From: Candidatus Bipolaricaulis sibiricus
GTDB taxonomy: Bacteria; Bipolaricaulota; Bipolaricaulia; Bipolaricaulales; Bipolaricaulaceae
Direction of reading: 5' to 3'
Assembly (NCBI GenBank): GCA_004102645.1
Contig: CP034928.1
Span: 496,001 to 560,000 of the forward strand
DNA: 64,000 bases
The position numbers were made by a program, and so were the translations under genes. Positions 1 through 64,000 of the stretch are shown here, one piece after another; the stretch's first letter is position 1; each line of letters starts with the position of its first letter. The notes beneath the pieces are model-generated. The model did not search any database. It was not told the DNA's origin and saw nothing but the letters and a program-made list of their open reading frames with translations.

Positions 1-1
1 G

Positions 2-175
2 AGGTACCTCGAGGGCAAGGGGATCGCCTATACCGAGATCGACGTGTCGGCCGACTACCAGGCAGCGATGGAGATGGTGCGGAAGACGGGGCAGCAGGGC
101 GTCCCGGTGATCGAGGTCGATGGCGAGTTCGTGATCGGGTTTGACAAGGCCCGCCTCGACGCGCTGTTGGGGTGA
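2..175 (+). CDS. Glutaredoxin-like protein, C-terminal part (5' end outside window)
   Basis: The window opens inside this gene; 57 codons remain before TGA at 173-175. The visible part reads from RYLEGKGIAYTEIDVS to FDKARLDALLG. It carries the cis-proline motif TGQQGVPVIEVDG, typical of the second half of a thioredoxin/glutaredoxin fold, followed by the usual FVIGFD strand and final helix. The N-terminal CxxC redox site lies upstream of the window, so the redox class (NrdH, glutaredoxin-like YruB type or other) cannot be decided. The length after the cis-proline fits an approximately 75-85 residue glutaredoxin. No clear terminator hairpin with a T-tract follows before the tRNA gene. Confidence 0.75.
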   Translation, partial: RYLEGKGIAYTEIDVSADYQAAMEMVRKTGQQGVPVIEVDGEFVIGFDKARLDALLG

Positions 176-347
176 CCGAAGCCCGAGGCTGCACCGATCC
201 TGCGGTTGGCTCCCCGCAACTGACGGGGGGGCGTTGTCTGCAGGTGGGCATCGGCCGTCGGTCGGGACCGGCCTGCGGTCTGCTGGGAACGGGCGCTCGG
301 ACCTATGTGGTTCAACCTCCAACGATCTGAATCGCGAGCCGCGTCTC
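176..347. other. Intergenic stretch with no recognised gene
   Basis: This stretch separates the glutaredoxin stop from the 3' end of the tRNA-Ala gene on the other strand. No coding-like frame with a start and ribosome binding site, no T-tract terminator and no repeat was recognised in it. Confidence 0.4.
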
Positions 348-424
348 TGGTGGAGGCGAGCGGGATCGAACCGCCGACCCCCGGCTTGCAAAGCCGGTGC
401 TCTCCCAAACTGAGCTACGCCCCC
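348..424 (-). tRNA. tRNA-Ala (UGC anticodon)
   Basis: The reverse strand folds as a complete cloverleaf. The acceptor stem GGGGGCG pairs with CGCCTCC through one G-U pair. The D-arm is GCTC...GAGC, the anticodon stem CCGGC/GCCGG encloses loop TTTGCAA (anticodon TGC), and the T-arm contains TTCGATC. Discriminator A73 is followed by a genomically encoded CCA at 348-350. This differs from the tRNA-Glu gene in the same window, which has no encoded CCA. Confidence 0.95.
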
Positions 425-544
425 GGGAACACAGCCGCAAGTTGCAGGTGCCGGGTCATGGGTCTGTGAACCTGAACCCCTGCTGCCTGGCAAGGCACGA
501 TGTTCCTGCTGCCGGCCCTGGGGAAGACCCCGGGCGGACGGTCG

Positions 545-573
545 GTTATACAGAGGCCGCCCAGGAGCGTCAA
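545..573 (-). promoter_or_regulatory. Sigma-70-type promoter for tRNA-Ala
   Basis: On the minus strand TTGACG (573-568) is followed by a 17-nt spacer and TATAAC (550-545). This is the best two-box promoter I found in the window. Transcription would start near 538, so the tRNA precursor would carry a 5' leader of roughly 110 nt before the mature end at 424. I saw no known RNA family in that leader. Confidence 0.75.
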
Positions 574-608
574 GGACACCCCGGCGGGCATGCCGCCCAC
601 GATCGGGC

Positions 609-614
609 GATAAT
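609..614 (+). promoter_or_regulatory. -10 box (GATAAT) abutting the acetyltransferase start; leaderless
   Basis: GATAAT ends 8 nt before the ATG at 623, and there is no Shine-Dalgarno sequence between them. Transcription is therefore expected to start at or within a base or two of the start codon. Confidence 0.5.
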
Positions 615-622
615 GGGGGTTC

Positions 623-1786
623 ATGGCCGGGCTTACGATCGAGGAAATCCCGCTCGGGGATCGTCGGCTGCGGGAGTTCGTCGCGGTTCCGTGGCATGTC
701 CACCGTCGGGATCCATGCTGGACCCCGCCCCTCACAGCTGACCTCCTCGGCAGCCGGCTCCTCGGCCTCACGGGCCTTCTTACCCCTGCCCACCCCTACC
801 ATCGCACCGCCGAGGTCACCCACTTTCTCGCGCGGGACGGGGCACATCTGGTGGGTCGGGTCTCGGCCGCAGTGAACCATCGGTTCAACGAGTTCCACGA
901 CGCGAACCTGGGGTTCTTCGGGTTCTACGAGTCTGTCCGAGACTACGCAGTCACGGAGGCGCTCCTTGACAGCGCGCGGGCGTGGCTGGCCAAGCACGGC
1001 GCGGAGGCGCTGCGCGGCCCCGGTGGCTATTCGAACGCCACCCATGAGTCCCATCAAGCTGTGCTCGTCCACGGGTTCGACACTCCTCCCACCGTCGAGC
1101 TCACCCACAACCCGCCCTACTACGGCGAACTCCTCGAACGATACGGTCTCCGCAAAGTCAAGGACTACCACGCCTACTGGATCTCCCCAGAGGGAGCCCG
1201 AGAACCCCGTCTGGAGCGGATCGTCGAGACGGTGCGTGGCCGACGGGGGATCGAGACGCGGCCTCTCGACATGCGTCGCCTCCGCGAGGAGGTCGAGAAG
1301 CTCGTCTTCGTCTACAACGAAGCGTGGGCTGACAACTGGGGTTACCTCCCCATCACGGAGTCGGAGGCGGAAGCACTCGCCCGCAGCCTGAAGACGATCG
1401 CAGACCCAGAGCTGGTTCGGTTTGCGTATGTCGGTGGGGAACTGGCAGCGATGATCGGCGCGATTCCCGACCCCAACGTGGTCCTGAGGCCGAGGTGGAA
1501 CCCTGTGCTCGATCTGGACGTTGTGCGCGCGGTGCGTCTGCTGGCCCGACGCCGCGCTATCCGCACGGCACGGCTGATGTTCTTCGGGATTCGTCCCCCG
1601 TACCGGAAGCTGGGTGTGGACGCTGTCCTGTTTCACGAGGTGCTGACGATTGCCTGGAGCAAGGGGTACCGGGCCGGGGAGGCGTCGATGCTTCTTGAGG
1701 ACAACGATCTCATCCTTCGCGCTGCAGCATCGATGGGCGGGGTGCTGTACAAGACCTGGCGCATCTACGAAATGCCCATCTCGTAG
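623..1786 (+). CDS. GNAT-fold acetyltransferase-like protein (YghO/COG3153-like)
   Basis: A 387-residue protein resembling the YghO-like group of GNAT-fold proteins. The N-terminal part has the family-typical phrase VPWHVHRRDPCWTPPL (about residues 22-37) and FGFYES (about 98-103). The C-terminal third looks like the acetyl-CoA-binding core: RPPYRKLGVDAVLF (about 323-336) matches the R/QxxGxA loop, followed by an EASMLLEDNDLI strand-helix unit. The biochemical substrate of this group is not known, so no reaction is assigned. The gene is monocistronic, with a -10 box 8 nt upstream and no ribosome binding site. The start at 623 is supported by that spacing. Confidence 0.7.
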   Translation: MAGLTIEEIPLGDRRLREFVAVPWHVHRRDPCWTPPLTADLLGSRLLGLTGLLTPAHPYHRTAEVTHFLARDGAHLVGRVSAAVNHRFNEFHDANLGFFGFYESVRDYAVTEALLDSARAWLAKHGAEALRGPGGYSNATHESHQAVLVHGFDTPPTVELTHNPPYYGELLERYGLRKVKDYHAYWISPEGAREPRLERIVETVRGRRGIETRPLDMRRLREEVEKLVFVYNEAWADNWGYLPITESEAEALARSLKTIADPELVRFAYVGGELAAMIGAIPDPNVVLRPRWNPVLDLDVVRAVRLLARRRAIRTARLMFFGIRPPYRKLGVDAVLFHEVLTIAWSKGYRAGEASMLLEDNDLILRAAASMGGVLYKTWRIYEMPIS

Positions 1787-1795
1787 TCCGTCAGC

Positions 1796-1837
1796 CGTTG
1801 TCCGTGGCTCGTCTTCCGTGGGCCGCTTTCCGTGAGG
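1796..1837 (+). repeat. Three imperfect 14-bp tandem repeats
   Basis: Units 1796-1809 (CGTTGTCCGTGGCT), 1810-1823 (CGTCTTCCGTGGGC) and 1824-1837 (CGCTTTCCGTGAGG) lie head to tail just after the acetyltransferase stop. All share the core TCCGTG. The array is too short to classify; function unknown. Confidence 0.6.
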
Positions 1838-1903
1838 TCGCAGGTGGCAGTGAGGACCGGATAGGGTCGCGGGGGCCACGGATCACCCAAAAGCGGGGAA
1901 CGG

Positions 1904-1909
1904 TATAAT
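1904..1909 (+). promoter_or_regulatory. -10 box (TATAAT) for the ATP-cone kinase gene; leaderless
   Basis: A consensus TATAAT ends 6 nt before the GTG at 1916. There is no Shine-Dalgarno sequence. This is one of the clearest leaderless arrangements in the window. Confidence 0.7.
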
Positions 1910-1915
1910 CTCCGT

Positions 1916-3367
1916 GTGGCGGTGCAAAACAGAATCCGCAAGGTCAAGAAGCGTGACCGGTCGCTCGTTGCCTTTGACCAGGGCCGGATCGTCCACGCCA
2001 TTCTCCGCGCCGCGCGTTCGGTCGGCGGTTTCTCTCTCGATCATGTTCCGGGTGTGAATGATCGCCTCTTCGCGTGCGGGGATGACGAGCACATCGCGGT
2101 GTTCCTCTCGGATGTCGTGGTCGCAACCTTGAACCGCGATCCTCGGCACTGGATCGCCAACTTTCCCCCGACGGTGGAGGAGATTCAGGACACGGTGATC
2201 CATGTTCTACGCAGCTTCGGATTCGTGATCGTCGCGGATGCGTACGAGTGTTGGCGGTGGGGAAAGCATTGGGTACGCGCAGGGGCGATCACGATGGACG
2301 AGTTCGTGGGCAATGGGTACCCCACGCCTCTCCACAACGAAACCCTCGCCTGGAACCGTACGCACGGGTGCGACAGTCTGGACGGCCTCAACGATATCGT
2401 CCGCTCGGGCCGGCTTCCAGACTTGGTGGCAGCAGCCACGGAACGCTATGAGCTTGCGGTGGACGCGGCAGCGGCGAAGGTCCTTGCCCGCGCTGGAGAG
2501 GGCAGCCTGCGGGTCATCTGGGTGTCGGGTCCATCGTCGTCGGGGAAGACGACAACCACGGTCAAGCTCCTCCAGCGGCTACAGGAAGAGGGGCTGCAGT
2601 TCTTGATGCTGAACCTCGACGACTACTTCTGGCCGCTCGTCGAGCACCCCACGGACTGGCTCAACGACCGGAACTTCGAGACACCCGAGGCGCTCGACAT
2701 CCAGGCGATCAATCGGCACCTGCGGGCGTTGCTCGAAGGGCAGACGATCCAGAAGCCGATCTACAGCTTCAAGGAGGGCCGCCACGTGGGGACGAAGCCC
2801 GTGCGCCTGAAGAATGGCCAGCTCCTCCTGGTGGATTGTCTGCATGGGCTGTACCCGCCGCTCACGGCCGGGATCGGCCGGGAGGCGATGTTCTGGCTGT
2901 ACATCGAGGCAGCCAACATGCTCTACGAGGGGGATGGCACGAGCGAGCGGATGACGCAGTTCACCGATGTTCGCCTCCTGCGGCGGATGCTGCGCGATGT
3001 GAAGCACCGCAACCATCCACCGTTGGGAACGCTGCTCCACTGGCACTACGTTCGGTCGGGAGAGCTGTTCTCGATCATCCCCCTGATGGGACTCGCCGAT
3101 CACGTCGTCAACGGGGGGATGCCGTTTGACCTTCCCGTCCTGAAGCCGTTCTTTGTTCCCGACGGGATATGGCCGAGACCAGACGAAGTTGCCCCGTACG
3201 ACACGTTCCTTGACGCGCGGATTCGCTACCGGCGGATCGGCAACCTCCTTGCGGAGGTGGTGGGACTGACCTTATGGGAGGCAGAGGACCACGCGCTCAT
3301 TCCCGGAGACCACCTGGTGCGGGAGTTCATCGGCGGAAGCACCCTGCGTATCCCTCACAACGAGTAG
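1916..3367 (+). CDS. ATP-cone domain fused to a uridine-kinase-like P-loop kinase
   Basis: A 483-residue protein. Residues about 6-115 look like an ATP-cone, the nucleotide-sensing fold of NrdR and ribonucleotide reductases: VKKRDRSLVAFDQGRIVHAI corresponds to the VxKRDG..xxFDxxKIxxAI start of that domain. From about 200 a P-loop kinase follows, with Walker A GPSSSGKTTTT and then LDDYFWP, YSFKEGRH and LLVDCLHGLYP. These are landmarks of the uridine kinase/phosphoribulokinase family, and the long form resembles the Thermotoga-type uridine kinase. The substrate cannot be read from sequence; uridine phosphorylation with allosteric ATP/dATP sensing is an inference. Monocistronic; GTG start supported by the adjacent TATAAT. 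Confidence 0.7.
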   Translation: MAVQNRIRKVKKRDRSLVAFDQGRIVHAILRAARSVGGFSLDHVPGVNDRLFACGDDEHIAVFLSDVVVATLNRDPRHWIANFPPTVEEIQDTVIHVLRSFGFVIVADAYECWRWGKHWVRAGAITMDEFVGNGYPTPLHNETLAWNRTHGCDSLDGLNDIVRSGRLPDLVAAATERYELAVDAAAAKVLARAGEGSLRVIWVSGPSSSGKTTTTVKLLQRLQEEGLQFLMLNLDDYFWPLVEHPTDWLNDRNFETPEALDIQAINRHLRALLEGQTIQKPIYSFKEGRHVGTKPVRLKNGQLLLVDCLHGLYPPLTAGIGREAMFWLYIEAANMLYEGDGTSERMTQFTDVRLLRRMLRDVKHRNHPPLGTLLHWHYVRSGELFSIIPLMGLADHVVNGGMPFDLPVLKPFFVPDGIWPRPDEVAPYDTFLDARIRYRRIGNLLAEVVGLTLWEAEDHALIPGDHLVREFIGGSTLRIPHNE

Positions 3368-3483
3368 GTGACAGTCGGGGAGTCCGAACGGATCTGCCAC
3401 GACGCGCTGGCCCCCGTGGTCTCGCACTGCCTCCGGGACTTCGGGCCCCGCGGCTTGCTGACCTGTGGCTATCCAGAACGGGC

Positions 3484-3514
3484 GCGCCTCCCCTGTCCGG
3501 GGCAGGGGAGGCGC
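3484..3514. terminator. 12-bp perfect hairpin between convergent genes
   Basis: GCGCCTCCCCTG (3484-3495) is the exact reverse complement of CAGGGGAGGCGC (3503-3514), with a 7-nt loop. It lies between the kinase gene (+) and the PKD lipoprotein gene (-). No T-run follows on either strand, so intrinsic termination is only suggested by position and stem strength. The remaining sequence from 3368 to 3541 holds no recognised gene. Confidence 0.5.
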
Positions 3515-3541
3515 GGAAGGGTGAGTGCGGAAGCGGGCTCT

Positions 3542-4180
3542 CTATCTCCGTCTGCCGCAGCCCCCAGAGCTACAATCTTCGACCTGCACCAATCGGGACG
3601 TCGTGGCTTGGGCGCCCGCCGCATCGGTAACCGTGAGCATGACGAGGAACTGCCCAGGATGGGAGAACGTGTGCGATACGATCTTCCCGTCGCCGGTTCC
3701 ACCGTCCCCGAAGTCCCACGTGTAGCGCGCGATGTCGTTGTCCGGGTCAGAGGAGCCAGAGGCGTCGAAGGTTACGGACTCCCCTTCGAACGGATCCACC
3801 GGCAGGAAGGTGAACGAAGCGGTTGGTGGGTTGTTCAAGGCGCGGACGAACGCCGTCGCACGCCCAGTTCCTGAGGGGCCAACTACAACGAGCGTCACCA
3901 GGTACTCCCCGGCGCGCTGATAGGTGTGCTGGATTTCCCGACCGCTCACCACCGGACTCCCATCGCCGAAGTCCCACAGGTGATCGGTGAGAGGGCCTTG
4001 TGGGTCAGCAGAACTCGATGCATCGAAGTGCACAGCCAGCGGGGCCTTGCCTTCGCCAGGGGAGGCGACAATCGCCGCGGTGATCCGCTGCACAGGCCCC
4101 ACGGGCCCCGAGGTGCACCCGGACAGGACGATCACCCCCCCGAGCAGTCCTACGATTGCCCATGCGAGCTTCTTGTTCAT
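3542..4180 (-). CDS. Lipoprotein with two PKD domains
   Basis: A 212-residue secreted protein. The signal peptide MNKKLAWAIVGLLGGVIVLSGC ends in lipobox LSGC (Cys22), so it should be lipid-anchored. Two PKD (polycystic kidney disease) Ig-like domains follow. The first is at about 40-120 with HLWDFGDGS and GEYLVTLVV, the second at about 122-205 with YTWDFGDGG and GQFLVMLTV. PKD domains usually mediate surface protein-protein or polysaccharide contact, and no enzyme domain is present. The start has a good Shine-Dalgarno sequence (AGGTGAG). It is the third gene of a minus-strand set with a second PKD lipoprotein and a beta-rich protein upstream, so the three may form one envelope assembly. Confidence 0.85.
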   Translation of the reverse strand: MNKKLAWAIVGLLGGVIVLSGCTSGPVGPVQRITAAIVASPGEGKAPLAVHFDASSSADPQGPLTDHLWDFGDGSPVVSGREIQHTYQRAGEYLVTLVVVGPSGTGRATAFVRALNNPPTASFTFLPVDPFEGESVTFDASGSSDPDNDIARYTWDFGDGGTGDGKIVSHTFSHPGQFLVMLTVTDAAGAQATTSRLVQVEDCSSGGCGRRR

Positions 4181-4192
4181 AGTCTCACCTCG

Positions 4193-4813
4193 CTAGCGGC
4201 CTGTATAGCAACCTGGTCCGCCCTGGATTTCGATGACCTGGGTAACCGACGCCACGGCCCCCGCCTCGTCCACGATCGTGAGGGTCACGGGGTAGGCCCC
4301 GCCGTACCAGTACATGTATCCAACTCTCTGACCGACGTCCCAGTCCCCGTTTCCAAACGACCAGCGGTACTCGACGATCGCGCCATTGGGAGATGTGGAC
4401 GTAGAGGCGTCGAACCAGATCGTCTCTCCCGTTCCTGGTCGCCACGGGGCGTAGGAGAAACTCGCCATGGGTGGTGCAAACTGGACCTCGACCTGACTCA
4501 CGCGGCGGCTCGACTGGCCCTGATCGTCAAACACCTCGAGTGTCACGCGGTAGATCCCACCTCGACGATAGGTGTGGGAGACGATCGGTCCCAGGGCTCG
4601 GGTCCCGTCGCCGAAGTCCCAGATGTACTCCACAAGCTTCCCCCGTTCGGAGAAGGACAGCGACCCGTCGCACACCACGTTCAGGGGTGCCACACCCACG
4701 CTGGGACGAATCGCGAACAGAGCCTCCGGGGGAACGGCCTGGAACTTCGGCGTGCATCCCCCCAGCACAAGCGCAGCGAGCGCGCACCCGACCAGCAGCG
4801 TCTTCGTTCTCAT
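4193..4813 (-). CDS. Lipoprotein with two PKD-like domains
   Basis: A 206-residue lipoprotein and a paralogue of its downstream neighbour. The signal sequence ends in lipobox LGGC (Cys20). The first PKD repeat has YIWDFGDGT and GIYRVTLEV. The second is more diverged: YRWSFGNGDW replaces the usual WDFGDG, and GAYPVTLTI is kept. The protein ends in GGPGCYTGR, and the neighbour also ends in a short Cys-containing basic tail (DCSSGGCGRRR). The downstream gene starts 12 nt after this stop, so co-transcription is likely. Binding partners are unknown. Confidence 0.8.
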   Translation of the reverse strand: MRTKTLLVGCALAALVLGGCTPKFQAVPPEALFAIRPSVGVAPLNVVCDGSLSFSERGKLVEYIWDFGDGTRALGPIVSHTYRRGGIYRVTLEVFDDQGQSSRRVSQVEVQFAPPMASFSYAPWRPGTGETIWFDASTSTSPNGAIVEYRWSFGNGDWDVGQRVGYMYWYGGAYPVTLTIVDEAGAVASVTQVIEIQGGPGCYTGR

Positions 4814-4824
4814 CGCACACCCCC

Positions 4825-5568
4825 TCACAGGTTGAACTGCAACCGCACCGTCAGGCCCAGCCAAGGCCCGGAGAAGCCGACGGGATCACCCATTCCATCC
4901 GAGTTGAGGTCGAGTACGGCAGACCCCGCACGGGGAACACTCGCCGGGATGATTCGGAACCCCGCCTCGATCCCGGCACTGATACCCTGCCCCAGAGGAA
5001 GTGTCACCTGGACGGCTACCATCCCCCCTGGGCCATCTCCGGTGTAGGTTGCGTCTTCGCTTCTGGGTAGGAACGGGAGCGACCAGTCGGTGGGGAGGGT
5101 CTGGGGGAAGTCGGAGCGGTACCCGATCTGGTAACTTCCCCAGCCGGCGGAGATGCCCAGCGTAAGCACGTCTGGGATGAGGACGAAGCCAACCTCGATC
5201 ATGAACGCTGCCCACCCGACTTCGAGAGCGATGTCCACTGGGTGGGAGGTTCCGCCCTGGGCCCACGTGCCCTGGGTTCGGGTGTTGGCGCCCATCACGC
5301 TTACCGAGAGACCAAACCGGAACAGCCCGCCGAACGTCTCAGCCAACCCCAGGCCGACCCCGTGGCGGATCTCCGGGAGGAACGGCACGGGCTCGCCTGG
5401 AACTCGCTCATTGACGAAGTGAAGGGTCTCGTTGGCCAGGCGGACGAACGTGTTCAGGCTCGCCAGGTCGAACAGGACCCACTGCGCCGAGGAACTGACG
5501 GCGAGCGATGCCGCCCCTCCGACGACAGACGTAACCCACACTGTCAGCCCTGCCAAGATCCATCTCAT
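4825..5568 (-). CDS. Secreted beta-rich protein, possible outer-membrane barrel
   Basis: A 247-residue protein starting with a hydrophobic signal sequence (MRWILAGLTVWVTSVVGGAASLAVSS gives the order of residues to about 26). The rest alternates polar and hydrophobic residues in short strands rich in Gly, for example GLFRFGLSVSVMG, IALEVGWAAFMIEVGFVLI, LGISAGWGSYQIGY and AGIEAGFRIIP. It ends GLTVRLQFNL, a pattern compatible with an outer-membrane beta-barrel C-terminus. No named family was recognised. It is first in a three-gene minus-strand set with two PKD lipoproteins; only 11 nt separate its stop from the next start. GAGG precedes the ATG at a normal distance. Confidence 0.6.
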   Translation of the reverse strand: MRWILAGLTVWVTSVVGGAASLAVSSSAQWVLFDLASLNTFVRLANETLHFVNERVPGEPVPFLPEIRHGVGLGLAETFGGLFRFGLSVSVMGANTRTQGTWAQGGTSHPVDIALEVGWAAFMIEVGFVLIPDVLTLGISAGWGSYQIGYRSDFPQTLPTDWSLPFLPRSEDATYTGDGPGGMVAVQVTLPLGQGISAGIEAGFRIIPASVPRAGSAVLDLNSDGMGDPVGFSGPWLGLTVRLQFNL

Positions 5569-5646
5569 CGTTGCCTCGCGTGATGGAGGCTACGCCCTTG
5601 CGGGCGCGAGCCCGAGGACAGGGCCGCCTCGGCTAGGGTCGGTTCG

Positions 5647-6687
5647 TCACGCGTGTGCGGTACGGAGTTCTCGCCGGACGAGGTCAACCGTCCGCTGCAC
5701 GTCGGCAGAGGAGACCCCCAGGTGGGTCACCATGCGTACTTGGCGTGTCGAGGTCCCGGCCCCAGCCGGGGAGGCGAGCACGCCCCGAGTGCGGAGGCGT
5801 GCGCAGAGGGTCTCCGCGTCGGGACCTCGCTCGAGGGTGAAGAGCACGATGTTCGTTTCCGGAGGGACAACCGACAGCCCAGGGATTGCAGCGAGGCCGT
5901 TGGCGAGAAGGCGAGCGTGCGCGTGGTCCTCGGCGAGTCGATCCACGTGGTGGTCGAGCGCGTACAGACCGGCGGCGGCGAGGATGCCGGCCTGGCGCAT
6001 TCCTCCCCCGAGCGCCTTCCGCACGCGCCGCGCCTCGACGATGAACGGCCGCGATCCACAGAGGATCGATCCCACCGGGCAGCCAAGTCCCTTGGAGAGA
6101 CAGAACATGACCGAGTCGAACCCCAGCGCAAGCTCCCGGACGGTGATCCCTGTGGCCAGGCTGGCGTTGAAGATGCGGGCCCCGTCGAGGTGAACGGGGA
6201 TCCGCCGGCTGTGGGCGAGGTCGAGGACCTCTCGCGCCTGGGCGAGGGGCCACACCCGGCCTCCGGCGGCGTTGTGCGTGTTCTCCAGGCACACGAGGCC
6301 TGTCGGCGCAAGGTAGTACAGATTGGGCCGGATGGCGGCGGCAACCTGCTCTGCGGTGAACACCCCGCGCTCACCCGGGACGACGCGCGGCTGGACTCCC
6401 GAGAACCGAGCCAGCGTTGCCAATTCTACGTTGTAGATGTGAGAACCTGCCTCGACGATGACCTCCTGGCCTGGGCGAGTGTGGCAGGCGATCGCAACCT
6501 GATTCCCCATCGTCCCCGATGGGACGAACAGCGCAGCCTCGGTTCCCGCGAGTTCGGCAGCCCGCTCTTCGAGCCGGTGGACGGTGGGATCTTCGCCGTA
6601 CACGTCGTCCCCCACGTCCGCAGCGGCCATGGCCTGTCGCATCGCCGCTACAGGAAGGGTCACCGTATCCGAGCGCAGATCAATCAT
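5647..6687 (-). CDS. ltaE: L-threonine / L-allo-threonine aldolase
   Basis: A PLP enzyme of 346 residues that cleaves threonine or allo-threonine to glycine and acetaldehyde. The start MIDLRSDTVTLP, then GDDVYGEDPTV, LFVPSGTMGNQVA and the PLP-lysine region FCLSKGLGCPVGS are diagnostic of this aldolase family, and HLDGARIFNA supplies the PLP-ring aspartate. I chose ATG 6687, which is 7 nt after GGAGG; an alternative ATG at 6693 sits too close. The start overlaps the stop of pcm. Its glycine product would be the substrate of the glycine cleavage genes at 12-15 kb, which is a plausible but unproven link. Confidence 0.93.
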   Translation of the reverse strand: MIDLRSDTVTLPVAAMRQAMAAADVGDDVYGEDPTVHRLEERAAELAGTEAALFVPSGTMGNQVAIACHTRPGQEVIVEAGSHIYNVELATLARFSGVQPRVVPGERGVFTAEQVAAAIRPNLYYLAPTGLVCLENTHNAAGGRVWPLAQAREVLDLAHSRRIPVHLDGARIFNASLATGITVRELALGFDSVMFCLSKGLGCPVGSILCGSRPFIVEARRVRKALGGGMRQAGILAAAGLYALDHHVDRLAEDHAHARLLANGLAAIPGLSVVPPETNIVLFTLERGPDAETLCARLRTRGVLASPAGAGTSTRQVRMVTHLGVSSADVQRTVDLVRRELRTAHA

Positions 6688-7340
6688 GTCCATCCCTCCT
6701 CCCCGATCAGGGGCACGAACGTACACCCGCAGAGGCGCCGCTGCACCCACTGCTCTCCGTCGTGGCAGATGAGAAGGAGTTCCTGGCTGATTGGCCCACC
6801 CACCGGGATCACCATCCGTCCCCGAGGCGACAGCTGATCAAGAAGCGCTCGCGGAACCCGGGGCGACGCGGCGGTGACGAGGATTGCATCGAACGGTGCC
6901 TCCTCGGGCCATCCTCGGGTTCCGTCCCCAACCCGCAACCGGACGTTCGCGTATCCGAGGGACCGCAGCGTTTCGGCAGCGGACGCCGACAGCTCGGGGA
7001 CTCGTTCCACGGTGAACACGTCGCCCGCCAGCTCGGCGAGGACGGCCGCCTGGTAGCCCGACCCCGTGCCCACCTCCAACACACGGTGCGCGGGACCGAG
7101 GTCGAGTGCCTCCGTCGACAGGGCCACGATGTAGGGCTGGGAGATGGTCTGGCCGTGACCGATTGGAAGCGGACGGTCTTCGTAGGCGTGGGGCACCAGG
7201 TGCGGGGGAACGAACCTGTGTCGTGGGACGCGGCCGAGGGCGGCGAGCACTCGATCACTCTGGATACCCTCATCCCGTAGGGCGCGGACAAGTGCGTCGC
7301 GAGATCGGGCGAGATCGGACTCAGAGATCGGCGCGCTCAC
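6684..7340 (-). CDS. pcm: Protein-L-isoaspartate O-methyltransferase
   Basis: A 218-residue SAM-dependent repair methyltransferase that initiates conversion of isoaspartyl residues in damaged proteins. Family landmarks are RHRFVPPHLVPHAYEDRPLP, IGHGQTISQPYIVA and the SAM motif VLEVGTGSGYQAAVLAEL, followed by VGDGTRGWPEEAPFDAI and LVTAASP. I placed the start at GTG 7340 (MSAPISESD); a GTG at 7358 is possible. Either way the 5' end overlaps the DUF2007 gene and the 3' end overlaps ltaE, so translation is probably coupled. Confidence 0.93.
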   Translation of the reverse strand: MSAPISESDLARSRDALVRALRDEGIQSDRVLAALGRVPRHRFVPPHLVPHAYEDRPLPIGHGQTISQPYIVALSTEALDLGPAHRVLEVGTGSGYQAAVLAELAGDVFTVERVPELSASAAETLRSLGYANVRLRVGDGTRGWPEEAPFDAILVTAASPRVPRALLDQLSPRGRMVIPVGGPISQELLLICHDGEQWVQRRLCGCTFVPLIGEEGWT

Positions 7341-7575
7341 CGCTGTCGTGCTCCGCACCTGTCTCGAACGCTGCGAGGGCGTCCCGTGCCCGATCGAGGT
7401 CTGCGGTCGGCACGAGGATCCGCACCTCAGCCAGGCCGTTCACCGTGAACGGGTATACGGAAGGGGGGACGTGAGTTCTGAACTGGACAGGAATCCCTTC
7501 TGCGCGCAGGAAGCTCGCCACAAGCTGGGCTTGGGGCTCGCCGATGACTGTGGTCAGTACCTCCCAGTCGCTCAT
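7321..7575 (-). CDS. DUF2007-type small protein
   Basis: An 84-residue protein. The N-terminal part MSDWEVLTTVIGEPQAQLVAS, then FLRAEGIPVQ and a terminal VRILVPTADLDRARDALAAF, match the pattern of DUF2007 domain proteins (putative signal-transducing proteins with a ferredoxin-like alpha/beta fold). Those domains read a short linear chain and end with a residue-pair helix. No catalytic residue is evident. Its ATG overlaps the trmY stop by 4 nt (ATGA) and its 3' end overlaps pcm, so it sits inside a tightly coupled operon. Molecular role unknown. Confidence 0.75.
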   Translation of the reverse strand: MSDWEVLTTVIGEPQAQLVASFLRAEGIPVQFRTHVPPSVYPFTVNGLAEVRILVPTADLDRARDALAAFETGAEHDSGERADL

Positions 7576-8159
7576 TGCTCCTCCTGCAGATCGAGCTCGT
7601 TGTGGACGAGGGTGATGCACTGGTGCCCCTGGAGGACCACGGGCCCCACTGAGACGCGGGGAATCCCGTCGAGGATGCTCTCTTCGGCCGGAGAGAAGTC
7701 CTGGTGGTCGGACAGGATGAACGCCACCTCGTTCGGGAACGCCCTGCCGCGAAGTGGCTCGCCGCCCTCGTCGAGGAGCACCGGTTCGATTCCCCCCGAA
7801 CGGAGGTCGCTCAGGAGCCCGGCCAGCCCGAGCCGGCGGACTGTGATCCCGGGGGTTGAAGGACGCTCTTTGCCAGGGGGAAGGTCCCGGGCGCTGCGCA
7901 ACGCCTCGCGGAGCAGGGACGCGGTGGATCGCTCGTCTGGGTTGAGGTGTCGGAGACGGGGTCCCCACAGGCTGATCGTGACCTGGTCCTGGATCACGTA
8001 GTGGAGGGCCACCTCCTTGCGGATCCCGTGGGAGATCAAAAACGCGTCGTTCGCCGCACGGCACAGGACATCGAGTCGCCCTGCCCCGCCGGGCAGGTCG
8101 GTCAGGGAGAACTCCCCACCGAGGGGGACGGTGTGGCTGACCATCACAAACGTTCGCAC
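7572..8159 (-). CDS. trmY: TrmY-like tRNA pseudouridine-54 N1-methyltransferase (archaeal type)
   Basis: A 195-residue SPOUT-class methyltransferase. In archaea TrmY (COG1901/DUF358) makes N1-methylpseudouridine at tRNA position 54. Landmarks in order: a MVSHT start region, FSLTDLPGGAGRLDVLCRAA, ANDAFLISHGIR, LNPDERSTASLL, TPGITVRRLG, FILSDHQDFS and finally GHQCITLVHNELD. The last two regions form the SAM-binding knot. The family is predominantly archaeal, so its presence in a bacterial genome is notable. GTG 8159 is chosen because a -10 box (TACGAT) ends 7 nt upstream and the conserved text begins immediately after. It leads the operon trmY-DUF2007-pcm-ltaE and diverges from trkA. Confidence 0.9.
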   Translation of the reverse strand: MRTFVMVSHTVPLGGEFSLTDLPGGAGRLDVLCRAANDAFLISHGIRKEVALHYVIQDQVTISLWGPRLRHLNPDERSTASLLREALRSARDLPPGKERPSTPGITVRRLGLAGLLSDLRSGGIEPVLLDEGGEPLRGRAFPNEVAFILSDHQDFSPAEESILDGIPRVSVGPVVLQGHQCITLVHNELDLQEEQ

Positions 8160-8166
8160 ACCACCG

Positions 8167-8172
8167 ATCGTA
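8167..8172 (-). promoter_or_regulatory. -10 box (TACGAT) for trmY; leaderless
   Basis: TACGAT on the minus strand is separated from the trmY GTG (8159) by 7 nt, with no Shine-Dalgarno sequence. The divergent trkA promoter lies about 55 nt away. Confidence 0.5.
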
Positions 8173-8224
8173 ACGGACCGACTCTGAACAACAAGGGACT
8201 GTGGACCCCCGCCGGGGCCGGATG

Positions 8225-8230
8225 TACCAT
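8225..8230 (+). promoter_or_regulatory. -10 box (TACCAT) for trkA; leaderless
   Basis: TACCAT ends 8 nt before the trkA ATG at 8239. There is no ribosome binding site in the gap. Confidence 0.45.
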
Positions 8231-8238
8231 ACAGTCTT

Positions 8239-8901
8239 ATGTATCTGATCGTGGTGGGCGCGGGTGGCATTGGGTCTGCCATCATCGACCTCGCGGTCCG
8301 TGATCGGCACAACGTGGCCGTGATCGAGCGCGACCCCAAGAAGGCCGAGGCGATCATCCGCCGTTACGATGTTCTGGTGTTCAATGCGGATGCGGCGTCC
8401 GCGGACATCCTCCGCGAGGCGGGGGCGGAGCGCGCTGACGCCCTCATTGCCACGACCCACGACGACGCGACGAATCTCATGGTCATCGCCGCTGCGGGAG
8501 ACTTGGGGGTCCCGACGATCGTGTCGGTGGTCAACAACCCCGAGCACGCGGACCTGTTTCGCCGGCTGGGGGCTCATGTCATGGAGAACCCCGACATCAT
8601 CGTCGCCGGGTACCTCTACCACTCGGCCTGGCACCCCCACGTCCGGGACCTGGTCTCCCTTCCCGGCGGGGCGCAGGTGTTCCGGATCACCATCACCGAG
8701 CAGTCTCCTCTGGTGGGCCTCACTCTGCGCGAGGCGGGGAAGCAGAACTTGATACCGGACGGCCTCCTCATCGCCGCGGTGGAGCGGGAAGGGGACCTTG
8801 TCATCCCTTCCGGCAGCACGGTGATCCGGGCGGGGGATAACGTGACCGTGTTCACGAAGGGTCACATCTCCCAGTCCACGATCGCACAGCTCACTGGCTA
8901 G
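8239..8901 (+). CDS. trkA: Trk/Ktr-type potassium uptake regulatory subunit (RCK domains)
   Basis: A 220-residue cytosolic gating subunit of a K+ uptake system. The N-terminal Rossmann RCK_N domain starts MYLIVVGAGGIGSAIIDLA (GxGxxG nucleotide site), followed by VIERDPKKAE and FNADAASADILREAG. The C-terminal RCK_C domain (about 140-218) contains SPLVGLTLREAG and AGDNVTVFTK. One RCK_N/RCK_C pair at this length is the KtrA/half-size TrkA form, as opposed to the double-length E. coli TrkA. The membrane subunit TrkH follows 4 nt after the stop, so the two should be co-translated and assemble together. Confidence 0.93.
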   Translation: MYLIVVGAGGIGSAIIDLAVRDRHNVAVIERDPKKAEAIIRRYDVLVFNADAASADILREAGAERADALIATTHDDATNLMVIAAAGDLGVPTIVSVVNNPEHADLFRRLGAHVMENPDIIVAGYLYHSAWHPHVRDLVSLPGGAQVFRITITEQSPLVGLTLREAGKQNLIPDGLLIAAVEREGDLVIPSGSTVIRAGDNVTVFTKGHISQSTIAQLTG

Positions 8902-8905
8902 TCCC

Positions 8906-10381
8906 ATGGGGACGAAGGATCTGCGGATCGTCCTGCGCGACGTAGGGCTCCTCGCCCCGGTGGTCGGGGTGATGGCCGTCTGCTCCGTTCCGGTGGCCGT
9001 GCTGTTCGACGAATGGCACGCACTGGGGGCATTGGGGTGGACGGTGGTTGCCTCGCTCGGAGTGTGGGCGTTTCTCTACCTCCCGTTTCGCCGAGCCGGC
9101 GAGGCCCGACTCAAGCATGGCCTCATCGTCGCCGCAGTAGGCTGGCTGGTTGTCGCCGCGCTGGGAGCGCTTCCGCTGTCACTGGTGTCGACCGGAGCCA
9201 GGGAAGCGGGCCTTCCCTATGCTGACCCGACCAGCGCGTTCTTCGAGAGCATCTCGGGGTTCACTGGGACCGGGCTCACCATGGCCCTGCGCCCGGATCT
9301 CCTGCCGCGCACCCTCCAGTGGTGGCGATCGTTCATGGAGTGGGTGGGAGGCATGGGCGTGATCGTCCTGATGATCACCCTCATCGTCGGACCAGGAATG
9401 ACGGCGGCGAACCTGTACTTCGCCGAAGCCCGGGGGGAGAAGATCCATCCCTCGGTGCTGTCCACGGTGCGCACGATGTGGTGGATCTATCTTCTGTACA
9501 CGTTCCTCGCCGTGGCAGCCCTGTGGGGCGCAGGAATGCCGCTGTGGGACGCGGTGAACCACGGCATGACCGGCGTGGCGACGGGGGGGTTCTCGATTTG
9601 GCCGGAGTCGTTGGGTCACTACCGCTCTCTGGGCATCGAGATCGTAACCCTGTTTGTCATGATCGCGGGCGCGATCAGCTTTGTCGTCCATTACCACACC
9701 CTGCAGCGAGGTCCACGAACGCTGGTTGCCGACGTCCAGACCCGGGCCCTGTTGATCCTCGTGGTGGTCGGGGGCGCGCTCCTGTCGGCCCTCCGGCTGG
9801 GCGTCGTCTCGGCCGACGCGGCGTTCCGTGGGGGCGCGTTTCAGTTTGCCTCTGCCTTGACGTGTACGGGGTTCCAGACCGTGCCCCTCGATGGTTGGTC
9901 CGACGTCGCGAAGCTCATGTTGATCGTGGGCATGGTGATCGGAGGGGCAGCGGGATCTACCGCTGGCGGGATCAAGGTGATGCGGTTCATGTTGCTCGTC
10001 CGTGGGGCGAGCTGGCAGCTCAAGCGCCTCGCCCGCTCGCCAGATGCAGTGATCCCGCTCCGCTGGGGGCGTCAGCCCCTCCCGGAGGTCGTGGCGTTCC
10101 GCCGCATGGGAGAGGCGGCGGTTCTGGCCATGCTGTGGCTGTTCTTCCTGCTCGCGGGGGCCCTCCTCCTGTCGCGGTTCGTCTCCCCGGATGTCCGGCT
10201 GGCGGATCTCCTGTTCGAGGTGGCCTCGGCGCAGGGCAACGTGGGTCTGTCAGTGGGGATCACCGCCCCCGGGATGTCTGGCGCTGCGAAGCTCGTTCTG
10301 TGCTTCAACATGTGGGTCGGGCGGCTCGAGATCATCCCCGTTCTGATGCTCATCCGCGGCCTGACGTTCCAACGGGACTAG
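8906..10381 (+). CDS. trkH: Trk/Ktr-type potassium uptake membrane subunit
   Basis: A 491-residue integral membrane protein forming the K+ translocation pathway. It shows the four pore-loop repeats of the TrkH/KtrB family: SGFTGTGLTM, GVATGGFS, CTGFQTVPL and AQGNVGLSVG. Each retains the Gly that lines the selectivity filter. Many hydrophobic helices surround them, and GGAAGSTAGGIKVMR is the typical TrkH linker. It lies directly downstream of trkA, its RCK partner. No good Shine-Dalgarno sequence is visible, so translation likely depends on coupling to trkA. glmM begins 5 nt after its stop. Confidence 0.95.
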   Translation: MGTKDLRIVLRDVGLLAPVVGVMAVCSVPVAVLFDEWHALGALGWTVVASLGVWAFLYLPFRRAGEARLKHGLIVAAVGWLVVAALGALPLSLVSTGAREAGLPYADPTSAFFESISGFTGTGLTMALRPDLLPRTLQWWRSFMEWVGGMGVIVLMITLIVGPGMTAANLYFAEARGEKIHPSVLSTVRTMWWIYLLYTFLAVAALWGAGMPLWDAVNHGMTGVATGGFSIWPESLGHYRSLGIEIVTLFVMIAGAISFVVHYHTLQRGPRTLVADVQTRALLILVVVGGALLSALRLGVVSADAAFRGGAFQFASALTCTGFQTVPLDGWSDVAKLMLIVGMVIGGAAGSTAGGIKVMRFMLLVRGASWQLKRLARSPDAVIPLRWGRQPLPEVVAFRRMGEAAVLAMLWLFFLLAGALLLSRFVSPDVRLADLLFEVASAQGNVGLSVGITAPGMSGAAKLVLCFNMWVGRLEIIPVLMLIRGLTFQRD

Positions 10382-10386
10382 AGGAC

Positions 10387-11820
10387 GTGCCCAAGTACTT
10401 CGGGACGGACGGGATCCGGGGCGTGGCTGGGGTCGATCTGACCACCGACCTGGCGCATCGCGTGGGATTGGCCGCCGGTCGGGTGTTCGCAGCGCGCATG
10501 GTTCTCCTTGCCCGCGACACGAGGCCTTCTGGCCCCGCGCTGGAGGCAGCGTGTGCGGATGGGCTCGCCGCAGCGGGTGCGGAGGTCCATCTCGCGGGCA
10601 TCCTCCCATCGCCCGCGGTATCTCACCTTGTCCGACGGGAACGTTACGACCTGGGAGTCGTGATCTCCGCTTCCCACAACCCTCCTCAGGACAACGGGAT
10701 CAAGCTGTACGACGGCCAGGGTCTCAAGCTATCTCCTGAGGAAGAGGACCGCGTGGAGGCGCTGTTCGATGCCCGGATGGAGCCCGGTCGACGGGGGGCG
10801 ACGGTGGTGCGGGCGGATGCCGCCGCGGTCTACCGCTCCCTGCTGCGATCTGCTGTTCCCCGCCTCTCTTTGGCCGGCCTGCGGGTTGCCGTCGACTGTG
10901 CCCACGGGGCGACGTGTGGGCTCGCGCCCGGGCTCTTCGCCGAGCTGGGGGCGGATGTCGTGCCTCTTGGCGGCGAGCCGGACGGCACACGGATCAACGC
11001 CACCGGTGCCGCTGCCCTCGGACCCCTCCAGGAGGCCGTACGCCAGTCGGGGGTAGATCTAGGCATCGCGTTCGACGGGGATGGCGATCGAGTCATGTTT
11101 GTGGATGCCCAGGGCCAGCCGGTGGAGGGGGATCGTCTCCTCGCTGCGCTGGCCCCCCTCCTCTGGCGGTGGAAGGAGATCTCTTCGCCGGCGGTCGTGG
11201 TCACCGTCCTGGCGAACATGGGGACGGAGGAGTACCTCCGGGATCACGGGATCCGCGTGATGCGGGTCCCGGTGGGTGACCGTAACGTGGCCTGGGCGAT
11301 GAGAAGGGAAGGGATCGAGCTGGGAGGCGAACCCTCCGGCCACATCGTGTTCGGGCGCCATGCGCCGACGGGAGACGGGATTCTTACAGCTCTCCTTGCA
11401 TTGCAGGTCCTGCGCCGGGCGGAGATGTCACTGGGAGATCTTGTCACTCCGGTCCCGACCTACCCCCAGGTGAGGGAGGACGTACCGGTGGCGAATCGCG
11501 AGGTGGCGTTGGCTGCCCCGAGCGTGCAACGGGCGATCGGGGACGCAGAGCGGCTGCTCGATGGCCGGGGACGGCTCATCGTGCGCCGGTCGGGGACGCA
11601 ATCACTGGTGCGCGTGGTGGCCGAGGGGCCGGACGAAGCCTCGCTGCGCCTTGCTGTGGCCAAGGTGACTGGGGCGCTGGACCCGTTCCGGGACGAACAG
11701 CTTGTGGGAGAGCATGCTGCGGGGTCTGGGCCTGCCCGGAGGACACCGGATCCCCCCGATCCGGCTTCGGTCTCTGAACACGATCTGGGCAGCGAGAGTC
11801 GGCACGGAGCAGTCTTCTGA
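10387..11820 (+). CDS. glmM: Phosphoglucosamine mutase (GlmM-like)
   Basis: A 477-residue alpha-phosphohexomutase predicted to interconvert glucosamine-6-P and glucosamine-1-P for UDP-GlcNAc synthesis. The first codons after GTG 10387 read PKYFGTDGIRGVAG, as in GlmM. The phosphoserine loop ISASHNPPQDNG puts the catalytic Ser at about 96. The Mg loop DGDGDRV is at 230-236 and the sugar-specificity loop GEPSGH at 314-319. The C-terminal phosphate-binding loop reads RRSGTQ (400-405), where the family norm is RPSGTE. After about residue 435 a Pro/Ser-rich tail of some 40 residues replaces the normal end, perhaps read-through after loss of the ancestral stop. It follows trkH closely. Confidence 0.88.
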   Translation: MPKYFGTDGIRGVAGVDLTTDLAHRVGLAAGRVFAARMVLLARDTRPSGPALEAACADGLAAAGAEVHLAGILPSPAVSHLVRRERYDLGVVISASHNPPQDNGIKLYDGQGLKLSPEEEDRVEALFDARMEPGRRGATVVRADAAAVYRSLLRSAVPRLSLAGLRVAVDCAHGATCGLAPGLFAELGADVVPLGGEPDGTRINATGAAALGPLQEAVRQSGVDLGIAFDGDGDRVMFVDAQGQPVEGDRLLAALAPLLWRWKEISSPAVVVTVLANMGTEEYLRDHGIRVMRVPVGDRNVAWAMRREGIELGGEPSGHIVFGRHAPTGDGILTALLALQVLRRAEMSLGDLVTPVPTYPQVREDVPVANREVALAAPSVQRAIGDAERLLDGRGRLIVRRSGTQSLVRVVAEGPDEASLRLAVAKVTGALDPFRDEQLVGEHAAGSGPARRTPDPPDPASVSEHDLGSESRHGAVF

Positions 11821-12107
11821 ACGCCCACTTGCGCTGACCCACCGCCTTGCGCGCTCGACCACGGGGACCTGCGCACCCCCAGCCCGCGTGCCGGAGGTCC
11901 GCGGGCCTCAGGATTCTCACGCAGGCTACTCCGAACCGCTCGTTCCCTGGTCCCCCGCGACCCCTCCCCGGTGGCTGGCGCCGATCGGACCCGCCGACCA
12001 GCGAGAGGCGCGAGTGGGCGCTCGCTGCCTCCCGCGCCCCGGCGCACCCAAGCGAGTCGGCCGCACCCTGCGTGAGAGGCGGTGCGGCGATTCGGGGGGC
12101 TCGGTCG
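11821..12107. other. Convergent intergenic region with a stem-loop, no gene recognised
   Basis: This 287-nt stretch separates glmM (+) from gcvPB (-). GCCGCACC (12060-12067) pairs perfectly with GGTGCGGC (12081-12088) around a 13-nt loop; no T-run follows. I looked on both strands for RNase P RNA, SRP RNA, tmRNA and protein remnants and recognised none. Confidence 0.5.
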
Positions 12108-13550
12108 CTAGAACTGCAGCCTCAGCCGAGGCTCCCGCACCGCGCGCGCTTCGTCCAATCGGCGCACGGGGGTCCGATGGGGCGCCTCGTGGAGGAGCTC
12201 CGGATGGTCGCGAGCCTCGGTCGCAATCGCAAGCATCGCTGCGACAAACGCGTCCAGGACTTCCTTGGGTTCCGTTTCGGTGGGCTCGATCATCAACGCC
12301 TCTTTGACGATGAGCGGGAAGTAGATCGTTGGGGGATGGAAGCCGTAGTCCATCAGCCTCTTGGCGACGTCAAGCGTTCGCACTCCCTGGCCCAACCCTT
12401 CGCTTGATAGGACAAACTCGTGTTTTGCGAGCTGATCGTAGGGAAGCTTGTACGCGTCCTTCAGTCTTGCCTTGAGGTAGTTTGCAGCGAGTACGGCCCC
12501 CCCTGACACCTCACGCATCCCGGCGTCGCCGAGGGAGAGGATGTAGGCGAGTGCCTTCACGATGACAAGGACGTTTCCGAAGTACGGATGGACGCGGCCA
12601 ATCGACCTTGGACGATCCCAGGCGAGGTCGTAGACGTCCCCCTGGCGCACGATCTCGGGAACGGGGAGGAAGGGGACCAACACCTCCGACACCGTGACCG
12701 GGCCGGCGCCGGGCCCTCCCCCGCCATGAGGGGTGGAGAACGTCTTGTGGAGGTTGATGTGGAAGATGTCGGCTCCCATGTCCCCCGGGCGGGCGCGGCC
12801 GAGGTAGGCGTTGAGGTTCGCCCCATCGAAGTAGCAGAGGCCTCCCGCGTTGTGGACACGGTCTGTGATCGCCAGGATGTCCTCTTCGAAGATCCCCAGC
12901 GTGTTGGGGACGGTGAGCATGATTCCGGCCACATCGGGCCCGAGGGCTGCATCCAACGCATCGAGGTCCACCATCCCGCGGCGATCGGACGGAATGGAGA
13001 CGACCGAGAACCCGACCATCGCTGCCGAGGCGGGGTTCGTCCCGTGGGCGGAGTCCGGGAGAAGAATCTTCGTTCGTGAGCGGTGCTCCCCACGATCCTC
13101 CAGCCACTTCTTCATCAGGAGCATTCCGGTTAGCTCACCGTGTGCGCCGGCTGCCGGCTGGAGTGTGATCCCCGGCATTCCAGTGACTCCCTTGAGGTGT
13201 TCTCCGATCTCCCAGAGAAGGGCCAACGCCCCCTGGCAGTCCTCAGTTGGCAACAGGGGGTGCAGGCCTGCGAATCCTGGATGCCGTGCCAGGTCTTCGT
13301 GGAGCCGCGGGTTGTGCTTCATCGTACACGACCCCAGCGGGTAGAACCCGGTGTCCACGCCGTAGTTGAGTCGAGACAGCGCCGTGTAGTGACGAACGAG
13401 CTCGGGCTGCGATACCTCGGGCAGGTGAAGGGCGCTGCGGCGTCGCAGTCGTGCGGGAATCTTCTCTAGAACACGCTCCTCGCCTTGTTCCAGCGGCGGC
13501 AGGGCCACCGCCCGGCGGCCCGGGGCACCGTGGTCATAGATCGTGCTCAT
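12108..13550 (-). CDS. gcvPB: Glycine dehydrogenase (decarboxylating), subunit 2
   Basis: A 480-residue beta half of the split P-protein, which decarboxylates glycine and passes aminomethyl to lipoyl-GcvH. LNYGVDTGFYPLGSCTMKHN (61-80) is a hallmark. SAHGTNPASAAMVGF and the FDGANLNA aspartate lie in the PLP pocket. The PLP-lysine is in HINLHKTFSTPHGGGGPG (Lys269), and the glycine-rich loop follows. Its ATG overlaps the gcvPA stop by 4 nt. It is last in the run dnaB-gcvH-gcvPA-gcvPB. No gcvT (aminomethyltransferase) or lpd gene is in the window. Confidence 0.96.
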   Translation of the reverse strand: MSTIYDHGAPGRRAVALPPLEQGEERVLEKIPARLRRRSALHLPEVSQPELVRHYTALSRLNYGVDTGFYPLGSCTMKHNPRLHEDLARHPGFAGLHPLLPTEDCQGALALLWEIGEHLKGVTGMPGITLQPAAGAHGELTGMLLMKKWLEDRGEHRSRTKILLPDSAHGTNPASAAMVGFSVVSIPSDRRGMVDLDALDAALGPDVAGIMLTVPNTLGIFEEDILAITDRVHNAGGLCYFDGANLNAYLGRARPGDMGADIFHINLHKTFSTPHGGGGPGAGPVTVSEVLVPFLPVPEIVRQGDVYDLAWDRPRSIGRVHPYFGNVLVIVKALAYILSLGDAGMREVSGGAVLAANYLKARLKDAYKLPYDQLAKHEFVLSSEGLGQGVRTLDVAKRLMDYGFHPPTIYFPLIVKEALMIEPTETEPKEVLDAFVAAMLAIATEARDHPELLHEAPHRTPVRRLDEARAVREPRLRLQF

Positions 13551-14866
13551 GCTTCCTCCAATGCGGCGACGAAGCGATCGAGGTCATCCAGGGTGCGTTT
13601 CTCCGTTACGGCAACGCTGAATCCATCATGGATTCCCAGGGGATGAAGGTGGCTTGGGGGCAGCACGCCTATGCCTGCTTGACGTAGCCGGGTCACGGCA
13701 CGTTGGGGGTCGGCGCACCGCACCACGAACTCGTGGAAGAACGGCCCCCCAAACGCCAGGCTGTACCCGGGCAGCGCAGCGATCCGGTCGGCGAGAGTGT
13801 GAGCTCGCTCGAGGGACAGCAGCGCAACTCGCCTCAGCCCGCCCGGTCCGAGAGCGGCGAGGTACACTGTGGCGGCGAGGGCGCAGAGCGCCGAATTGGT
13901 ACAGATGTTCGACGTCGCGCCTTCCCGACGGATATGCTGCTCGCGGGTCTGGAATGTCATCACGTACCCGGTGTTGCCGTCCGCATCCTGGGTCTGCCCC
14001 GACACGCGTCCTGGCATCCGCCGCAGATGACCCATCCGCGTGGCGAAGAAACCGAGGAGAGGACCACCGAATGCCAGCGGGTTTCCGAGCGACTGTCCTT
14101 CACCGACCACCACATCTGCTCCGCAAGCCCCAGGAGGCTCGATCACGGCCAGCGGAATCGGGAGGGTGCACGCGATGAGGAACGCCGCCCCGAGCCGCTC
14201 CTTGAGCCCCTTCATCTCCTCCAGAACGCCCAGCGCGTTTGGCTGCTGTACGACGAGGGCACAGGTATCGGCGGGGATCTCCCCGAGGGCGAGTTGTCCG
14301 TTGGCATCGTAGGGCACTTCGCGCACGATGAGGCCGGCCCCCCACGCGTAGGTGGCGACGACCTCGCGGAACCTTGGGTGGAGCGAACGGGGGAGGAGGA
14401 CGGTTTTCCCTCGTGTGGTGCGGTGGGCCATGAGTACGGCCTCGGCGAGCGCGGTGGCCCCGTCGTACATCGAGGCGTTGGCCACCTCCATTCCCGTCAG
14501 CTCGCAGATCATCGTCTGGTACTCGAACATCCAGGTGAGGGTTCCCTGGGAGATCTCGGCCTGGTATGGGGTGTAGGCGGTGAAGAACTCGGAGCGAGAC
14601 AGGATGTGACCGACCACAGGGGGGATGAAGTGGTCGTACAGCCCCGCTCCCAGAAAGGGGACCAGTTGTTGGCCGGTCGAACGTTCGGCGAGAGAGGTCA
14701 CGTGGCGGTGCACAGCGAGGTCATCGTGGGCGCGAAGGCCGAGGGGCTTGTATCGGGCACGCACCGCGGAGGGGATGTCTGAGAACAACCCCTCGACCTC
14801 GGGAGTCCCTATCGTCTCCAACATCGCCCGGACGTCGTCCGGGGTGTGGGGGATGTAGGCGCTCAT
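13547..14866 (-). CDS. gcvPA: Glycine dehydrogenase (decarboxylating), subunit 1
   Basis: A 439-residue alpha half of the two-subunit P-protein. The start MSAYIPHTPDDVRAMLETIG, then FLGAGLYDHFIPPVV, FFTAYTPYQAEISQGTLTWM and YDGATALAEA are the expected family landmarks, as is the GEGQSLGNPLAFGGP loop. ATG 14866 overlaps the gcvH stop (ATGA), and its own stop overlaps the gcvPB start. The stoichiometric 1:1 heterodimer therefore appears to be produced by coupled translation. Confidence 0.96.
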   Translation of the reverse strand: MSAYIPHTPDDVRAMLETIGTPEVEGLFSDIPSAVRARYKPLGLRAHDDLAVHRHVTSLAERSTGQQLVPFLGAGLYDHFIPPVVGHILSRSEFFTAYTPYQAEISQGTLTWMFEYQTMICELTGMEVANASMYDGATALAEAVLMAHRTTRGKTVLLPRSLHPRFREVVATYAWGAGLIVREVPYDANGQLALGEIPADTCALVVQQPNALGVLEEMKGLKERLGAAFLIACTLPIPLAVIEPPGACGADVVVGEGQSLGNPLAFGGPLLGFFATRMGHLRRMPGRVSGQTQDADGNTGYVMTFQTREQHIRREGATSNICTNSALCALAATVYLAALGPGGLRRVALLSLERAHTLADRIAALPGYSLAFGGPFFHEFVVRCADPQRAVTRLRQAGIGVLPPSHLHPLGIHDGFSVAVTEKRTLDDLDRFVAALEEA

Positions 14867-15246
14867 CCGCCGCTCGCCACGAGTGCCTCGTACGCCTTGG
14901 CGTCGAGGAGTGCACTCAGTTCGCTGGGAGTGCTGATCCGCAACGTGAACAGCCACCCCTGCCCCTGGGGGTCCTTGTTCACAAGATCAGGGGATGCAGA
15001 GAGGGCCTGATTCACCTCGAGCACCACTCCGCTCAGCGGGGCTCCCACCTCTCCCACCGCCTTCACCGACTCCACCGAGGCTACGGTCTCCCCCAGGCGC
15101 ACGACCTTACCCACCGGGGGGAGTTCGACGAATACGATGTCTCCGAGCTGCTTCTGGGCGTGATCGGTGATCCCCACCCAGGCCTTGTCCCCTTCCAGGC
15201 GGACCCACTCATGATCCTTCGTGTATCTGAACTCGGTTGCGGTCAC
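14863..15246 (-). CDS. gcvH: Glycine cleavage system H protein
   Basis: A 127-residue lipoyl carrier that shuttles the aminomethyl group between P, T and L proteins. The lipoylation motif VESVKAVGEVGAPLSG places the lipoyl-Lys at 62. YTKDHEWVRLEGDKAWVGIT and a C-terminal KDPQGQGWLF are typical. GTG start preceded by AAGGAGGAA. Only 24 nt separate it from the dnaB stop upstream on the same strand, too little for a glycine riboswitch, so expression probably comes from the dnaB promoter. Confidence 0.96.
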   Translation of the reverse strand: MTATEFRYTKDHEWVRLEGDKAWVGITDHAQKQLGDIVFVELPPVGKVVRLGETVASVESVKAVGEVGAPLSGVVLEVNQALSASPDLVNKDPQGQGWLFTLRISTPSELSALLDAKAYEALVASGG

Positions 15247-15270
15247 ATGTTCCTCCTTGTTCGGTTTGGC

Positions 15271-16644
15271 CTAGAACGGAACAGCCTTGCCTTCCTTCGC
15301 CGGGTCGAAGAACCGAGCCTGGCTCTTGTTGAACATGAGCCGGAACTTGCCGAGCGGTCCGTTTCTCTGCTTGGCGATGATGACCTCCGTCTCCCCGAGA
15401 GGGCCGGTCTGGTCAGCGTCGTCGTAGACATCCGGCCGGTAGATGAACACCACAAGGTCAGCGTCCTGCTCGATGGCTCCCGACTCCCGCAGATCCGATA
15501 GCTGGGGGCGCTTCGACTCCCGTCGCTCCACGGCTCGGTTGAGTTGAGAGCAAGCGATCACGGGTACCTCAAGCTCGCGGGCAAGCGCCTTCAGCGCTCG
15601 CGAGATGTAGGCGATCTGCTGCTCCCGCACGTCGGTCTTGATCCCTGCATCGACGAGCTGGAGGTAGTCCACCACCACGAGGTCGAGCCCACCGTATCGC
15701 TTCATCATCTGTCGCGCCTTGGCCTTGATCGACAGCACCGAGGCCGTGGAGGCGTCGTCGATGAGGATCGTCGAGTCGTGGAGGCGGGCCGCTGCGTCGG
15801 CGATCAGACCCCACTTGGACGCGGGCAGGAACCCATCGCGTAGCCGCTGCAGGTCGACCTGCGCCTCTGCGCACAGAAGGCGCTCCAGGATCTGCTCCTT
15901 GGTCATTTCCAGGGAGAACAGGCCGACCTTCTTCTTCTCCACCACGGCCGCGTGGCGGAGGATTCCGATGGCAAGCGATGTCTTCCCCGTGCCAGGACGG
16001 CCAGCGAGAACGATCAGGTCCGATCGACGCAGTCCGGAGGTGAGGGCGTCGAACTCGTCGAAGCCCGTCGACAGCGCCGCCACAGGCCGTCGCCGGGGAT
16101 CCCTGTGGACCTCCACCAGCATCTCGAGGTGCCCCTCCAGGAAGTCCCGCACGGCGTAGAAGCTAGGGGCGGAACGGCGTTCGGCAATCGCGAACACCGC
16201 TTCCTCGGCTCGGTCCATCACCGTCTCCAGGGGGATGTCTTCCTGGTGCGCGAGTTCGGACACCCTCCCCCCTGCCTCGATCAGCCAGCGGCGCAGGGCC
16301 TTGTCTTCGATGATCCCGGCGTAGTAGTCCACCGCGGTGACCGTGGTGACCTGGCCGATCATCTCCGCCAGGTAGCTGCGGCCCCCGACCTTGGAGAGCT
16401 GGCCCTTCTCCTCGAGCCGGTTTGCCACTGCCACCGCATCGGCGCGCTCTCCTTGCTCGAACAGGTCGAGGATCGTCCGGTAGATGACCTGATGGGCACG
16501 GAAGTAGAAGTGCTCCGGTCGAAGGCGGTCCGCCACCATGGGGATAACCTCCTCGGGCTCCAGCAACGCCGCGCCCAGGACGAGCTGTTCGGCTTCCTGG
16601 TTGCGCGGGATGTGAAGCACCCCCTCTTCGCCTCGGTTGGCCAC
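15271..16644 (-). CDS. dnaB: Replicative DNA helicase DnaB
   Basis: A 457-residue hexameric helicase that unwinds DNA at the replication fork. The N-terminal domain (about 15-125) includes EQLVLGAALLEPEEV and PEHFYFRAHQVIY. The RecA-like motor has Walker A GRPGTGKT (215-222), FSLEMTKEQ, LVVVDYLQLV (Walker B) and CSQLNRAVERR. The C-terminal SGAIEQDADLVVFIYR and an N-rich KQRNGPLGKFRL complete the family pattern. No intein is present. GTG 16644 lies 6 nt after a -10 box (TAAGAT) on the minus strand, so the mRNA is probably leaderless. It diverges from rpsB and precedes gcvH. Confidence 0.96.
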   Translation of the reverse strand: MANRGEEGVLHIPRNQEAEQLVLGAALLEPEEVIPMVADRLRPEHFYFRAHQVIYRTILDLFEQGERADAVAVANRLEEKGQLSKVGGRSYLAEMIGQVTTVTAVDYYAGIIEDKALRRWLIEAGGRVSELAHQEDIPLETVMDRAEEAVFAIAERRSAPSFYAVRDFLEGHLEMLVEVHRDPRRRPVAALSTGFDEFDALTSGLRRSDLIVLAGRPGTGKTSLAIGILRHAAVVEKKKVGLFSLEMTKEQILERLLCAEAQVDLQRLRDGFLPASKWGLIADAAARLHDSTILIDDASTASVLSIKAKARQMMKRYGGLDLVVVDYLQLVDAGIKTDVREQQIAYISRALKALARELEVPVIACSQLNRAVERRESKRPQLSDLRESGAIEQDADLVVFIYRPDVYDDADQTGPLGETEVIIAKQRNGPLGKFRLMFNKSQARFFDPAKEGKAVPF

Positions 16645-16650
16645 GGGACG

Positions 16651-16656
16651 ATCTTA
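16651..16656 (-). promoter_or_regulatory. -10 box (TAAGAT) for dnaB; leaderless
   Basis: TAAGAT on the minus strand ends 6 nt before the dnaB GTG (16644), with no Shine-Dalgarno sequence between. Confidence 0.55.
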
Positions 16657-16694
16657 CCTCTCTACCGAAGTTCAGCGCCAGGTTTCGAGACGCA

Positions 16695-16722
16695 TTGCCC
16701 GGCCTGAACGGGGAGGTATACT
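16695..16722 (+). promoter_or_regulatory. Promoter of the rpsB-tsf-pyrH operon
   Basis: TTGCCC (16695-16700), a 16-nt spacer and TATACT (16717-16722). A leader of about 37 nt with a strong Shine-Dalgarno sequence (AAAGGAGGAGGT, 16751-16762) precedes the rpsB start. This contrasts with the leaderless genes around it. Confidence 0.6.
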
Positions 16723-16765
16723 TGCCCCCATACTCACGGCCCCTGCGGCGAAAGGAGGAGGTAGT

Positions 16766-17584
16766 TTGGCGCTTCTCTCGATGAAGGATCTTCTGGAGGC
16801 TGGGGTCCACTTCGGGCACCGCACCCGCAAGTGGAACCCGAAGATGGCCCGGTTCATCTATACCGAACGCAAGGGTATCCACATCATCGATCTGGGACAG
16901 ACCCTCGATCTGTTCGAACGGGCCTACGAATTCGTGCGCAGTCAATCGGCGCAGGGCAAGCCTGCGCTGTTTGTGGGGACAAAGCGGCAGGTCCAGCCCA
17001 CGATTGAAGAGGAGGCCAAGCGGTGTGGGAGTCCCTACACGAACCAGCGGTGGATCGGGGGGTGTCTGACGAACTTCGAGGTCATCCGCCACCGCATCCT
17101 GCACATGCTTGAGTTGGAGAGAAACTTCGCCGAAGGGAAATACGAGCGGCTTCCGCTGAAAGAGCGGATCAAGCTGGAGAAAGAGCTCAACTACCTCCGT
17201 CGAAATCTCGACGGTCTCCGCAACCTGGACCGGCTGCCGGGTGTGGTATACCTCATCGACCCTACGGTCGAAGTTCACGCGGTGCGGGAGGCCAATCTCC
17301 TCGGCATTCCCATCGTCGCGATCTGCGACACGGACTCCGACCCGGACACGGTCGACTATCCGATCCCGGGGAACGACGACGCGATCAAGTCGACACGGCT
17401 CATCACAGCCCGTATCGCCGACGCCGTGATTGAGGGGCGCGAGGGACTCCAGACGATCGAGGCGGCCCCGACCGAACCGAGCGCGCCGGAGCAAATGCCG
17501 AAGCCGGAGCTGCTGAATGTTGAACCGGACAGCCACCTCATGGAGATGTGGGAAGAACTGGCGGGAGAGGAAGGGAAAGACTGA
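16766..17584 (+). CDS. rpsB: 30S ribosomal protein S2
   Basis: A 272-residue small-subunit protein. The start is TTG 16766, read as MALLSMKDLLEAGVHFGHRT, 3 nt after AAAGGAGGAGGT; an in-frame ATG at 16781 would cut the conserved N-terminus. Landmarks: KWNPKMARFIYTERKGIHIIDL, FVGTKRQ, NQRWIGGCLTNF, PIVAICDTDSDP and DYPIPGNDDAIKS. The acidic C-terminal tail (after about 232) is longer than in E. coli. Its stop overlaps the tsf ATG by one base in a rpsB-tsf-pyrH operon. Confidence 0.97.
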   Translation: MALLSMKDLLEAGVHFGHRTRKWNPKMARFIYTERKGIHIIDLGQTLDLFERAYEFVRSQSAQGKPALFVGTKRQVQPTIEEEAKRCGSPYTNQRWIGGCLTNFEVIRHRILHMLELERNFAEGKYERLPLKERIKLEKELNYLRRNLDGLRNLDRLPGVVYLIDPTVEVHAVREANLLGIPIVAICDTDSDPDTVDYPIPGNDDAIKSTRLITARIADAVIEGREGLQTIEAAPTEPSAPEQMPKPELLNVEPDSHLMEMWEELAGEEGKD

Positions 17585-18180
17585 TGGCGGATCTGAACCT
17601 GGACTTGATCAAGCGCCTGCGCGAGGAGACGGGGGTCGGGATCGTAGACTGCAAAGAGGCTCTCGCCAAGGCGGGAGGCGATCTGGAGAAGGCGAAGACG
17701 ATCCTCCGCATGGAGGGCAAGGAGTTCCTGGCGAGCCAGTCGCGGGAGGCGAAGGAGGGACGGATCGAGGCCTACGTCCACCACTCGGGAAAGGTGGGGG
17801 TTCTTCTCGAGGTCAACACTTCGACCGACTTCGCTGCCAACTCGGAGGCCTTCCGTGAGTTCATCCGCAACTTGACCATGCAGATCGCGGCGGCCAAGCC
17901 ACGCTGGGTGAGTCCTGACCAGGTTCCTCCCGAGGCGCTGGCCGAGGAGCGTGAGGTACAGCGGAAACAAGCGGAGAAAGAGAAGAAGCCACCCCACATC
18001 ATCGAGAAGATCGTGGAAGGGCGGATCGCCAAGTTCTACGAGGAGAACTGCCTCGTCAAGCAAGCGTACGTACGGGACCCGACGATGAAGGTCGAGGATC
18101 TCCTCGCCGATCTGGGGGCGAAATTGGGAGAGCCAGTTGTGATCCGGCGGTTCGTGCGGTTCGAGGTGGGCGCGGGGTGA
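17584..18180 (+). CDS. tsf: Elongation factor Ts, short form
   Basis: A 198-residue nucleotide-exchange factor for EF-Tu. The N-terminal UBA-like domain LIKRLREETGVGIVDCKEAL and the TDFxxN-type motif NTSTDFAANSEAF (about 78-90) contact EF-Tu. A single core domain ends with FYEENCLVKQAYVRDP and KLGEPVVIRRFVRFEVG. At under 200 residues it is the short Thermus-like form that lacks the second core subdomain of the E. coli protein. The start ATG shares a base with the rpsB stop and the pyrH GTG overlaps its stop (GTGA), so the three genes are translationally coupled. Confidence 0.97.
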   Translation: MADLNLDLIKRLREETGVGIVDCKEALAKAGGDLEKAKTILRMEGKEFLASQSREAKEGRIEAYVHHSGKVGVLLEVNTSTDFAANSEAFREFIRNLTMQIAAAKPRWVSPDQVPPEALAEEREVQRKQAEKEKKPPHIIEKIVEGRIAKFYEENCLVKQAYVRDPTMKVEDLLADLGAKLGEPVVIRRFVRFEVGAG

Positions 18181-18875
18181 GCCTGCGCTACCGCCGCGTG
18201 CTGGTGAAGTTGTCCGGCGAGCTTCTTGCCGGACGTGAGGGCCCCCTTGATGCAGGGGGCCTGCGTTTCTCTGCCGACGAGATCGGCCAGGTTCGGAGGG
18301 CGGGGGCAGAGGTCGCCGTCGTGCTCGGGGGAGGGAACATCGCCCGCGGATCGGCGCTGCCCCATCTCCCGCCCGTCGCGGGTCACACGATTGGGATGCT
18401 GGGTACTGTCCTCAACGGAATTGCGCTGCGCGAGGCCCTGGCGGAGAGAGGGATCCCGTCGCTCCTGATGTCCGCTCTCCCCTGTGCAGGGGCAGCACCT
18501 GCGGTTGATCCGTGGCAAGCCCGCGACGCGCTGGCTCAGGGCGAGGTCGTGTTGTTCGCTGCTGGCACTGGGAACCCTTTTGTGACCACGGACACGGCGG
18601 CCGTGATCCGCGCCCTTGCCGTCGGGGCCGAGGTTGTTCTCAAGGCGTCGAAGGTCGATGGGGTGTACGACGCGGATCCCGAGCGAGCTGCGGACGCACG
18701 GAGGCTTCCCTGCCTTACGCACGGGGAGTACCTGTCGCGAGGGCTTCGGGTCATGGACCGAGCAGCCGTGGCCATCGCGGCCGAGCACGATCTTCCGATC
18801 GTCGTGTTTCGAGGCAGCGATGAGGGCGCGCTGCTGGCGGCCGTACAGGGGAAGACGGGCTCGCTCATCGCTTAG
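18177..18875 (+). CDS. pyrH: Uridylate kinase (UMP kinase)
   Basis: A 232-residue amino-acid-kinase-fold enzyme that phosphorylates UMP to UDP. Landmarks: [15 protein letters not shown] (phosphate loop), [23 protein letters not shown]-like [30 protein letters not shown] and the [12 protein letters not shown] loop. GTG 18177 overlaps the tsf stop. Its TAG stop overlaps, in antisense, the TAA stop of oadB (CTTAG at 18871-18875), so the two operons converge without any spacer. Confidence 0.96.
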
Positions 18876-20008
18876 CCGAGGAGGGCGAGCAAGACGCCTG
18901 CGGCGACGGCAGAGCCAAGGACACCGGCCACGTTCGGGCCCATGGCGTGCATGAGCAGGGGGTTGTGAGGGTTCTCTTCGAGGCTGATCTGGTTCACCAC
19001 CCGGGCTGCCATCGGCACCGCTGACACCCCGGCGGCTCCGATCAACGGGTTGACGCGTCCGCCGAGCACGGCCATCAGCTTCGCCATCAGCACCCCCGAT
19101 GCCGTTCCGATGGCGAATGCGGCCAATCCAAGCACGAGGATGATCAAGGTCTCCGCGCGAAGGAACAGCTCAGCGGAGAGCTTTGACCCCACGCTGAGGC
19201 CGAGCAGAAGCGTTACGACGTTGATCAACTCGTTCTGCGCTGCTCGCGACAGCCGCTCAACGACGCCCGACTCCTTCAGCAGGTTCCCAAGCATGAGCAT
19301 CCCCACGAGGGGTGTAGCGGCGGGAAGAAGTAGGGCACAGAGCCCAACCGCCATCAGCGGGAAGAGGATGCGCTCGCGCTTCGAGACGTTCCGCAGCTGG
19401 CGCATCTCGATTCCGCGTTCGCGCTTCGTGGTGAGGAGGCGCAGGATCGGGGGCTGGACGATGGGCACCATCGCCATGTAGGCATAGGCGGCGACAGCGA
19501 TCGCCCCCAGGAGGCGGGGGGAAAGGCGCGAGGCAAGGAAGATCGCCGTCGGCCCGTCCGCTCCTCCGATGATTCCCACCGCTGCCGCGTCCCGCAGGGT
19601 GAACCCCAGCCCGAGCCACTCGCTGAGAAACAGGGCACCGATGAGAGTCCCGAAAATGCCGACCTGCGCCGCTGCTCCGAGGAGAGCAGTGACTGGATGG
19701 GCGATGAGTGGACCAAAGTCCGTCATCGCGCCCACTCCAAGGAAGATGAGCAGCGGGAACAGCCCCGTCTCCACGCCGGCTGCATACAGGATCCCCAGCA
19801 ATCCGTCTGGGCCGCCGATCCCGGCGAGGGGGATGTTCACGAGGACTCCCGCGAATCCGATCGGCAGGAGCAGCGATGGCTCGTACTTCTTGGCGATAGC
19901 GAGCCAGATCAGAACGCCGCTCACGCCGAGCATGACCACCTGCCCCCAGGTCAGGTTGAGGACCCCGGTTGAGTGCAGGAGGTTGTCGAGGCCCTTGAGC
20001 AGGTCCAT
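18872..20008 (-). CDS. oadB: Na+-transporting decarboxylase beta subunit
   Basis: A 378-residue membrane subunit that decarboxylates carboxybiotin and couples this to Na+ export. About nine or more hydrophobic segments are visible. Conserved family stretches are [19 protein letters not shown], the key [16 protein letters not shown] (Asp needed for Na+ and carboxybiotin), [17 protein letters not shown] and [17 protein letters not shown]. The C-terminal [19 protein letters not shown] is also typical. It closes the operon birA-oadG-oadA-oadB; its start lies 6 nt after the oadA stop. Oxaloacetate is the likely substrate, but methylmalonyl-CoA and glutaconyl-CoA pumps share this subunit. Confidence 0.95.
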
Positions 20009-20014
20009 CGTCGA

Positions 20015-21796
20015 TCAGCGGACCCAGGCAACGGTCTGGCCGGCAACGACCGGGTCCCCCACCGCTACCGCGAGCGCGGTCAGGACCCCGGACACAGGGG
20101 ACTTGACCTCGTTCTCCATCTTCATCGCCTCGACTACGAGGAGGGTATCGCCTACCTGGACCGACTTTCCAACCGATGCGACCACGCGGACCACGCTGCC
20201 TGGGAGCGGAGCATGTACGGGATGGCCTTCGACCCCGCCAGGGGCGGGGGACGGGGGATCCCCCGGCGTCACCGCGTACGTGTACGGCACCCCATCGACA
20301 ATTGCCTGATCGCCGCGTAGAACGACCGTGAACGGCCGACCGTCGACCCGCACGGTCAGCGACTCCGGGAGAGCTTCCTTCTCCACCGCGGGCGTCTCAG
20401 CCTTGCGGATCATGACCTTCCCCCGCCCTTGGAGAAACTCCACGCCTTTGGTCCCGCACGTCGCGACGATGAAGATGTTCTCCTCGGTCACGGGCAGGCC
20501 TTCGCGCTCGAGGAGCGCCGTGGCGGGCCTGATTCCCTTCGTGGGGTCGGCATCATTGAGCTCGAGGGGCGACTGCTCGGTCGGGGGAAGCCCGAGCTGC
20601 CGAGAGGCCAGCCGGACGACCTCGGGATCGGGAGGGACGGGTGTTCGGCCGAAGTACCCGAGGACCATCTTTCCGTATCCCTCGGCAATGACGTTCCACG
20701 GCCCGAGAAGGACGTTGTTGTAGGCCTGTTGGAAGTAGAACTGGGACACCGGGGTCACGGACGTGCCGAACCCGCCCCGCCGGACCACCTCGCCCATCGC
20801 TGCGATGACCTCGGGCAGGCGGCCCAGGGTTCCGTTGTCACGCATCATCTGCGAGTTTGCGGTCAGGGCTCCCCCTGGCATGGGCGAAAAGGGGATCAGC
20901 GGCTCCACGGCCCGCGCCTCCGGGGGCAGGAAGTAGTCCCGCATGCACTCCTTGAGCACTTCCTCTGCCTCAAGCACCTTGGCGATGTCGAGGTCGAGGT
21001 CGAACTCGGTCCCCCGCAGGGCATGCCACATCGTGACCACGTCAGGCTGGCACGTTCCGCCCGACACGGGAGCGAGGGATAGATCGATCCCATCCACACC
21101 CGCCTCCAGCGCGGCTAGGTAGCAGGCCACGGCGGCTCCCGCGCTGTCGTGGGTGTGGAACCGCAGATGGACGGTCGAGCCAAGGAGGGTGCGGGCGCGG
21201 CGGACGGTCTCACCGACGACGGCGGGAGGAGCGGTGCCCGATGCATCCTTGAAGCAGACGGACTGGAACGGAATGTCGGCGTCGAGGATCCGCCGGAGGA
21301 CCCCCAGGTAGAACTCGGGGGTGTGGGCTCCCTCGCAACCCGGCGGAAGGCCCATCAAGGTCACCGCGACTTCGTGCTTCAACCCTGCCGCAGCGATGCA
21401 CTGGCCGCTGAACACAAGGTTGTCCACGTCGTTGAGGGCGTCGAAGTTGCGGACTGTCGTGACACCGTGGCGGGTAAAGAGATCGGCATGGAGGCGGATG
21501 ACATCGCGGGGTTGGGATTCCAGACCCACCACGTTGATTCCCCGGGCAAGGGTCTGGAGGTTCGCGTCGGGCCCCGCGGCGCGGCGGAACGCATCCATCA
21601 CCTCGAACGGGTTCTCATTGACGTAGAACAGCGCGGATTGGAACGCGGCCCCTCCGCCAGACTCAAAGTGGTGGATTCCCGCTGCTCGCGCCGCCTCAAC
21701 GGCCGGCAGGTAGTCCGTCGATCGGACGCGGGACCCGTACACGGACTGAAACCCGTCTCGGAACGCGGTCACCATGACATCGACCTTCTTCCCCAT
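20015..21796 (-). CDS. oadA: Biotin-dependent carboxyltransferase (oxaloacetate decarboxylase alpha-like)
   Basis: A 593-residue soluble subunit. The N-terminal HMGL-like TIM barrel has the metal Asp in TAFRDGFQS, the His pair in RFHTHDSAGAA and the carboxybiotin-contact Lys in CFKDASGT. A PYC_OADA-type conserved region follows (about 300-470). The C-terminal biotinyl domain ends LVVEAMKMENEVKSPVSG with the biotinylated Lys at about 559. The N-terminal FRDGFQSVYGSRV differs from the common LRDAHQSL of OadA. ATG 21796 is chosen because it lies 5 nt after AGGAGG; GTG 21802 and ATG 21799 are in frame but closer. Specificity (oxaloacetate versus pyruvate carboxylase B) is inferred from the OadB/OadG neighbours. 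Confidence 0.92.
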   Translation of the reverse strand: MGKKVDVMVTAFRDGFQSVYGSRVRSTDYLPAVEAARAAGIHHFESGGGAAFQSALFYVNENPFEVMDAFRRAAGPDANLQTLARGINVVGLESQPRDVIRLHADLFTRHGVTTVRNFDALNDVDNLVFSGQCIAAAGLKHEVAVTLMGLPPGCEGAHTPEFYLGVLRRILDADIPFQSVCFKDASGTAPPAVVGETVRRARTLLGSTVHLRFHTHDSAGAAVACYLAALEAGVDGIDLSLAPVSGGTCQPDVVTMWHALRGTEFDLDLDIAKVLEAEEVLKECMRDYFLPPEARAVEPLIPFSPMPGGALTANSQMMRDNGTLGRLPEVIAAMGEVVRRGGFGTSVTPVSQFYFQQAYNNVLLGPWNVIAEGYGKMVLGYFGRTPVPPDPEVVRLASRQLGLPPTEQSPLELNDADPTKGIRPATALLEREGLPVTEENIFIVATCGTKGVEFLQGRGKVMIRKAETPAVEKEALPESLTVRVDGRPFTVVLRGDQAIVDGVPYTYAVTPGDPPSPAPGGVEGHPVHAPLPGSVVRVVASVGKSVQVGDTLLVVEAMKMENEVKSPVSGVLTALAVAVGDPVVAGQTVAWVR

Positions 21797-21798
21797 CA

Positions 21799-22011
21799 TC
21801 ACCTCCTCGGGCGCGCACGGGACCAGGCGACGGCGATGGCGGCGGCGACGCGGCTCCGGTGCGGGTCATCGCCAGCCCCCTCCCCTTCGCTGGGGGACGC
21901 GGACCGGTCGGCGATGAGGGGCAGGAAGCGCAGGATGGCAACGAGGAGCCCGAGAAACAGAAACACAACCCCCAACCCGATCACCAAAAGCTGGATCCCT
22001 TCGATCAGCAA
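21799..22011 (-). CDS. oadG: Small membrane subunit of the Na+ pump, OadG-like
   Basis: A 70-residue protein with one N-terminal membrane helix (MLIEGIQLLVIGLGVVFLFLGLLVAIL) and a polar basic tail ending in ARPRR. Position and architecture match OadG (gamma), which anchors the alpha subunit to OadB; sequence conservation in this family is always low. Its 3' end overlaps the oadA start region and its start overlaps the birA 3' end, so it is embedded in the operon. Confidence 0.85.
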   Translation of the reverse strand: MLIEGIQLLVIGLGVVFLFLGLLVAILRFLPLIADRSASPSEGEGAGDDPHRSRVAAAIAVAWSRARPRR

Positions 22012-22751
22012 CGGATGTCTCCTGCTTGGACGACGTGCCGTACTCCCCGCCCGTCTTCGATGACAAGGCGGAACGAATCGTCGAGGTCCACCGCCTGCCC
22101 AGTGACTTCTCCCTGGGGTGTAGACACGGTCACCGCCTGGCCAAGGTAGTCCGCCCGCCGCAGGGCCTCCGCACGCACGAAGACGGGGTCATAGGTGGCC
22201 AGTCGCTGCAGGAACCGGGCTGCCACGCTGCGGGCGATTCGGGAAGCGTCTACGGGGCGCCCAGTGAGCACGGACAAAGACGTCGCGGGCTGGTCGATCC
22301 GTTCGAGTTCGTGGCGGCCCATGTTCGCGTTGATGCCCACCCCCACCACCACACCGGCCAACGAGTGGCGAGTGTGAACGGCCTGGGCGAGGATGCCCGC
22401 GATCTTCTGTCTGCCCACCCGTACATCGTTCGGCCACTTGACAGCCCCCGCGACCTCCCACGCGTCGAGTACGTCACAGACGGCGAGAGCCATCGACAGG
22501 GTGATCCCCCCTACGTTTCGCTCGTGGACGACGGGAGGTCTGGCCACGACGGTCATGTAGACGTTGCCCCCGGGTGGCGAGTGCCACCGGCGGCCCCCGC
22601 GACCCATCCCCGCTTGCTGCCGTTCCGCCACAACCGCAGCGCCGTGAGGAAGAGTATCGAACAGCCTTCGCGCGTAGGTGTTCGTCGAGTCGACCTCATC
22701 CAGCCACACGAGGGGGGGCTGGGGGTCTGCGGGGGTCCTCACGTCGTGCAT
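22005..22751 (-). CDS. birA: Biotin--protein ligase (no DNA-binding domain)
   Basis: A 248-residue ligase that activates biotin with ATP and attaches it to the acceptor Lys, here most obviously OadA. Landmarks: VWLDEVDSTNTYARR, the biotinyl-AMP loop RGGRRWHSPPGGNVYMT, VKWPNDVRVGRQKIAGIL and VVVGVGINAN. A C-terminal SH3-like domain is present. The N-terminal helix-turn-helix of bifunctional BirA is absent, so it is not a repressor. First gene of the oad operon. A TAGCAT box ends 10 nt before its ATG, giving a very short leader. Confidence 0.94.
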   Translation of the reverse strand: MHDVRTPADPQPPLVWLDEVDSTNTYARRLFDTLPHGAAVVAERQQAGMGRGGRRWHSPPGGNVYMTVVARPPVVHERNVGGITLSMALAVCDVLDAWEVAGAVKWPNDVRVGRQKIAGILAQAVHTRHSLAGVVVGVGINANMGRHELERIDQPATSLSVLTGRPVDASRIARSVAARFLQRLATYDPVFVRAEALRRADYLGQAVTVSTPQGEVTGQAVDLDDSFRLVIEDGRGVRHVVQAGDIRC

Positions 22752-22761
22752 CGCACGATCG

Positions 22762-22767
22762 ATGCTA
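22762..22767 (-). promoter_or_regulatory. -10 box (TAGCAT) for the birA-oad operon
   Basis: TAGCAT on the minus strand ends 10 nt before the birA ATG. No Shine-Dalgarno sequence is visible, so the leader is at most about 3-5 nt. Its first three bases are also the last stop codon of the NUDIX pseudogene upstream. Confidence 0.4.
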
Positions 22768-23260
22768 CCTGCGGAGGCGCGCCACGCAAGCGCTCCAGTT
22801 CGCGTCCCTCAAGTAGCGGTGTCGCGGCTGCTGCCCGGGCTGAGGCAGATCGAGTCCTCCGCCCGCGCCACAGGTACGCACGCCCGTGGGGGAAGTCGGT
22901 CAGCAGCAGACAGGCCACCCCGTGGGCCAACCCTCACGTCCGGAGCCGCATCAGGGTTCGTCCTGCTCGGGCCGCTGACAGAGGACCATCCCCTCGACCT
23001 GAGGAACGGGGCCCTCCCCGTCAGTGAACTCGTGATGGGCGGCGATGTGGTTCCGCTCCAGTGCCACGTCGTTGGGTGTGATGTGACACCCGATCTCGTC
23101 CCAACACTCTCGGGGCCACGCCTCGACGAGGGACTCCCCGTGCCGCTGCCCCTGGCGGCGGGTAGCACACGCCCGCCGAGTGACGATTCTCGATCGGAAG
23201 GACTGGCCCGTTGGCCACGATGATCGCCCTCAGCGCTACGCGGATCGGCTCCGCTCCTGA
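22765..23260 (-). pseudogene. Frameshifted NUDIX hydrolase remnant
   Basis: No intact frame exists, but a NUDIX protein can be followed across frames on the minus strand. One frame (about 23251-23160) reads IRVALRAIIVANG and VLPIENRHSAGVCY, the usual first strands. A second frame (23151-22951) continues with the NUDIX box GQRHGESLVEAW plus RECWDEIGC, then ERNHIAAHHEF, QVEGMVLC and a TGA. A third frame carries DFPHGRAYLW, and a fourth (22818-22765) ends RYLRDANWS before TAG. The invariant EE of the box reads DE. At least three frameshifts and the missing start show that the gene is dead. It fills the otherwise empty gap between tRNA-Glu and birA. Confidence 0.8.
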
Positions 23261-23369
23261 TTCTGGGCGTGGATCGCCGGCAGGTGAGACGAGCGCACCG
23301 GGGCGAGGCCACGGCCCCCGTCCAGTACTCTGCGCCCAACCAAGAGGGACGGGGCCCGAAAGCCTCCTG

Positions 23370-23442
23370 TGGTCCCAAGGGGATTCGAACCCCTGTCTCC
23401 GGGATGAGAGCCCGGTATCCTAGACCCCTAGACGATGGGACC
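23370..23442 (-). tRNA. tRNA-Glu (CUC anticodon)
   Basis: Reverse-strand cloverleaf. The acceptor stem GGTCCCA pairs with TGGGACC, the anticodon stem CCGGG/CCCGG encloses loop CTCTCAT (anticodon CTC), and the T-arm is AGGGG-TTCGAAT-CCCCT. Discriminator A73 is followed by CAG, so CCA is not encoded, unlike tRNA-Ala at 348-424. A consensus TATAAT lies 8 nt upstream of the mature 5' end. Confidence 0.95.
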
Positions 23443-23450
23443 CACCTTCG

Positions 23451-23456
23451 ATTATA
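23451..23456 (-). promoter_or_regulatory. -10 box (TATAAT) immediately upstream of tRNA-Glu
   Basis: Consensus TATAAT on the minus strand with an 8-nt gap to the mature tRNA-Glu 5' end. Transcription should start at or next to nucleotide 1 of the tRNA. The -35 region has no clear TTGACA. Confidence 0.55.
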
Positions 23457-23462
23457 GGTCGG

Positions 23463-25613
23463 CTACGGACCCACCTCCACCTTGTCCACCGGAAGGACGT
23501 ACGGGAACGGCCGCCGGGCGGCATCGAGAACCTCGGTGACCTCGAGCGTAATCGGGGTGCGGGCTGACGCAGTGAAGCTGGCGGTGAACAGGGGCGCCGC
23601 AGCCGGCGCTTCCCCTGTCACGAGCCCGATCCGGAACGAGACCGCTCCGGGTTGGGGGTCAGCTGTCACCACGCGGTACGGTGTCGCTGCGGAGAGCGAG
23701 CCGTAGACCGCTGGTGGGGTGTAGCGGAGCAGCCCCGCCAACTCCCCGACCACCGCGCTGTCGGCTGCAAGTTGAACCACGCCGCCGGACGCGGACAGGA
23801 GGAGGCGGACTGCTGTCAGGGTCACTGTGGCGCGGCCCGGGCTCAAGCTGAACGGAAGCTCGATCCCCGCCCAGTCGACGAGCCGCACGTTTCTCAGTTC
23901 GACCGTTACCTCGACCTTGGGGTCCTGAACCTGGCCTACGACAACCTGAACGGTGACGAGTTTGCCGGCGCGGGCCTGGGCACGCGAGGTCTCGACCTTG
24001 AAGGTGAGCTCACCCTTCTCCCGGTCGAGCTTCTCCTCGACGATGCGATACGGTGCCTGAGCGACAAGCTTGAGAGACACCTCCTCCAGTGTGAGGGGGG
24101 CGGTGGGGGTGTACTTGAGCGTCCCCTGGAACGTCCCGACGGTCTCACCGTCCGTTGTGATGTCCACTGTGGAGCTCACAGCCTGGAGCTGGATCTTGGG
24201 TTGACCGAAGAAGACCGCCTTTGCGGGGACGACCTCCTGCACGCCTGAGAACTTCGTCAGCGCCGTGGGTCGGTACAGCCAATCGAAGGGCAGAACCTCC
24301 TCAACCTTCACCCGATGGGCGAGTAGCAGGCTCCCTCCGAGGGGCATCTTCCCGCCGAGGTAAAGGGTTGTGGTGAGGGACAGCGAGCCGTCGTCGCGGA
24401 GCAGGATCGGCTTCCCGTCGGCGGACAGGAGAGGGAGCGGGGACAAGCCCGTGGCGAACCCGAGGAAGTTGCCCCGGGTGTCGCCCAGCTCAACCTCGGT
24501 GATCTGGGACGACACCGTGCCCTTGGCCACGAGTTCGAGCTGGTCGAGGCGAACGGGCGTGTCGTTCCGGTCGGCGTCGGTGAGGACAAGGGTCGAGTAG
24601 GAGAGCGTCGATGGGACGACGGTGAACACCCGGCCCCCGTCGGGAACGTTCACGACGAGGGACTCAAGACCCGCTGCGACCACGGTATCTGGCAGCGGGT
24701 CAGAGAACGTGAACGTCTCCTGCTGCGTACCCCGCTGCCCCTCCCGGACCGTCACCCGCCATGTGGGGGCGACCGTCACCGGCTCCTTGGGGAGGAACGT
24801 CGTCGGCACTGTGACGAACAACCGGATTCGTCCCGGGCGGATCTCGTCGAAACTGTCGTACGCTACGAACGCTGGTTCAGGAAGCTGAACGTCCATTCCC
24901 GCAGGAACCTCGAGTCGGGTCACTCCATTGTTGATGTCGACCGTCCAGATGAGCTCCCGAGGGCCATCCACGCGCACCGCGACAACGTACAGCTGAAGGT
25001 TGTTGACGTCGGGGGTGTCCCACACCTCCGCCTCAGCGACGAGGAACACATCGCCGGGATTGAGGACCCCTCCCTCAGGGCCAGGGAGACCCTGGGCGAG
25101 GAAGCTCCCGGTGACCACGAACTCCTCCGGAACGCCGTCGGTGATCTCGATGACCCCGCCCTCACTGCCCTCCGACCACCACAGTCGAAGTCTTGGCTGA
25201 ACGGTGTGTCCGTGGACGATCTGTTCCGTCACCTTGATCCACACCGTGAGCCATGCCTCGCCGTCATCGGGAAGCATGCGCTCCTCTGCAGGACGCGACA
25301 GGAGAACCTCCGAGATCGGGAACCCCGTGGATCGAGCCAGAACACGGGTCTGGCCTCCGATCTCGATTCGGAGCTCGACCCACTCGATCTCCACTGCCGT
25401 GGCTGTGCCGAGGTTCTCGAGCAGCAGTCGTGTGAAGTACACGGGATCGCGATTCCCGGCGTCGTTGTCCCGCAGGAGAGCCCGCATCACAAGACCCGAG
25501 TCGCCGGGGTTGAACGGTTTGTTCCCGTAGGCCAGATCGCGGTACTCCTCGATCTGCCCGACGGCACCCACACCAAGAATCAGAACTGCCGCGACCACCA
25601 ACAGTTTGCGCAT
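23463..25613 (-). CDS. Large secreted protein with two cohesin-like C-terminal domains
   Basis: A 716-residue exported protein. The signal peptide MRKLLVVAAVLILGVGAVGQ ends near residue 20. The body is beta-rich with very few Cys. An N-terminal region (about 20-290) deals with GDSGLVMRALLRDND and similar adhesin-like strands; the middle region is unassigned. Two consecutive C-terminal domains (about 500-625 and 625-716) resemble cohesin-type Ig-like modules. Each has a strand such as GTFQGTLKYTPTAPLTLEEV or GELAGLLRYTPPAVYGSL, then PYRIV/PYRVV, a GELTFKVETS/GAVSFRIGLV strand, and a final LRNVRLVDWAGIELP or VTEVLDAARRPFPY strand. No dockerin partner was seen in the window. The 3' end lies 20 nt from tRNA-Glu. 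Family placement is by pattern only. Confidence 0.6.
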   Translation of the reverse strand: MRKLLVVAAVLILGVGAVGQIEEYRDLAYGNKPFNPGDSGLVMRALLRDNDAGNRDPVYFTRLLLENLGTATAVEIEWVELRIEIGGQTRVLARSTGFPISEVLLSRPAEERMLPDDGEAWLTVWIKVTEQIVHGHTVQPRLRLWWSEGSEGGVIEITDGVPEEFVVTGSFLAQGLPGPEGGVLNPGDVFLVAEAEVWDTPDVNNLQLYVVAVRVDGPRELIWTVDINNGVTRLEVPAGMDVQLPEPAFVAYDSFDEIRPGRIRLFVTVPTTFLPKEPVTVAPTWRVTVREGQRGTQQETFTFSDPLPDTVVAAGLESLVVNVPDGGRVFTVVPSTLSYSTLVLTDADRNDTPVRLDQLELVAKGTVSSQITEVELGDTRGNFLGFATGLSPLPLLSADGKPILLRDDGSLSLTTTLYLGGKMPLGGSLLLAHRVKVEEVLPFDWLYRPTALTKFSGVQEVVPAKAVFFGQPKIQLQAVSSTVDITTDGETVGTFQGTLKYTPTAPLTLEEVSLKLVAQAPYRIVEEKLDREKGELTFKVETSRAQARAGKLVTVQVVVGQVQDPKVEVTVELRNVRLVDWAGIELPFSLSPGRATVTLTAVRLLLSASGGVVQLAADSAVVGELAGLLRYTPPAVYGSLSAATPYRVVTADPQPGAVSFRIGLVTGEAPAAAPLFTASFTASARTPITLEVTEVLDAARRPFPYVLPVDKVEVGP

Positions 25614-25662
25614 TGTCGCCTCCTTGGCTCGACCTGATGATACCGTGCCGGGGAGGCGGAGG

Positions 25663-26946
25663 TCAGAACGGCCAGACGAGGGGAACCACGAGGAGCACGA
25701 GCCCGTACGCGAGCAGGGTGAGCAGCCCCCCCACGAGCACGTAGTCGGTAAACCGGTACCCTGCAGTGAGGACGAGCGTGTTGGGTGGGGTGGCGACAGG
25801 TGTGGCGAACCCCGCGGCACACGTCGCGGCGAGGGCCATCATCATCGGGTACGGGGATACGCCCATCTGTTGGCTGAGGAAGAGGGCGATTGGGGCCAAC
25901 ATCGCCGTCACGGCGGTGTTCGACGTGATCTGGGTCAGAACGAGCCCCAATCCACTCACCGCGGCGAGCACGGTGAACGGGGAGACCGCAGGGCCCAGCG
26001 ACCGCAGAACGAGGTCGGCAAGCAACTTCCCTCCCCCGCTCTTGTCGAGGGCGGCGGCGATTCCCATCGAGCCGGCAAGGACGAACACCGTGTTCCAGTC
26101 CATCCGTCGGTAGGCCGCCACGTCGGAGATGCACCCCGTGGCGATGACGAGCACGGCCCCGAGCATCGCGGTCAGCCCCACTGGGACCACGTGACTGCCA
26201 AAGGCGAACAACCCCACGCAGAGGACCATCACCCCCGACGTGACCGCGATCTTGCGCCGGTTACGGGGCGGAGACGATTCCCCGGTCTCCGCAACCCACG
26301 CCGCGACCATCCCCGCCGGGCGGCGGGCGACGAGGCGCTGCGTCATGGGGTACCCGAACAGAAGGGAGTACGCGACGAGGAGGAGGACGACTGGCCCTCC
26401 TACCCAGGCGAACTCGAAGAACCCGAACGGGCGGAGCCCGGCCCGCTCCAACACCCCCTGCACGATGAGCGGAGGGGTCGACCCGACGAGGGTCAGCATC
26501 CCCCCGGCGCTGGCGGCAAAGGCGATCGTCATGAGGAGGTTCGACGGCCGGATGCGGCCTTGGGAGGAGGCGGCCATCCCCATGATCACCGGGATGAACA
26601 TCGCCGTAACGCTCGTGTTGTTGAGAAACGCGGACAAACCCGCCGCCACGAGAGCCGCCACCACGAGCAGGCCCCGCTCGCTCGCCCCAGCCCGCTTGAG
26701 GAGGGCCTCTCCAAGGAGCTGCGATGCCCCGCTCTCGGCGAGCGCTGCCCCCACAACGACCATCCCCCCCACGAGGAACACCACGTCCGAGGCAAAGCCG
26801 CTGAACGCGACCGGGAACTCCACCACCCCGAGGAGCGCCATCGCCACGCACGCCCCGACCGCGGTGACTCCAAGCGGGATCCACTCGGTGATGTACAGGA
26901 GGAGGGCGATCCCGAGGACGACGAGCGAGGTGAGGGCCGGGGTCAC
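25663..26946 (-). CDS. SLC13/DASS-type anion permease
   Basis: A 427-residue integral membrane transporter with about 11-12 hydrophobic segments. The two inverted halves carry SNT-type motifs: FLNNTSVTAMFIPV (first half) with LVGSTPPLIV, and ITSNTAVTAMLAPIA (second half) with ATPPNT. These motifs bind Na+ and the carboxylate or sulfate in the divalent anion:Na+ symporter family. Substrate unknown; a dicarboxylate would suit the neighbouring Na+-pumping decarboxylase, but this is inference. GTG 26946 is preferred because GGAGG lies 5 nt upstream; an in-frame GTG at 26958 is the alternative. Confidence 0.88.
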   Translation of the reverse strand: MTPALTSLVVLGIALLLYITEWIPLGVTAVGACVAMALLGVVEFPVAFSGFASDVVFLVGGMVVVGAALAESGASQLLGEALLKRAGASERGLLVVAALVAAGLSAFLNNTSVTAMFIPVIMGMAASSQGRIRPSNLLMTIAFAASAGGMLTLVGSTPPLIVQGVLERAGLRPFGFFEFAWVGGPVVLLLVAYSLLFGYPMTQRLVARRPAGMVAAWVAETGESSPPRNRRKIAVTSGVMVLCVGLFAFGSHVVPVGLTAMLGAVLVIATGCISDVAAYRRMDWNTVFVLAGSMGIAAALDKSGGGKLLADLVLRSLGPAVSPFTVLAAVSGLGLVLTQITSNTAVTAMLAPIALFLSQQMGVSPYPMMMALAATCAAGFATPVATPPNTLVLTAGYRFTDYVLVGGLLTLLAYGLVLLVVPLVWPF

Positions 26947-27075
26947 CCCCGCCTCCACTCGGTGGGGTCCATCCGCTGCTGCGGCCGCCCGTGCAACGGG
27001 CCCGCGCGCGCTCTGGTATGTCGCATGAGGGGTCGGCGGGGAAGGATACGAGAGGGGTGCATGAGGGTCAATGGC

Positions 27076-27762
27076 TCAGTCCGCGGCCTCAGTTGACAGG
27101 CGAACGTAGAGGCGCTTCGCCGCAGCCTGTTCGGCCTCCTTCTTCGACCGGCCGCGCCCGATGGCCTCACCCGCGGGAAGTGACGCCCGGACTGCGAACA
27201 CCTTCTTGTGCTCCGGACCCTCGGCAGCGATGACTTCGTACTGCGGGAGGGCCCCGAATCGGGCCTGACCCAGCTCCTGAAGAAGCGACTTGTAGTCGGG
27301 TGCGTGAACACTTGCTCCAGCTGAGATCCGAGGGCCCAGCAAGGTGTCGGCGAGGGTGCGGGCGGGGGCATAGCCATGGCGCAGGAAGACTGCGCCGAAG
27401 ACCGCTTCCAGAGCGGACGCGAGAACAGAAGGGCGGGTTCGGGCGCCACCCTCGTCCGCCCCTTTCCCCACCAGGAGCAGATTTCCCAGACCTAGCTCGG
27501 CTGCGACCTCGGCCAGCACAGGCCGCGACACGGCTACCGCCCTCAACTTGGAGAGCTCCCCCTCATCCTGGTCCGGATAGAGGTGGAACGAAATGTCGGC
27601 TACGGCCAGATCGAGGACCGCGTCGCCGAGGAACTCCAGGCGCTCGTTATCGTCACCCCCGTGCTCGTTGGCGTACGAGTCGTGGGTGAGGGCGGTGCGC
27701 AGGAGGCCATCCGGCAGGTCCAGACCGAGCTGGGCGAGGACGGTGCGCAGGGGGTTGCTCAT
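27076..27762 (-). CDS. rnc: Ribonuclease III
   Basis: A 228-residue double-stranded-RNA endonuclease for rRNA and mRNA processing. The signature NERLEFLGDAVLDL spans 39-52 and includes the metal-binding Glu/Asp. LASALEAVFGAVFL holds the second acidic cluster. The C-terminal dsRNA-binding domain begins DYKSLLQELGQ and ends GRSKKEAEQAAAKRLY. The ATG overlaps the yqeG stop (ATGA). It is the last gene of the run that starts at rimP (38034). Confidence 0.96.
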   Translation of the reverse strand: MSNPLRTVLAQLGLDLPDGLLRTALTHDSYANEHGGDDNERLEFLGDAVLDLAVADISFHLYPDQDEGELSKLRAVAVSRPVLAEVAAELGLGNLLLVGKGADEGGARTRPSVLASALEAVFGAVFLRHGYAPARTLADTLLGPRISAGASVHAPDYKSLLQELGQARFGALPQYEVIAAEGPEHKKVFAVRASLPAGEAIGRGRSKKEAEQAAAKRLYVRLSTEAAD

Positions 27763-28250
27763 CGTGGGCGGCCCAGCAGGCGTTCGATCTGGCGGTTGAT
27801 CCGGGTCGGCCAGGACTCGTTCCGATCGAGTGGGCTCACGAGCACCGTGACAAGACCCACTCGCCGCCCGCCGAGCACGTCGGTGAGCATCTGGTCACCC
27901 ACGATCGCCGCCTCGTGGGGGGCTACGTGGAGCTGCTGTAGCGCCTTCTTGAACCCGTACCGCAACGGCTTGCGGGCGGAGCTCACGACCGTGATCCCCC
28001 TCGTGGCCAACTCCGCGGCGAGGGGGTGCTGCGGGGACAAGGGGGCGTTCGTGAGGATGGCCACGCGGAGCCCCAAGTCCTGCAGGTGACGGAGCAACCC
28101 CCACGCGCGCTCGTCCAACTCCCACACGCGCCATCGGCAGAGGGTGTTCTCAAGGTCGAAGAGGATGCTCCGAATTCCCTGCTTCGCGAGGGTGGCGTAG
28201 TCCACGTCGTGGACCGATCTCGCCACGTGGTGCGGTTCGACCCACTTCAC
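27759..28250 (-). CDS. YqeG-family HAD phosphatase
   Basis: A 163-residue HAD-superfamily IIIA protein. Motif I is FDLENTLCRW (Asp32), motif II ILTNA, then a Lys in SARKPLRYGFKKALQQL, and motif III VGDQMLTDVLGGRRVGL. The usual DxDNT of this family reads DLENT, so the second Asp (acid/base) is Glu. The family acts on small phosphate substrates; B. subtilis YqeG is poorly characterised. GTG 28250 overlaps the upstream stop (GTGA) and its own stop overlaps rnc, so it is translationally coupled on both sides. Confidence 0.88.
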   Translation of the reverse strand: MKWVEPHHVARSVHDVDYATLAKQGIRSILFDLENTLCRWRVWELDERAWGLLRHLQDLGLRVAILTNAPLSPQHPLAAELATRGITVVSSARKPLRYGFKKALQQLHVAPHEAAIVGDQMLTDVLGGRRVGLVTVLVSPLDRNESWPTRINRQIERLLGRPR

Positions 28251-28519
28251 GGTTCGATCTGCACCTCGCCGATGCGGACGTACCGTGCCGCGGACCGAAG
28301 GGTCCGCAGCGCCTCGTCCACGCTCTGCGGAGCGATGAACACCTTGAACCACTGCCGTGTTCCTTCGTCGCGGTATTCGCGACGGACGTTGGCGAGGCCG
28401 GGCCCAGCAGAGAACACTGCATCGAGGAAGTGAACCGCCTCCGGATCGGTCTCCACCCAGGCGGTGATCGCATCGCGAGGCCGGGGGAGGCGGTCCAGCG
28501 GAGCGAACCGGCTAGCCAT
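28247..28519 (-). CDS. Small protein, DUF4911-like
   Basis: A 90-residue protein. The pattern AITAWVETDPEAVHFLDAVFSAG, then ANVRREYRDEGTRQWFKVFIAP and a C-terminal helix resemble DUF4911-type proteins, which have one compact alpha/beta domain. It has no membrane segment, signal peptide or metal site. The ATG overlaps the mazG stop by 8 nt and its stop overlaps yqeG (GTGA). Function unknown; the operon location suggests a housekeeping role. Confidence 0.6.
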   Translation of the reverse strand: MASRFAPLDRLPRPRDAITAWVETDPEAVHFLDAVFSAGPGLANVRREYRDEGTRQWFKVFIAPQSVDEALRTLRSAARYVRIGEVQIEP

Positions 28520-29150
28520 TGCGCTCCTGTTCGGCGACGAAACGCTGCAGCGCGAGTTCGGGGTCGCATCCCAGCCGTCGAGCAAGCGCGACAGCCTCGA
28601 CCAGGATCTCCGCCACGGTCCTCTCGGGGTCCGCCGTGCCGTCCGGAGCGGCCAACGGAGCCCGGACCTCGATTGGCCGGCCCGCCGCCTCGCGAAGCTC
28701 GACGAACTTCGCTGCCCGGACCAGGGCAGGCCGCGTTCGCGCTCTGGTGGGGCGCGGTTCGTGCTCCTTGAGTTCCTCCCACCGCTTCCGGACGGCCTCG
28801 ACGGAGTCTGCCTGGCCTTCTCCGAACACGTGGGGATGGCGGCGGACGAGCTTCTCACGAAGAGTGTCGGCGACCTCCCCAATCCCGAACCGTCCAGCCT
28901 CAGCTTCGATCTGGGCGTGGAGGAGGACCTGGAGGAGAACATCCCCCAGCTCGTCCTGCATCTCGGCCACGGTCCCGTCCGTGATCGCCTCCGCCGCTTC
29001 GTAGGCCTCTTCGAGGAGGTACGGGACGAGCGAGCGGTGGGTCTGCGCGCGGTCCCAGGGGCACCCTGTGGGGCCACGCAGACGGGCGATCACGGCGAGG
29101 AGGTCGTCCAGCGCTGCCAGTGGATCGCGCAGGGCGGGCCGCTCGCTCAT
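28512..29150 (-). CDS. mazG: MazG-type nucleoside triphosphate pyrophosphohydrolase
   Basis: A 212-residue all-alpha NTP pyrophosphatase, a house-cleaning enzyme for non-canonical nucleotides. Landmarks: LRGPTGCPWDRAQTHRSL, LLEEAYEAAEAI (ExxE metal site), EMQDELGDVLLQVLLHA (ExxD metal site) and RRHPHVFG. The C-terminal half still has KWEELK-like RWEELKEHE, but the second MazG domain looks incomplete compared with the 263-residue E. coli protein. ATG 29150 overlaps the stop of the SurA/TPR gene. Confidence 0.93.
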   Translation of the reverse strand: MSERPALRDPLAALDDLLAVIARLRGPTGCPWDRAQTHRSLVPYLLEEAYEAAEAITDGTVAEMQDELGDVLLQVLLHAQIEAEAGRFGIGEVADTLREKLVRRHPHVFGEGQADSVEAVRKRWEELKEHEPRPTRARTRPALVRAAKFVELREAAGRPIEVRAPLAAPDGTADPERTVAEILVEAVALARRLGCDPELALQRFVAEQERNG

Positions 29151-31630
29151 CGCCCCTGCAACAGGGTGATTCGGTCGAGCAAGGAGGTCACCTCGCCGGC
29201 TCGGAACTGGGGATCCGCAGTTTGGATGCGCCGGAGATCGGCCAGCGCCTCGTCGTTCTGCCCGAGTTCGACGTAGAGCTGCGCCCGCTGCCACAGGAAC
29301 TCGAGGCCCGACGGACCAAGTGCGTTGGCGGCGCCTGCGCGGCCCTCCTCGGCCTTCACCATCTGGGTGTAGATCGAGACCTTCTGCTGGGGGGAAGTCG
29401 CCACCGCCAGCGCCTGCCGGTAGTAGTCCACGGCTCGGTCGTACTGGACCTTGGCCAAGTAGCAGTCGCCCAGCCCGACCAACGCCTCGAGGGTGCCCGG
29501 GGACAGCGCGAGGATCGCCTCGTACTGGGGAATCGCCCCGTCGTACTTGTACTGCTCGCGGAAGTAGCCGGCGAGCAAGTACCGGGTACGGATATCGGCC
29601 GGGTCGAGATCCACGATCTTGCGGGCGATGATCTCCTTGAGCGACACCGGGACAGCGCGGGACAGGGCTTGTCGGTACGAAGCCAGGGCCTTGTCAAACT
29701 CCCCGAGCTTGGCGTGGACGTCGCCCAGCCCCAGGTGCCCTTCTGGCCGGTACGGAAACGCGCGAATCGCGTCCTCGTGCCTTCGCTTGGCCTCCGCAAC
29801 CTGACCGGCGGTGAGATGAGCTCCCGCCAACTTGAGCAGGGCCTCCGCACCCAGCCCGCGCCGGTAGGCCGCGTCGTAGCGGGCGATTGCGCCCGCGGTG
29901 TCTCCTTGGGCGAGGAGGAGGTCGCCGGAAAGAGTCAACGCAGTGACGTTGTTGGGCTCGCGGGCGAGGACCTCCTGGATCAGGGGTTGCGCGCTGTCGA
30001 GCCGGTTGCCCCTCACGTACGCTGCGGCGAGCTTGAGGCTCAGCGCGGTGTTCCCTGGCTGGAGGTCGAGGGCCTGGCGGTACGCATCGGCTGCCGGGCT
30101 GTAGAGCTCAAGCGCCATCAGGACGTCCCCTCGTCCGATGTACGCCGCGACGAAGGACGGTCGTGCCTCGATCGCCAGGCGGTACTCCGACTCGGCTTGG
30201 GTCCAGTTCCCCGCCTGACGGTACATCTCCGCGAGCGCGTATCGGGCCTCTGCGCTCTGGGGAGCGAGAGCCAGCACGCGCTGGAAGAACGCTTCGTCGC
30301 CCGTTCCCGTGTCGATGAACGCCAGGTATGCAGCGAGAGCCTGGTCTTTGTGCGTGGCCTCCTCGGCCCGCAGCCGGGTCAGTTCCGCCTCCTCGTCAGG
30401 GGTGCGTTGCTCTTTCGCCTCCAATTCGATGCGCTTCGCGGCTGCGGCGGTGAGCAGCTCCTCATGGAGGCGCCCGATGTAGTAGAGAAGGTATGGATCG
30501 TCGGACGTCCCCCCCGCACGGGCCGCGCTCAGCTCTGCCAGGGCCTTGGCGCGGTCGGATTCGTAGGCCATCGCCGCCGCAATGACCGGGTCCGTGGCCT
30601 TCACCACAACCCGCTCCCGCCGCGCTGCGTACCACTGGCTCCAGCGCTTGCTCTCCTCGTCGCGGACGTAGTCCGCTCGCACTCGATCACGGATCTCGGC
30701 GAGCGGCGGCACGGCCGCGGCCTGGCGTTCGAGGAGCTTGACGATGTGGAACCCCGCATCGTCGTCGACGAGCTTCACCTGGCCTGGATCGCTCATCCAG
30801 ACGGCATCCGTGACCTTCTCCGAGAATGGAGACTCGGAGAGGGTGAACCAGTCGGTCTCCCCTCCCGTGGCCTTCGTCGTCTCGTCGATGGAGTACGTCC
30901 TGGCGAGGGCCCCAAAATCCGCCCCCGGTTCGTTCACTCGGGCTAGAAGCTCATCCGCCAGACGGGCCTCCCGGACGAGGATGTGCCCGGCCCGGATCTT
31001 CTCCGGTTCGGTCTGGTAACGATCCCGATTCGCCTCGAAGTAGGCGGCGAGCTCGGCGTCGGTCGGCTCCACGGGCCCCACCGCGAGCTGCCGGACGCGT
31101 TCCTCGCGCAGCTGCGTCTCTTGGCCTTTGGCGAGATCCTTCTTGTAGGCATCGAGCGTCATGCCCTGGAACCTCAGGATCTCCTCCAGTTGCTTCTCGG
31201 TAAGCCCGTACTGGGCAAGAAGAGCCTGGTACTGGGCCTCCACGGCTCGGTCGATCTCGGCCTTGGCGATCGTCACGCGCAGCTCCCGTGCCGCCTGGTC
31301 GAGGATCACCATTCGCACGATCTCTTCGGCGGCTTGGGCCACGTACGGCAGACGTCGGTACGCACCCTCCACCCCTTGAAGGAAGGACTCGAAGTCGAGT
31401 CCGTACATCGCATAGAGCTGCTTGTAGTAGTCGATGACGCTGGCGTACGTCAGCGAGAAATCCTGACGGGACGTCTTGCGGCCGTCCACAGTGAGGACGG
31501 TCTCAGCGGCGCTGCCGGGTGGTGGCGATGAAAGCAGCCTCAGGCCCCCTGCCACGACGATCGAGGCGACGAACCCGATCACCAACACCCAGATGATGGT
31601 CTTCTGATGCCGTTTGAAGAATCGGTTCAT
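29147..31630 (-). CDS. Membrane-anchored SurA/PrsA-like foldase fused to a long TPR domain
   Basis: An 827-residue protein. A single N-terminal membrane segment (IIWVLVIGFVASIVVAGGL, about 12-30) anchors it facing outward. Residues about 40-200 form a SurA_N-type chaperone region. A parvulin-type PPIase domain follows (about 205-305): ILVREARLADELLARV, FGALARTYSIDETTKATGGETDW and FHIVKLLERQ. From about 370 to 820 there are roughly a dozen tetratricopeptide repeats, for example AEARYALAEMYRQAGNW and LEALVGLGDCYLAKVQYDRA. A foldase with a 450-residue TPR tail is unusual and would suit a docking platform for envelope-protein folding. Start and stop both overlap neighbours (ATGA). Confidence 0.87.
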   Translation of the reverse strand: MNRFFKRHQKTIIWVLVIGFVASIVVAGGLRLLSSPPPGSAAETVLTVDGRKTSRQDFSLTYASVIDYYKQLYAMYGLDFESFLQGVEGAYRRLPYVAQAAEEIVRMVILDQAARELRVTIAKAEIDRAVEAQYQALLAQYGLTEKQLEEILRFQGMTLDAYKKDLAKGQETQLREERVRQLAVGPVEPTDAELAAYFEANRDRYQTEPEKIRAGHILVREARLADELLARVNEPGADFGALARTYSIDETTKATGGETDWFTLSESPFSEKVTDAVWMSDPGQVKLVDDDAGFHIVKLLERQAAAVPPLAEIRDRVRADYVRDEESKRWSQWYAARRERVVVKATDPVIAAAMAYESDRAKALAELSAARAGGTSDDPYLLYYIGRLHEELLTAAAAKRIELEAKEQRTPDEEAELTRLRAEEATHKDQALAAYLAFIDTGTGDEAFFQRVLALAPQSAEARYALAEMYRQAGNWTQAESEYRLAIEARPSFVAAYIGRGDVLMALELYSPAADAYRQALDLQPGNTALSLKLAAAYVRGNRLDSAQPLIQEVLAREPNNVTALTLSGDLLLAQGDTAGAIARYDAAYRRGLGAEALLKLAGAHLTAGQVAEAKRRHEDAIRAFPYRPEGHLGLGDVHAKLGEFDKALASYRQALSRAVPVSLKEIIARKIVDLDPADIRTRYLLAGYFREQYKYDGAIPQYEAILALSPGTLEALVGLGDCYLAKVQYDRAVDYYRQALAVATSPQQKVSIYTQMVKAEEGRAGAANALGPSGLEFLWQRAQLYVELGQNDEALADLRRIQTADPQFRAGEVTSLLDRITLLQGR

Positions 31631-31917
31631 GGATCCTTGTCCCCCTGCTTTTCCTTGATCATCCGCTTGAGTTGCTGTCCGGCTGACCAGACACCGCCTG
31701 CGAGTCCCAGAACGATGCCCGCGACCCGACCCGCCCGGCCGCCGCCCAGGGCGTCCAAGCCGTACCCCAGGCCGAGACCCACCAGCGCCCCTCCCAGCAC
31801 CGTGAACCCCAGTTGACCCACCAGGGCCAACCCGGCCAGCGCCTCACGGTAGGGTTCAAATGTCTTGCCACTCCTCGGGTTGGGGGGCACGGGCCTCCGT
31901 GGGAGGTGGGGGGGCAT
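31627..31917 (-). CDS. AtpI-like small membrane protein
   Basis: A 96-residue protein with two hydrophobic hairpin segments: LALVGQLGFTVLGGALVGLGLGYGLD and VAGIVLGLAGGVWSAGQQL, ending KRMIKEKQGDKDP. The Gly-rich pair and GxxLD turn match AtpI/F0F1-ATPase assembly-like proteins, which usually precede atp genes; no atp genes are present here. The start is uncertain: ATG 31917 overlaps spoVS by 62 nt, and shorter GTG/TTG starts inside would remove only the Pro-rich N-terminus. Confidence 0.65.
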   Translation of the reverse strand: MPPHLPRRPVPPNPRSGKTFEPYREALAGLALVGQLGFTVLGGALVGLGLGYGLDALGGGRAGRVAGIVLGLAGGVWSAGQQLKRMIKEKQGDKDP

Positions 31918-32212
31918 CGGCTCGACGACGCGGGCGCAGGGCGGGCACCGGGGTTCGCGAGCGGACGGTGAACCGGATGCCCGTTCTCGTCTCGTCACTG
32001 ACCTCCACGTCCACAAACGACGGGACGAAGTAGAGATCCACTCCGCTGGGAGCGACATACCCCCGGGCGATGGCGATGCACTTGACAGCTTGGTTCACGG
32101 CCTTCGGGCCAATGGCTTGCAGCTCGGCCATGCCCTCCTCGCGAAACGTGTTCGCAAGCGCTCCCGCTGCCAGTCCGACCTCTGAGGTTGACGCGATCTT
32201 GAGCACGTTCAT
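31856..32212 (-). CDS. SpoVS-family protein with C-terminal extension
   Basis: A 118-residue protein. Residues 1-86 match stage V sporulation protein S: MNVLKIASTSEVGLAAGALA, GPKAVNQAVKCIAIARGYVAP and DETRTGIRFTVR. This is an Alba-like nucleic-acid-binding fold. The B. subtilis protein stops there; this one adds a Pro/Arg-rich tail of about 30 residues. No sporulation genes are in the window, and SpoVS occurs widely in non-sporulators. It follows rny by 10 nt with a good Shine-Dalgarno sequence (GAGGAGGG). In B. subtilis spoVS is also near rny, suggesting a conserved RNA-related link. Confidence 0.93.
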   Translation of the reverse strand: MNVLKIASTSEVGLAAGALANTFREEGMAELQAIGPKAVNQAVKCIAIARGYVAPSGVDLYFVPSFVDVEVSDETRTGIRFTVRSRTPVPALRPRRRADAPPPPTEARAPQPEEWQDI

Positions 32213-32222
32213 CGTCCCCTCC

Positions 32223-33842
32223 TCACCGCGCGGTGTCGACGAATTGGGCTTGACGGACGACAGTCACCTTGATCTCTCCGGGATACTGGACCTGCTCTTC
32301 GATCCGACGGGCAATATCATACGCAAGCTTCGCTGCCATGTCATCCGTCGTCTTCTCGGGCCGCACAATGACCCGAACCTCGCGGCCAGCTTGGATCGCG
32401 TAGGCCTCCTTGACCAGTGGGTACGCGGTCGCGATCTTCTCCAACTCCTCAAGGCGTTGGCAGTACCGCTCGTACGTCTCTTGTCGGGCTCCTGGCCGAG
32501 CTGCGGACAGGGTGTCTGCAGCCTGCACGAGGACCGCGGTCACCGTCGCCGGATCAGCTTGTCCGTGGTGGGCAGCGATTGCGTTCACGATCGGCCAAGG
32601 TTCCCCTGCCCGGCGGGCCAGATCCGCCCCGATGAGGGCATGCGGCCCCTCTACGTCGTGATCCACCGCCTTGCCGATGTCGTGCAGGAGTCCCGCCCGC
32701 TTGGCGGGCTTGGGATCGATCCCGATCTCCTCGGCCAGCAAGCGAGCGATGAAGCTCACCTCCAGGGCGTGCTGGAGCTGATTCTGACCGTAGCTGGTGC
32801 GGAAGTGAAGACGACCCAGAAGTTGGATGAGGTCGCTTGGGAGCTCGATGCCGACTTCGAACGCGGCTTTCTCCCCTGCCTCGAGGATCGCTTCCTCAAC
32901 CCGGTCCTTCGCCTTGCGTACCGTCTCCTCGATCCGCGCGGGGTGGATTCGTCCATCCTCGAGAAGCTTCTCTAGCGCCACCCGTGCCACCTCGCGTCGC
33001 ACGGGGTGGAACGAGGACAGGACTACGGCCTCCGGGGTGTCGTCGACGAGGACCTCGATTCCCGTGAGCGCCTCGAACGCTCGGATGTTGCGGCCGTCGC
33101 GGCCGATGATCCGGCCTTTGTACTCATCGTTGGGGAGGGGAACGGTGGTGACGGTTGCCTCCTCCGCGTAGTCAAGCGCGTATCGTTGGACCGCGTTCGC
33201 GAGGATTCGGCGAGCGCGCCGCTCTGCCTCCTGGGTTGTGCGTCGCTCCACCTCGCTGATCTTGCGCGCGAAGTAGCGTTCCGACTCAGCCTCTACCAGC
33301 TTCAAGAGGTACTCCTTGGCTTCCTCCTCGGTGAGGCCGGTGAGCCGCTCGAGGAGAGCCTGCTCCTCGGCGAGAAGCTCGCGGCCCGTCTCGAGGAGGT
33401 GGACAACCTCAGCTTCGTCCTGGCGGATCGAGGCCTCGATTGCCTCCAGATGCTGGGCCTTCTTTCCCAGGCGCTCCTCGCGCTGGCGAAGCCGTTCCTC
33501 GAGCTGGGCGAGCTCGGCTTCCTTCTTTCGCAGCCGCTCCTCTTCCCTCTCCCGTAGCTCCTCGACTTCGTGCTGGGTGAGCAGGAGGCGTTCGCGGTGC
33601 ATGCGCTCCGCCTCGCCGCGGGCTTCGCTGAGGATCACCTCGGCCCGCCGGCTGACCTGCCGTTGACGGAGGCGGTTCAGGAACAGACCCAGGAAGATTC
33701 CGGCGACGAGCGCCCCCACGACCCCGACGATGAGCGGCCACGGAACAGACACGGGGGGGGGAACAGGCGAAGGCCCTGCTTGGGCCTGGGCCCACGCCGG
33801 GACTGCCCAACCCACCATCGCTATCCATGCGATCCAGGACAT
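32223..33842 (-). CDS. rny: Ribonuclease Y
   Basis: A 539-residue membrane-anchored endoribonuclease that initiates mRNA decay. The N-terminus has a signal-like hydrophobic stretch (5-20) and a second membrane helix (about 34-55, PLIVGVVGALVAGIFLGLFL). A charged coiled coil runs to about 190. The KH domain has KGRIIGRDGRNIRAFEALTG. The HD domain carries LLHDIGK (HD at 387-388) and AIAAHHG. Conserved text follows to the C-terminus (EVRVIVRPEKTTDDMA). The ATG follows AGGAG. The extra N-terminal hydrophobic segment with a Pro-rich linker (AGPSPVPPPVSVPWP) is unusual for RNase Y. Confidence 0.96.
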   Translation of the reverse strand: MSWIAWIAMVGWAVPAWAQAQAGPSPVPPPVSVPWPLIVGVVGALVAGIFLGLFLNRLRQRQVSRRAEVILSEARGEAERMHRERLLLTQHEVEELREREEERLRKKEAELAQLEERLRQREERLGKKAQHLEAIEASIRQDEAEVVHLLETGRELLAEEQALLERLTGLTEEEAKEYLLKLVEAESERYFARKISEVERRTTQEAERRARRILANAVQRYALDYAEEATVTTVPLPNDEYKGRIIGRDGRNIRAFEALTGIEVLVDDTPEAVVLSSFHPVRREVARVALEKLLEDGRIHPARIEETVRKAKDRVEEAILEAGEKAAFEVGIELPSDLIQLLGRLHFRTSYGQNQLQHALEVSFIARLLAEEIGIDPKPAKRAGLLHDIGKAVDHDVEGPHALIGADLARRAGEPWPIVNAIAAHHGQADPATVTAVLVQAADTLSAARPGARQETYERYCQRLEELEKIATAYPLVKEAYAIQAGREVRVIVRPEKTTDDMAAKLAYDIARRIEEQVQYPGEIKVTVVRQAQFVDTAR

Positions 33843-33870
33843 TCGGTGATCTCCTCTCGTTCGGATCACT

Positions 33871-36681
33871 TTATTCTCTGCGTCTGCGTTTCTCAACCAG
33901 AAGCGCCAGCGCGGCGGGAAGGAACGTAACGCTCCACAGCAGCGTGAACCCAAGACCGAGCAGGGCGGAGGTGCCAAGCAGCCGGAGCCCAGGTGTGTGG
34001 GCAGCGAGAAGGGCCCCGAATGAAGCCATCGTTGTGAGCGAGCTCACGGCGATCGGGACAGTGCTCGCGGCGGCCCCACGGACTGCAGCGTCGCCCCCTG
34101 CGGCGCGTTCTTCCTTCACCCGGTGTAGTAGGTGCACGGCGCTGTCCACTCCAATTCCGATCAGAAGGGGCGAGATGACGATGTTGGTGAAATTGAACGG
34201 GATCTCGAGCAGCGTCATCCCGGCCAGCATCCACACGTATCCCATCCCGAGCGGAGCGAGAGCCAGTGCGGCCTCGACCGGTCGCGGGAAGTCGCGCCAC
34301 ACGAGGAGGAAGATGAACACCACCGCGAGAGCGGTGGAGAGGAGGAAGTCCCGTCTCATGTACGACTCGAGCTGGGCCGTGACCTCAGGAAGACCGAACC
34401 GATCGACCTTCACCGTGTCGTCGAGCCAGTCGAGGAACGTCCGCAGGTTGTGACCCTGGTAGATCGACTTCAGCACCCGACCCTCGATCACGAAGTTGCC
34501 GGTCCGAGTGATGAACTGGGCGCGCATCTCCGCTGGGAGCAGGTCGAGGATCTCGGCGATCAGCTCCCGCTCAGAAGGCAGTCTCGCCACCTCTTCCACG
34601 AGTTCCTTCAGTGCTTCCAGATCGACCACCATCGCGGCCAGCCGAACCCGGTCGTCCGCCGCGTCCATCGTCTCCAGTTCGAGCAGAAGTCTAACCAGAT
34701 CGTCAATCCCTTGGGACAAAGCGGCGGCCCGCTCGAACTGCCCCTGCAGGAGGGCGGACAACTCGAGCTGCGCGGCGTCGACGATCAGGTTGTTCAACGC
34801 GGCGAGGGTCGTGTTCCATTGGTCAAGCCACCTTTGGAGCTCTGTCACACCCTCCAGGACCTCCGCTGCCGGCAGGTTCAGGATCGAGACCTCGCCACCG
34901 AGGAGCTCCGTCGGGAGGAGCCTGCGCACGGAGGATACCGAGTGAACGAGCGGGTGGCTGGCCAAGGCCTTCTCCACGGCGGCGATCTCATCTGCGCTCT
35001 CGACGAAGAAGCGAAAGGTGTCGCCGAGCCAAACGTCGCCCGCGAACTCGCGGGCGACCGTCTGGAAGGCGACCTGAGACGGGGTCACCGGGGCCAGCTG
35101 ATCGGAGACAAAGCGGAACTGCACGCGACTGGCTTGGGTCACGATCGCCGCGGTGAGGATGAGCGCCACCGCCACCACGCCTGGCCGGAGGCGCAGGAAG
35201 CGCCTGAACACCGGCTGGAGGGCGGTCGTGGAGGCGATGGGCCTCTGTCGCAGTCTGCCGCCGTTTCGTGCTGTCACGGCGACCAGGGCCGGGGTGAGGA
35301 AAAAGGTCGTGGCGAGCGACATCAGGATCCCGACTCCGGTGATGGCTCCCATCTCCCGCAGCGCGCTCGAGTGGGACAGCAGGAGACAGGTGAACACCAC
35401 AGCCGTGGTTGCCGCAGCGGTGAGGCACGCTCCACCTTTGGTGCGAACGGCTGTGATCAAGGCGGGTTTCGCCTTCAGGCCCTTTGCGCGCTCTTCCACG
35501 TAACGGGACAGGATGTGGACCGAGTAGTCGATGCCCAGCCCGAGGATGAGCGCGGGCAGGAACACGGTCAGCAGGTTGAACCCCCCCACCGCCAGCTTGG
35601 CCCATGCCATCGTGAACAGGGCGGACACCAGCACCGGCAGCACCGCTGCCAGGCACAGCAGCGGGCTGGCGAACGCGCCTAGCACGAGCACGAACACCGC
35701 GATCGAGGACACGATGGTCACCAGACCCATGTCGCGCCGGATCATCTCGTCGGCCTCCACGGTCGTGACGTAGGTTCCCGTGATGCCGGCGGTAACCCCG
35801 AGCTCGTTCAGGTCTACTCGGGACACTGCCTCCCGCACGGTGCGGGTCACGGCCTGGTTGTAAGGCAACGACTCGAACGGGCGACGCGTGGGCCAGATCT
35901 GCAGGACCAACCGAGTACGATCGCGTGACAGAATCAGCTCTCCGGTCGCGAGAGAAGCCTCTGAGGCGATGACCTTCCGAGCCATCGCGGCTGCCTCGGC
36001 CAGCAGGTCCTGCTGGGCGAGGATGCGCTCGAGGAGCCCACGGGCTTCGCGGGCGGTGGTCGTGAGCGCGGTGAGCGTGCTCCGGATCGTGGGCGCGTCT
36101 GCAGTCGGGAGAGCCCCGACAGTGATCAGCATGTCGCCGGGTGGGCGAACGATCGGCGCTGTGGTGAACTCCGCCTGGACTTCACGGCCGATCTGGCGCA
36201 TTCGATCGAGCTCCTCGGCGGAGAGGGTGCGAAAGATGGTCATTGCCGGCGGGACAGCGATGCCTGCTCCGGCTCGGTAGGAGGCCGACACGAGGTCCGA
36301 CGAGCCATCGAGGGGCAGCTCCGCAATCACGCGTTCTGCCGCTGCGACGAGGATTCGTTCGCGCTCGGCTCCGTCGGCAGGGGGAGAACGGAGCGTGAAC
36401 ACGACGGCGATCACGTCCGTGCTGGCCATGTCCTGCTCCACGGCCTGGAACTTCTTCACCAAAGGATCGTCCCGGGGCAACAGGTCGAGGTAAGCGGTTC
36501 GGATCGGGAAATCCCGGATGTACAGGTACGCGACGGCGGTCAGAACGGCGAACAAGGCGATGACCGCAGCCGGCCACCGTGTGGACACACGCCCCACGGC
36601 GGCAAGCAGGCGATCCCGCAGCCCCGCGGGGTCAGCGCGCTTGGGCTCTTTCCCCGGACGGTGTGCGGATTGTGATCGCAT
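33871..36681 (-). CDS. RND-superfamily (MMPL-type) exporter
   Basis: A polytopic membrane protein of about 936 residues with the duplicated RND layout. One helix (about 35-55) is followed by a large extracytoplasmic loop, then five helices (about 380-560) with the GLGIDYSVHILSRYVEE motif of helix 4. A second helix, loop and five helices repeat the plan, ending with LLIGIGVDSAVHLLHRVKEER. The acidic residue within each GxGxDxxxH motif drives proton coupling. The second large loop is helical and Leu/Glu rich. This is the hydrophobe/HpnN-like branch; the substrate is unknown. The start is uncertain: ATG 36681 overlaps nusA by 50 nt. It takes the place where ylxR-infB usually follow nusA. Confidence 0.88.
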   Translation of the reverse strand: MRSQSAHRPGKEPKRADPAGLRDRLLAAVGRVSTRWPAAVIALFAVLTAVAYLYIRDFPIRTAYLDLLPRDDPLVKKFQAVEQDMASTDVIAVVFTLRSPPADGAERERILVAAAERVIAELPLDGSSDLVSASYRAGAGIAVPPAMTIFRTLSAEELDRMRQIGREVQAEFTTAPIVRPPGDMLITVGALPTADAPTIRSTLTALTTTAREARGLLERILAQQDLLAEAAAMARKVIASEASLATGELILSRDRTRLVLQIWPTRRPFESLPYNQAVTRTVREAVSRVDLNELGVTAGITGTYVTTVEADEMIRRDMGLVTIVSSIAVFVLVLGAFASPLLCLAAVLPVLVSALFTMAWAKLAVGGFNLLTVFLPALILGLGIDYSVHILSRYVEERAKGLKAKPALITAVRTKGGACLTAAATTAVVFTCLLLSHSSALREMGAITGVGILMSLATTFFLTPALVAVTARNGGRLRQRPIASTTALQPVFRRFLRLRPGVVAVALILTAAIVTQASRVQFRFVSDQLAPVTPSQVAFQTVAREFAGDVWLGDTFRFFVESADEIAAVEKALASHPLVHSVSSVRRLLPTELLGGEVSILNLPAAEVLEGVTELQRWLDQWNTTLAALNNLIVDAAQLELSALLQGQFERAAALSQGIDDLVRLLLELETMDAADDRVRLAAMVVDLEALKELVEEVARLPSERELIAEILDLLPAEMRAQFITRTGNFVIEGRVLKSIYQGHNLRTFLDWLDDTVKVDRFGLPEVTAQLESYMRRDFLLSTALAVVFIFLLVWRDFPRPVEAALALAPLGMGYVWMLAGMTLLEIPFNFTNIVISPLLIGIGVDSAVHLLHRVKEERAAGGDAAVRGAAASTVPIAVSSLTTMASFGALLAAHTPGLRLLGTSALLGLGFTLLWSVTFLPAALALLVEKRRRRE

Positions 36682-37579
36682 AGCCCGTGAGCTTGGCCGC
36701 CAGCTCCACATTGTGGCCATCGCGGCCGATGGCGAGCGAGATGTCGCTGCCCGGCACGGTGACCGTGGCCGTTCGGGCCGGCTCGTCGAGCTCGAGCTCC
36801 AGCGTGCTGGCGGGAGCGAGGGCACCTCGGATGACCTGGCGCACATCCTCGTTCCAGCGCACGATGTCCACCTTCTCCCCCGACAGCTCTCGGCTGACGG
36901 CCCGAATGCGGCTGCCGCCAGGTCCGATGCAACTTCCCACGGGGTCAATACGCGGGTCCACACCCCGCACGAGCACCTTCGACTTCACCCCAGCCACGCG
37001 CGCCACCTTCACCACCTCGAGCATCCCCTGCTCCAGCTCCGGGACCTCCAGGGCGAGAAGTCGTGCCACGAAGTCGGGATGGGCACGCGAAACGTAGATC
37101 CGAGGATCCCCTTGGGTCCGTTCCACCTGGTAGAGGTAGGTGCGCAGGCGACGGCCTGGCACATAGCGTTCGGTGGGCAGGCGCTCCTCGCTTGGGAGGA
37201 GGGCCTCCACCTCCCCCAGGTTGATCCACACGTCGCGGCCTTCGAAGCGATGCACGAAGCCGTTCAGGATCTCCCCGATGCGGGAGGCGTACATTTCATA
37301 GAGGCCTTCGCGGCGGTGGCGGAGGATCTCACGGCGGAAGAAATCCTCGGCCCGGCGGGATTCGATGCGGCCCAACTCCTTGACGAGATCGAACCGCTTT
37401 CCGTTGACCGACACGTCCCCGGACCGGCGGTCGATGCTCACTGCGGGGGGTTCCTCGCCCCCGAACTTCGTCTGGTAGGCCGCGGCGATGGCCTTCTCCA
37501 TGGCGCTGAACGCCACTTCGCGGTCGATGCCCCGGGCGCGGGCCATCTCCTCGATGGCCTCGAGAAAGTCGATGTTCAT
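36632..37579 (-). CDS. nusA: Transcription termination/antitermination factor NusA (short)
   Basis: A 315-residue RNA-polymerase-binding factor. The N-terminal domain begins MNIDFLEAIEEMARARGI. The S1 domain follows (about 130-200; the GRRLRTYLYQVERT stretch). KH1 has GSCIGPGGSRIRAVSREL and KH2 has LAIGRDGHNVELAAKLTGY. It stops directly after KH2 (RTPSGERAQAR), so there are no C-terminal acidic repeats. ATG 37579 overlaps the rimP stop (ATGA). The rimP-nusA pair is conserved in bacteria, but ylxR and infB do not follow. Confidence 0.96.
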   Translation of the reverse strand: MNIDFLEAIEEMARARGIDREVAFSAMEKAIAAAYQTKFGGEEPPAVSIDRRSGDVSVNGKRFDLVKELGRIESRRAEDFFRREILRHRREGLYEMYASRIGEILNGFVHRFEGRDVWINLGEVEALLPSEERLPTERYVPGRRLRTYLYQVERTQGDPRIYVSRAHPDFVARLLALEVPELEQGMLEVVKVARVAGVKSKVLVRGVDPRIDPVGSCIGPGGSRIRAVSRELSGEKVDIVRWNEDVRQVIRGALAPASTLELELDEPARTATVTVPGSDISLAIGRDGHNVELAAKLTGYAITIRTPSGERAQAR

Positions 37580-38034
37580 CGGTTATCCTGTTCCTGTTCG
37601 TAGATGAGATGGGCTTGCACGACTCGCGCAAACGGGACCTCCAACTCGGTCCCGGCGTGGGTGACCGCGACTGCGTCGGCCTCGACGCGTGCCAGTCGGC
37701 CCCGCAGTATGCCGTCCGGTCTGAGCTTCATCTCGACCAGCTTCCCCACGGCTCGGGCGTAGTGCTCAGGGCGCCACAGGGGACGCTCCAGCCCCGGGGA
37801 CGAGACCTCGAGGAGGTAGGAACCCGGCAACGGGTCAGCCTCATCGAGAAGGATCTCGATGGCCCTACTGGCCCGCGCGCAGTCGTCCACGGTCACCCCG
37901 CCGGGACGATCCACCTGCACCTTCAGCTGGCTGCGCCTCCCCAGGCGCTGGAGCTGCCAGTGGTAGACCTCCACTCCGGCCTGGGCTGCACCTTGGCGCA
38001 CGAGTGCATCGAGCTTTTCCTGAACCCCCTCCAT
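37576..38034 (-). CDS. rimP: Ribosome maturation factor RimP
   Basis: A 152-residue protein that assists 30S subunit assembly. Landmarks: QRLGRRSQLKVQVDRPGGVTVDDC, ARASRAIEILLDEAD, GSYLLEVSSPGLERPLWRP and a C-terminal SH3-like domain ending VVQAHLIYEQEQDNR. ATG 38034 is the start because a consensus TATAAT (38047-38042, minus) ends 7 nt upstream and the protein then has the usual length. This makes rimP a leaderless first gene of the long minus-strand run down to rnc. Confidence 0.95.
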   Translation of the reverse strand: MEGVQEKLDALVRQGAAQAGVEVYHWQLQRLGRRSQLKVQVDRPGGVTVDDCARASRAIEILLDEADPLPGSYLLEVSSPGLERPLWRPEHYARAVGKLVEMKLRPDGILRGRLARVEADAVAVTHAGTELEVPFARVVQAHLIYEQEQDNR

Positions 38035-38041
38035 GTCCGCG

Positions 38042-38049
38042 ATTATACT
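38042..38049. promoter_or_regulatory. Shared bidirectional -10 element (ATTATACT)
   Basis: The 8 bp read TATACT (38044-38049) on the plus strand and TATAAT (38047-38042) on the minus strand. The rluD-like ATG begins 8 nt after the plus-strand box and the rimP ATG 7 nt after the minus-strand box. Neither side has a Shine-Dalgarno sequence. Weak -35 matches exist on both sides (minus-strand TTGTGC with a 16-nt spacer). Confidence 0.7.
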
Positions 38050-38057
38050 TGTCGTCG

Positions 38058-38963
38058 ATGACGGGCACAACGAGCGGAACGCGTAGAGATCGCATCATCG
38101 TGACGGAAGGCGAGGATGGGGAGCGGCTCGATCGACTTCTGGCGCGGCGGTTGGGCGTCTCCCGTTCGCAGGCCCAATCGCTTCTCGTTGACGGCGCGGT
38201 CCGCGTCGAGGGGGGGGCACCTGTTCAGTCCCGACGCATGCGGACCGGGGAGTCGATCGAAGTGGCGTGGAGCGGACCCGGGATCAGCCCGACTCCGTGC
38301 ACGCTGCCGATCCTCTACGAGGACGACGATCTGGTGGTGGTGAACAAGCCCCGTGGTCTTGCCGTTCACCCGGCGGGGCAGAGGCCGGTGGCGACTGTGG
38401 TGTCTGCGCTTCTCTCCCGGGGCCCGCTCGCCCCGGGTGCTCCCGGACGGCCTGGCGTCGTTCACCGCTTGGATGCCGCGACGACGGGCACCCTTGTGGT
38501 GGCGAAGACGCCGGCGGCACTGCGCGGAATGATGGATCAGTTTCGTGATCGTGCGGTGAAGAAGGAGTACCTGGCGGTGGTTCATGGCGCGATCGACGCC
38601 GACGAAGGGACGATTGACGGTCGGTTGGAGCGTGATGCAGCACGGCCCTGGAGAATGCGGGTGGGAGGAACGAAGGACGCCCGCACGGAGTTCTCTGTGG
38701 TCTGCCGCCGGGCGGGGCAGACCTTGCTCTCAGTTCGGCCCCACACCGGACGAACCCATCAGATCCGCGTGCACCTGGCAGCGATCGGTCACCCCGTGGT
38801 AGGGGATCGCCTGTACGGAGGCGGTCAGGAACCGCTTCTTCTCCATGCCTGGCGGATCGGATTCTGCCACCCGACTACGGGAGTCTGGGTGGACTGTGAG
38901 GCGCCACCGCCGCCCGAGTTCGCGCGGTGGCTCGACGCACGAGGTAGTACGTTGCGGCAATGA
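38058..38963 (+). CDS. RluD-family 23S/tRNA pseudouridine synthase
   Basis: A 301-residue pseudouridine synthase. An S4 RNA-binding domain (about 20-70) has RLDRLLARRLGVSRSQAQSLL. The catalytic domain holds EDDDLVVVNKPRGLAVHP and GVVHRLDAATTGTLVVAK, with the catalytic Asp at 139, then KKEYLAVVHG, LLSVRPHTGRTHQIRVHL and HPVVGDRLYG. It is RluA/RluD-like; RluD (23S U1911/1915/1917) is the likeliest role but RluC or YlyB-type activity cannot be excluded. ATG 38058 is 8 nt after TATACT. Its last 89 nt overlap the 3' end of the opposite-strand pgsA-like gene. Confidence 0.93.
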   Translation: MTGTTSGTRRDRIIVTEGEDGERLDRLLARRLGVSRSQAQSLLVDGAVRVEGGAPVQSRRMRTGESIEVAWSGPGISPTPCTLPILYEDDDLVVVNKPRGLAVHPAGQRPVATVVSALLSRGPLAPGAPGRPGVVHRLDAATTGTLVVAKTPAALRGMMDQFRDRAVKKEYLAVVHGAIDADEGTIDGRLERDAARPWRMRVGGTKDARTEFSVVCRRAGQTLLSVRPHTGRTHQIRVHLAAIGHPVVGDRLYGGGQEPLLLHAWRIGFCHPTTGVWVDCEAPPPPEFARWLDARGSTLRQ

Positions 38964-39411
38964 ACTGACCGCCGACGGCAGCCCAGAACACGCCGAGGGC
39001 GCGAGGGGTGAGGAGGAGAAGTCCCGCCGCCAGGGCGGAGAGCACTGCCGCGGCCTTTCCCGGCCACTCGGCTATGAACTCCCGCCGTCGTCCCCAGAGG
39101 ACAAGCGCGCCCAACGCCATCCCCAGCTGGGGAAGGAAGAACAGCCCCCACCCGAGGAGTGGAACCCTCCCCACGGCGGCGAGGGAGGAAATGAGACCGA
39201 GGTAGAATGCCTTGTCCACCACGGGGTCAAGCAGCTGCCCGACCACCGTGACCTGGTGGCTCCTCCGTGCCACCCACCCGTCGAGCACGTCCGTGGCCAG
39301 GGCAACCCCGAACAACGCCAGCGCGGCAGCCCACGCGCCTCCGAGCACAGCGACGACGGTCGGCGCCACGAGCACGCCCCGCAGGACAGTGAGCGCGTTG
39401 GCAAGCGTCAT
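38875..39411 (-). CDS. CDP-alcohol phosphatidyltransferase (PgsA-like)
   Basis: A 178-residue membrane enzyme of phospholipid headgroup synthesis. The complete family motif is present: D44-G45-x2-A48-R49-x8-G58-x3-D62-x3-D66 (LDGWVARRSHQVTVVGQLLDPVVDK). Hydrophobic helices flank it. Similarity to PgsA suggests formation of phosphatidylglycerol-phosphate from CDP-diacylglycerol, but the alcohol acceptor cannot be fixed. ATG 39411 follows a TACCAT box by 7 nt (leaderless). Its stop lies 89 nt inside the opposite rluD-like gene. Confidence 0.88.
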   Translation of the reverse strand: MTLANALTVLRGVLVAPTVVAVLGGAWAAALALFGVALATDVLDGWVARRSHQVTVVGQLLDPVVDKAFYLGLISSLAAVGRVPLLGWGLFFLPQLGMALGALVLWGRRREFIAEWPGKAAAVLSALAAGLLLLTPRALGVFWAAVGGQFIAATYYLVRRATARTRAAVAPHSPPRLP

Positions 39412-39418
39412 CCCGCGA

Positions 39419-39424
39419 ATGGTA
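39419..39424 (-). promoter_or_regulatory. -10 box (TACCAT) for the pgsA-like gene; leaderless
   Basis: TACCAT on the minus strand ends 7 nt before the ATG at 39411; no Shine-Dalgarno sequence. Confidence 0.5.
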
Positions 39425-39505
39425 CCCGGCGATCGCGAGCGGGCCAACCTGGGCAGATCGGGTACCATTACGCGTGGCAACACCACATCACAATGAGGTG
39501 AATGC

Positions 39506-40813
39506 ATGCGCAAGGTCAAGGTTATCATCATGGGAGCGGCCGGCCGGGACTTTCACAATTTCAACGTCTTGTTCAGGGACGACGAAGCCTACGAGGTGGT
39601 GGCGTTCACGGCGACCCAGATCCCCGGGATCGAAGGACGTCGCTATCCCCCTGAACTGGCGGGCCGGCTCTACCCCAACGGGATACCGATCGAACCAGAG
39701 GGGAGGCTCTCCGACCTCGTGCGCGAGCAGGAGGTCGACCGCGTGGTGTTTGCGTACTCCGATGTTTCGCACCAGCACGTGATGGAGCGGGCGGCGACCG
39801 CACTTGCAGCGGGGGCTGACTTCTGGCTCCTGAGCCCTCGCGCCACCCAGCTGCGGGCCAAGAGGCCTGTGGTCGCCGTGTGCGCGGTGCGCACCGGGGC
39901 GGGCAAGTCTCAGACCACGCGCAGAGTTGCGAGCATTCTCAAGGCTCAGGGGAAGGCGGTGGCGGTGGTTCGGCATCCGATGCCGTACGGGAACCTGGTG
40001 CGGCAGAAGGCACAGCGGTTCGCGTCCTACGACGACCTCGACCGCGCCGAGTGCACCATTGAGGAGCGCGAGGAGTACGAGCCACACATCCAGGCCGGAT
40101 TCGTGGTCTACGCGGGTGTGGACTACGCGGCGATTCTCCATCAGGCGGAGGCTGAGGCAGATGTGATCCTGTGGGACGGGGGAAACAACGACCTCCCGTT
40201 CTTCCGTCCCGACTTCCTGATCGTGGTTGCGGACCCGTTGCGGGCAGGGCATGAGAGCTCCTATTGGCCGGGCTCGGTCGTGGTCCGTCAAGCCGATGCG
40301 ATCGTCATCAACAAGGTGGATACGGCCGGATTGGAGCCAGTGGAACGGCTGCGGGCATCGCTCGCTGACCTCAACCCGCGGGCCCGAATCGTGGAGGCCG
40401 CGTCCCCGATCACCGTTGAGCATCCCGACCTGGTTGCGGGGCGCACCGTCCTCGTGATCGAGGATGGCCCCACCGTGACCCACGGCGAAATGCCCTTCGG
40501 GGCGGGAGCGGTGGCAGCCCGCAAGCTCGGGGCGACCCTTGCCGATCCGCGTCCGCACGCCCAGGGATCGCTCGTCGATGTGTACCGGACCTACCCCCAC
40601 TTGGGCCCGGTCCTTCCGGCGATGGGCTACGGAAAGCGGCAGATCGAGGAGCTGGCGAAGACCATCGCCCGCGTTCCCTGCGAGGCGGTGGTCATCGCGA
40701 CGCCGGTGGACCTGCGGCGGCTGGTCGCGATCGCTAAGCCCTGCACGCGTGTGCGGTACGATCTTCAGGAGATCGGTCAGCCGACGCTGGCTGACCTTCT
40801 CCCCACCTTCTGA
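39506..40813 (+). CDS. Cyclic 2,3-diphosphoglycerate synthetase-like P-loop protein (COG2403)
   Basis: A 435-residue protein. It begins MRKVKVIIMGAAGRDFHNFN, followed by an N-terminal Rossmann half with FRDDEAYEVVAFTATQIPGI. From about 120 a P-loop half has VCAVRTGAGKSQTTRRV (P-loop about 128-136), RHPMPYGNLV and ILWDGGNNDLPFF, plus VVINK-type VINKVDTAG (GTPase-like). This combination marks the COG2403 group that includes cyclic 2,3-DPG synthetase of methanogens. Actual cDPG synthesis here is not proven; many bacterial members are only called GTPases. Shine-Dalgarno TGAGGTGA precedes the ATG. Orphan on its strand, between pgsA-like and a secreted protein. Confidence 0.85.
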   Translation: MRKVKVIIMGAAGRDFHNFNVLFRDDEAYEVVAFTATQIPGIEGRRYPPELAGRLYPNGIPIEPEGRLSDLVREQEVDRVVFAYSDVSHQHVMERAATALAAGADFWLLSPRATQLRAKRPVVAVCAVRTGAGKSQTTRRVASILKAQGKAVAVVRHPMPYGNLVRQKAQRFASYDDLDRAECTIEEREEYEPHIQAGFVVYAGVDYAAILHQAEAEADVILWDGGNNDLPFFRPDFLIVVADPLRAGHESSYWPGSVVVRQADAIVINKVDTAGLEPVERLRASLADLNPRARIVEAASPITVEHPDLVAGRTVLVIEDGPTVTHGEMPFGAGAVAARKLGATLADPRPHAQGSLVDVYRTYPHLGPVLPAMGYGKRQIEELAKTIARVPCEAVVIATPVDLRRLVAIAKPCTRVRYDLQEIGQPTLADLLPTF

Positions 40814-40891
40814 GACAGGGGTCCAGGGGGGCTCGGACAAATGGGGCCGGGCCACCCCTCCGCTGTTCCCCGGGAGGCGATTAGCGCTCTG

Positions 40892-40897
40892 TATCCT
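40892..40897 (+). promoter_or_regulatory. -10 box (TATCCT) for the secreted beta-rich protein; leaderless
   Basis: TATCCT ends 6 nt before the ATG at 40904, with no Shine-Dalgarno sequence. Confidence 0.55.
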
Positions 40898-40903
40898 CTC
40901 CCC

Positions 40904-41824
40904 ATGAGGTGGTCTGAGATGAGAACGCGTCTCCTGGGTGCCCTTCTGGTAGCCCTGGTATGGGGTACCACGTCCTGGTCGCAGCCCCTGGCCGTTTCGG
41001 GCTCGTTGGGGATCGAGGTGACGTTTACGCCGATCCCCCCGGCTGACATCACGTCGGCGATCACCCTTGGCCTCACGTTCGGACGGGCTGAGATCGTCAG
41101 TCGGACCGAGCTTTCCCTTGCCGGACTTCTGGCGCAGTACCTCACGGTGGGGGTCAGCCTCGACGGGGTGGCGTTGCGCAGTGGGCTGCGGTTCGACCCC
41201 TGCTTCTCCCGGTACTGGTTCGAGGTGCGCGGGGGATGCTGCCCACTCGAGCTGGGCGGTCTGTTCCTCGTCGAGAACTTGGCCCTAGCCTGCCAAACGC
41301 CGAACTACACGGTGGGGATCGTCCTTGACCTCGGCGTGGCGTGGCGGCCGGGGTTCTTTGCCCGCTCGGTCACGGGTTTTGGCGTCACCGACGTCTATGG
41401 CCTGATCGACCTCGAACCCGGGACCTGGCTCACCGCCGTTCCCGGGGTGTGGTTCGAGGAGACCCTCCTCAACCTCGGCTTTGCCGGGGCGTGCTTCCGG
41501 ACGGACGGCCTCGTCCTGTTTGTCCCGTACGGACTGGCGTGGTTCGAGCTCGGCGGGTCCTACCTCTACCCCGACCCCGAGGCCGAGCTCGGGGTACGTA
41601 TTCGAATCTTGGGAACGTTCGCCTTGGACTGGGCGAAGCTCTTCTTCGGGGTGCGTGTGCCCCCGGTGGCGGTTCGGTTGGTCACCACGTTCGACCTAGG
41701 GGGATTCCTGGCTCAAGACGTGGCGGTTGAGGTGTCGTTCTCCTGGGTTCGGATCTACTCGCGCACCCGGTTCGACTTCGGGGGCCTGATCCAGGCGATC
41801 GTTGGGATCGAGCTGAAGTTCTGA
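40904..41824 (+). CDS. Secreted beta-strand-rich protein, possible outer-membrane barrel
   Basis: A 306-residue exported protein. The signal sequence (about 1-27: hydrophobic LLGALLVALVWG, then TTSWSQP) is followed by many amphipathic strands. The pattern LGLTFGRAEIVSRTELSLAG near the N-terminus recurs near the C-terminus as VEVSFSWVRIYSRTRFDFGG, indicating an internal repeat or cyclic strand plan. The protein ends IVGIELKF; a terminal Phe is characteristic of outer-membrane barrels recognised by BamA. Four Cys (two in GGCCP) are present. No named family. It is unlinked to other envelope genes. ATG 40904 is supported by the adjacent TATCCT. Confidence 0.6.
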   Translation: MRWSEMRTRLLGALLVALVWGTTSWSQPLAVSGSLGIEVTFTPIPPADITSAITLGLTFGRAEIVSRTELSLAGLLAQYLTVGVSLDGVALRSGLRFDPCFSRYWFEVRGGCCPLELGGLFLVENLALACQTPNYTVGIVLDLGVAWRPGFFARSVTGFGVTDVYGLIDLEPGTWLTAVPGVWFEETLLNLGFAGACFRTDGLVLFVPYGLAWFELGGSYLYPDPEAELGVRIRILGTFALDWAKLFFGVRVPPVAVRLVTTFDLGGFLAQDVAVEVSFSWVRIYSRTRFDFGGLIQAIVGIELKF

Positions 41825-41904
41825 CCTCGGCCGGGACAGAGGGCCACGCTGCGGGACGAGGTTGTCGAACCGCCGGGGGGGGCTATCATCGGGCACGGGT
41901 CACG

Positions 41905-42924
41905 ATGAGCCCGTTCCAGGTTGCCCCGGGTTTCACGCTGCCGTCCGCTGCAGGCGGGGAGGTTGCACTTCGCGACCTGCGCGGCCGGTACGCTGTGCTG
42001 TACTTCTACCCTCGGGCTGGCACGCCGGGCTGTACCCAGGAGGCCGGGGAGTTCCACCGGCGCGGACCCCAGTTTGCCGAGCTGGAAGCGCGCGTCGTGG
42101 GGATCTCCCCTGATCCTCTTTCGGCGCTGCGGCGGTTCGCCGGTCAGCACGGGCTTTCTCAGACCCTCCTCTCCGATTCCGACCGAACCGTTGCCCGGGC
42201 CTACGGGGCGATCACTCCCCAGGGACGGATCCAACGTTCGACGTTCCTGATTGACCGTGCAGGGGTGGTCCGCTGGCAGTGGCCCCGAGTGAAGGTTGCG
42301 GGACACGCCGACGACGTCCTTGCCACGCTGCGGGCGCTCCATGCTGCGGACAACGGCCTGAACCCGCTCATCCTGGCCCGGCGGGCGTACCGAGCCTTGT
42401 CTGAGCAACCGGTTTCGAAGCCCGCGCTGGAACGACTCGTCGAAGCTGCACACCTCGCTCCGTCGTGTTTCAACAACCAGCCGTGGCGGTTTGTGGTTGC
42501 CCAGGGTGAGGTTCTGGAGCGGGTGAAGGCGGCCCTTCCCGGAGGGAACTACTGGGCGAAGCGTGCTCCTGCGATCCTTGCCTTGTGCTCGCACCGTGAT
42601 CTCGACTGCAAGCTCTCGGATGGGCGGGACTACTTCTTGTTTGGCTGTGGGATGGCCACAGGGATGCTCATGATCCAAGCGACCCAGATGGGGTTGGTTG
42701 CCCACCCCATCGCGGGCTACGACCCGCTGGCGGTCAAGGTGGCGCTGGGGATTCCTGCGGACTACACCCTCATCACGTTGATCGTGGTCGGCAAGCCCGG
42801 TGACGTGGGCACCCTGAGCGACAAGCACCGTGAGATCGAGCTCGGGCCACGGGACCGCAAGCCCTTGCCGACGGTCCTGGGGTGGGATAGGTTCGGGGAC
42901 TCGGAACACACGGAGGGTACATGA
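41905..42924 (+). CDS. Peroxiredoxin (Bcp-type) fused to a nitroreductase domain
   Basis: A 339-residue two-domain protein. Residues 1-145 are an AhpC/TSA peroxiredoxin: YFYPRAGTPGCTQEAGEF with peroxidatic Cys43, then GISPDPLSALRRFAGQHGL and STFLIDRAGVVRW. The second Cys five residues after the first, typical of many Bcp proteins, is absent. Residues about 153-320 are a nitroreductase-fold flavoprotein: ARRAYRALSEQPVSKPALERLVEA, APSCFNNQPWRFVVA and GMATGMLMIQATQMGL. The fusion suggests that the flavin (FMN) domain delivers electrons to the peroxidase, which is inference. A separate nitroreductase overlaps its stop (ATGA). Confidence 0.9.
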   Translation: MSPFQVAPGFTLPSAAGGEVALRDLRGRYAVLYFYPRAGTPGCTQEAGEFHRRGPQFAELEARVVGISPDPLSALRRFAGQHGLSQTLLSDSDRTVARAYGAITPQGRIQRSTFLIDRAGVVRWQWPRVKVAGHADDVLATLRALHAADNGLNPLILARRAYRALSEQPVSKPALERLVEAAHLAPSCFNNQPWRFVVAQGEVLERVKAALPGGNYWAKRAPAILALCSHRDLDCKLSDGRDYFLFGCGMATGMLMIQATQMGLVAHPIAGYDPLAVKVALGIPADYTLITLIVVGKPGDVGTLSDKHREIELGPRDRKPLPTVLGWDRFGDSEHTEGT

Positions 42925-43472
42925 CGACGAACGAGACATTGAACGTGATCCGCGGGCGGAGGAGCGTGCTCCGGTTCGAGTCCAAGCCTGTGACCGATGA
43001 CGAGCTGGAGGCGATCCTCGAGGCCGGGCGGTGGGCACCATCGTTTGCCAACTCCCAGCCGTGGACGTTTGTGGTCGTACGCGAGGCGAAGGCAAGGGAG
43101 GCGTTGGGCCAGCTCGTCCATCGGATCGCGTTTGCCCACCGGGGTCAGTACGCGATGACGGGCAAGGGAACCGGCGACGCGCCGATCGTGATTGCTGTGG
43201 TCCTCGACCCTGTCAAGGACCCCCAGCACTGGGTTGAGGCCGGGGCCGTGGCCACGCAGAACATGGCTCTCATGGCCCACAGCCTGGGCCTGGGGTCGTA
43301 CTGGGCAGGTCTCGGGGGCAAGTCCGAGGCGGAGGCACGGCGGATTCTCGGGATTCCGAGGGGACTGCGGGTCGCCTCGATTCTCCCCATCGGTCGGCCT
43401 GCCTACACGCCGAAGGAAGGCGAGCGGACGCCGCTCGCAGAGATCGTCCGTCACGACCGGTTCGCCGGCTAG
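42921..43472 (+). CDS. Nitroreductase-family flavoprotein
   Basis: A 183-residue FMN-dependent oxidoreductase. The pattern IRGRRSVLRFESKPVTDDEL, then WAPSFANSQPWTFVVV (FMN contact), AGAVATQNMALMAHSLGLGSYW and ILPIGRPAYTPK is canonical. It is paralogous to the C-terminal half of the preceding gene. ATG 42921 overlaps its stop, so the two proteins are coexpressed and may form a mixed dimer. The physiological acceptor is unknown. Confidence 0.93.
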   Translation: MTTNETLNVIRGRRSVLRFESKPVTDDELEAILEAGRWAPSFANSQPWTFVVVREAKAREALGQLVHRIAFAHRGQYAMTGKGTGDAPIVIAVVLDPVKDPQHWVEAGAVATQNMALMAHSLGLGSYWAGLGGKSEAEARRILGIPRGLRVASILPIGRPAYTPKEGERTPLAEIVRHDRFAG

Positions 43473-43523
43473 TCCAGGGGCGAAGACAAAGGCGAACGAC
43501 GGGCTGCAGCTCGGCTACGCCGG

Positions 43524-44015
43524 TTAGGGCTGGCCTAAGTCGAAGATCTGCGTCTCGAGGGTGGACAGGTCGACCACGGCACAGGTGGCGCGGCCCGTGA
43601 TCCACCCGCAGCACTCCCCGGGGTTGACGACGCGGGGAAAGCCTCCCCGGACATCCACACGGTGGGTGTGACCGTACACCACCAGGTCATAGCGCCCGGA
43701 ATCGATCAGAGCGTCCAGCGTGCGGGGTTCGTGCATGAGCACGACTCGCCGGCCGGCGAGTCCCAGCTCGTGGGGTCCGGCGTGGAGTTCCCCACAGCCG
43801 CGGAACCGCTCTTGGAGGTGGCGCACGTCTCCATCGTTGTTCCCGAAGACGCCGATCAGCGAGAGCCCTGTCTCCACAAACGGCACCGCGGTGAACGGGG
43901 AGATGAAGTCCCCTGCATGCAGGACCAGCGCCGCGCCCTCCTTCCGGCACACCTCGAGCGCACGGCGGAGGCGGTCGAGGTGGTCGTGGGTGTCAGATAC
44001 GACCCCGATGCGCAC
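43524..44015 (-). CDS. YfcE/MJ0936-type metallophosphoesterase
   Basis: A 163-residue calcineurin-like phosphodiesterase. Metal ligands are visible in GVVSDTHDHLDRL (DxH), LHAGDFIS (GD), VFGNNDGD (GNxD), VLMHEP and VYGHTHRVDVRGG (GHTH). VVNPGECCGW near the end is the standard NPGS region with small changes. Members cleave cyclic or diester phosphates; the substrate is unknown. GTG 44015 directly abuts the stop of the threonine-synthase-like gene, so it belongs to the rsmD-surE-thrC-like minus-strand run. Confidence 0.92.
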   Translation of the reverse strand: MRIGVVSDTHDHLDRLRRALEVCRKEGAALVLHAGDFISPFTAVPFVETGLSLIGVFGNNDGDVRHLQERFRGCGELHAGPHELGLAGRRVVLMHEPRTLDALIDSGRYDLVVYGHTHRVDVRGGFPRVVNPGECCGWITGRATCAVVDLSTLETQIFDLGQP

Positions 44016-45140
44016 CTAGCCTCCGGCCTTGAGCCCGGACGCGGTGAGGACCACGCCCACCTGCTGTCCCGGCCGGATCGTCCCCTGATCGAGGAGCGCC
44101 GGGAGAGCGGCCACAGCAAGGGCCGCTGTCGGTTCCACGTGGATCCCCTCCTCCCTGGCCAGTCGACGCTGGGCGGCGTGGATGGCGTCCTCTTCGACCG
44201 CCACCCCGTTGCCACCCGCTGCGCGCAGTAGGGCCACGACCTGCTGTCCGCGAGCGGGTGTGGGAATGCGCGTGCCCTCAGCGACCGTCATCCCTGGATA
44301 GGGCTCGTGGGGCACGTTGTCCCCGCGGTGCAGGGCGCGGACGAGGGGGGCACACGCGGCTGGCTGAGCGATGTGGACCTGAGGGACTCGGTCGATCCAC
44401 CCAAGGCGGAGAGCCGCAGCGAAGCCCTGATGGATGCCGAGGAACAGCCCGCCGCCTCCCGCCGGCACGACGACGTGATCGGGCACCGCACGTCCCCGAT
44501 CTTCGATCCACTCGTAGGCCACGGTGGTCAAGCCGGCCACGAAGTACGGTGAGGTGTTGTGGGAAGCGTAGAACAGCGTAGGGTCGGTCCGGCAAGCCTC
44601 CTCCACCGCCCGTGTGGCCCGTTCCCGTGGCCCGGACACCCGCACCAGCTCGGCTCCGAGGGCTGCGATCTGCGCCAGTTTGGGGCCGGAGGCATGCGCG
44701 GGCGCGAACAGGACTGCGCGCAGCCCGGCCCGCGCGGCGTAGGCGGCGAGGGCCGCACCGGCGTTGCCCGACGAGTCATCCGCCACAGCCGCCGCCCCCG
44801 CCGACCGCAGCACGGCCACGAGCACTGCCGCCCCGCGGTCCTTGAACGAGCCGGTCGGGTTCGCCCCCTCCAGCTTAAACGCCACGTCGATCCCGAGGCG
44901 GGGACCGATCCGTAGCGAGGGGACGAGGGGGGTTCCCCCCTCGCCCAGCGTCAGAGGGTCGGCGGGGGGAAGCAGCGGGGCGTACCGCCACACTCCCCGC
45001 CCTCCTACCCCGGCTGCAGACAGCGACGGGTCAAGGTCAGGGCAGAAGTCGAGGGGAACCGCGCACCGCGGACAGGCCCCCGGCGTCGGGGTCGGTGGGA
45101 CCGAGGACCGGCACATCGGGCACCGTAGCTGGCCGGTCAC
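44016..45140 (-). CDS. Threonine-synthase-like PLP enzyme with zinc ribbon
   Basis: A 374-residue type II PLP enzyme. The N-terminal zinc-ribbon-like CPMC...CPRC pair (about 7-26) resembles that in ThrC variants of archaea and deep bacteria. LGEGGTPLVPS and the PLP-lysine motif ANPTGSFKDRGA mark the threonine synthase/serine dehydratase group. SSGNAGAALAAYAARAG and PAGGGGLFLGIHQG bind the phosphate. Threonine synthase (O-phosphohomoserine to threonine) is most likely. Start GTG 45140 lies 14 nt after the surE stop. Confidence 0.88.
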   Translation of the reverse strand: MTGQLRCPMCRSSVPPTPTPGACPRCAVPLDFCPDLDPSLSAAGVGGRGVWRYAPLLPPADPLTLGEGGTPLVPSLRIGPRLGIDVAFKLEGANPTGSFKDRGAAVLVAVLRSAGAAAVADDSSGNAGAALAAYAARAGLRAVLFAPAHASGPKLAQIAALGAELVRVSGPRERATRAVEEACRTDPTLFYASHNTSPYFVAGLTTVAYEWIEDRGRAVPDHVVVPAGGGGLFLGIHQGFAAALRLGWIDRVPQVHIAQPAACAPLVRALHRGDNVPHEPYPGMTVAEGTRIPTPARGQQVVALLRAAGGNGVAVEEDAIHAAQRRLAREEGIHVEPTAALAVAALPALLDQGTIRPGQQVGVVLTASGLKAGG

Positions 45141-45154
45141 CGTGAGCGCTCCGA

Positions 45155-45946
45155 TCAGGCGAGGGCCTTCCCCTCCCACCGCCGCAGGGAGTTGAGCACG
45201 GGGTAGGCGGTGAGGTCCAGATGGAGGGGGGTGATCGACACGTACCCGGACAGGACGGCCCATACGTCGGTGTCCTCCTCTCCAGGCGGTGGCGAGGACA
45301 GCATCTCGCCTGACAGCCAATAGTAGGAGCGGCCGCGGGGGTCCTCGCCCCGAACGAGGTCATCGGACCAGATCTTTCCCCCGAGTCGCGTGACCCGGAC
45401 CCCTTTGGGCACACCCCGAGGGACATTGACATTGAGGAGAATCCGGCTCAAGGCACCCCGCTCGGCCAGAGCCAGCCGCGCCACCCGCGCCGTGAGGGTG
45501 GCTGCCGTCTCGTAGTCGGGGTTACCCTCCCGCCCTTCGTCGGGGCCGAGGTCGAGGGACACTGCAATCGCGGGGATCCCCGCCGACGCGCCCTCCATCG
45601 CCGCGGCCACGGTCCCGGAGTAGGTCACGTCGTGGCCGATGTTCGCACCCATGTTGATCCCGGCCACAACCAGGTCCGGCCGCCGTGGAGCGAGCCCAAG
45701 AAGCGCGAGGAGCACGCAGTCCGAAGGGGCTCCATTCGTCACGTGAACCTCTTCCCCGTCGGGCAGCCGAGCACTCGAGAACCGCAGCGGCTTGTGGAAG
45801 ACCCGGGTCCGCGATGCTGCAGACCAATTCCGGTCTGGAGCGAGCACCCACGGCTCTCCGACCGCTGCCAGCCCCTTGCGTAGGGCGAGCAGACCAGGAG
45901 AGAGGTACCCGTCGTCGTTGGTGACCAAGATGAACGGCTTCTCCAT
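45155..45946 (-). CDS. surE: 5'/3'-nucleotidase SurE
   Basis: A 263-residue metal-dependent nucleotidase and survival protein. FILVTNDDGYLSPGLLALRKGL carries the metal-binding NDD, VLAPDRNWSAASR gives the active-site Ser/Asn, and NGAPSDCVLLAL plus DLVVAGINMGANIGHDVTYSGTV follow. The C-terminal SGYVSITPLHLDLTAYP is typical. ATG 45946 is 5 nt after GGAGGC; ATG 45949 is the alternative. It sits between rsmD and the threonine-synthase-like gene. Confidence 0.95.
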   Translation of the reverse strand: MEKPFILVTNDDGYLSPGLLALRKGLAAVGEPWVLAPDRNWSAASRTRVFHKPLRFSSARLPDGEEVHVTNGAPSDCVLLALLGLAPRRPDLVVAGINMGANIGHDVTYSGTVAAAMEGASAGIPAIAVSLDLGPDEGREGNPDYETAATLTARVARLALAERGALSRILLNVNVPRGVPKGVRVTRLGGKIWSDDLVRGEDPRGRSYYWLSGEMLSSPPPGEEDTDVWAVLSGYVSITPLHLDLTAYPVLNSLRRWEGKALA

Positions 45947-45969
45947 CATCGCCTCCGCTTGTAGCCAGT

Positions 45970-46539
45970 CTAGCTCCCCGAGTCCTCGGGGACAAACCGA
46001 TACAGGGAGAGCACGGTCTCCCCGTACGTTCGCCGCTGCTCCAGAACGAGCGGGCCATACCGGTCGGCGATCAGCTCCTTGTGGAACGTCTCCGCCACCA
46101 CCACTGCCCCCGCGTTGAGGGGCCGGAGCTCGGCCAGGGCCTCCACCGTGCGTGGGGCGAGCCCCGTGCCGTACGGAGCGCCGATGAACACGAGGTCGAA
46201 CGCCCTTCCCCGACGAACGAGTGCCCGCAGGGCGGTGAAGACGTCTCCTTCGATGACTTCGGAGCGGGATGCGCACCCGAGGCGCCCGATGTTCTCCCGG
46301 ATCACGCGCCCGGCGCTGGAGGAGCCTTCCACGAACACAGCGTGGGCCGCACCGCGCGAAAGGGCTTCCAGACCGACGGCCCCTGTCCCGGCGAACAGGT
46401 CGAGGAACTGAGCCCCCGGTACCAGCTCCCGCACCGTGTCGAACAATGCCAGCCGTACCCGATCCCGCAGGGGGCGGATCCCTGCCCCGCGGGGACCGGT
46501 CAACCTGTGCCCTCGGTACTCGCCTGCCCCGATCCTCAC
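45970..46539 (-). CDS. rsmD: 16S rRNA (guanine-966-N2)-methyltransferase-like RsmD
   Basis: A 189-residue SAM-dependent methyltransferase. RIGAGEYRGHRL, RPLRDRVRLALFDTV and QFLDLFAGTGAVGLEALSRGA (SAM motif I) match RsmD well. The catalytic motif IV, (D/N)PP(F/Y) in the family, reads IGAPYGTG here, so the conserved Asp is replaced by Gly. Activity on G966 may therefore be altered. GTG start preceded by GGAGGAGGG. It diverges from the FAD dehydrogenase gene. Confidence 0.88.
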   Translation of the reverse strand: MRIGAGEYRGHRLTGPRGAGIRPLRDRVRLALFDTVRELVPGAQFLDLFAGTGAVGLEALSRGAAHAVFVEGSSSAGRVIRENIGRLGCASRSEVIEGDVFTALRALVRRGRAFDLVFIGAPYGTGLAPRTVEALAELRPLNAGAVVVAETFHKELIADRYGPLVLEQRRTYGETVLSLYRFVPEDSGS

Positions 46540-46623
46540 CTTGCACCCTCCTCCCCACGCGCTAGGATGCGGTGGGTTCCCAAAGGATAACCGAACGGTT
46601 CACGGGCCCAAAAGGAGCGATCT

Positions 46624-47955
46624 GTGCGGTGCGACGTAGCGGTGGTGGGAGCGGGGCCAGCGGGGTTGTTCGCAGCTCTTGAGCTGGCCGGGTCGGGCCT
46701 GTCCGCGGTGCTCGTCGACAAGGGTCTTGCCCCCCGTGAGCGAACGAGCAACACCTGCGGGGTCGGCGGTGCGGGAGCGTACTCCGACGGCAAGCTCAAC
46801 CTGACCTCCCGGATCGGGGGCGACCCCGAGGCGATTGGGTGCTCGGTGGGGGAGCTGGACGAGCTGATCGCCCACGTGGACGAGGTGTTCACCCGTTACG
46901 GCGCGCCTGCGCAGTACTCCGGCGAGGACCCGCAGGCGCTTGCCGAGCTCAAGAAGGCTGCCGCACAGGCCGGGGTCGAGTTCATCGCCGGCCGCCAGCG
47001 CCACATCGGCACGGGACGCATCCGCGAGGTCATCGACGCGATGTACCGCGACCTCGTGAACCGCGGCGTAACGTTCGAGCTCGGGGCGGCAGCGGACACG
47101 GTTCACTACGCGGGGGGCACGTTCAGGGTGGGGGTGGGCGGCAAGACGATCGAGGCGCGATCTGTGCTCATGGCGCCGGGCCGAGTGGGCGCGTACTGGC
47201 TGCGGGAAGTGGCCCGATCGCTCGGGGTTGGGCCGTCGTTCGGTCCCCTCGACGTCGGGGTACGGGCCGAGTTCCCAGCGGAGCTGTACGACCCCATCGA
47301 GCGCGTGATGTACGACGCGAAGCTTCGGGTCCGAACCCCGACCTACGACGACATGGTTCGCACGTTCTGCACCAACCCGCGGGGGTTCGTCGTGCAGGAG
47401 GATCACGGGGAGTTCGTGCTCGTGAACGGCCATGCCGAGAACGACCGCAAGTCAGGCAACACCAACTTTGCCCTGCTCGTCCACATCGAGCTCACCGATC
47501 CGGTCGAGGACACTACAGAATACGGACGGGCGATCGCCAAGCTGGCGACAACGATCGGCGGCGGGAAGCCAATCGTCCAGCGCTTGAAGGACCTCGCTCA
47601 GGGAAGGCGGTCAACGCTAGATCGCATCCGTCGCGCTTCCGTTCGACCAACCCTCGGGTCGTTCACCCCGGGCGACGTGTCGATGGCCCTTCCCCACCGC
47701 GTGGTGGTCGACCTCGTGGAAGCAGTGGATGTTCTGAACCGACTTATCCCCGGTCTGTCGTCGGAGGGAACGCTTCTCTGCGCCCCGGAGATCAAGTTTT
47801 ACGACACGAGGTACGCGGTGGGGGCGGGCATGGAGACAGCGCTTCCCGGGTTCTACGTTGCGGGCGATGCGTCGGGGCACTCGCGGGGGATCGTGTTTGC
47901 CGCCGTGACCGGGGTCCTCGCCGCCCGTCGGATCCGGGAGAAGGCGTCCCGATGA
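46624..47955 (+). CDS. FAD-dependent dehydrogenase (COG2509-like)
   Basis: A 443-residue flavoprotein. The N-terminal dinucleotide site is VAVVGAGPAGLFAALELA. TCGVGGAGAYSDGKLNL (about 44-60) is the diagnostic second motif of the COG2509 group of uncharacterised dehydrogenases. The C-terminal AGDASGHSRGIVFAAVTGV binds the flavin ribityl. Substrate unknown. GTG 46624 follows AAAGGAG. The pfkA ATG overlaps its TGA, so the two are coupled. Confidence 0.9.
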   Translation: MRCDVAVVGAGPAGLFAALELAGSGLSAVLVDKGLAPRERTSNTCGVGGAGAYSDGKLNLTSRIGGDPEAIGCSVGELDELIAHVDEVFTRYGAPAQYSGEDPQALAELKKAAAQAGVEFIAGRQRHIGTGRIREVIDAMYRDLVNRGVTFELGAAADTVHYAGGTFRVGVGGKTIEARSVLMAPGRVGAYWLREVARSLGVGPSFGPLDVGVRAEFPAELYDPIERVMYDAKLRVRTPTYDDMVRTFCTNPRGFVVQEDHGEFVLVNGHAENDRKSGNTNFALLVHIELTDPVEDTTEYGRAIAKLATTIGGGKPIVQRLKDLAQGRRSTLDRIRRASVRPTLGSFTPGDVSMALPHRVVVDLVEAVDVLNRLIPGLSSEGTLLCAPEIKFYDTRYAVGAGMETALPGFYVAGDASGHSRGIVFAAVTGVLAARRIREKASR

Positions 47956-48923
47956 GGCGGATCGCTGTTCTCACCAGCGGCGGCGACGCCCCGGGGATGA
48001 ACGCGGCGATCCGCGCCGTGGTACGGACCGGGATTGCCCAGGGCTGGGAGGTGCTCGGTGTCCGGCGGGGCTACGCCGGCCTGGCCGGCGGGGAGATGGC
48101 CTTGCTGGGCGCGCGGGACGTGGGCGGGATCCTCCAGCTCGGGGGGACAATCCTCGGGAGCGCGCGGTGCCCCGAGTTCCGCACCGAGTCCGGCCGGCGG
48201 CGGGCCCTACAGGCGTTGCGCGCCGCTGGGGTCGAGGCCCTGGTAGTGATCGGCGGCAACGGTTCCCAGACTGGGGCTTACGAGCTGTCCAGACTGGGGT
48301 TCCCGGTGGTGGGGGTGGCGTCGACGATCGACAACGACCTCGCGGGGTCCGACATCACGATTGGGGTAGATACCGCCCTCAACGTGGCCCTCGAAGCGAT
48401 CGACCGCCTCAAGACCACCGCCTCGTCCCACGGGAGGGCGTTCCTGGTGGAGGTCATGGGGCGCCACTGCGGCTACCTGGCCCTGATGGCGGGGATCGCC
48501 GGTGGGGCGGAGGCGGTGGTGATCCCCGAGGTCGAGACGGACCCCGAGGCTCTCGCCCACGAGCTGCACGAGGCGTACGAGCGGGGGAAGAGCCACTCCC
48601 TGGTCGTGGTCGCCGAGGGGGCGACGTACAACGCGGCGCGGCTTGCCGACTACTTCCACGCGAACGAGAAGCGGCTGGGGTTCGAGCTGCGGGTGACGAT
48701 CCTCGGCCACGTCCAGCGGGGTGGGGCCCCGGGGGCGTTCGATCGCCTGCTCGCCACGCGCCTCGGGGCCGCGGCCGTAGACGTGCTGGCCCGCGGTGAG
48801 CACGACGTGCTCGTCGGCTGGGTCCGCGGCGAGGTGGCGGCCACCCCCCTGGGGGACGTGGCGGGGACGGCGAAGGCCCTCGACGCGAGGCTCCTCGCGC
48901 TGGCCCAGGTCCTCGCCCGGTGA
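47952..48923 (+). CDS. pfkA: 6-phosphofructokinase
   Basis: A 323-residue PfkA-family enzyme. The nucleotide/PPi loop is VLTSGGDAPGMNAAIRAVV. The loop GGDGS that binds Mg reads GGNGSQTGAYELS here (Asp to Asn). The catalytic TIDND is intact within VASTIDNDLAGSD, with Ser before it where ATP-type enzymes have Gly and PPi-type enzymes have Lys. EVMGRHCGYLALMAGIAGGAE and LGHVQRGGAPGAFDR bind fructose-6-P. Phosphoryl donor (ATP or PPi) therefore cannot be assigned. The ATG overlaps the FAD dehydrogenase stop. Confidence 0.93.
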   Translation: MRRIAVLTSGGDAPGMNAAIRAVVRTGIAQGWEVLGVRRGYAGLAGGEMALLGARDVGGILQLGGTILGSARCPEFRTESGRRRALQALRAAGVEALVVIGGNGSQTGAYELSRLGFPVVGVASTIDNDLAGSDITIGVDTALNVALEAIDRLKTTASSHGRAFLVEVMGRHCGYLALMAGIAGGAEAVVIPEVETDPEALAHELHEAYERGKSHSLVVVAEGATYNAARLADYFHANEKRLGFELRVTILGHVQRGGAPGAFDRLLATRLGAAAVDVLARGEHDVLVGWVRGEVAATPLGDVAGTAKALDARLLALAQVLAR

Positions 48924-48975
48924 CGCGGGTCGGGGCAACCTAACCCGGACGGAGCCTGACGTGGAAGGAGGACCA

Positions 48976-49269
48976 ATGGAACACGCGGGGAGCTTGAGGG
49001 AAGAACCGGGACTGAAGGTCAAGATGATCCGCAGCCTGCGGACGGCCGGCGGGCACATCGAGGGGATCCGCCGGATGGTAGAAGAGGACGCGTACTGCGT
49101 GGACATCCTCAAGCAGATCGCTGCTGTCCAGGGGCTGCTCAGCCGCACCGCCCGGGCACTCGCCGAGTCCCACACCCGGCACTGCGTGAGCCACGCAATT
49201 GAGGAAGGCCACGGCGAGGAGAAGATCGAGGAGCTGTTCGAGGCCCTGAAGTACCTGCGGCACTTCTAG
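48976..49269 (+). CDS. csoR: CsoR-type copper-sensing repressor
   Basis: A 97-residue all-helical DUF156 regulator. Cys41, His66 and Cys70 reproduce the C-H-C Cu(I) site of CsoR with its 25 and 4 residue spacing (AYCVDI and ESHTRHCVS). KMIRSLRTAGGHIEGIRRMVEED is the family N-terminal helix. GGAGGACC precedes the ATG. A copper-exporting ATPase gene at 55604 has a GC-tract palindrome over its promoter and is the natural target, though not adjacent. Confidence 0.94.
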   Translation: MEHAGSLREEPGLKVKMIRSLRTAGGHIEGIRRMVEEDAYCVDILKQIAAVQGLLSRTARALAESHTRHCVSHAIEEGHGEEKIEELFEALKYLRHF

Positions 49270-49454
49270 AACCACCAAGCGGGGGTGCGGCCCGTGGCGC
49301 TCGATTGGAGGAGTGTCCCAGACAACGCCTCATAGATCGCTGTCTTCCGGTCGTGCTTGAACACGACCGCACCTTCCCGTACGGTGTTGACGCCATGGAC
49401 ACGCTTGCCAGGGGAGTGAAGCAGGGGCGATGAGGATTCGCGGGTCCGGGGAGG
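49270..49454. other. Short region with no assigned gene
   Basis: This stretch between csoR and the broken asparagine-synthetase-like gene holds no intact gene. The minus strand has a protein-like reading that ends KTAIYEALSG...TPAWWF at 49266, with no start codon or family that I recognise; it may be chance. Confidence 0.3.
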
Positions 49455-50901
49455 GTGATCCCCGTAGCGGGTATCGCTGGCATCGCTGAGGCCGGGCGAC
49501 AGGGTGAGGTCGCCGCGATGATGCAGAGGATCCGGCATCGCGGGGGTGGCCACGTGAAGACGATCACCCGCCCCCACCTCACGATACAGGTCTCCTGGTC
49601 CGATGCTGAGACGCGTCTTGCGTCCCCTCCCCTTTCGCAGAACGTTGCATGGGATGGCGTCCCGATACAGAACCCCGCCCCCGAAGCCCTGAGGGGTTGG
49701 ACCCAACCGTGTGCGCTGGCAGCGGCCTGCGAGCGCGGGCTGTTTCTGGCCCGAGGGCCCCTTGGTGTGAGGCCACTGTACTACGGGCGCAACGGGAGCG
49801 GGACGCTGGCCTTCGCCTCCGAGGTCAAGGCCCTTCTTTCCTTCACAGAGGACGTGAACGAGTTCCCGCCCGGCGCGTGGTACACCCCCCGCGACGGGTT
49901 CCACCGCTACGTTGAGATGGACAGTGGGAATCTGCCTTACGCTGATCCAAACCGGATCGCTCTTGAGCTGCGGCGCAGACTGGACCAGGCTGTGGCTCGC
50001 TGCATCAGAGCCGACGCGATGGGCGCATGGCTCTCTGGCGGTGTGGACTCGTCCGTCATCGCCACGTTGGCCCGGCGGCACGTGGGGACCTTCCACTCCT
50101 TTGTCGGCGGGGTCAAGGGAGCTCCCGACCTCGCGTACGGAGAGGAGGTGGCTTCGTTCCTGGGAACGACGCACCACAGCCTCGTGGTTGCCCAGCAGGA
50201 CCTGGTTTGCGGCGCTGCCCGCGGTCATCTACCACCTCGAGTCGTTCGACGCGCTGCTCGTGCGGTCATCGGTGGTGAACTACCTCGCTGCCCAGCTCGC
50301 CTCCGACCACGTGGGCGCGGTTCTCTCGGGCGAAGGGGGTGACGAGCTGTTCGCGGGGTACGACTACATCAAACGAATCCCCCCAAGCGAGATTCCCGGC
50401 GAGCTTGAGGATATCGTGCTGCGCCTCCACAACACTGCCTTCCAGCGCGTGGACCGGTGTGCCTACGCCCACGGACTGGTCCCGTTCGTTCCGTTCGCGG
50501 ATCTGGACGTGGTGAGGTACGCCCTGAGCATCCCGCCGGAGTACGAGGTCCACCACCGTCACGGCGTCGCGGTCGAGAAGTGGATTCTCCGTCGGGCGTT
50601 CCAGGGTTTGCTTCCCGATGCCGTCCTGTGGCGGCCGAAGGCCAAGTTCTGGCAGGGGGCGGGAGTGGCGACCCTCCTCGCTGAGCACGCCGAGACGTCG
50701 GTCACGGACGCGGATTACCGCCGCGAGCGCGTGCTCCCCAACGGGTGGCGGCTTCACAGCAAGGAGGAGCTCCTCTACTACCGCATCTTCCGCGAGCACT
50801 TCGGGAGAATCCCCAACCTCAGCTGGATGGGGCGAACGAAGCGCGTGTCCGAGGGGGGCGGGCAGAGTCCCGAGTCGGGACCGCCGCCTCCTGTGACATA
50901 G
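49455..50901 (+). pseudogene. Asparagine-synthetase-like gene with a frameshift and lost nucleophile
   Basis: Two frames join into an AsnB-type protein of about 480 residues. The first (49455 to about 50205) has a glutaminase-like part with FLARGPLGVRPLYYG and FASEVKALL, then the synthetase ATP site WLSGGVDSSVIATLARR. The second frame (about 50206 to 50901) continues LPAVIYHLESFDALLVRSS, SGEGGDELFAGYDYIK and KWILRRAF to the stop. Deleting one T from the TTT at 50206-50208 restores the frame as QDLVAALPAV. The usual start Met-Cys-Gly-Ile reads Val-Ala-Gly-Ile, so the glutaminase Cys is missing and the original ATG may be lost. It is most likely a pseudogene; a sequencing error cannot be excluded. 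Confidence 0.8.
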
Positions 50902-50956
50902 GACGGCTTTGGTGTCACCCACGAAGTGAACCGCACTTCCCCACAGAGGCACCGGG

Positions 50957-50962
50957 TAAGCT
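50957..50962 (+). promoter_or_regulatory. -10 box (TAAGCT) for the NUDIX gene
   Basis: TAAGCT ends 9 nt before the ATG at 50972 without a Shine-Dalgarno sequence, giving a leader of at most a few nucleotides. Confidence 0.35.
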
Positions 50963-50971
50963 CGGCGTGCG

Positions 50972-51388
50972 ATGCGACGGCGGGCGTTCGTGTACATCAC
51001 GCGGGATACCTCCGAGGGGCGGCAGCTCCTCGTGTTCACCCACCGCGTGCCCGAGGCTCCAGATGTCCAAGTGCCGGGCGGCACAATCGAGCCAGACGAA
51101 ACCCCGATCGAGGGGGCGCTGCGCGAAGCCCATGAGGAGACCGGGCTCTCCCGGTTCGGCGCCCCCCGCCTCCTCGCCGAGGAAGTGTGGCACGGACCAG
51201 ACGAAACCGTACAGTGCTACTTCGTCCACCTCCCCCTGGCCCGAACGGCGCCGGACGCGTGGGAGCACGTCGTCACTGCGGGCGAGCTCGATCAGGGGCT
51301 CGTGTTCTCCCTCTTCTGGACGACCCTCCCCGACACGAGCGGCCTGTGGCCGAACATGGCGAAGTACGTTCACCGGCTCCTGGTGTAG
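50972..51388 (+). CDS. NUDIX hydrolase
   Basis: A 138-residue NUDIX-fold pyrophosphohydrolase. The NUDIX box GGTIEPDETPIEGALREAHEETGL is complete with GX5EX7REXXEEXGX. The fold starts RAFVYITRD and the last region is FSLFWTTL. It acts on a nucleoside diphosphate linked to another moiety, substrate unknown. It is not a paralogue of the decayed NUDIX gene at 22.8-23.3 kb, which has a different box and C-terminus. Confidence 0.94.
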   Translation: MRRRAFVYITRDTSEGRQLLVFTHRVPEAPDVQVPGGTIEPDETPIEGALREAHEETGLSRFGAPRLLAEEVWHGPDETVQCYFVHLPLARTAPDAWEHVVTAGELDQGLVFSLFWTTLPDTSGLWPNMAKYVHRLLV

Positions 51389-51409
51389 GGTCGGTCGGGC
51401 GCGGGGGGG

Positions 51410-53302
51410 TCAAACGGCTGGAGCGGACCCGCCGGCGGGGCGGAGGGCAGTCGGGGTACGGCGGAACTGGCTCGTGTACAGACGCCAGTAGAACCCCCGT
51501 GCGGCGAGGAGCGCATCGTGGGTCCCCCGCTCCACGATCCGTCCCCCGTCGATCACAACCACCTCGTCTGCGTTGCGGATCGTGGACAGCCGGTGGGCGA
51601 TCACGAAGCTCGTCCGTCCCTTCATGAGCCCGAGCAGCGCCTTCTGGATCGCGACCTCGGTTCGGGTATCGACACTGCTCGTCGCCTCGTCGAGGACGAG
51701 GATCCGCGGGTCGGCGAGCACAGCGCGGGCAATCGCCAGGAGCTGCCGCTGGCCTTCGCTCAGGTTCGCCCCCCGCTCGGAGAGGACCGTCCCGTACCCG
51801 TCAGGGAGCTTCCGGATGAACGGGTCGGCGTGGGCGAGCGTCGCCGCGGCGATGACCTCGTCGTCGGTGGCGTCGAGCCGGCCGTAGCGGATGTTCTCCA
51901 TCACGGTGTCGGCGAACAGGAACGTCTGCTGGAGGACGATCCCGATCTGGCGACGCAGGCTCGCCCGCTCCGCGCGGCGGAGGTCCACCCCATCGATGAG
52001 GATCTCCCCCCGATCCACGTCGTAGAACCGAGTAAGGAGGTTCACGATCGTCGTCTTTCCCGCCCCGGTCGGACCGACGAGGGCGATCGTCTGGCCAGGT
52101 CGTGCCTGCAGGCTCACCTCGCGCAGGACGGGCACGCCCGGAACGTAGCTGAAGTCCACGTTCCGGAACTCGACGTGGCCCCGCACCGTCTCCATGCGGA
52201 CAGCATCAGGGAGGTCGGGCGTGTCCGGGGGGGTGTCCATCGTCGCGAAGATCCGTTCCGCACCGGCTAGGGCGGACTGAACCTGGTTGTAGAGGTCCCC
52301 GAGCATCCGCAACGGCTCGGCAAACTGGCGGGAGTAGCTGATGAACGCGGCGATCGTGCCCACGCTTGCCCGGCCAAGGAGAGTCAGCCAGCCCCCGAGG
52401 CCGGCCAGGATCGCGATGTTGGCGTTGGAGAGAATCCCCATCATCGGTGGGATAAGCAAGGCGTAGCTCTGGGCGCGGATCCCGGCCACGCGAACCGCAG
52501 CGTTGGTGCGGTCGAAGTCGCCGAGCACGCTCTCCCCTTGGGCGAACGCGAGGACGACCCGTTGACCGCTGTACGTCTCCTCGAGCTTGCCGTTGAGCTC
52601 GCCGAGCTGCTTCTGGTACTCGCGGAACCCGCTGCGGGTTCGCTTTCCGACCCAGCCCACCAGGCCGAGCATGAGCGGGAACGCGACGAACGACCCGAGG
52701 GCGAGGAGCGGGTTGAGCGCGAACATCATCACGAGGATCCCGACGAGGGTCAGGCTTCCCGTGAACAACTGGAGGATGTTCTGCGAGAGCACGCGGTTGA
52801 TCGCGTCCATGTCGTTCGTAAGCCGGCTCATCGTCTCCCCATGGGGACGGGCGTCGAAGAACCGGAGGGGCAGGGTCTGGAGGTGGGCGAAGAGGTCCCC
52901 GCGCAGGGTGCGCATCGCCTTCTGGGTGGCGCGGGCAAGGATGAGGTTCTCCGCGTACCGGGCTCCCCACGCCGCGACGTACGTTCCGAGCATGAGGAGG
53001 ACGATCCGGAGGAGGAGCGCCGGATCCCCCCCGCGGATTGCCCCATCGATCGCTCGGCCCATGAGGAACGGCCCCACCAAGGACAGCCCAGTGGCGACGA
53101 GCGCGAGAGCGAAGATCGCGGCGAAGTAGCCCCGGTACGGCCGGAGGTAGCCGAGCAAGCGCCGGAGCGTACCGCGCACATCGCGGGCCCGCTCGATCCG
53201 CGCCCCGCCCATCCCCGGCCCACGGCCGGGTCCGGGTCCGAACAACCGGGGGACTGGGGCCCCTCCCGCCGGCTGGGGGCGCCCGCGCGGCTCAGAGGCC
53301 AT
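51410..53302 (-). CDS. ABC-type exporter, membrane-ATPase half transporter (second)
   Basis: A 630-residue half transporter. A Pro/Gly-rich N-terminal tail (1-45) precedes six membrane helices (about 55-330). The ATPase has Walker A GPTGAGKTTIVNLLTRF, signature LSEGQRQLLAIARA, Walker B ILVLDEATSSVDTRTE and the H-loop in VIAHRLSTIRNADE. The signature LSEGQ deviates from LSGGQ. Its ATG overlaps the stop of the upstream half transporter by 11 nt, so the two form a heterodimeric exporter controlled by the MarR gene. Substrate unknown; multidrug export is likely. Confidence 0.93.
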   Translation of the reverse strand: MASEPRGRPQPAGGAPVPRLFGPGPGRGPGMGGARIERARDVRGTLRRLLGYLRPYRGYFAAIFALALVATGLSLVGPFLMGRAIDGAIRGGDPALLLRIVLLMLGTYVAAWGARYAENLILARATQKAMRTLRGDLFAHLQTLPLRFFDARPHGETMSRLTNDMDAINRVLSQNILQLFTGSLTLVGILVMMFALNPLLALGSFVAFPLMLGLVGWVGKRTRSGFREYQKQLGELNGKLEETYSGQRVVLAFAQGESVLGDFDRTNAAVRVAGIRAQSYALLIPPMMGILSNANIAILAGLGGWLTLLGRASVGTIAAFISYSRQFAEPLRMLGDLYNQVQSALAGAERIFATMDTPPDTPDLPDAVRMETVRGHVEFRNVDFSYVPGVPVLREVSLQARPGQTIALVGPTGAGKTTIVNLLTRFYDVDRGEILIDGVDLRRAERASLRRQIGIVLQQTFLFADTVMENIRYGRLDATDDEVIAAATLAHADPFIRKLPDGYGTVLSERGANLSEGQRQLLAIARAVLADPRILVLDEATSSVDTRTEVAIQKALLGLMKGRTSFVIAHRLSTIRNADEVVVIDGGRIVERGTHDALLAARGFYWRLYTSQFRRTPTALRPAGGSAPAV

Positions 53303-55049
53303 CGGCCACCTCCCCGTCCCCGAGCTGGGAGGCGTAGATGTCGCGGTAGATCGGGCTCTCCCGGAGGAGGGTGCTGTGGGTCCCGATCGCTGCCACCCGC
53401 CCGCTGTCCAGGACGACGATCTTGTCCGCGAGGAGCACGGTCGAGATCCGCTGGGCGACGACGAACCGCGTCGCCGAGTGATCCTCGGCCATCAGCCGGT
53501 CCAGGGCGTCCTGGAGCTTGATCTCGGTCTCGATGTCCACCGCGCTCGTGCTGTCGTCGAGGATGAGGATCCGCGGCCGGACGAGGAGCGCCCGCGCGAT
53601 CGCGATCCTTTGGCGCTGGCCGCCGGACAGGTTCACGCCCCGCTCGCCGACCACCGTGTCGTACCCCTGAGGGAGCTCGACGATGAACCCGTGGGCCTGG
53701 GCGGCCCGGGCGGCGGCGACCACCTCGTCGTCCGTGGCCTCCGGGCGGCCGAAGCGGATGTTGTCCCGCACCGTCCCCGTGAACAGGACCGCCTCCTGGA
53801 GGGCGACCCCGATCTCGCGGCGGAGGGAGAGGAGGGACAGCTCTCGCACGTCGACCCCGTCCACCGTCACCCGGCCCGCCGTCACGTCGTAGAAGCGGGG
53901 GATGAGGTGGATGAGGGTGGACTTCCCGGACCCGGTGGCCCCGAGGATCGCCACCGTCTCCCCCGGCTCGGCAACGAGGCTCACCCCGCGCAGGACCGGT
54001 TCCCCGTTGTACGAGAAGGAAACGTCCTCGAACGCGACCCGGGCCCCGCGCCGTTCCGTGGCTGGCCAGGCCCCCGCCCCCGGCCGTTCTTCCACGTCTG
54101 GGGTGGCCTCCAGCACCTCCCGGATCCGCGACGCGGACGCCTCGGCCGCGGACAGGGGGCCCATCATCATCGCGATGAGCATCATCGGGAACAGGGCCAT
54201 CGTGAGGTAGTTGACCGACGCCACGACCTGGCCCACGGTCATCGCACCCCCGATCGCCGCCCGCCCTCCGAGCCACACCGCCCCCACCACGCCCAGGTTC
54301 ACGAGGAGGGTCATCGTCGGGCCGATCACGGCGAAGAACGTCATCACCTCGATGTTCTTCCGCATCAAGGCCACGTTCTCGCGGTCGAAGCGCGCCGCCT
54401 CGTGCTCCTCGCGGACGAACGCCTTCACCACCCGCCCCCCGGCCAGGTTCTCCTGGAGCACGGTGTTCAGGCGATCGAGCTGCTGCTGGACGGCGAGGAA
54501 CATCGGCCGGGCGCGGCCGACGAAGGCGACCACGAGGAGGACGATCACCGGGACGAACGCGGCGAGCATCCACGCCAGCTGGCGGCTGGTGAGGACGAGG
54601 AGGACGATGCTCCCCAGGACCCACACCGGGGCCCGGGTGAGGATCCGCAGGGACATCGCCACGATCATCTCCACCATCGAGACGTCGCTCGTCGTGCGCA
54701 CGATGAGCTGTCCGGTCTGGAGGCGATCGAGGTTTGCGAACGAGAACGTCTGGACCTTCCGCATCACCGCGCTCCGCACGTCGTGGGCGAACCCCTGCCC
54801 GACCCGGACCGAGAGGATCGTGTTCGCGACCGCGAACAGGGTCGAAAGGAGCGCCGCCCCGATCATCGCGAGCGACGTGGTGGCGACGACCCCCAGGTTC
54901 CCGGCAGCGATCCCCTGGTCGATGATCCGCTGCGTGAGGCGGGGGATGAGGAGGTCCGCCCCCACCATCCCGAGGAGGAGGGCGAGCGCGCCCACCGCGT
55001 ACCACCGGTACGGGCGCACGAACCGGAACATCCGAACGAGGGACCTCAC
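53292..55049 (-). CDS. ABC-type exporter, membrane-ATPase half transporter (first)
   Basis: A 585-residue half transporter. Six membrane helices (about 15-300) start FRFVRPYRWYAVGALALLLG. The ATPase has Walker A GATGSGKSTLIHLIPRFYD, the consensus signature LSGGQRQRIAIARAL, then ILILDDSTSAVDIETE, where Walker B ends in Asp-Asp rather than the usual Asp-Glu. This replaced catalytic Glu is typical of the degenerate site in heterodimeric exporters. Q-loop and H-loop are present, the latter as VVAQRIST in which Gln replaces His. It overlaps the marR stop (ATGA). Confidence 0.93.
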   Translation of the reverse strand: MRSLVRMFRFVRPYRWYAVGALALLLGMVGADLLIPRLTQRIIDQGIAAGNLGVVATTSLAMIGAALLSTLFAVANTILSVRVGQGFAHDVRSAVMRKVQTFSFANLDRLQTGQLIVRTTSDVSMVEMIVAMSLRILTRAPVWVLGSIVLLVLTSRQLAWMLAAFVPVIVLLVVAFVGRARPMFLAVQQQLDRLNTVLQENLAGGRVVKAFVREEHEAARFDRENVALMRKNIEVMTFFAVIGPTMTLLVNLGVVGAVWLGGRAAIGGAMTVGQVVASVNYLTMALFPMMLIAMMMGPLSAAEASASRIREVLEATPDVEERPGAGAWPATERRGARVAFEDVSFSYNGEPVLRGVSLVAEPGETVAILGATGSGKSTLIHLIPRFYDVTAGRVTVDGVDVRELSLLSLRREIGVALQEAVLFTGTVRDNIRFGRPEATDDEVVAAARAAQAHGFIVELPQGYDTVVGERGVNLSGGQRQRIAIARALLVRPRILILDDSTSAVDIETEIKLQDALDRLMAEDHSATRFVVAQRISTVLLADKIVVLDSGRVAAIGTHSTLLRESPIYRDIYASQLGDGEVADGL

Positions 55050-55495
55050 GGTGCCTCCGTGCCGAGAGCACTCCGGAGCTTCCCGAGGAGCACTCGCAGC
55101 GCGGCCCGCTCCTCCGCGGTCATGATCGCGTTCAGATCGGCCTCGAGCTCCCGCCAGATCTCCTCTGCCTGGCGCCGCGCCGCCTCTCCCTGCGGGGTGA
55201 GGAAGACCCGCGACACCCGGCCGTCCGCTGGGTCCGGCCGCCGCTCGACGAGGCCCGCGCTCTCCATCCGCTGGAGGACCTCGGTGAGGGTCGCCGGGCG
55301 GACCATCGTCTGCCGGGCGAGCTCGGTCTGGGGGAGACCGTCCTCGTGGCCCAGCCGGAACAGGATGAACCCCTGGCCGCGGCTGAGCCCGATCCCCTCC
55401 ATCCGGGTGTGGACCCGGTCGCGGAGGAGCTTGGACACCTGCATGAGAAGGTGCCCCAGCCGCTCGTCAGCCCGTCCTGTTTGCTCCGCAACCAT
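55046..55495 (-). CDS. MarR-family transcriptional regulator
   Basis: A 149-residue winged-helix repressor. The DNA-binding part has LPQTELARQTMVRPATLTEVLQRMESAGLVERRPDPADGRV, with recognition helix and wing as usual (about 55-100). Flanking helices form the dimer. It heads the marR-ABC-ABC operon and diverges from the copA gene 109 nt away. A near-palindrome overlaps its start codon (55495-55508), consistent with autoregulation. Ligand unknown. Confidence 0.93.
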   Translation of the reverse strand: MVAEQTGRADERLGHLLMQVSKLLRDRVHTRMEGIGLSRGQGFILFRLGHEDGLPQTELARQTMVRPATLTEVLQRMESAGLVERRPDPADGRVSRVFLTPQGEAARRQAEEIWRELEADLNAIMTAEERAALRVLLGKLRSALGTEAP

Positions 55496-55508
55496 TTCGG
55501 TCCCTAAA
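55495..55508 (-). promoter_or_regulatory. Imperfect palindrome, possible MarR operator
   Basis: The minus strand reads TTTAGGGACCGAAA, an inverted repeat with one mismatch (TTTAGG/CCGAAA), touching the marR ATG. A TATCAT (55527-55522, minus) could serve as the -10 box about 14 nt upstream, so the palindrome lies in the short leader. Confidence 0.35.
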
Positions 55509-55569
55509 GGTCAGGAGCCGAATGATAGCAGCGCAGGCTGAGGCGTCAACCCCGCAACCCTTCTCCCTG

Positions 55570-55589
55570 GACCCACCCGGGGTGGGGTC
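55570..55589 (+). promoter_or_regulatory. GC-tract inverted repeat upstream of copA, possible CsoR operator
   Basis: GACCCACCCGGGGTGGGGTC is a near-palindrome of C and G tracts. It lies 2 nt before the copA -10 box (55592). CsoR operators are typically GC-tract pseudo-palindromes in this position, and a csoR gene is present at 48976. Confidence 0.45.
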
Positions 55590-55591
55590 GG

Positions 55592-55597
55592 TACACT
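55592..55597 (+). promoter_or_regulatory. -10 box (TACACT) for copA; leaderless
   Basis: TACACT ends 6 nt before the copA ATG at 55604; no Shine-Dalgarno sequence. Confidence 0.55.
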
Positions 55598-55603
55598 GTC
55601 CTC

Positions 55604-58072
55604 ATGGCGGATCGTGTGCAGTTCCCGGTGCGAGGGATGACCTGCGCCTCGTGCGCGGCCCACGTGAAGAAGGCCCTGCTGGCCGTTCCGGGCGTGACGG
55701 GCGCCGAGGTGAACCTGGCCACGGAGCGGGCGACGGTGAACATCTCGAACGACGTCCGCCTTGCCACGCTCGTCCAGGCGGTGCGGGATGCGGGATACGA
55801 CGTCCCCGTGGAGACGGTTCGTCTCCCGGTCGTCGGGATGACGTGCGCCTCGTGCGCGGCCCACGTGGAGAAGGCCCTCGCTCGGGTCTCCGGTGTGGTC
55901 GAGGCACGGGTCAACCTGGCCTCTGAGGAAGCGGCAGTGGAGTTCGTGCCAGGCCTGGCTGAACGGGCCGACCTCGCGGCGGCAGCCGCTGCTGCTGGCT
56001 ACCCGGTGCGGGTGACGGCGGGCGAGACCGCCCGTGCTGTTGGCGATGCAGTCGACACGAAGACGCGCCAGGCTCGCCGGCGGATGCTCATCGCGTGGAG
56101 CTTCACAGTTCCCATCATCGCCTGGATGGTTCCGGAGATGGTGTGGGGGGTGATGTGGCCCAGCCACACCGTGCACAACCTGGGGATGATCGCCCTTGCC
56201 TTGCCCATTCTGATCGGGGTGGGCCGTCACACGTACCGGGCGGGGCTCGCCGCGGTCCGACACGGTGCGGCAAACATGGACACCCTCATCGCCCTCGGCA
56301 CCGGGGTCTCCTTTCTGTCCGGCCCGGCGTCGTTCCTCGTTCCGGTGGCGAACTACGCCGGCGTGGCGGCGATGATCATGGCCTTTCACCTCACCGGGCG
56401 CTACGTGGAGGAGCGGGCCAAGGGCCGCGCGTCCCAGGCGATCCGCAAGCTCCTGGAGCTCGGGGCGAAGACGGCCCGCGTCCTCCGCGACGGGGCCGAG
56501 GTCGAGGTGTCGATCGCCGAGGTCCAAGTCGGGGACGTGATGGTCGTCCGCCCGGGAGAGAAGATCCCCACCGACGGGGTGGTGGTCGAGGGGGAGAGTA
56601 CGGTGGACGAATCCATGGCCACCGGTGAGTCCATGCCGGTGGCGAAGCGGCCCGGCGACGAGGCGATCGGCGCCACGGTGAACCAGGAGGGCTTGCTGCG
56701 GATCCGGGCGACGCGGATTGGGCGGGACACGTTCCTCGCCCAGGTTATCCGGCTCGTGGAGGAGGCCCAGGGTTCCAAGGTCCCGATCCAGGAGCTGGCG
56801 GACAGGGTAACGGCGGTCTTCGTGCCCGTGGTCCTCGGGATCGCCGTGCTGAGTTTGCTCGCCTGGCTCCTGTTCCCCGGTGTGCTGCGCGGCCTGGTGG
56901 CTGCCGGGGGGTTCCTCCCGTGGGTGAACCCCGACCTGGGGGTGGGAACGCTCGCCCTCGTGTCGGCAGTGGCGGTGCTCGTCATCGCCTGCCCGTGCGC
57001 CCTCGGCCTCGCCACCCCCACCGCGTTGATGGTCGGGAGCGGGATGGGCGCGGAACGGGGGATCCTCATCCGCTCGGGGGCTGCGATTCAGGTCCTCCGC
57101 GGGGTGCAGGTCATCGCGTTGGACAAGACGGGAACGCTCACCCAGGGCCGGCCCGAGGTCACGGATGTGATCCCAGCCAACGGGTGGGATCCCACCTCCG
57201 TCCTTCGGTTCGCCGCTGCAGCGGAGCAGGGAAGCGAACACCCGCTTGGCCGGGCCGTGGTCCGGCGGGCCGAAGCCCAGAGGATTCGCATCGAGAGTGC
57301 GCACGAGTTCCTCAGCGTGCGGGGGAAGGGCGTGGTGGCGGAGGTCGGTGGCCAGCGGGTGATCGTGGGGTCCCGGGCGCTTCTCGAGGAGGACGGGGTA
57401 GACGTTACGCCGGTTGCGGAAGTGCTGCGGAAGCTCGAGCAAGAGGCCAAGACGGCGATTGCCGTGGCGGTGGACAGGCGCCCGGTGGGGGTGGTCGGAG
57501 TCGCAGACGCGGTGAAGGACGATGCAGCGGCCGCGATCCACGAACTCCACCGCCTGGGGATCCGCACGGTGATGGTCACCGGTGACAACCGGGCCACCGC
57601 CGAGGCGATCGCCCGGCAGGTGGGGATCGACGAGGTGCGGGCCGAGGTTCTGCCCGACGGCAAGGTGACCGAGGTCCGCCGGCTTCAGGAGGCGTTCGGT
57701 ACGGTTGCCTTCGTTGGCGATGGGATCAACGATGCGCCTGCCCTCGCCCAGGCCGACGTGGGGATCGCGATCGGTACCGGCACGGACATCGCGATCGAGG
57801 CGAGCGACGTGACCCTCGTTCGGGGCCAGTTGACCGGGGTTGGGGAAGCGATCCGGCTGTCGCGGGCCACGTTCCGCGTCATCCGCCAGAACCTGTTCTG
57901 GGCGTTCTTCTACAACGTGGTCATGATCCCTCTCGCGATCGCCGGCTGGATGCACCCTGTGCTGGCGGAGATCGCAATGGCCACGAGCTCGGTGACCGTG
58001 GTCTCGAACGCCAACCGTCTGCGGCGAACACGGCTCGATTCAGCCGCCGTCCCGTTCAGAGCCGGTCGGTGA
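55604..58072 (+). CDS. copA: Copper-exporting P1B-type ATPase
   Basis: An 822-residue heavy-metal ATPase. Two N-terminal HMA domains each have [11 protein letters not shown] (Cys14/17 and Cys81/84). Membrane helices follow; the transport site is the CPC motif at 463-465 ([13 protein letters not shown]). The phosphorylation site is DKTGTLTQG (Asp507), the actuator loop ATGESMPV, the ATP-binding HP region SEHPLG and the hinge [19 protein letters not shown] with two CxxC HMA domains indicates Cu(I). The promoter has a GC-tract palindrome, and csoR encodes a matching sensor. Confidence 0.96.
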
Positions 58073-58117
58073 GCCGGAGAGCGGACAAGTCCTCGCCGGC
58101 TAGTGGGGAACGACGCG

Positions 58118-59743
58118 TCAGCGACCGGCTTTGCGCGGTTCGAGCCGCGGGACCTGCCCCGAGGCGACGAGTTCCTTTCCCCGTTCGGCGAGCTTGTACT
58201 TCTGGACCTTACCCGATGCCGTCATCGGGAACTCCTTCCCCACGACCACGTACCGCGGAACCTTGAACGCGGCGATCTGGCGGGCGCAGAAGTCCACGAC
58301 CTCCTGGGGGTCAAGGGTGTACCCGTCGCGGGGGATGATGAACGCCATCCCCACCTCACCCATCACCCGGTCCGGCACCCCGACCACGGACACGTTCTGC
58401 ACACCGGGGTGGGTGAACAGGACCTCCTCGACCTCCGCCGGGTAGACGTTGAACCCGCCGACGATGTACATGTCCTTCTTCCGGCCCACGATCCGGACGT
58501 ACCCCTCCTCGTCGAGCGTTGCGAGGTCGCCGGAGTAGAGCCAGCCCTCGTCGTCGATCACCTGACGGGTCGCCTCGGGGTTCTTCCAGTAGCCGAGCAT
58601 CACGTTGTACCCGCGGCAGGCGAGCTCGCCGGTCTGACCGAGGGGGACCGACTCCCAGGCGTCGTTCACCACCTTGACCTCGATTCCAGGGAGGGCCTTC
58701 CCCACCGTCTCGACCCGCTTGTCGATCGGGTCGTCGAACCGGGTCATCGTGATCACCGGCGAGGCCTCGGTGAGGCCGTAGCAGATGCACACGTTGCAGC
58801 CGAGGTCGTCCATCGTCCCCCGCATCACCTCCACCGGGCACGGCGCGCCAGCCATGATCCCCGTGCGGAGGCTGGACACGTCGTAGGGCTTCCCCGCAGC
58901 CTTTGCCTTCCGCTGCTCGTCGAGCTCGAGGACGAACATCGTTGGCACGCCGTACAGAACGCTCACCTTGTGCTTCTGAATCAGATCCAGGGCCTCGTCG
59001 GCCTTGAACACCGGCATCGGGACGATCCCTGCTCCCCAGGTGACCGCCCCGAGGATCCCCATCACACACCCGAAGCAGTGGAAGAACGGAACCGCGAGGA
59101 GGAACACGTCCTCCTCCGAAACGCGCATGATCTCCGTGATCTGGCGGGCATTCTCGGCCATGTTGATGTGGGAGAGCATCGCCCCTTTCGGGTGGCCGGT
59201 CGTCCCGGAGGTGTAGAGGATGAACACGCAGTCCTCGGGCTTCGTCGCCCCTTGGCGGCGGGCGACCTCGTCCCGGGCTCCCTGGTCTTCGCCCAACTTG
59301 AGGACGTCAGCATAGGGACGGAGCCCCGGCGCAGCGCCCCCCACGGTGATCGCCTCGCGGAGGAGGGGGAGATTGGGGCGCACCTCGGACAGCATCGCCG
59401 CGTAGTCGATCCCAAGGAACCCTTGGGCGACGAACACCGCCTTTGCCTCGGCGTTCCCGAGGATGTACTCCACCTCGTGGGTCTTGTAGCGGGTGTTCAT
59501 GGGGACGACCACCCCCCCCGCCTTGGCGATCGCGAAGTAGACCGCGATCCACTCCGGGATGTTCGACATCCAGATCGCGACCTTGTCGCCGGGCGCGATC
59601 CCGAGCTTCACCAGGCCGGCAGCGAGCCGATCTACCTCCGCGGCCAACACACGGTAGGGGATCGTCTTCCCCTCGTAGAACACGGCCGGCCGATCGGGGA
59701 ACTTCTGGGCCGTCTCGTCGAGCACTTGGGACAGCGTGCGCAT
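58118..59743 (-). CDS. AMP-forming acyl-CoA ligase
   Basis: A 541-residue acyl-adenylate/CoA ligase. The ATP loop is FILYTSGTTGHPKGAMLSH, then CYGLTEASPVITM, the adenylation region GWLYSGDLATLDEEGYVRIVGRKKD and the C-terminal acylating Lys in ASGKVQKYKL. The MNTRYKTHEVEYIL phrase is typical of medium/long-chain fatty-acid CoA ligases. Chain specificity cannot be read. It has a strong Shine-Dalgarno sequence (AGGAGGAAG). Alone on its strand between copA and an lhr remnant. Confidence 0.92.
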   Translation of the reverse strand: MRTLSQVLDETAQKFPDRPAVFYEGKTIPYRVLAAEVDRLAAGLVKLGIAPGDKVAIWMSNIPEWIAVYFAIAKAGGVVVPMNTRYKTHEVEYILGNAEAKAVFVAQGFLGIDYAAMLSEVRPNLPLLREAITVGGAAPGLRPYADVLKLGEDQGARDEVARRQGATKPEDCVFILYTSGTTGHPKGAMLSHINMAENARQITEIMRVSEEDVFLLAVPFFHCFGCVMGILGAVTWGAGIVPMPVFKADEALDLIQKHKVSVLYGVPTMFVLELDEQRKAKAAGKPYDVSSLRTGIMAGAPCPVEVMRGTMDDLGCNVCICYGLTEASPVITMTRFDDPIDKRVETVGKALPGIEVKVVNDAWESVPLGQTGELACRGYNVMLGYWKNPEATRQVIDDEGWLYSGDLATLDEEGYVRIVGRKKDMYIVGGFNVYPAEVEEVLFTHPGVQNVSVVGVPDRVMGEVGMAFIIPRDGYTLDPQEVVDFCARQIAAFKVPRYVVVGKEFPMTASGKVQKYKLAERGKELVASGQVPRLEPRKAGR

Positions 59744-59819
59744 CCGTCTTCCTCCTCTGGATCGCCCGAAGTGTAGGGAAAGCGCGGGCGGGGTGCCACC
59801 CCCCTGTTGCCGCACGGCA

Positions 59820-59825
59820 TAGAAT
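59820..59825 (+). promoter_or_regulatory. -10 box (TAGAAT) of the lhr remnant
   Basis: TAGAAT ends 5 nt before GTG 59831 and 11 nt before GTG 59837, with no Shine-Dalgarno sequence. The promoter has outlived the gene. Confidence 0.4.
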
Positions 59826-59830
59826 GGGCT

Positions 59831-60308
59831 GTGCCTGTGACCTCCGGCATCCCCGACCCGCTGCAGCGGTTCAGTTCGCTGGTGCAGGACTGGTTCCGGG
59901 CGACGCTCGGGACACCGACCCCGGTCCAGCGACTTGGCTGGCCCCGGATCGCTGCGGGTGTGCACACCCTCCTTCTTGCTCCCACCGGATCGGGGAAGAC
60001 CCTCGCCGCGTTCCTGTGGACCCTCGATCGGCTGCTCACCCAACCGGCGGAAGCCGTGGCTCCGTCGGTTCACACGCTGTACGTGTCTCCCCTGAAGGCC
60101 CTCGGGTACGACATCGAGCGGAACCTGCAGGTCCCTCTGGGTGGGATCCGGGCCCTTGCCGCCTCGCGGGGCACTCCGCTCCCCTCGGACCTGGGACGGA
60201 CTACCAGTGCGAGGAAGCTCCGTCGAGCCCGCACTGCGCCGGCTCGGGTTCACCGCCGAGCCCGACGCGCTGGTCCTCTACCGCCGGTACGGCACCGAAC
60301 GAGCCTGA
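59831..60308 (+). pseudogene. Lhr-type DEAD/H helicase remnant with a large internal deletion
   Basis: The 5' part reads PDPLQRFSSLVQDWFRATLG, TPVQRLGWPRIAAG, Walker A APTGSGKTLAAFLWTLDRLL and LYVSPLKALGYDIERNL, exactly the N-terminus of Lhr helicases. At about 60190 this frame breaks. A different frame then gives WDGLPVRGSSVEPALRRLGF and PDALVLYRRYGTERA with TGA at 60306-60308, matching the extreme C-terminus of Lhr. Roughly 1,300 residues of helicase core are gone. The end pairs closely with the intact lhr C-terminus at 63791-64000 (SALVLYRRYGSERI), so this looks like a decayed second copy. Confidence 0.85.
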
Positions 60309-60345
60309 CCCGCGGGGAAGAACAGCTGCTGGGACACGCCGATTG

Positions 60346-62541
60346 CTACGGAAGCTCGCGCATGACCCGTTCCAGCTGCACGCGAAGCTCCCGGAGGCGC
60401 GTCTCCTGGGCGCGCAGTTCCCCGAGTTGCGCTGCCGACACACCGCTTCCGGAGGCTGCTCGAAGCGCCTGTTCCTTGGCGGAGAGAATGGCGAGCGCGC
60501 GCTCGTAATGGGCCCGCGCTTCGTCCCAGAGGTCCCGCAAGCGGGCGATCTCACCCAACTGGAAGTAGGCCCACTCGTGCCTTCGATCCATGGCGACGAT
60601 CTTCTCCAGCCGGTCCTTGGCTGCCATGTAGTCTCCATCGCGCAAATCGGCAATCGCAAGTAGGTACTGCGTCTCGACCTCCAGCGCCTGTATGGGAATC
60701 GTAGCGAGGAGCTCGACCAACAGCTCCCGGGCGTTCGCGGTGTTGCCAAGCATCAGCTCCACAGAGGCCAGCTGAACGTACACCGTCTCCGGGCGATAGC
60801 GATCGAGGCACCTCCTCAACGTGGCTCGAGCCGCCTCCCACTCGCCCGTTTGGATCTGAGCTACTCCCAACCAGTACAGGCTGACGCGTGGACAGAAGTC
60901 GAGATCCACGGCGCGGGACAGCTGCCAGCGCGCGAGGCTGGTGTTCCCATAGCCCAGCGAAACCTGCCCGGCGAGGAGGTGCGCATCTGCGACCACGTCC
61001 CGGACCGCGATGATGGACACGACAACCGCGAACAGGGACACCAGTGCTGCGGTCAGCTTGACCCACCGTCCCCGCAGCCGGGCGCCGAGATCCCCCACCG
61101 GTCCGTACCGGGGTGACAGCGCCAGGCCGAGGACCACGACGAACGCGAGGCTGGACGCGGGCAGGTGGAAGGGAAACGTGGGGACAGCATGGACAAGGAA
61201 AGCAATCAGCCCACCGCCGAGGAGGAGGAGTTCAAGCCGTTTGCGCGGATCGCGCTGCGCGCCCACCCGCCGCAACCCCACGTACCCGAGCAGCCCAAGA
61301 CCCGCGAGAAGCACGATCAATCCGAATGCCCCCATCTCCGCCGCAACCTGGACGTACTCGTTGTGGGCCTGGTCCGCCCGCGGGAACGGGAACGCGTAGT
61401 TCTCTCCGCGGGGAGAGGCAAGAAACGCCGGTTTGTATGGAACGAAGTGGATCTTGTATCCCCCCAGGCCGACCCCGAACAGGGGGCGATCGCGCCACAT
61501 CTCGTAGCCCACCCACAGATCCCACGCCCGGATTGCCCCCGACTGGCGTTCCCAGAGCTGCCTGACCGCGGGCAGGGGGGTCGTGACCGGGAGCAGGAGC
61601 ACAATCGCCGCCACCACGAGGCCGATCGCGGGAATCCAAAGGAGGGCGAACCGCCGGAGCAGCTTGCCGATGCCCCACAGGGCAGCGCCTCCCCCGGCCA
61701 GTGCCGCGGCGTACGCGAGGCCAGCCACACCCAGGCTCCCCACCAACGCCGCGCCGACGACCCCCGCTGCTGCCGCCCACCTGTGCCAACCCCGGACGCG
61801 CACGTCCCAGAACCCCGCCCCGAACGCGACAAACCCCAACGCCGCTGCCAGCCCCAGCCGTACTCCCACCTGACGGGTGAGAAGCATGACCGCCAAGACG
61901 AGGCCTGCCGCCACGAGGGCAGGGATCCATGTCCACGTCCTCCTCATCCGGAGGAGGAGGACCCCCGCGGGCAGGACGAGATAGGACAAGAACCCGGCCA
62001 GGAATTGGCGGTTCCCCATGGTGGCGATCATCGAATCCTCAGCTGAACCGGGTGCCAGACCCAGGTGCTGCAGGAGCCCGAACAGCGCGCTTCCCGCGCC
62101 TGCCAGGAGCAGCGCGCCGAGGATGCGGGTCATCGTGAGGTCGTCCAGATTGGCGTTAACGATGAACAGAAAGATGAACCCGAAGTACAGGATGAGGGAT
62201 GCCGACTGAAGGACCACGCAGGCTGGCGTCTTTCCCGACAGCGACAGAAGTCCAGCACCGAGCAGGGTGGGTAGAATCGGAAAGAGCCAGGTCAGTTCGA
62301 TCTTCACCTCACGCCGGGGGAGAGACTCCGCTGCCCACAAGACGAGGAGCAGCGACACGAACACCAGGGTGTAGATGGTCTTCGCGTATCCGTACTCCGT
62401 GTTCCAGGGCGAGAAGAAGAGGGGCATCGAGAAGAGAAAGAACACCAGCGCCCACAACCGGACGCGCGACAGACGGCTGGCCGGCGGCGCCGGCGGGGAA
62501 GTGCGTCGGTCCGTTGTCCGTTTCCGTCTGGCTTGGGGCAT
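60346..62541 (-). CDS. O-antigen ligase/Wzy-type membrane protein with C-terminal TPRs
   Basis: A 731-residue polytopic membrane protein. About ten hydrophobic segments span residues 28-470. GVGLGGYKIHFVPYKPAFL with FPRADQAHNEYVQVAAEMGAFG (about 360-400) is the extracytoplasmic Wzy_C/WaaL-type conserved region, with the His in AHNEY. From about 500 to 700 tetratricopeptide repeats follow, e.g. WEAARATLRRCLDRYRPETV, and a final coiled coil. Such proteins ligate or polymerise lipid-linked glycans at the cell surface; the substrate is unknown. ATG 62541 follows the reductase stop by 8 nt. Confidence 0.85.
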   Translation of the reverse strand: MPQARRKRTTDRRTSPPAPPASRLSRVRLWALVFFLFSMPLFFSPWNTEYGYAKTIYTLVFVSLLLVLWAAESLPRREVKIELTWLFPILPTLLGAGLLSLSGKTPACVVLQSASLILYFGFIFLFIVNANLDDLTMTRILGALLLAGAGSALFGLLQHLGLAPGSAEDSMIATMGNRQFLAGFLSYLVLPAGVLLLRMRRTWTWIPALVAAGLVLAVMLLTRQVGVRLGLAAALGFVAFGAGFWDVRVRGWHRWAAAAGVVGAALVGSLGVAGLAYAAALAGGGAALWGIGKLLRRFALLWIPAIGLVVAAIVLLLPVTTPLPAVRQLWERQSGAIRAWDLWVGYEMWRDRPLFGVGLGGYKIHFVPYKPAFLASPRGENYAFPFPRADQAHNEYVQVAAEMGAFGLIVLLAGLGLLGYVGLRRVGAQRDPRKRLELLLLGGGLIAFLVHAVPTFPFHLPASSLAFVVVLGLALSPRYGPVGDLGARLRGRWVKLTAALVSLFAVVVSIIAVRDVVADAHLLAGQVSLGYGNTSLARWQLSRAVDLDFCPRVSLYWLGVAQIQTGEWEAARATLRRCLDRYRPETVYVQLASVELMLGNTANARELLVELLATIPIQALEVETQYLLAIADLRDGDYMAAKDRLEKIVAMDRRHEWAYFQLGEIARLRDLWDEARAHYERALAILSAKEQALRAASGSGVSAAQLGELRAQETRLRELRVQLERVMRELP

Positions 62542-62549
62542 GTGGGAGT

Positions 62550-63725
62550 CTACCCCGGCTCGGCGCGCGCGGGCAAATTGCCCATGACCCGCTTCATCGC
62601 TTCCCACCCTCCCAGTTCGCGCACCAGCGGTAGCGCCGCCGTCCATGTCTCGGGATGGGTCACGCACGCGCGAGCGAGCCGCGACGGGACGTCGATGTCC
62701 CCCTCTGCCGCCACCAGCCGCCGAATCGACGGCCGGTCAAGACAGGCGACGACCCGGTCGAGCTGGTCGTCGGTCAGGCCAAGGAACGCGCGTCGGGCAC
62801 GAAGTCCGAACCCGATCTCATCACCGATGTCCTTTCGCCAGCGGGTCTCGTAGGATGAAGGGTTGTGAGCGTTGTGGGCGGCGACCTCGCCCGCGATCCG
62901 AGCAGCGAGCGCGCCGAACAGGAGCCCGCCTCCGGAGAGGGGCTTCACCTGCCCCGCCGCGTCCCCCACGAGGAGCGTTCCCGCCCTCACGGTGCGCGGT
63001 GCGGGCCCGATGGGGACCAGCCCCGACTCGCAGCCCCGCTCCTCGCTGTCCGGGAAGCGGCTGGCGAGAAAACCCGATAGCAGAGTCTTCGCCTCGCGCC
63101 GCGCCGAGGTGAGCAGTCCCACCCGCGCCTCTCCATCCCCCGTCGGCACGACCCACGCGAACCCCCCCGGCGCAATCGCCTGCCCGAGGAACAGTTCCAC
63201 GGTTCCGCAGTCCAGGCTGGGGGCCGAACAGGTGGCCTGTACCCCAACCAGAATCTCCGCAGGTGGGGGAAGTCCCTCCCATCTCCGCACCGCGCTCATC
63301 GCGCCGTCAGCCCCGATCAGAACCTCGAATCCCACTGGCCCCCGGGTCGTGTGGAGGCGGCGGCCAGTGAGCCCCACCGCGGTGGCCGGGCTCCACACCT
63401 CCGCCCCCGCCTCGGCTGCCCGTTCGAGCAGCCAGCGATCGAGTCCCCGCCGATCGAGCACGTAGCCTCGGGGCTGAGGGGCGGAGAACTCGACCGTGCG
63501 TCCACCCGGGGCATGAACCCGCACGGTCTGGATCCCGCACAGGACAACCGTCGGGGGGACCGAGAGCAGCTCCAGGAGCCGCGGCCCGACGAGGGCCGTG
63601 CACCGCGGCGGACGGCGGGGAGAGCGCTCGACCACGAGGACCCGCGCCCCAGCCCGCGCGGCCACCCGCGCCGCGACCGCGCCCGCCGGCCCGCCTCCCA
63701 CCACGACCACTCCATACCGTCCCAC
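62550..63725 (-). CDS. Geranylgeranyl-reductase-family flavoprotein
   Basis: A 391-residue FAD enzyme. The dinucleotide site is VVVVGGGPAGAVAARVAARAG, then VLDRRGLDRWLLERAAEAGAEV, IGADGAMSAVRRW and GDAAGQVKPLSGGGLLFGALAARIAGE, which are the landmarks of the GGR family that hydrogenates isoprenoid chains (chlorophyll tails, archaeal lipids, quinone side chains). The substrate here is unknown. GTG 63725 is chosen; an ATG at 63776 would add 17 residues with no conservation. It appears co-directional with the lhr gene upstream and the glycan ligase downstream. Confidence 0.88.
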   Translation of the reverse strand: MGRYGVVVVGGGPAGAVAARVAARAGARVLVVERSPRRPPRCTALVGPRLLELLSVPPTVVLCGIQTVRVHAPGGRTVEFSAPQPRGYVLDRRGLDRWLLERAAEAGAEVWSPATAVGLTGRRLHTTRGPVGFEVLIGADGAMSAVRRWEGLPPPAEILVGVQATCSAPSLDCGTVELFLGQAIAPGGFAWVVPTGDGEARVGLLTSARREAKTLLSGFLASRFPDSEERGCESGLVPIGPAPRTVRAGTLLVGDAAGQVKPLSGGGLLFGALAARIAGEVAAHNAHNPSSYETRWRKDIGDEIGFGLRARRAFLGLTDDQLDRVVACLDRPSIRRLVAAEGDIDVPSRLARACVTHPETWTAALPLVRELGGWEAMKRVMGNLPARAEPG

Positions 63726-63790
63726 GCCCCGATTCTGCGGCCGGCTTCCCCGCGACGCACCCGAGGAGGCCCGCACGGGGCGACGTGCGA

Positions 63791-64000
63791 TCAGATCCGC
63801 TCGGATCCGTACCGGCGGTACAGGACCAACGCGCTCGGGCTCCGCTGAAACCCAAGGTCGTTGAGGATCCGTTCGATCGGGGATCCCAGCACCGATGCCC
63901 CGTTCCAGGTGCGCACCCTCAGCCGCCGCAGCGGTCCGGCGACGAGCGCGGGGAGGAGGGCGAGGGCGTGGCGGAGCGCGTCTGGCGCCAGCTCCCCCAG
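63791..64000 (-). CDS. Lhr-type ATP-dependent helicase, C-terminal end (continues beyond window)
   Basis: The minus strand is open from the window edge to TGA at 63791-63793 (69 codons). It reads DALRHALALLPALVAGPLRRL, RVRTWNGASVLGSPIERILNDLGF and PSALVLYRRYGSERI, the typical end of the large Lhr protein. The helicase core lies outside the window. Its end is strikingly similar to the end of the broken copy at 59831-60308. A homing or duplication relation is likely. Confidence 0.85.
   Translation of the reverse strand: MGELAPDALRHALALLPALVAGPLRRLRVRTWNGASVLGSPIERILNDLGFQRSPSALVLYRRYGSERI

Follow-up and report, generated by a model that had tools for sequence, protein, structure and literature searches.

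A near-palindromic -10 element between rimP and rluD in Candidatus Bipolaricaulis sibiricus as a probable bidirectional promoter core

The sequence ATTATACT, which lies between the divergent genes rimP and rluD in Candidatus Bipolaricaulis sibiricus, is very probably one bidirectional promoter core of the sigma70 type, from which rimP-nusA and rluD would both be transcribed with almost no leader. This reading is drawn from sequence comparison: the element is invariant in the family wherever the two genes lie divergently side by side, and one half of it is lost when they part.

Organization of the locus

Coordinates refer to the window, the whole stretch of 64,000 nucleotides that was analysed, which is part of a single-contig genome of 1.70 Mb. 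The ribosome maturation factor gene rimP occupies 37576–38034 on the minus strand, with its ATG at 38034, and its product has the RimP_N and RimP C-terminal SH3 domains according to a protein domain search. Most sequences of the family alignment keep this start codon, seen there as CAT. RimP heads rimP-nusA: the nusA-like gene (36632–37579, minus strand) is an ORF located 3' of rimP which overlaps the rimP stop and is presumably co-transcribed with it; its name comes from the ORF sequence and its position beside rimP.

On the plus strand, positions 38058–38963 encode a 23S rRNA pseudouridine synthase of the RluD family (S4 and PseudoU_synth_2 domains, protein domain search), starting with ATG. 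The start at 38058 is favored because nearly all relatives have a start codon at the position +8 to +12, which disfavors the upstream GTG at 38004 and the in-frame GTG at 38100. A RluD search of genome contigs returned distant organisms only. The preliminary description of this locus had named a divergent pair of rimP and a rluD-like gene with a 23-bp gap; the domains of both products confirm the pair, and the window sequence confirms the gap, which spans 38035–38057 and reads GTCCGCGATTATACTTGTCGTCG.

The shared -10 element and the transcription starts

The element itself lies at 38042–38049. As had been described, it reads TATAAT on the minus strand (38042–38047), 7 nt before the ATG of rimP, and TATACT on the plus strand (38044–38049), 8 nt before that of rluD. 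The two hexamers overlap by the palindromic TATA only. This core is perfectly symmetric, but one pair is mismatched, so that ATTATACT is near-palindromic rather than the palindrome it had been called. It occurs once in the window, compared to 0.01 expected from dinucleotide shuffles. In a genome sample of 464 kb (400 kb of stretches plus the 64-kb window), there are only two fully symmetric 8-mers of the form A[TG]TATA[AC]T, both of them between two divergent gene starts.

The spacing from the -10 hexamers places the predicted transcription start of rimP at the A of its ATG (38034, minus strand) and that of rluD at the A of its ATG (38058, plus strand) or at the G at 38057. Each gene therefore has the arrangement of "TA-led" genes, a TANNNT box about 10–12 bp before the start without room for an SD sequence, and these distances of 7 and 8 nt from hexamer to ATG hold throughout the genus. 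Two leaderless starts had been proposed. The spacing in the genus of the window (+7/+8 from the -10 hexamers) is consistent with them, but in the other genera the rluD start lies 10–12 nt after TATACT and the rimP start about 7–12 nt after TATAAT, which implies leaders of 0–5 nt. We infer that strict leaderlessness fits only the genus of the window.

The signature also occurs elsewhere in the genome, which has 11 occurrences of the motif TATAATN{5,10}ATG and none of the reversed control motif. A near-consensus -10 lies 6–8 nt before the candidate start codon of 12 of 418 sampled genes, against 1 for the reversed motif, a count which depends on a crude gene caller and on starts read from the sequence. 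A peak of -10 hexamers 6–8 nt before start codons is the mark of leaderless genes (PMC3160421).

Conservation of the element

The family loci were fetched by RimP and RluD protein searches and 13 genera were surveyed; the phylum consists of one class, and the phylum and class searches covered the same 100 genomes. The preliminary description had proposed the conservation of the spacer in relatives as a check, and indeed the gap is 23–24 bp in all 12 genomes of the genus of the window. The divergent rimP/rluD pair is present across nearly the whole family. ATTATACT is identical in all 34 family loci where rluD lies divergently beside rimP, even though the identity of RimP to the window protein goes down to about 40% among these loci. 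On the RluD protein tree of the family, parsimony gives 0 changes for each column of the element, whereas 105 flanking columns change 7.2 times on average and at least once each; the loci are related, so that such counts are not independent and are inflated by relatedness. The same sequence precedes divergent rimP in 11 further loci, seven in the family f3 and four in f6. All 45 loci with ATTATACT have a T at position 8, a position that belongs to the plus hexamer alone.

The C of TATACT (window position 38048) does not vary among the 45 loci either, even though the plus-strand -10 would be better with an A; this C may keep the rluD direction weak, or may serve as a G at -13 for rimP. In two f6 loci (L171 and L172), ATTATACT is retained before rimP while rluD lies about 870 nt further on, another plus-strand gene having seemingly been inserted.

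A probable -35 element within rluD

The preliminary description held that the gap must contain both promoters. This need not be so, and a second conserved element had been missed: a probable -35 of rimP, TTGTGC, lies at 38065–38070 on the minus strand, inside rluD (codons 3–5) and separated from TATAAT by a 17-bp spacer. Positions 38067–38071 (ACAAC, rluD codons 4–5) are the least-changed run of five columns outside the core. The early threonine codon of rluD is ACA in 30 of the 34 loci, whereas ACA makes up 6.7% of the threonine codons in the genome sample. It is absent from the four other loci, and CAA is also gone in three of these; CAA on the plus strand, which gives rimP the TTG of a sigma70-type -35 at 16–18 bp from the -10, is thus kept in 31 of 34. 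It therefore appears that the -35 of rimP is probably written within the coding sequence of rluD, where it would fix a rare ACA codon.

The conserved ACAA could instead be a translation signal of the leaderless rluD mRNA. Early codons rich in A or CA can favor initiation, which gives this alternative, limited to the -35 component, some plausibility. However, the distance of ACA is fixed to ATTATACT (16–18 nt) and not to the start codon of rluD, which moves from +8 to +12, and a TTG is found at equal spacing (GCAA on the plus strand) in the families f3 and f6, whose rluD starts at other positions. A role in translation rather than as the -35 is therefore rather unlikely.

A scan with the sigma70 consensus finds no 12-mer promoter at the rimP/rluD site, because the -35 is only TTGTGC. 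For rluD, a -35 (TTG..., 16–18 bp) was sought inside rimP, and no conserved hexamer is found at that distance in the family loci. A conserved TTTTC in the rimP codons was considered for this role and rejected: at about 22–23 bp from TATACT, it is too far.

Loci in which the pair is broken or the gap is long

Eight loci with a relocated rluD or a long gap serve as natural controls. The minus TATAAT is kept in all eight, so the rimP -10 persists even where rluD does not use the site, while the plus hexamer at the same place has become TATACC, TATATC or TATAGC, its last T being lost in eight of eight (about three independent events). Two genomes (G012 and G019) have ATTATACC as the rimP promoter, with rluD on a different contig. 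In five genomes of the family f5, the rimP site is ATTATATC or ATTATACC, and in four of the five, those where rluD is in the fetched stretch, a separate TATAAT for rluD follows about 40 bp further on. In one f3 genome (G058), the gap is about 100 bp and the rimP site is ATTATAGC. The relocated rluD of G012 is preceded by TATACT, followed after 7 nt by ATG. In one further genome (G024), the loss of the plus half is accompanied by that of the rimP -10. Upstream of the relocated rluD (L162, G012 C17, about 1985–2020) lies CATCTTTTCCCGTAGCTCT, which looks like a rimP 5' end in reverse complement and is possibly the relic of a rearrangement breakpoint.

Where rluD lies elsewhere or is served by a promoter of its own, the plus half alone disappears, and thus both hexamers are separately under selection, each half of ATTATACT being retained for its own gene. 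These losses bear on a second alternative, in which only rimP uses the site, the plus TATACT is incidental and rluD is served by an unseen promoter inside rimP. Indeed, the rimP side has the better promoter, with a perfect TATAAT and the conserved -35, and rluD has no conserved -35. We nevertheless consider this improbable, since the T at position 8 never varies in the 45 loci and has disappeared from each of the eight where rluD is independent, and since the rluD that has moved away in G012 carries TATACT 7 nt from its start. The bidirectional reading is preferred: one symmetric -10 is readable in both orientations, as is characteristic of bacterial bidirectional promoters, and its halves are conserved and lost separately.

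A second symmetric -10

The second symmetric -10, ATTATAAT, lies at G000 C1:763717-763724 (L131:1718-1725) between the divergent genes lnt and lgt, which encode lipoprotein maturation enzymes. The lnt start is a leaderless-type GTG, 6 nt from the -10, and in the genus g12 the lgt start lies 7–8 nt from TATAAT. Within the family, the symmetry is found in 23 of 24 loci with a short gap, compared to 0 of 6 with a long gap or unlinked genes (Fisher p = 1.2e-5, uncorrected for relatedness).

A third alternative is that ATTATACT is a transcription-factor operator, instead of or besides a -10. Its complete invariance is stricter than is usual for promoters, even at position 7, where the C is kept and A would improve the plus -10. 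On the other hand, the distances from the element to the two start codons and to the TTG -35 are those required by sigma70, it is exactly the plus -7T that goes when rluD leaves, a different pair has ATTATAAT in the same geometry, and in the genome sample -10-like hexamers cluster 6–8 nt upstream of start codons. The operator reading is thus very unlikely. A chance overlap of two AT-rich hexamers within a short gap is extremely unlikely: an AT-rich promoter box easily looks symmetric, TATA being a palindrome, but the window expectation, the restriction of such 8-mers to two divergent gaps in the genome sample and the absence of changes on the family tree already contradict it.

Elsewhere in the window, at about 39415–39475, an inverted repeat with the arms AATGGTACCCG and CGGGTACCATT and with outward TACCAT -10-like boxes sits between a pgsA-like gene (minus strand, probable ATG at 39411) and a plus-strand gene (39506). 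The TACCAT box on the pgsA side is 7 nt from the pgsA-like ATG.

Proposed mechanism and significance

In the proposed mechanism, RNA polymerase would dock on ATTATACT in either orientation, the minus TATAAT driving rimP-nusA and the plus TATACT driving rluD. The rimP direction would also use the TTG... -35 located 16–18 bp upstream, in the first codons of rluD. The rluD direction is probably driven by its -10 and weaker, because no conserved -35 is seen. In the genus of the window, both transcripts would begin at the start codon, or at most 1 base from it, and translation would proceed from leaderless mRNAs; in the sister genera, they would have leaders of about 0–5 nt. A single polymerase would occupy the site at a time. 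It had been proposed that binding in one direction excludes the other: the overlap makes occupancy sterically exclusive, but this exclusion may not matter for output. Indeed, Warman et al. 2026 (PMC12825309) tested five bidirectional promoters of E. coli and found that at the basal level they fire too rarely to compete.

It is fairly probable that the element belongs to a lineage-wide promoter class, in which a fully symmetric -10, with an opposing -35 in the first codons of the partner, durably couples leaderless or near-leaderless housekeeping genes, the symmetry being actively maintained while it is shared and decaying on one strand at parting. Across families, both orientations are seen to be under purifying selection, and one half is naturally lost when the pair breaks up. 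The locus is therefore a ready test case for whether selection favors shared -10 elements as couplers of two mRNAs, in this instance of two ribosome-maturation functions and nusA. It is also one at which a promoter apparently limits the codon choice of the neighboring gene.

Comparison with known systems

A literature search found no paper on promoters of this lineage. That symmetric -10 elements give divergent transcription, as had been stated, is well established: the symmetry lets RNA polymerase bind either way, and divergent starts flank one element (Warman et al. 2021, doi 10.1038/s41564-021-00898-9, as described in PMC10268837 and PMC12825309). The rimP/rluD site likewise has one shared symmetric -10 between divergent genes. 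In the commonest geometry, the starts are 18 bp apart and -7T and -11A are reciprocally paired; other arrangements occur (PMC10268837). The predicted starts of rimP and rluD are about 21–24 bp apart instead, a difference from a geometry that is not obligatory, and their hexamers share TATA only, so that, unlike in that geometry, both can be near-consensus. Also unlike the described bidirectional promoters, the element would serve two nearly leaderless mRNAs of housekeeping genes, and it is invariant across families.

A TANNNT box that precedes the start codon by about 10–12 bp marks a gene as leaderless (Zheng et al. 2011, PMC3160421; in Mycobacterium, PMC3898074). The box spacing is similar here, but one box would serve two genes on opposite strands. 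In M. tuberculosis, the divergent neighbors Rv1129c and prpD/Rv1130 both map as leaderless after start correction; both systems are divergent pairs of the leaderless type, and a single shared -10 is not described in the passage on the M. tuberculosis pair (PMC3898074). Bidirectional promoters and leaderless genes are thus already known, and what is unusual is their combination, its deep conservation and the codon-embedded -35. The arrangement is as compact as the preliminary description had held: a deeply conserved variant of known promoter and leaderless types.
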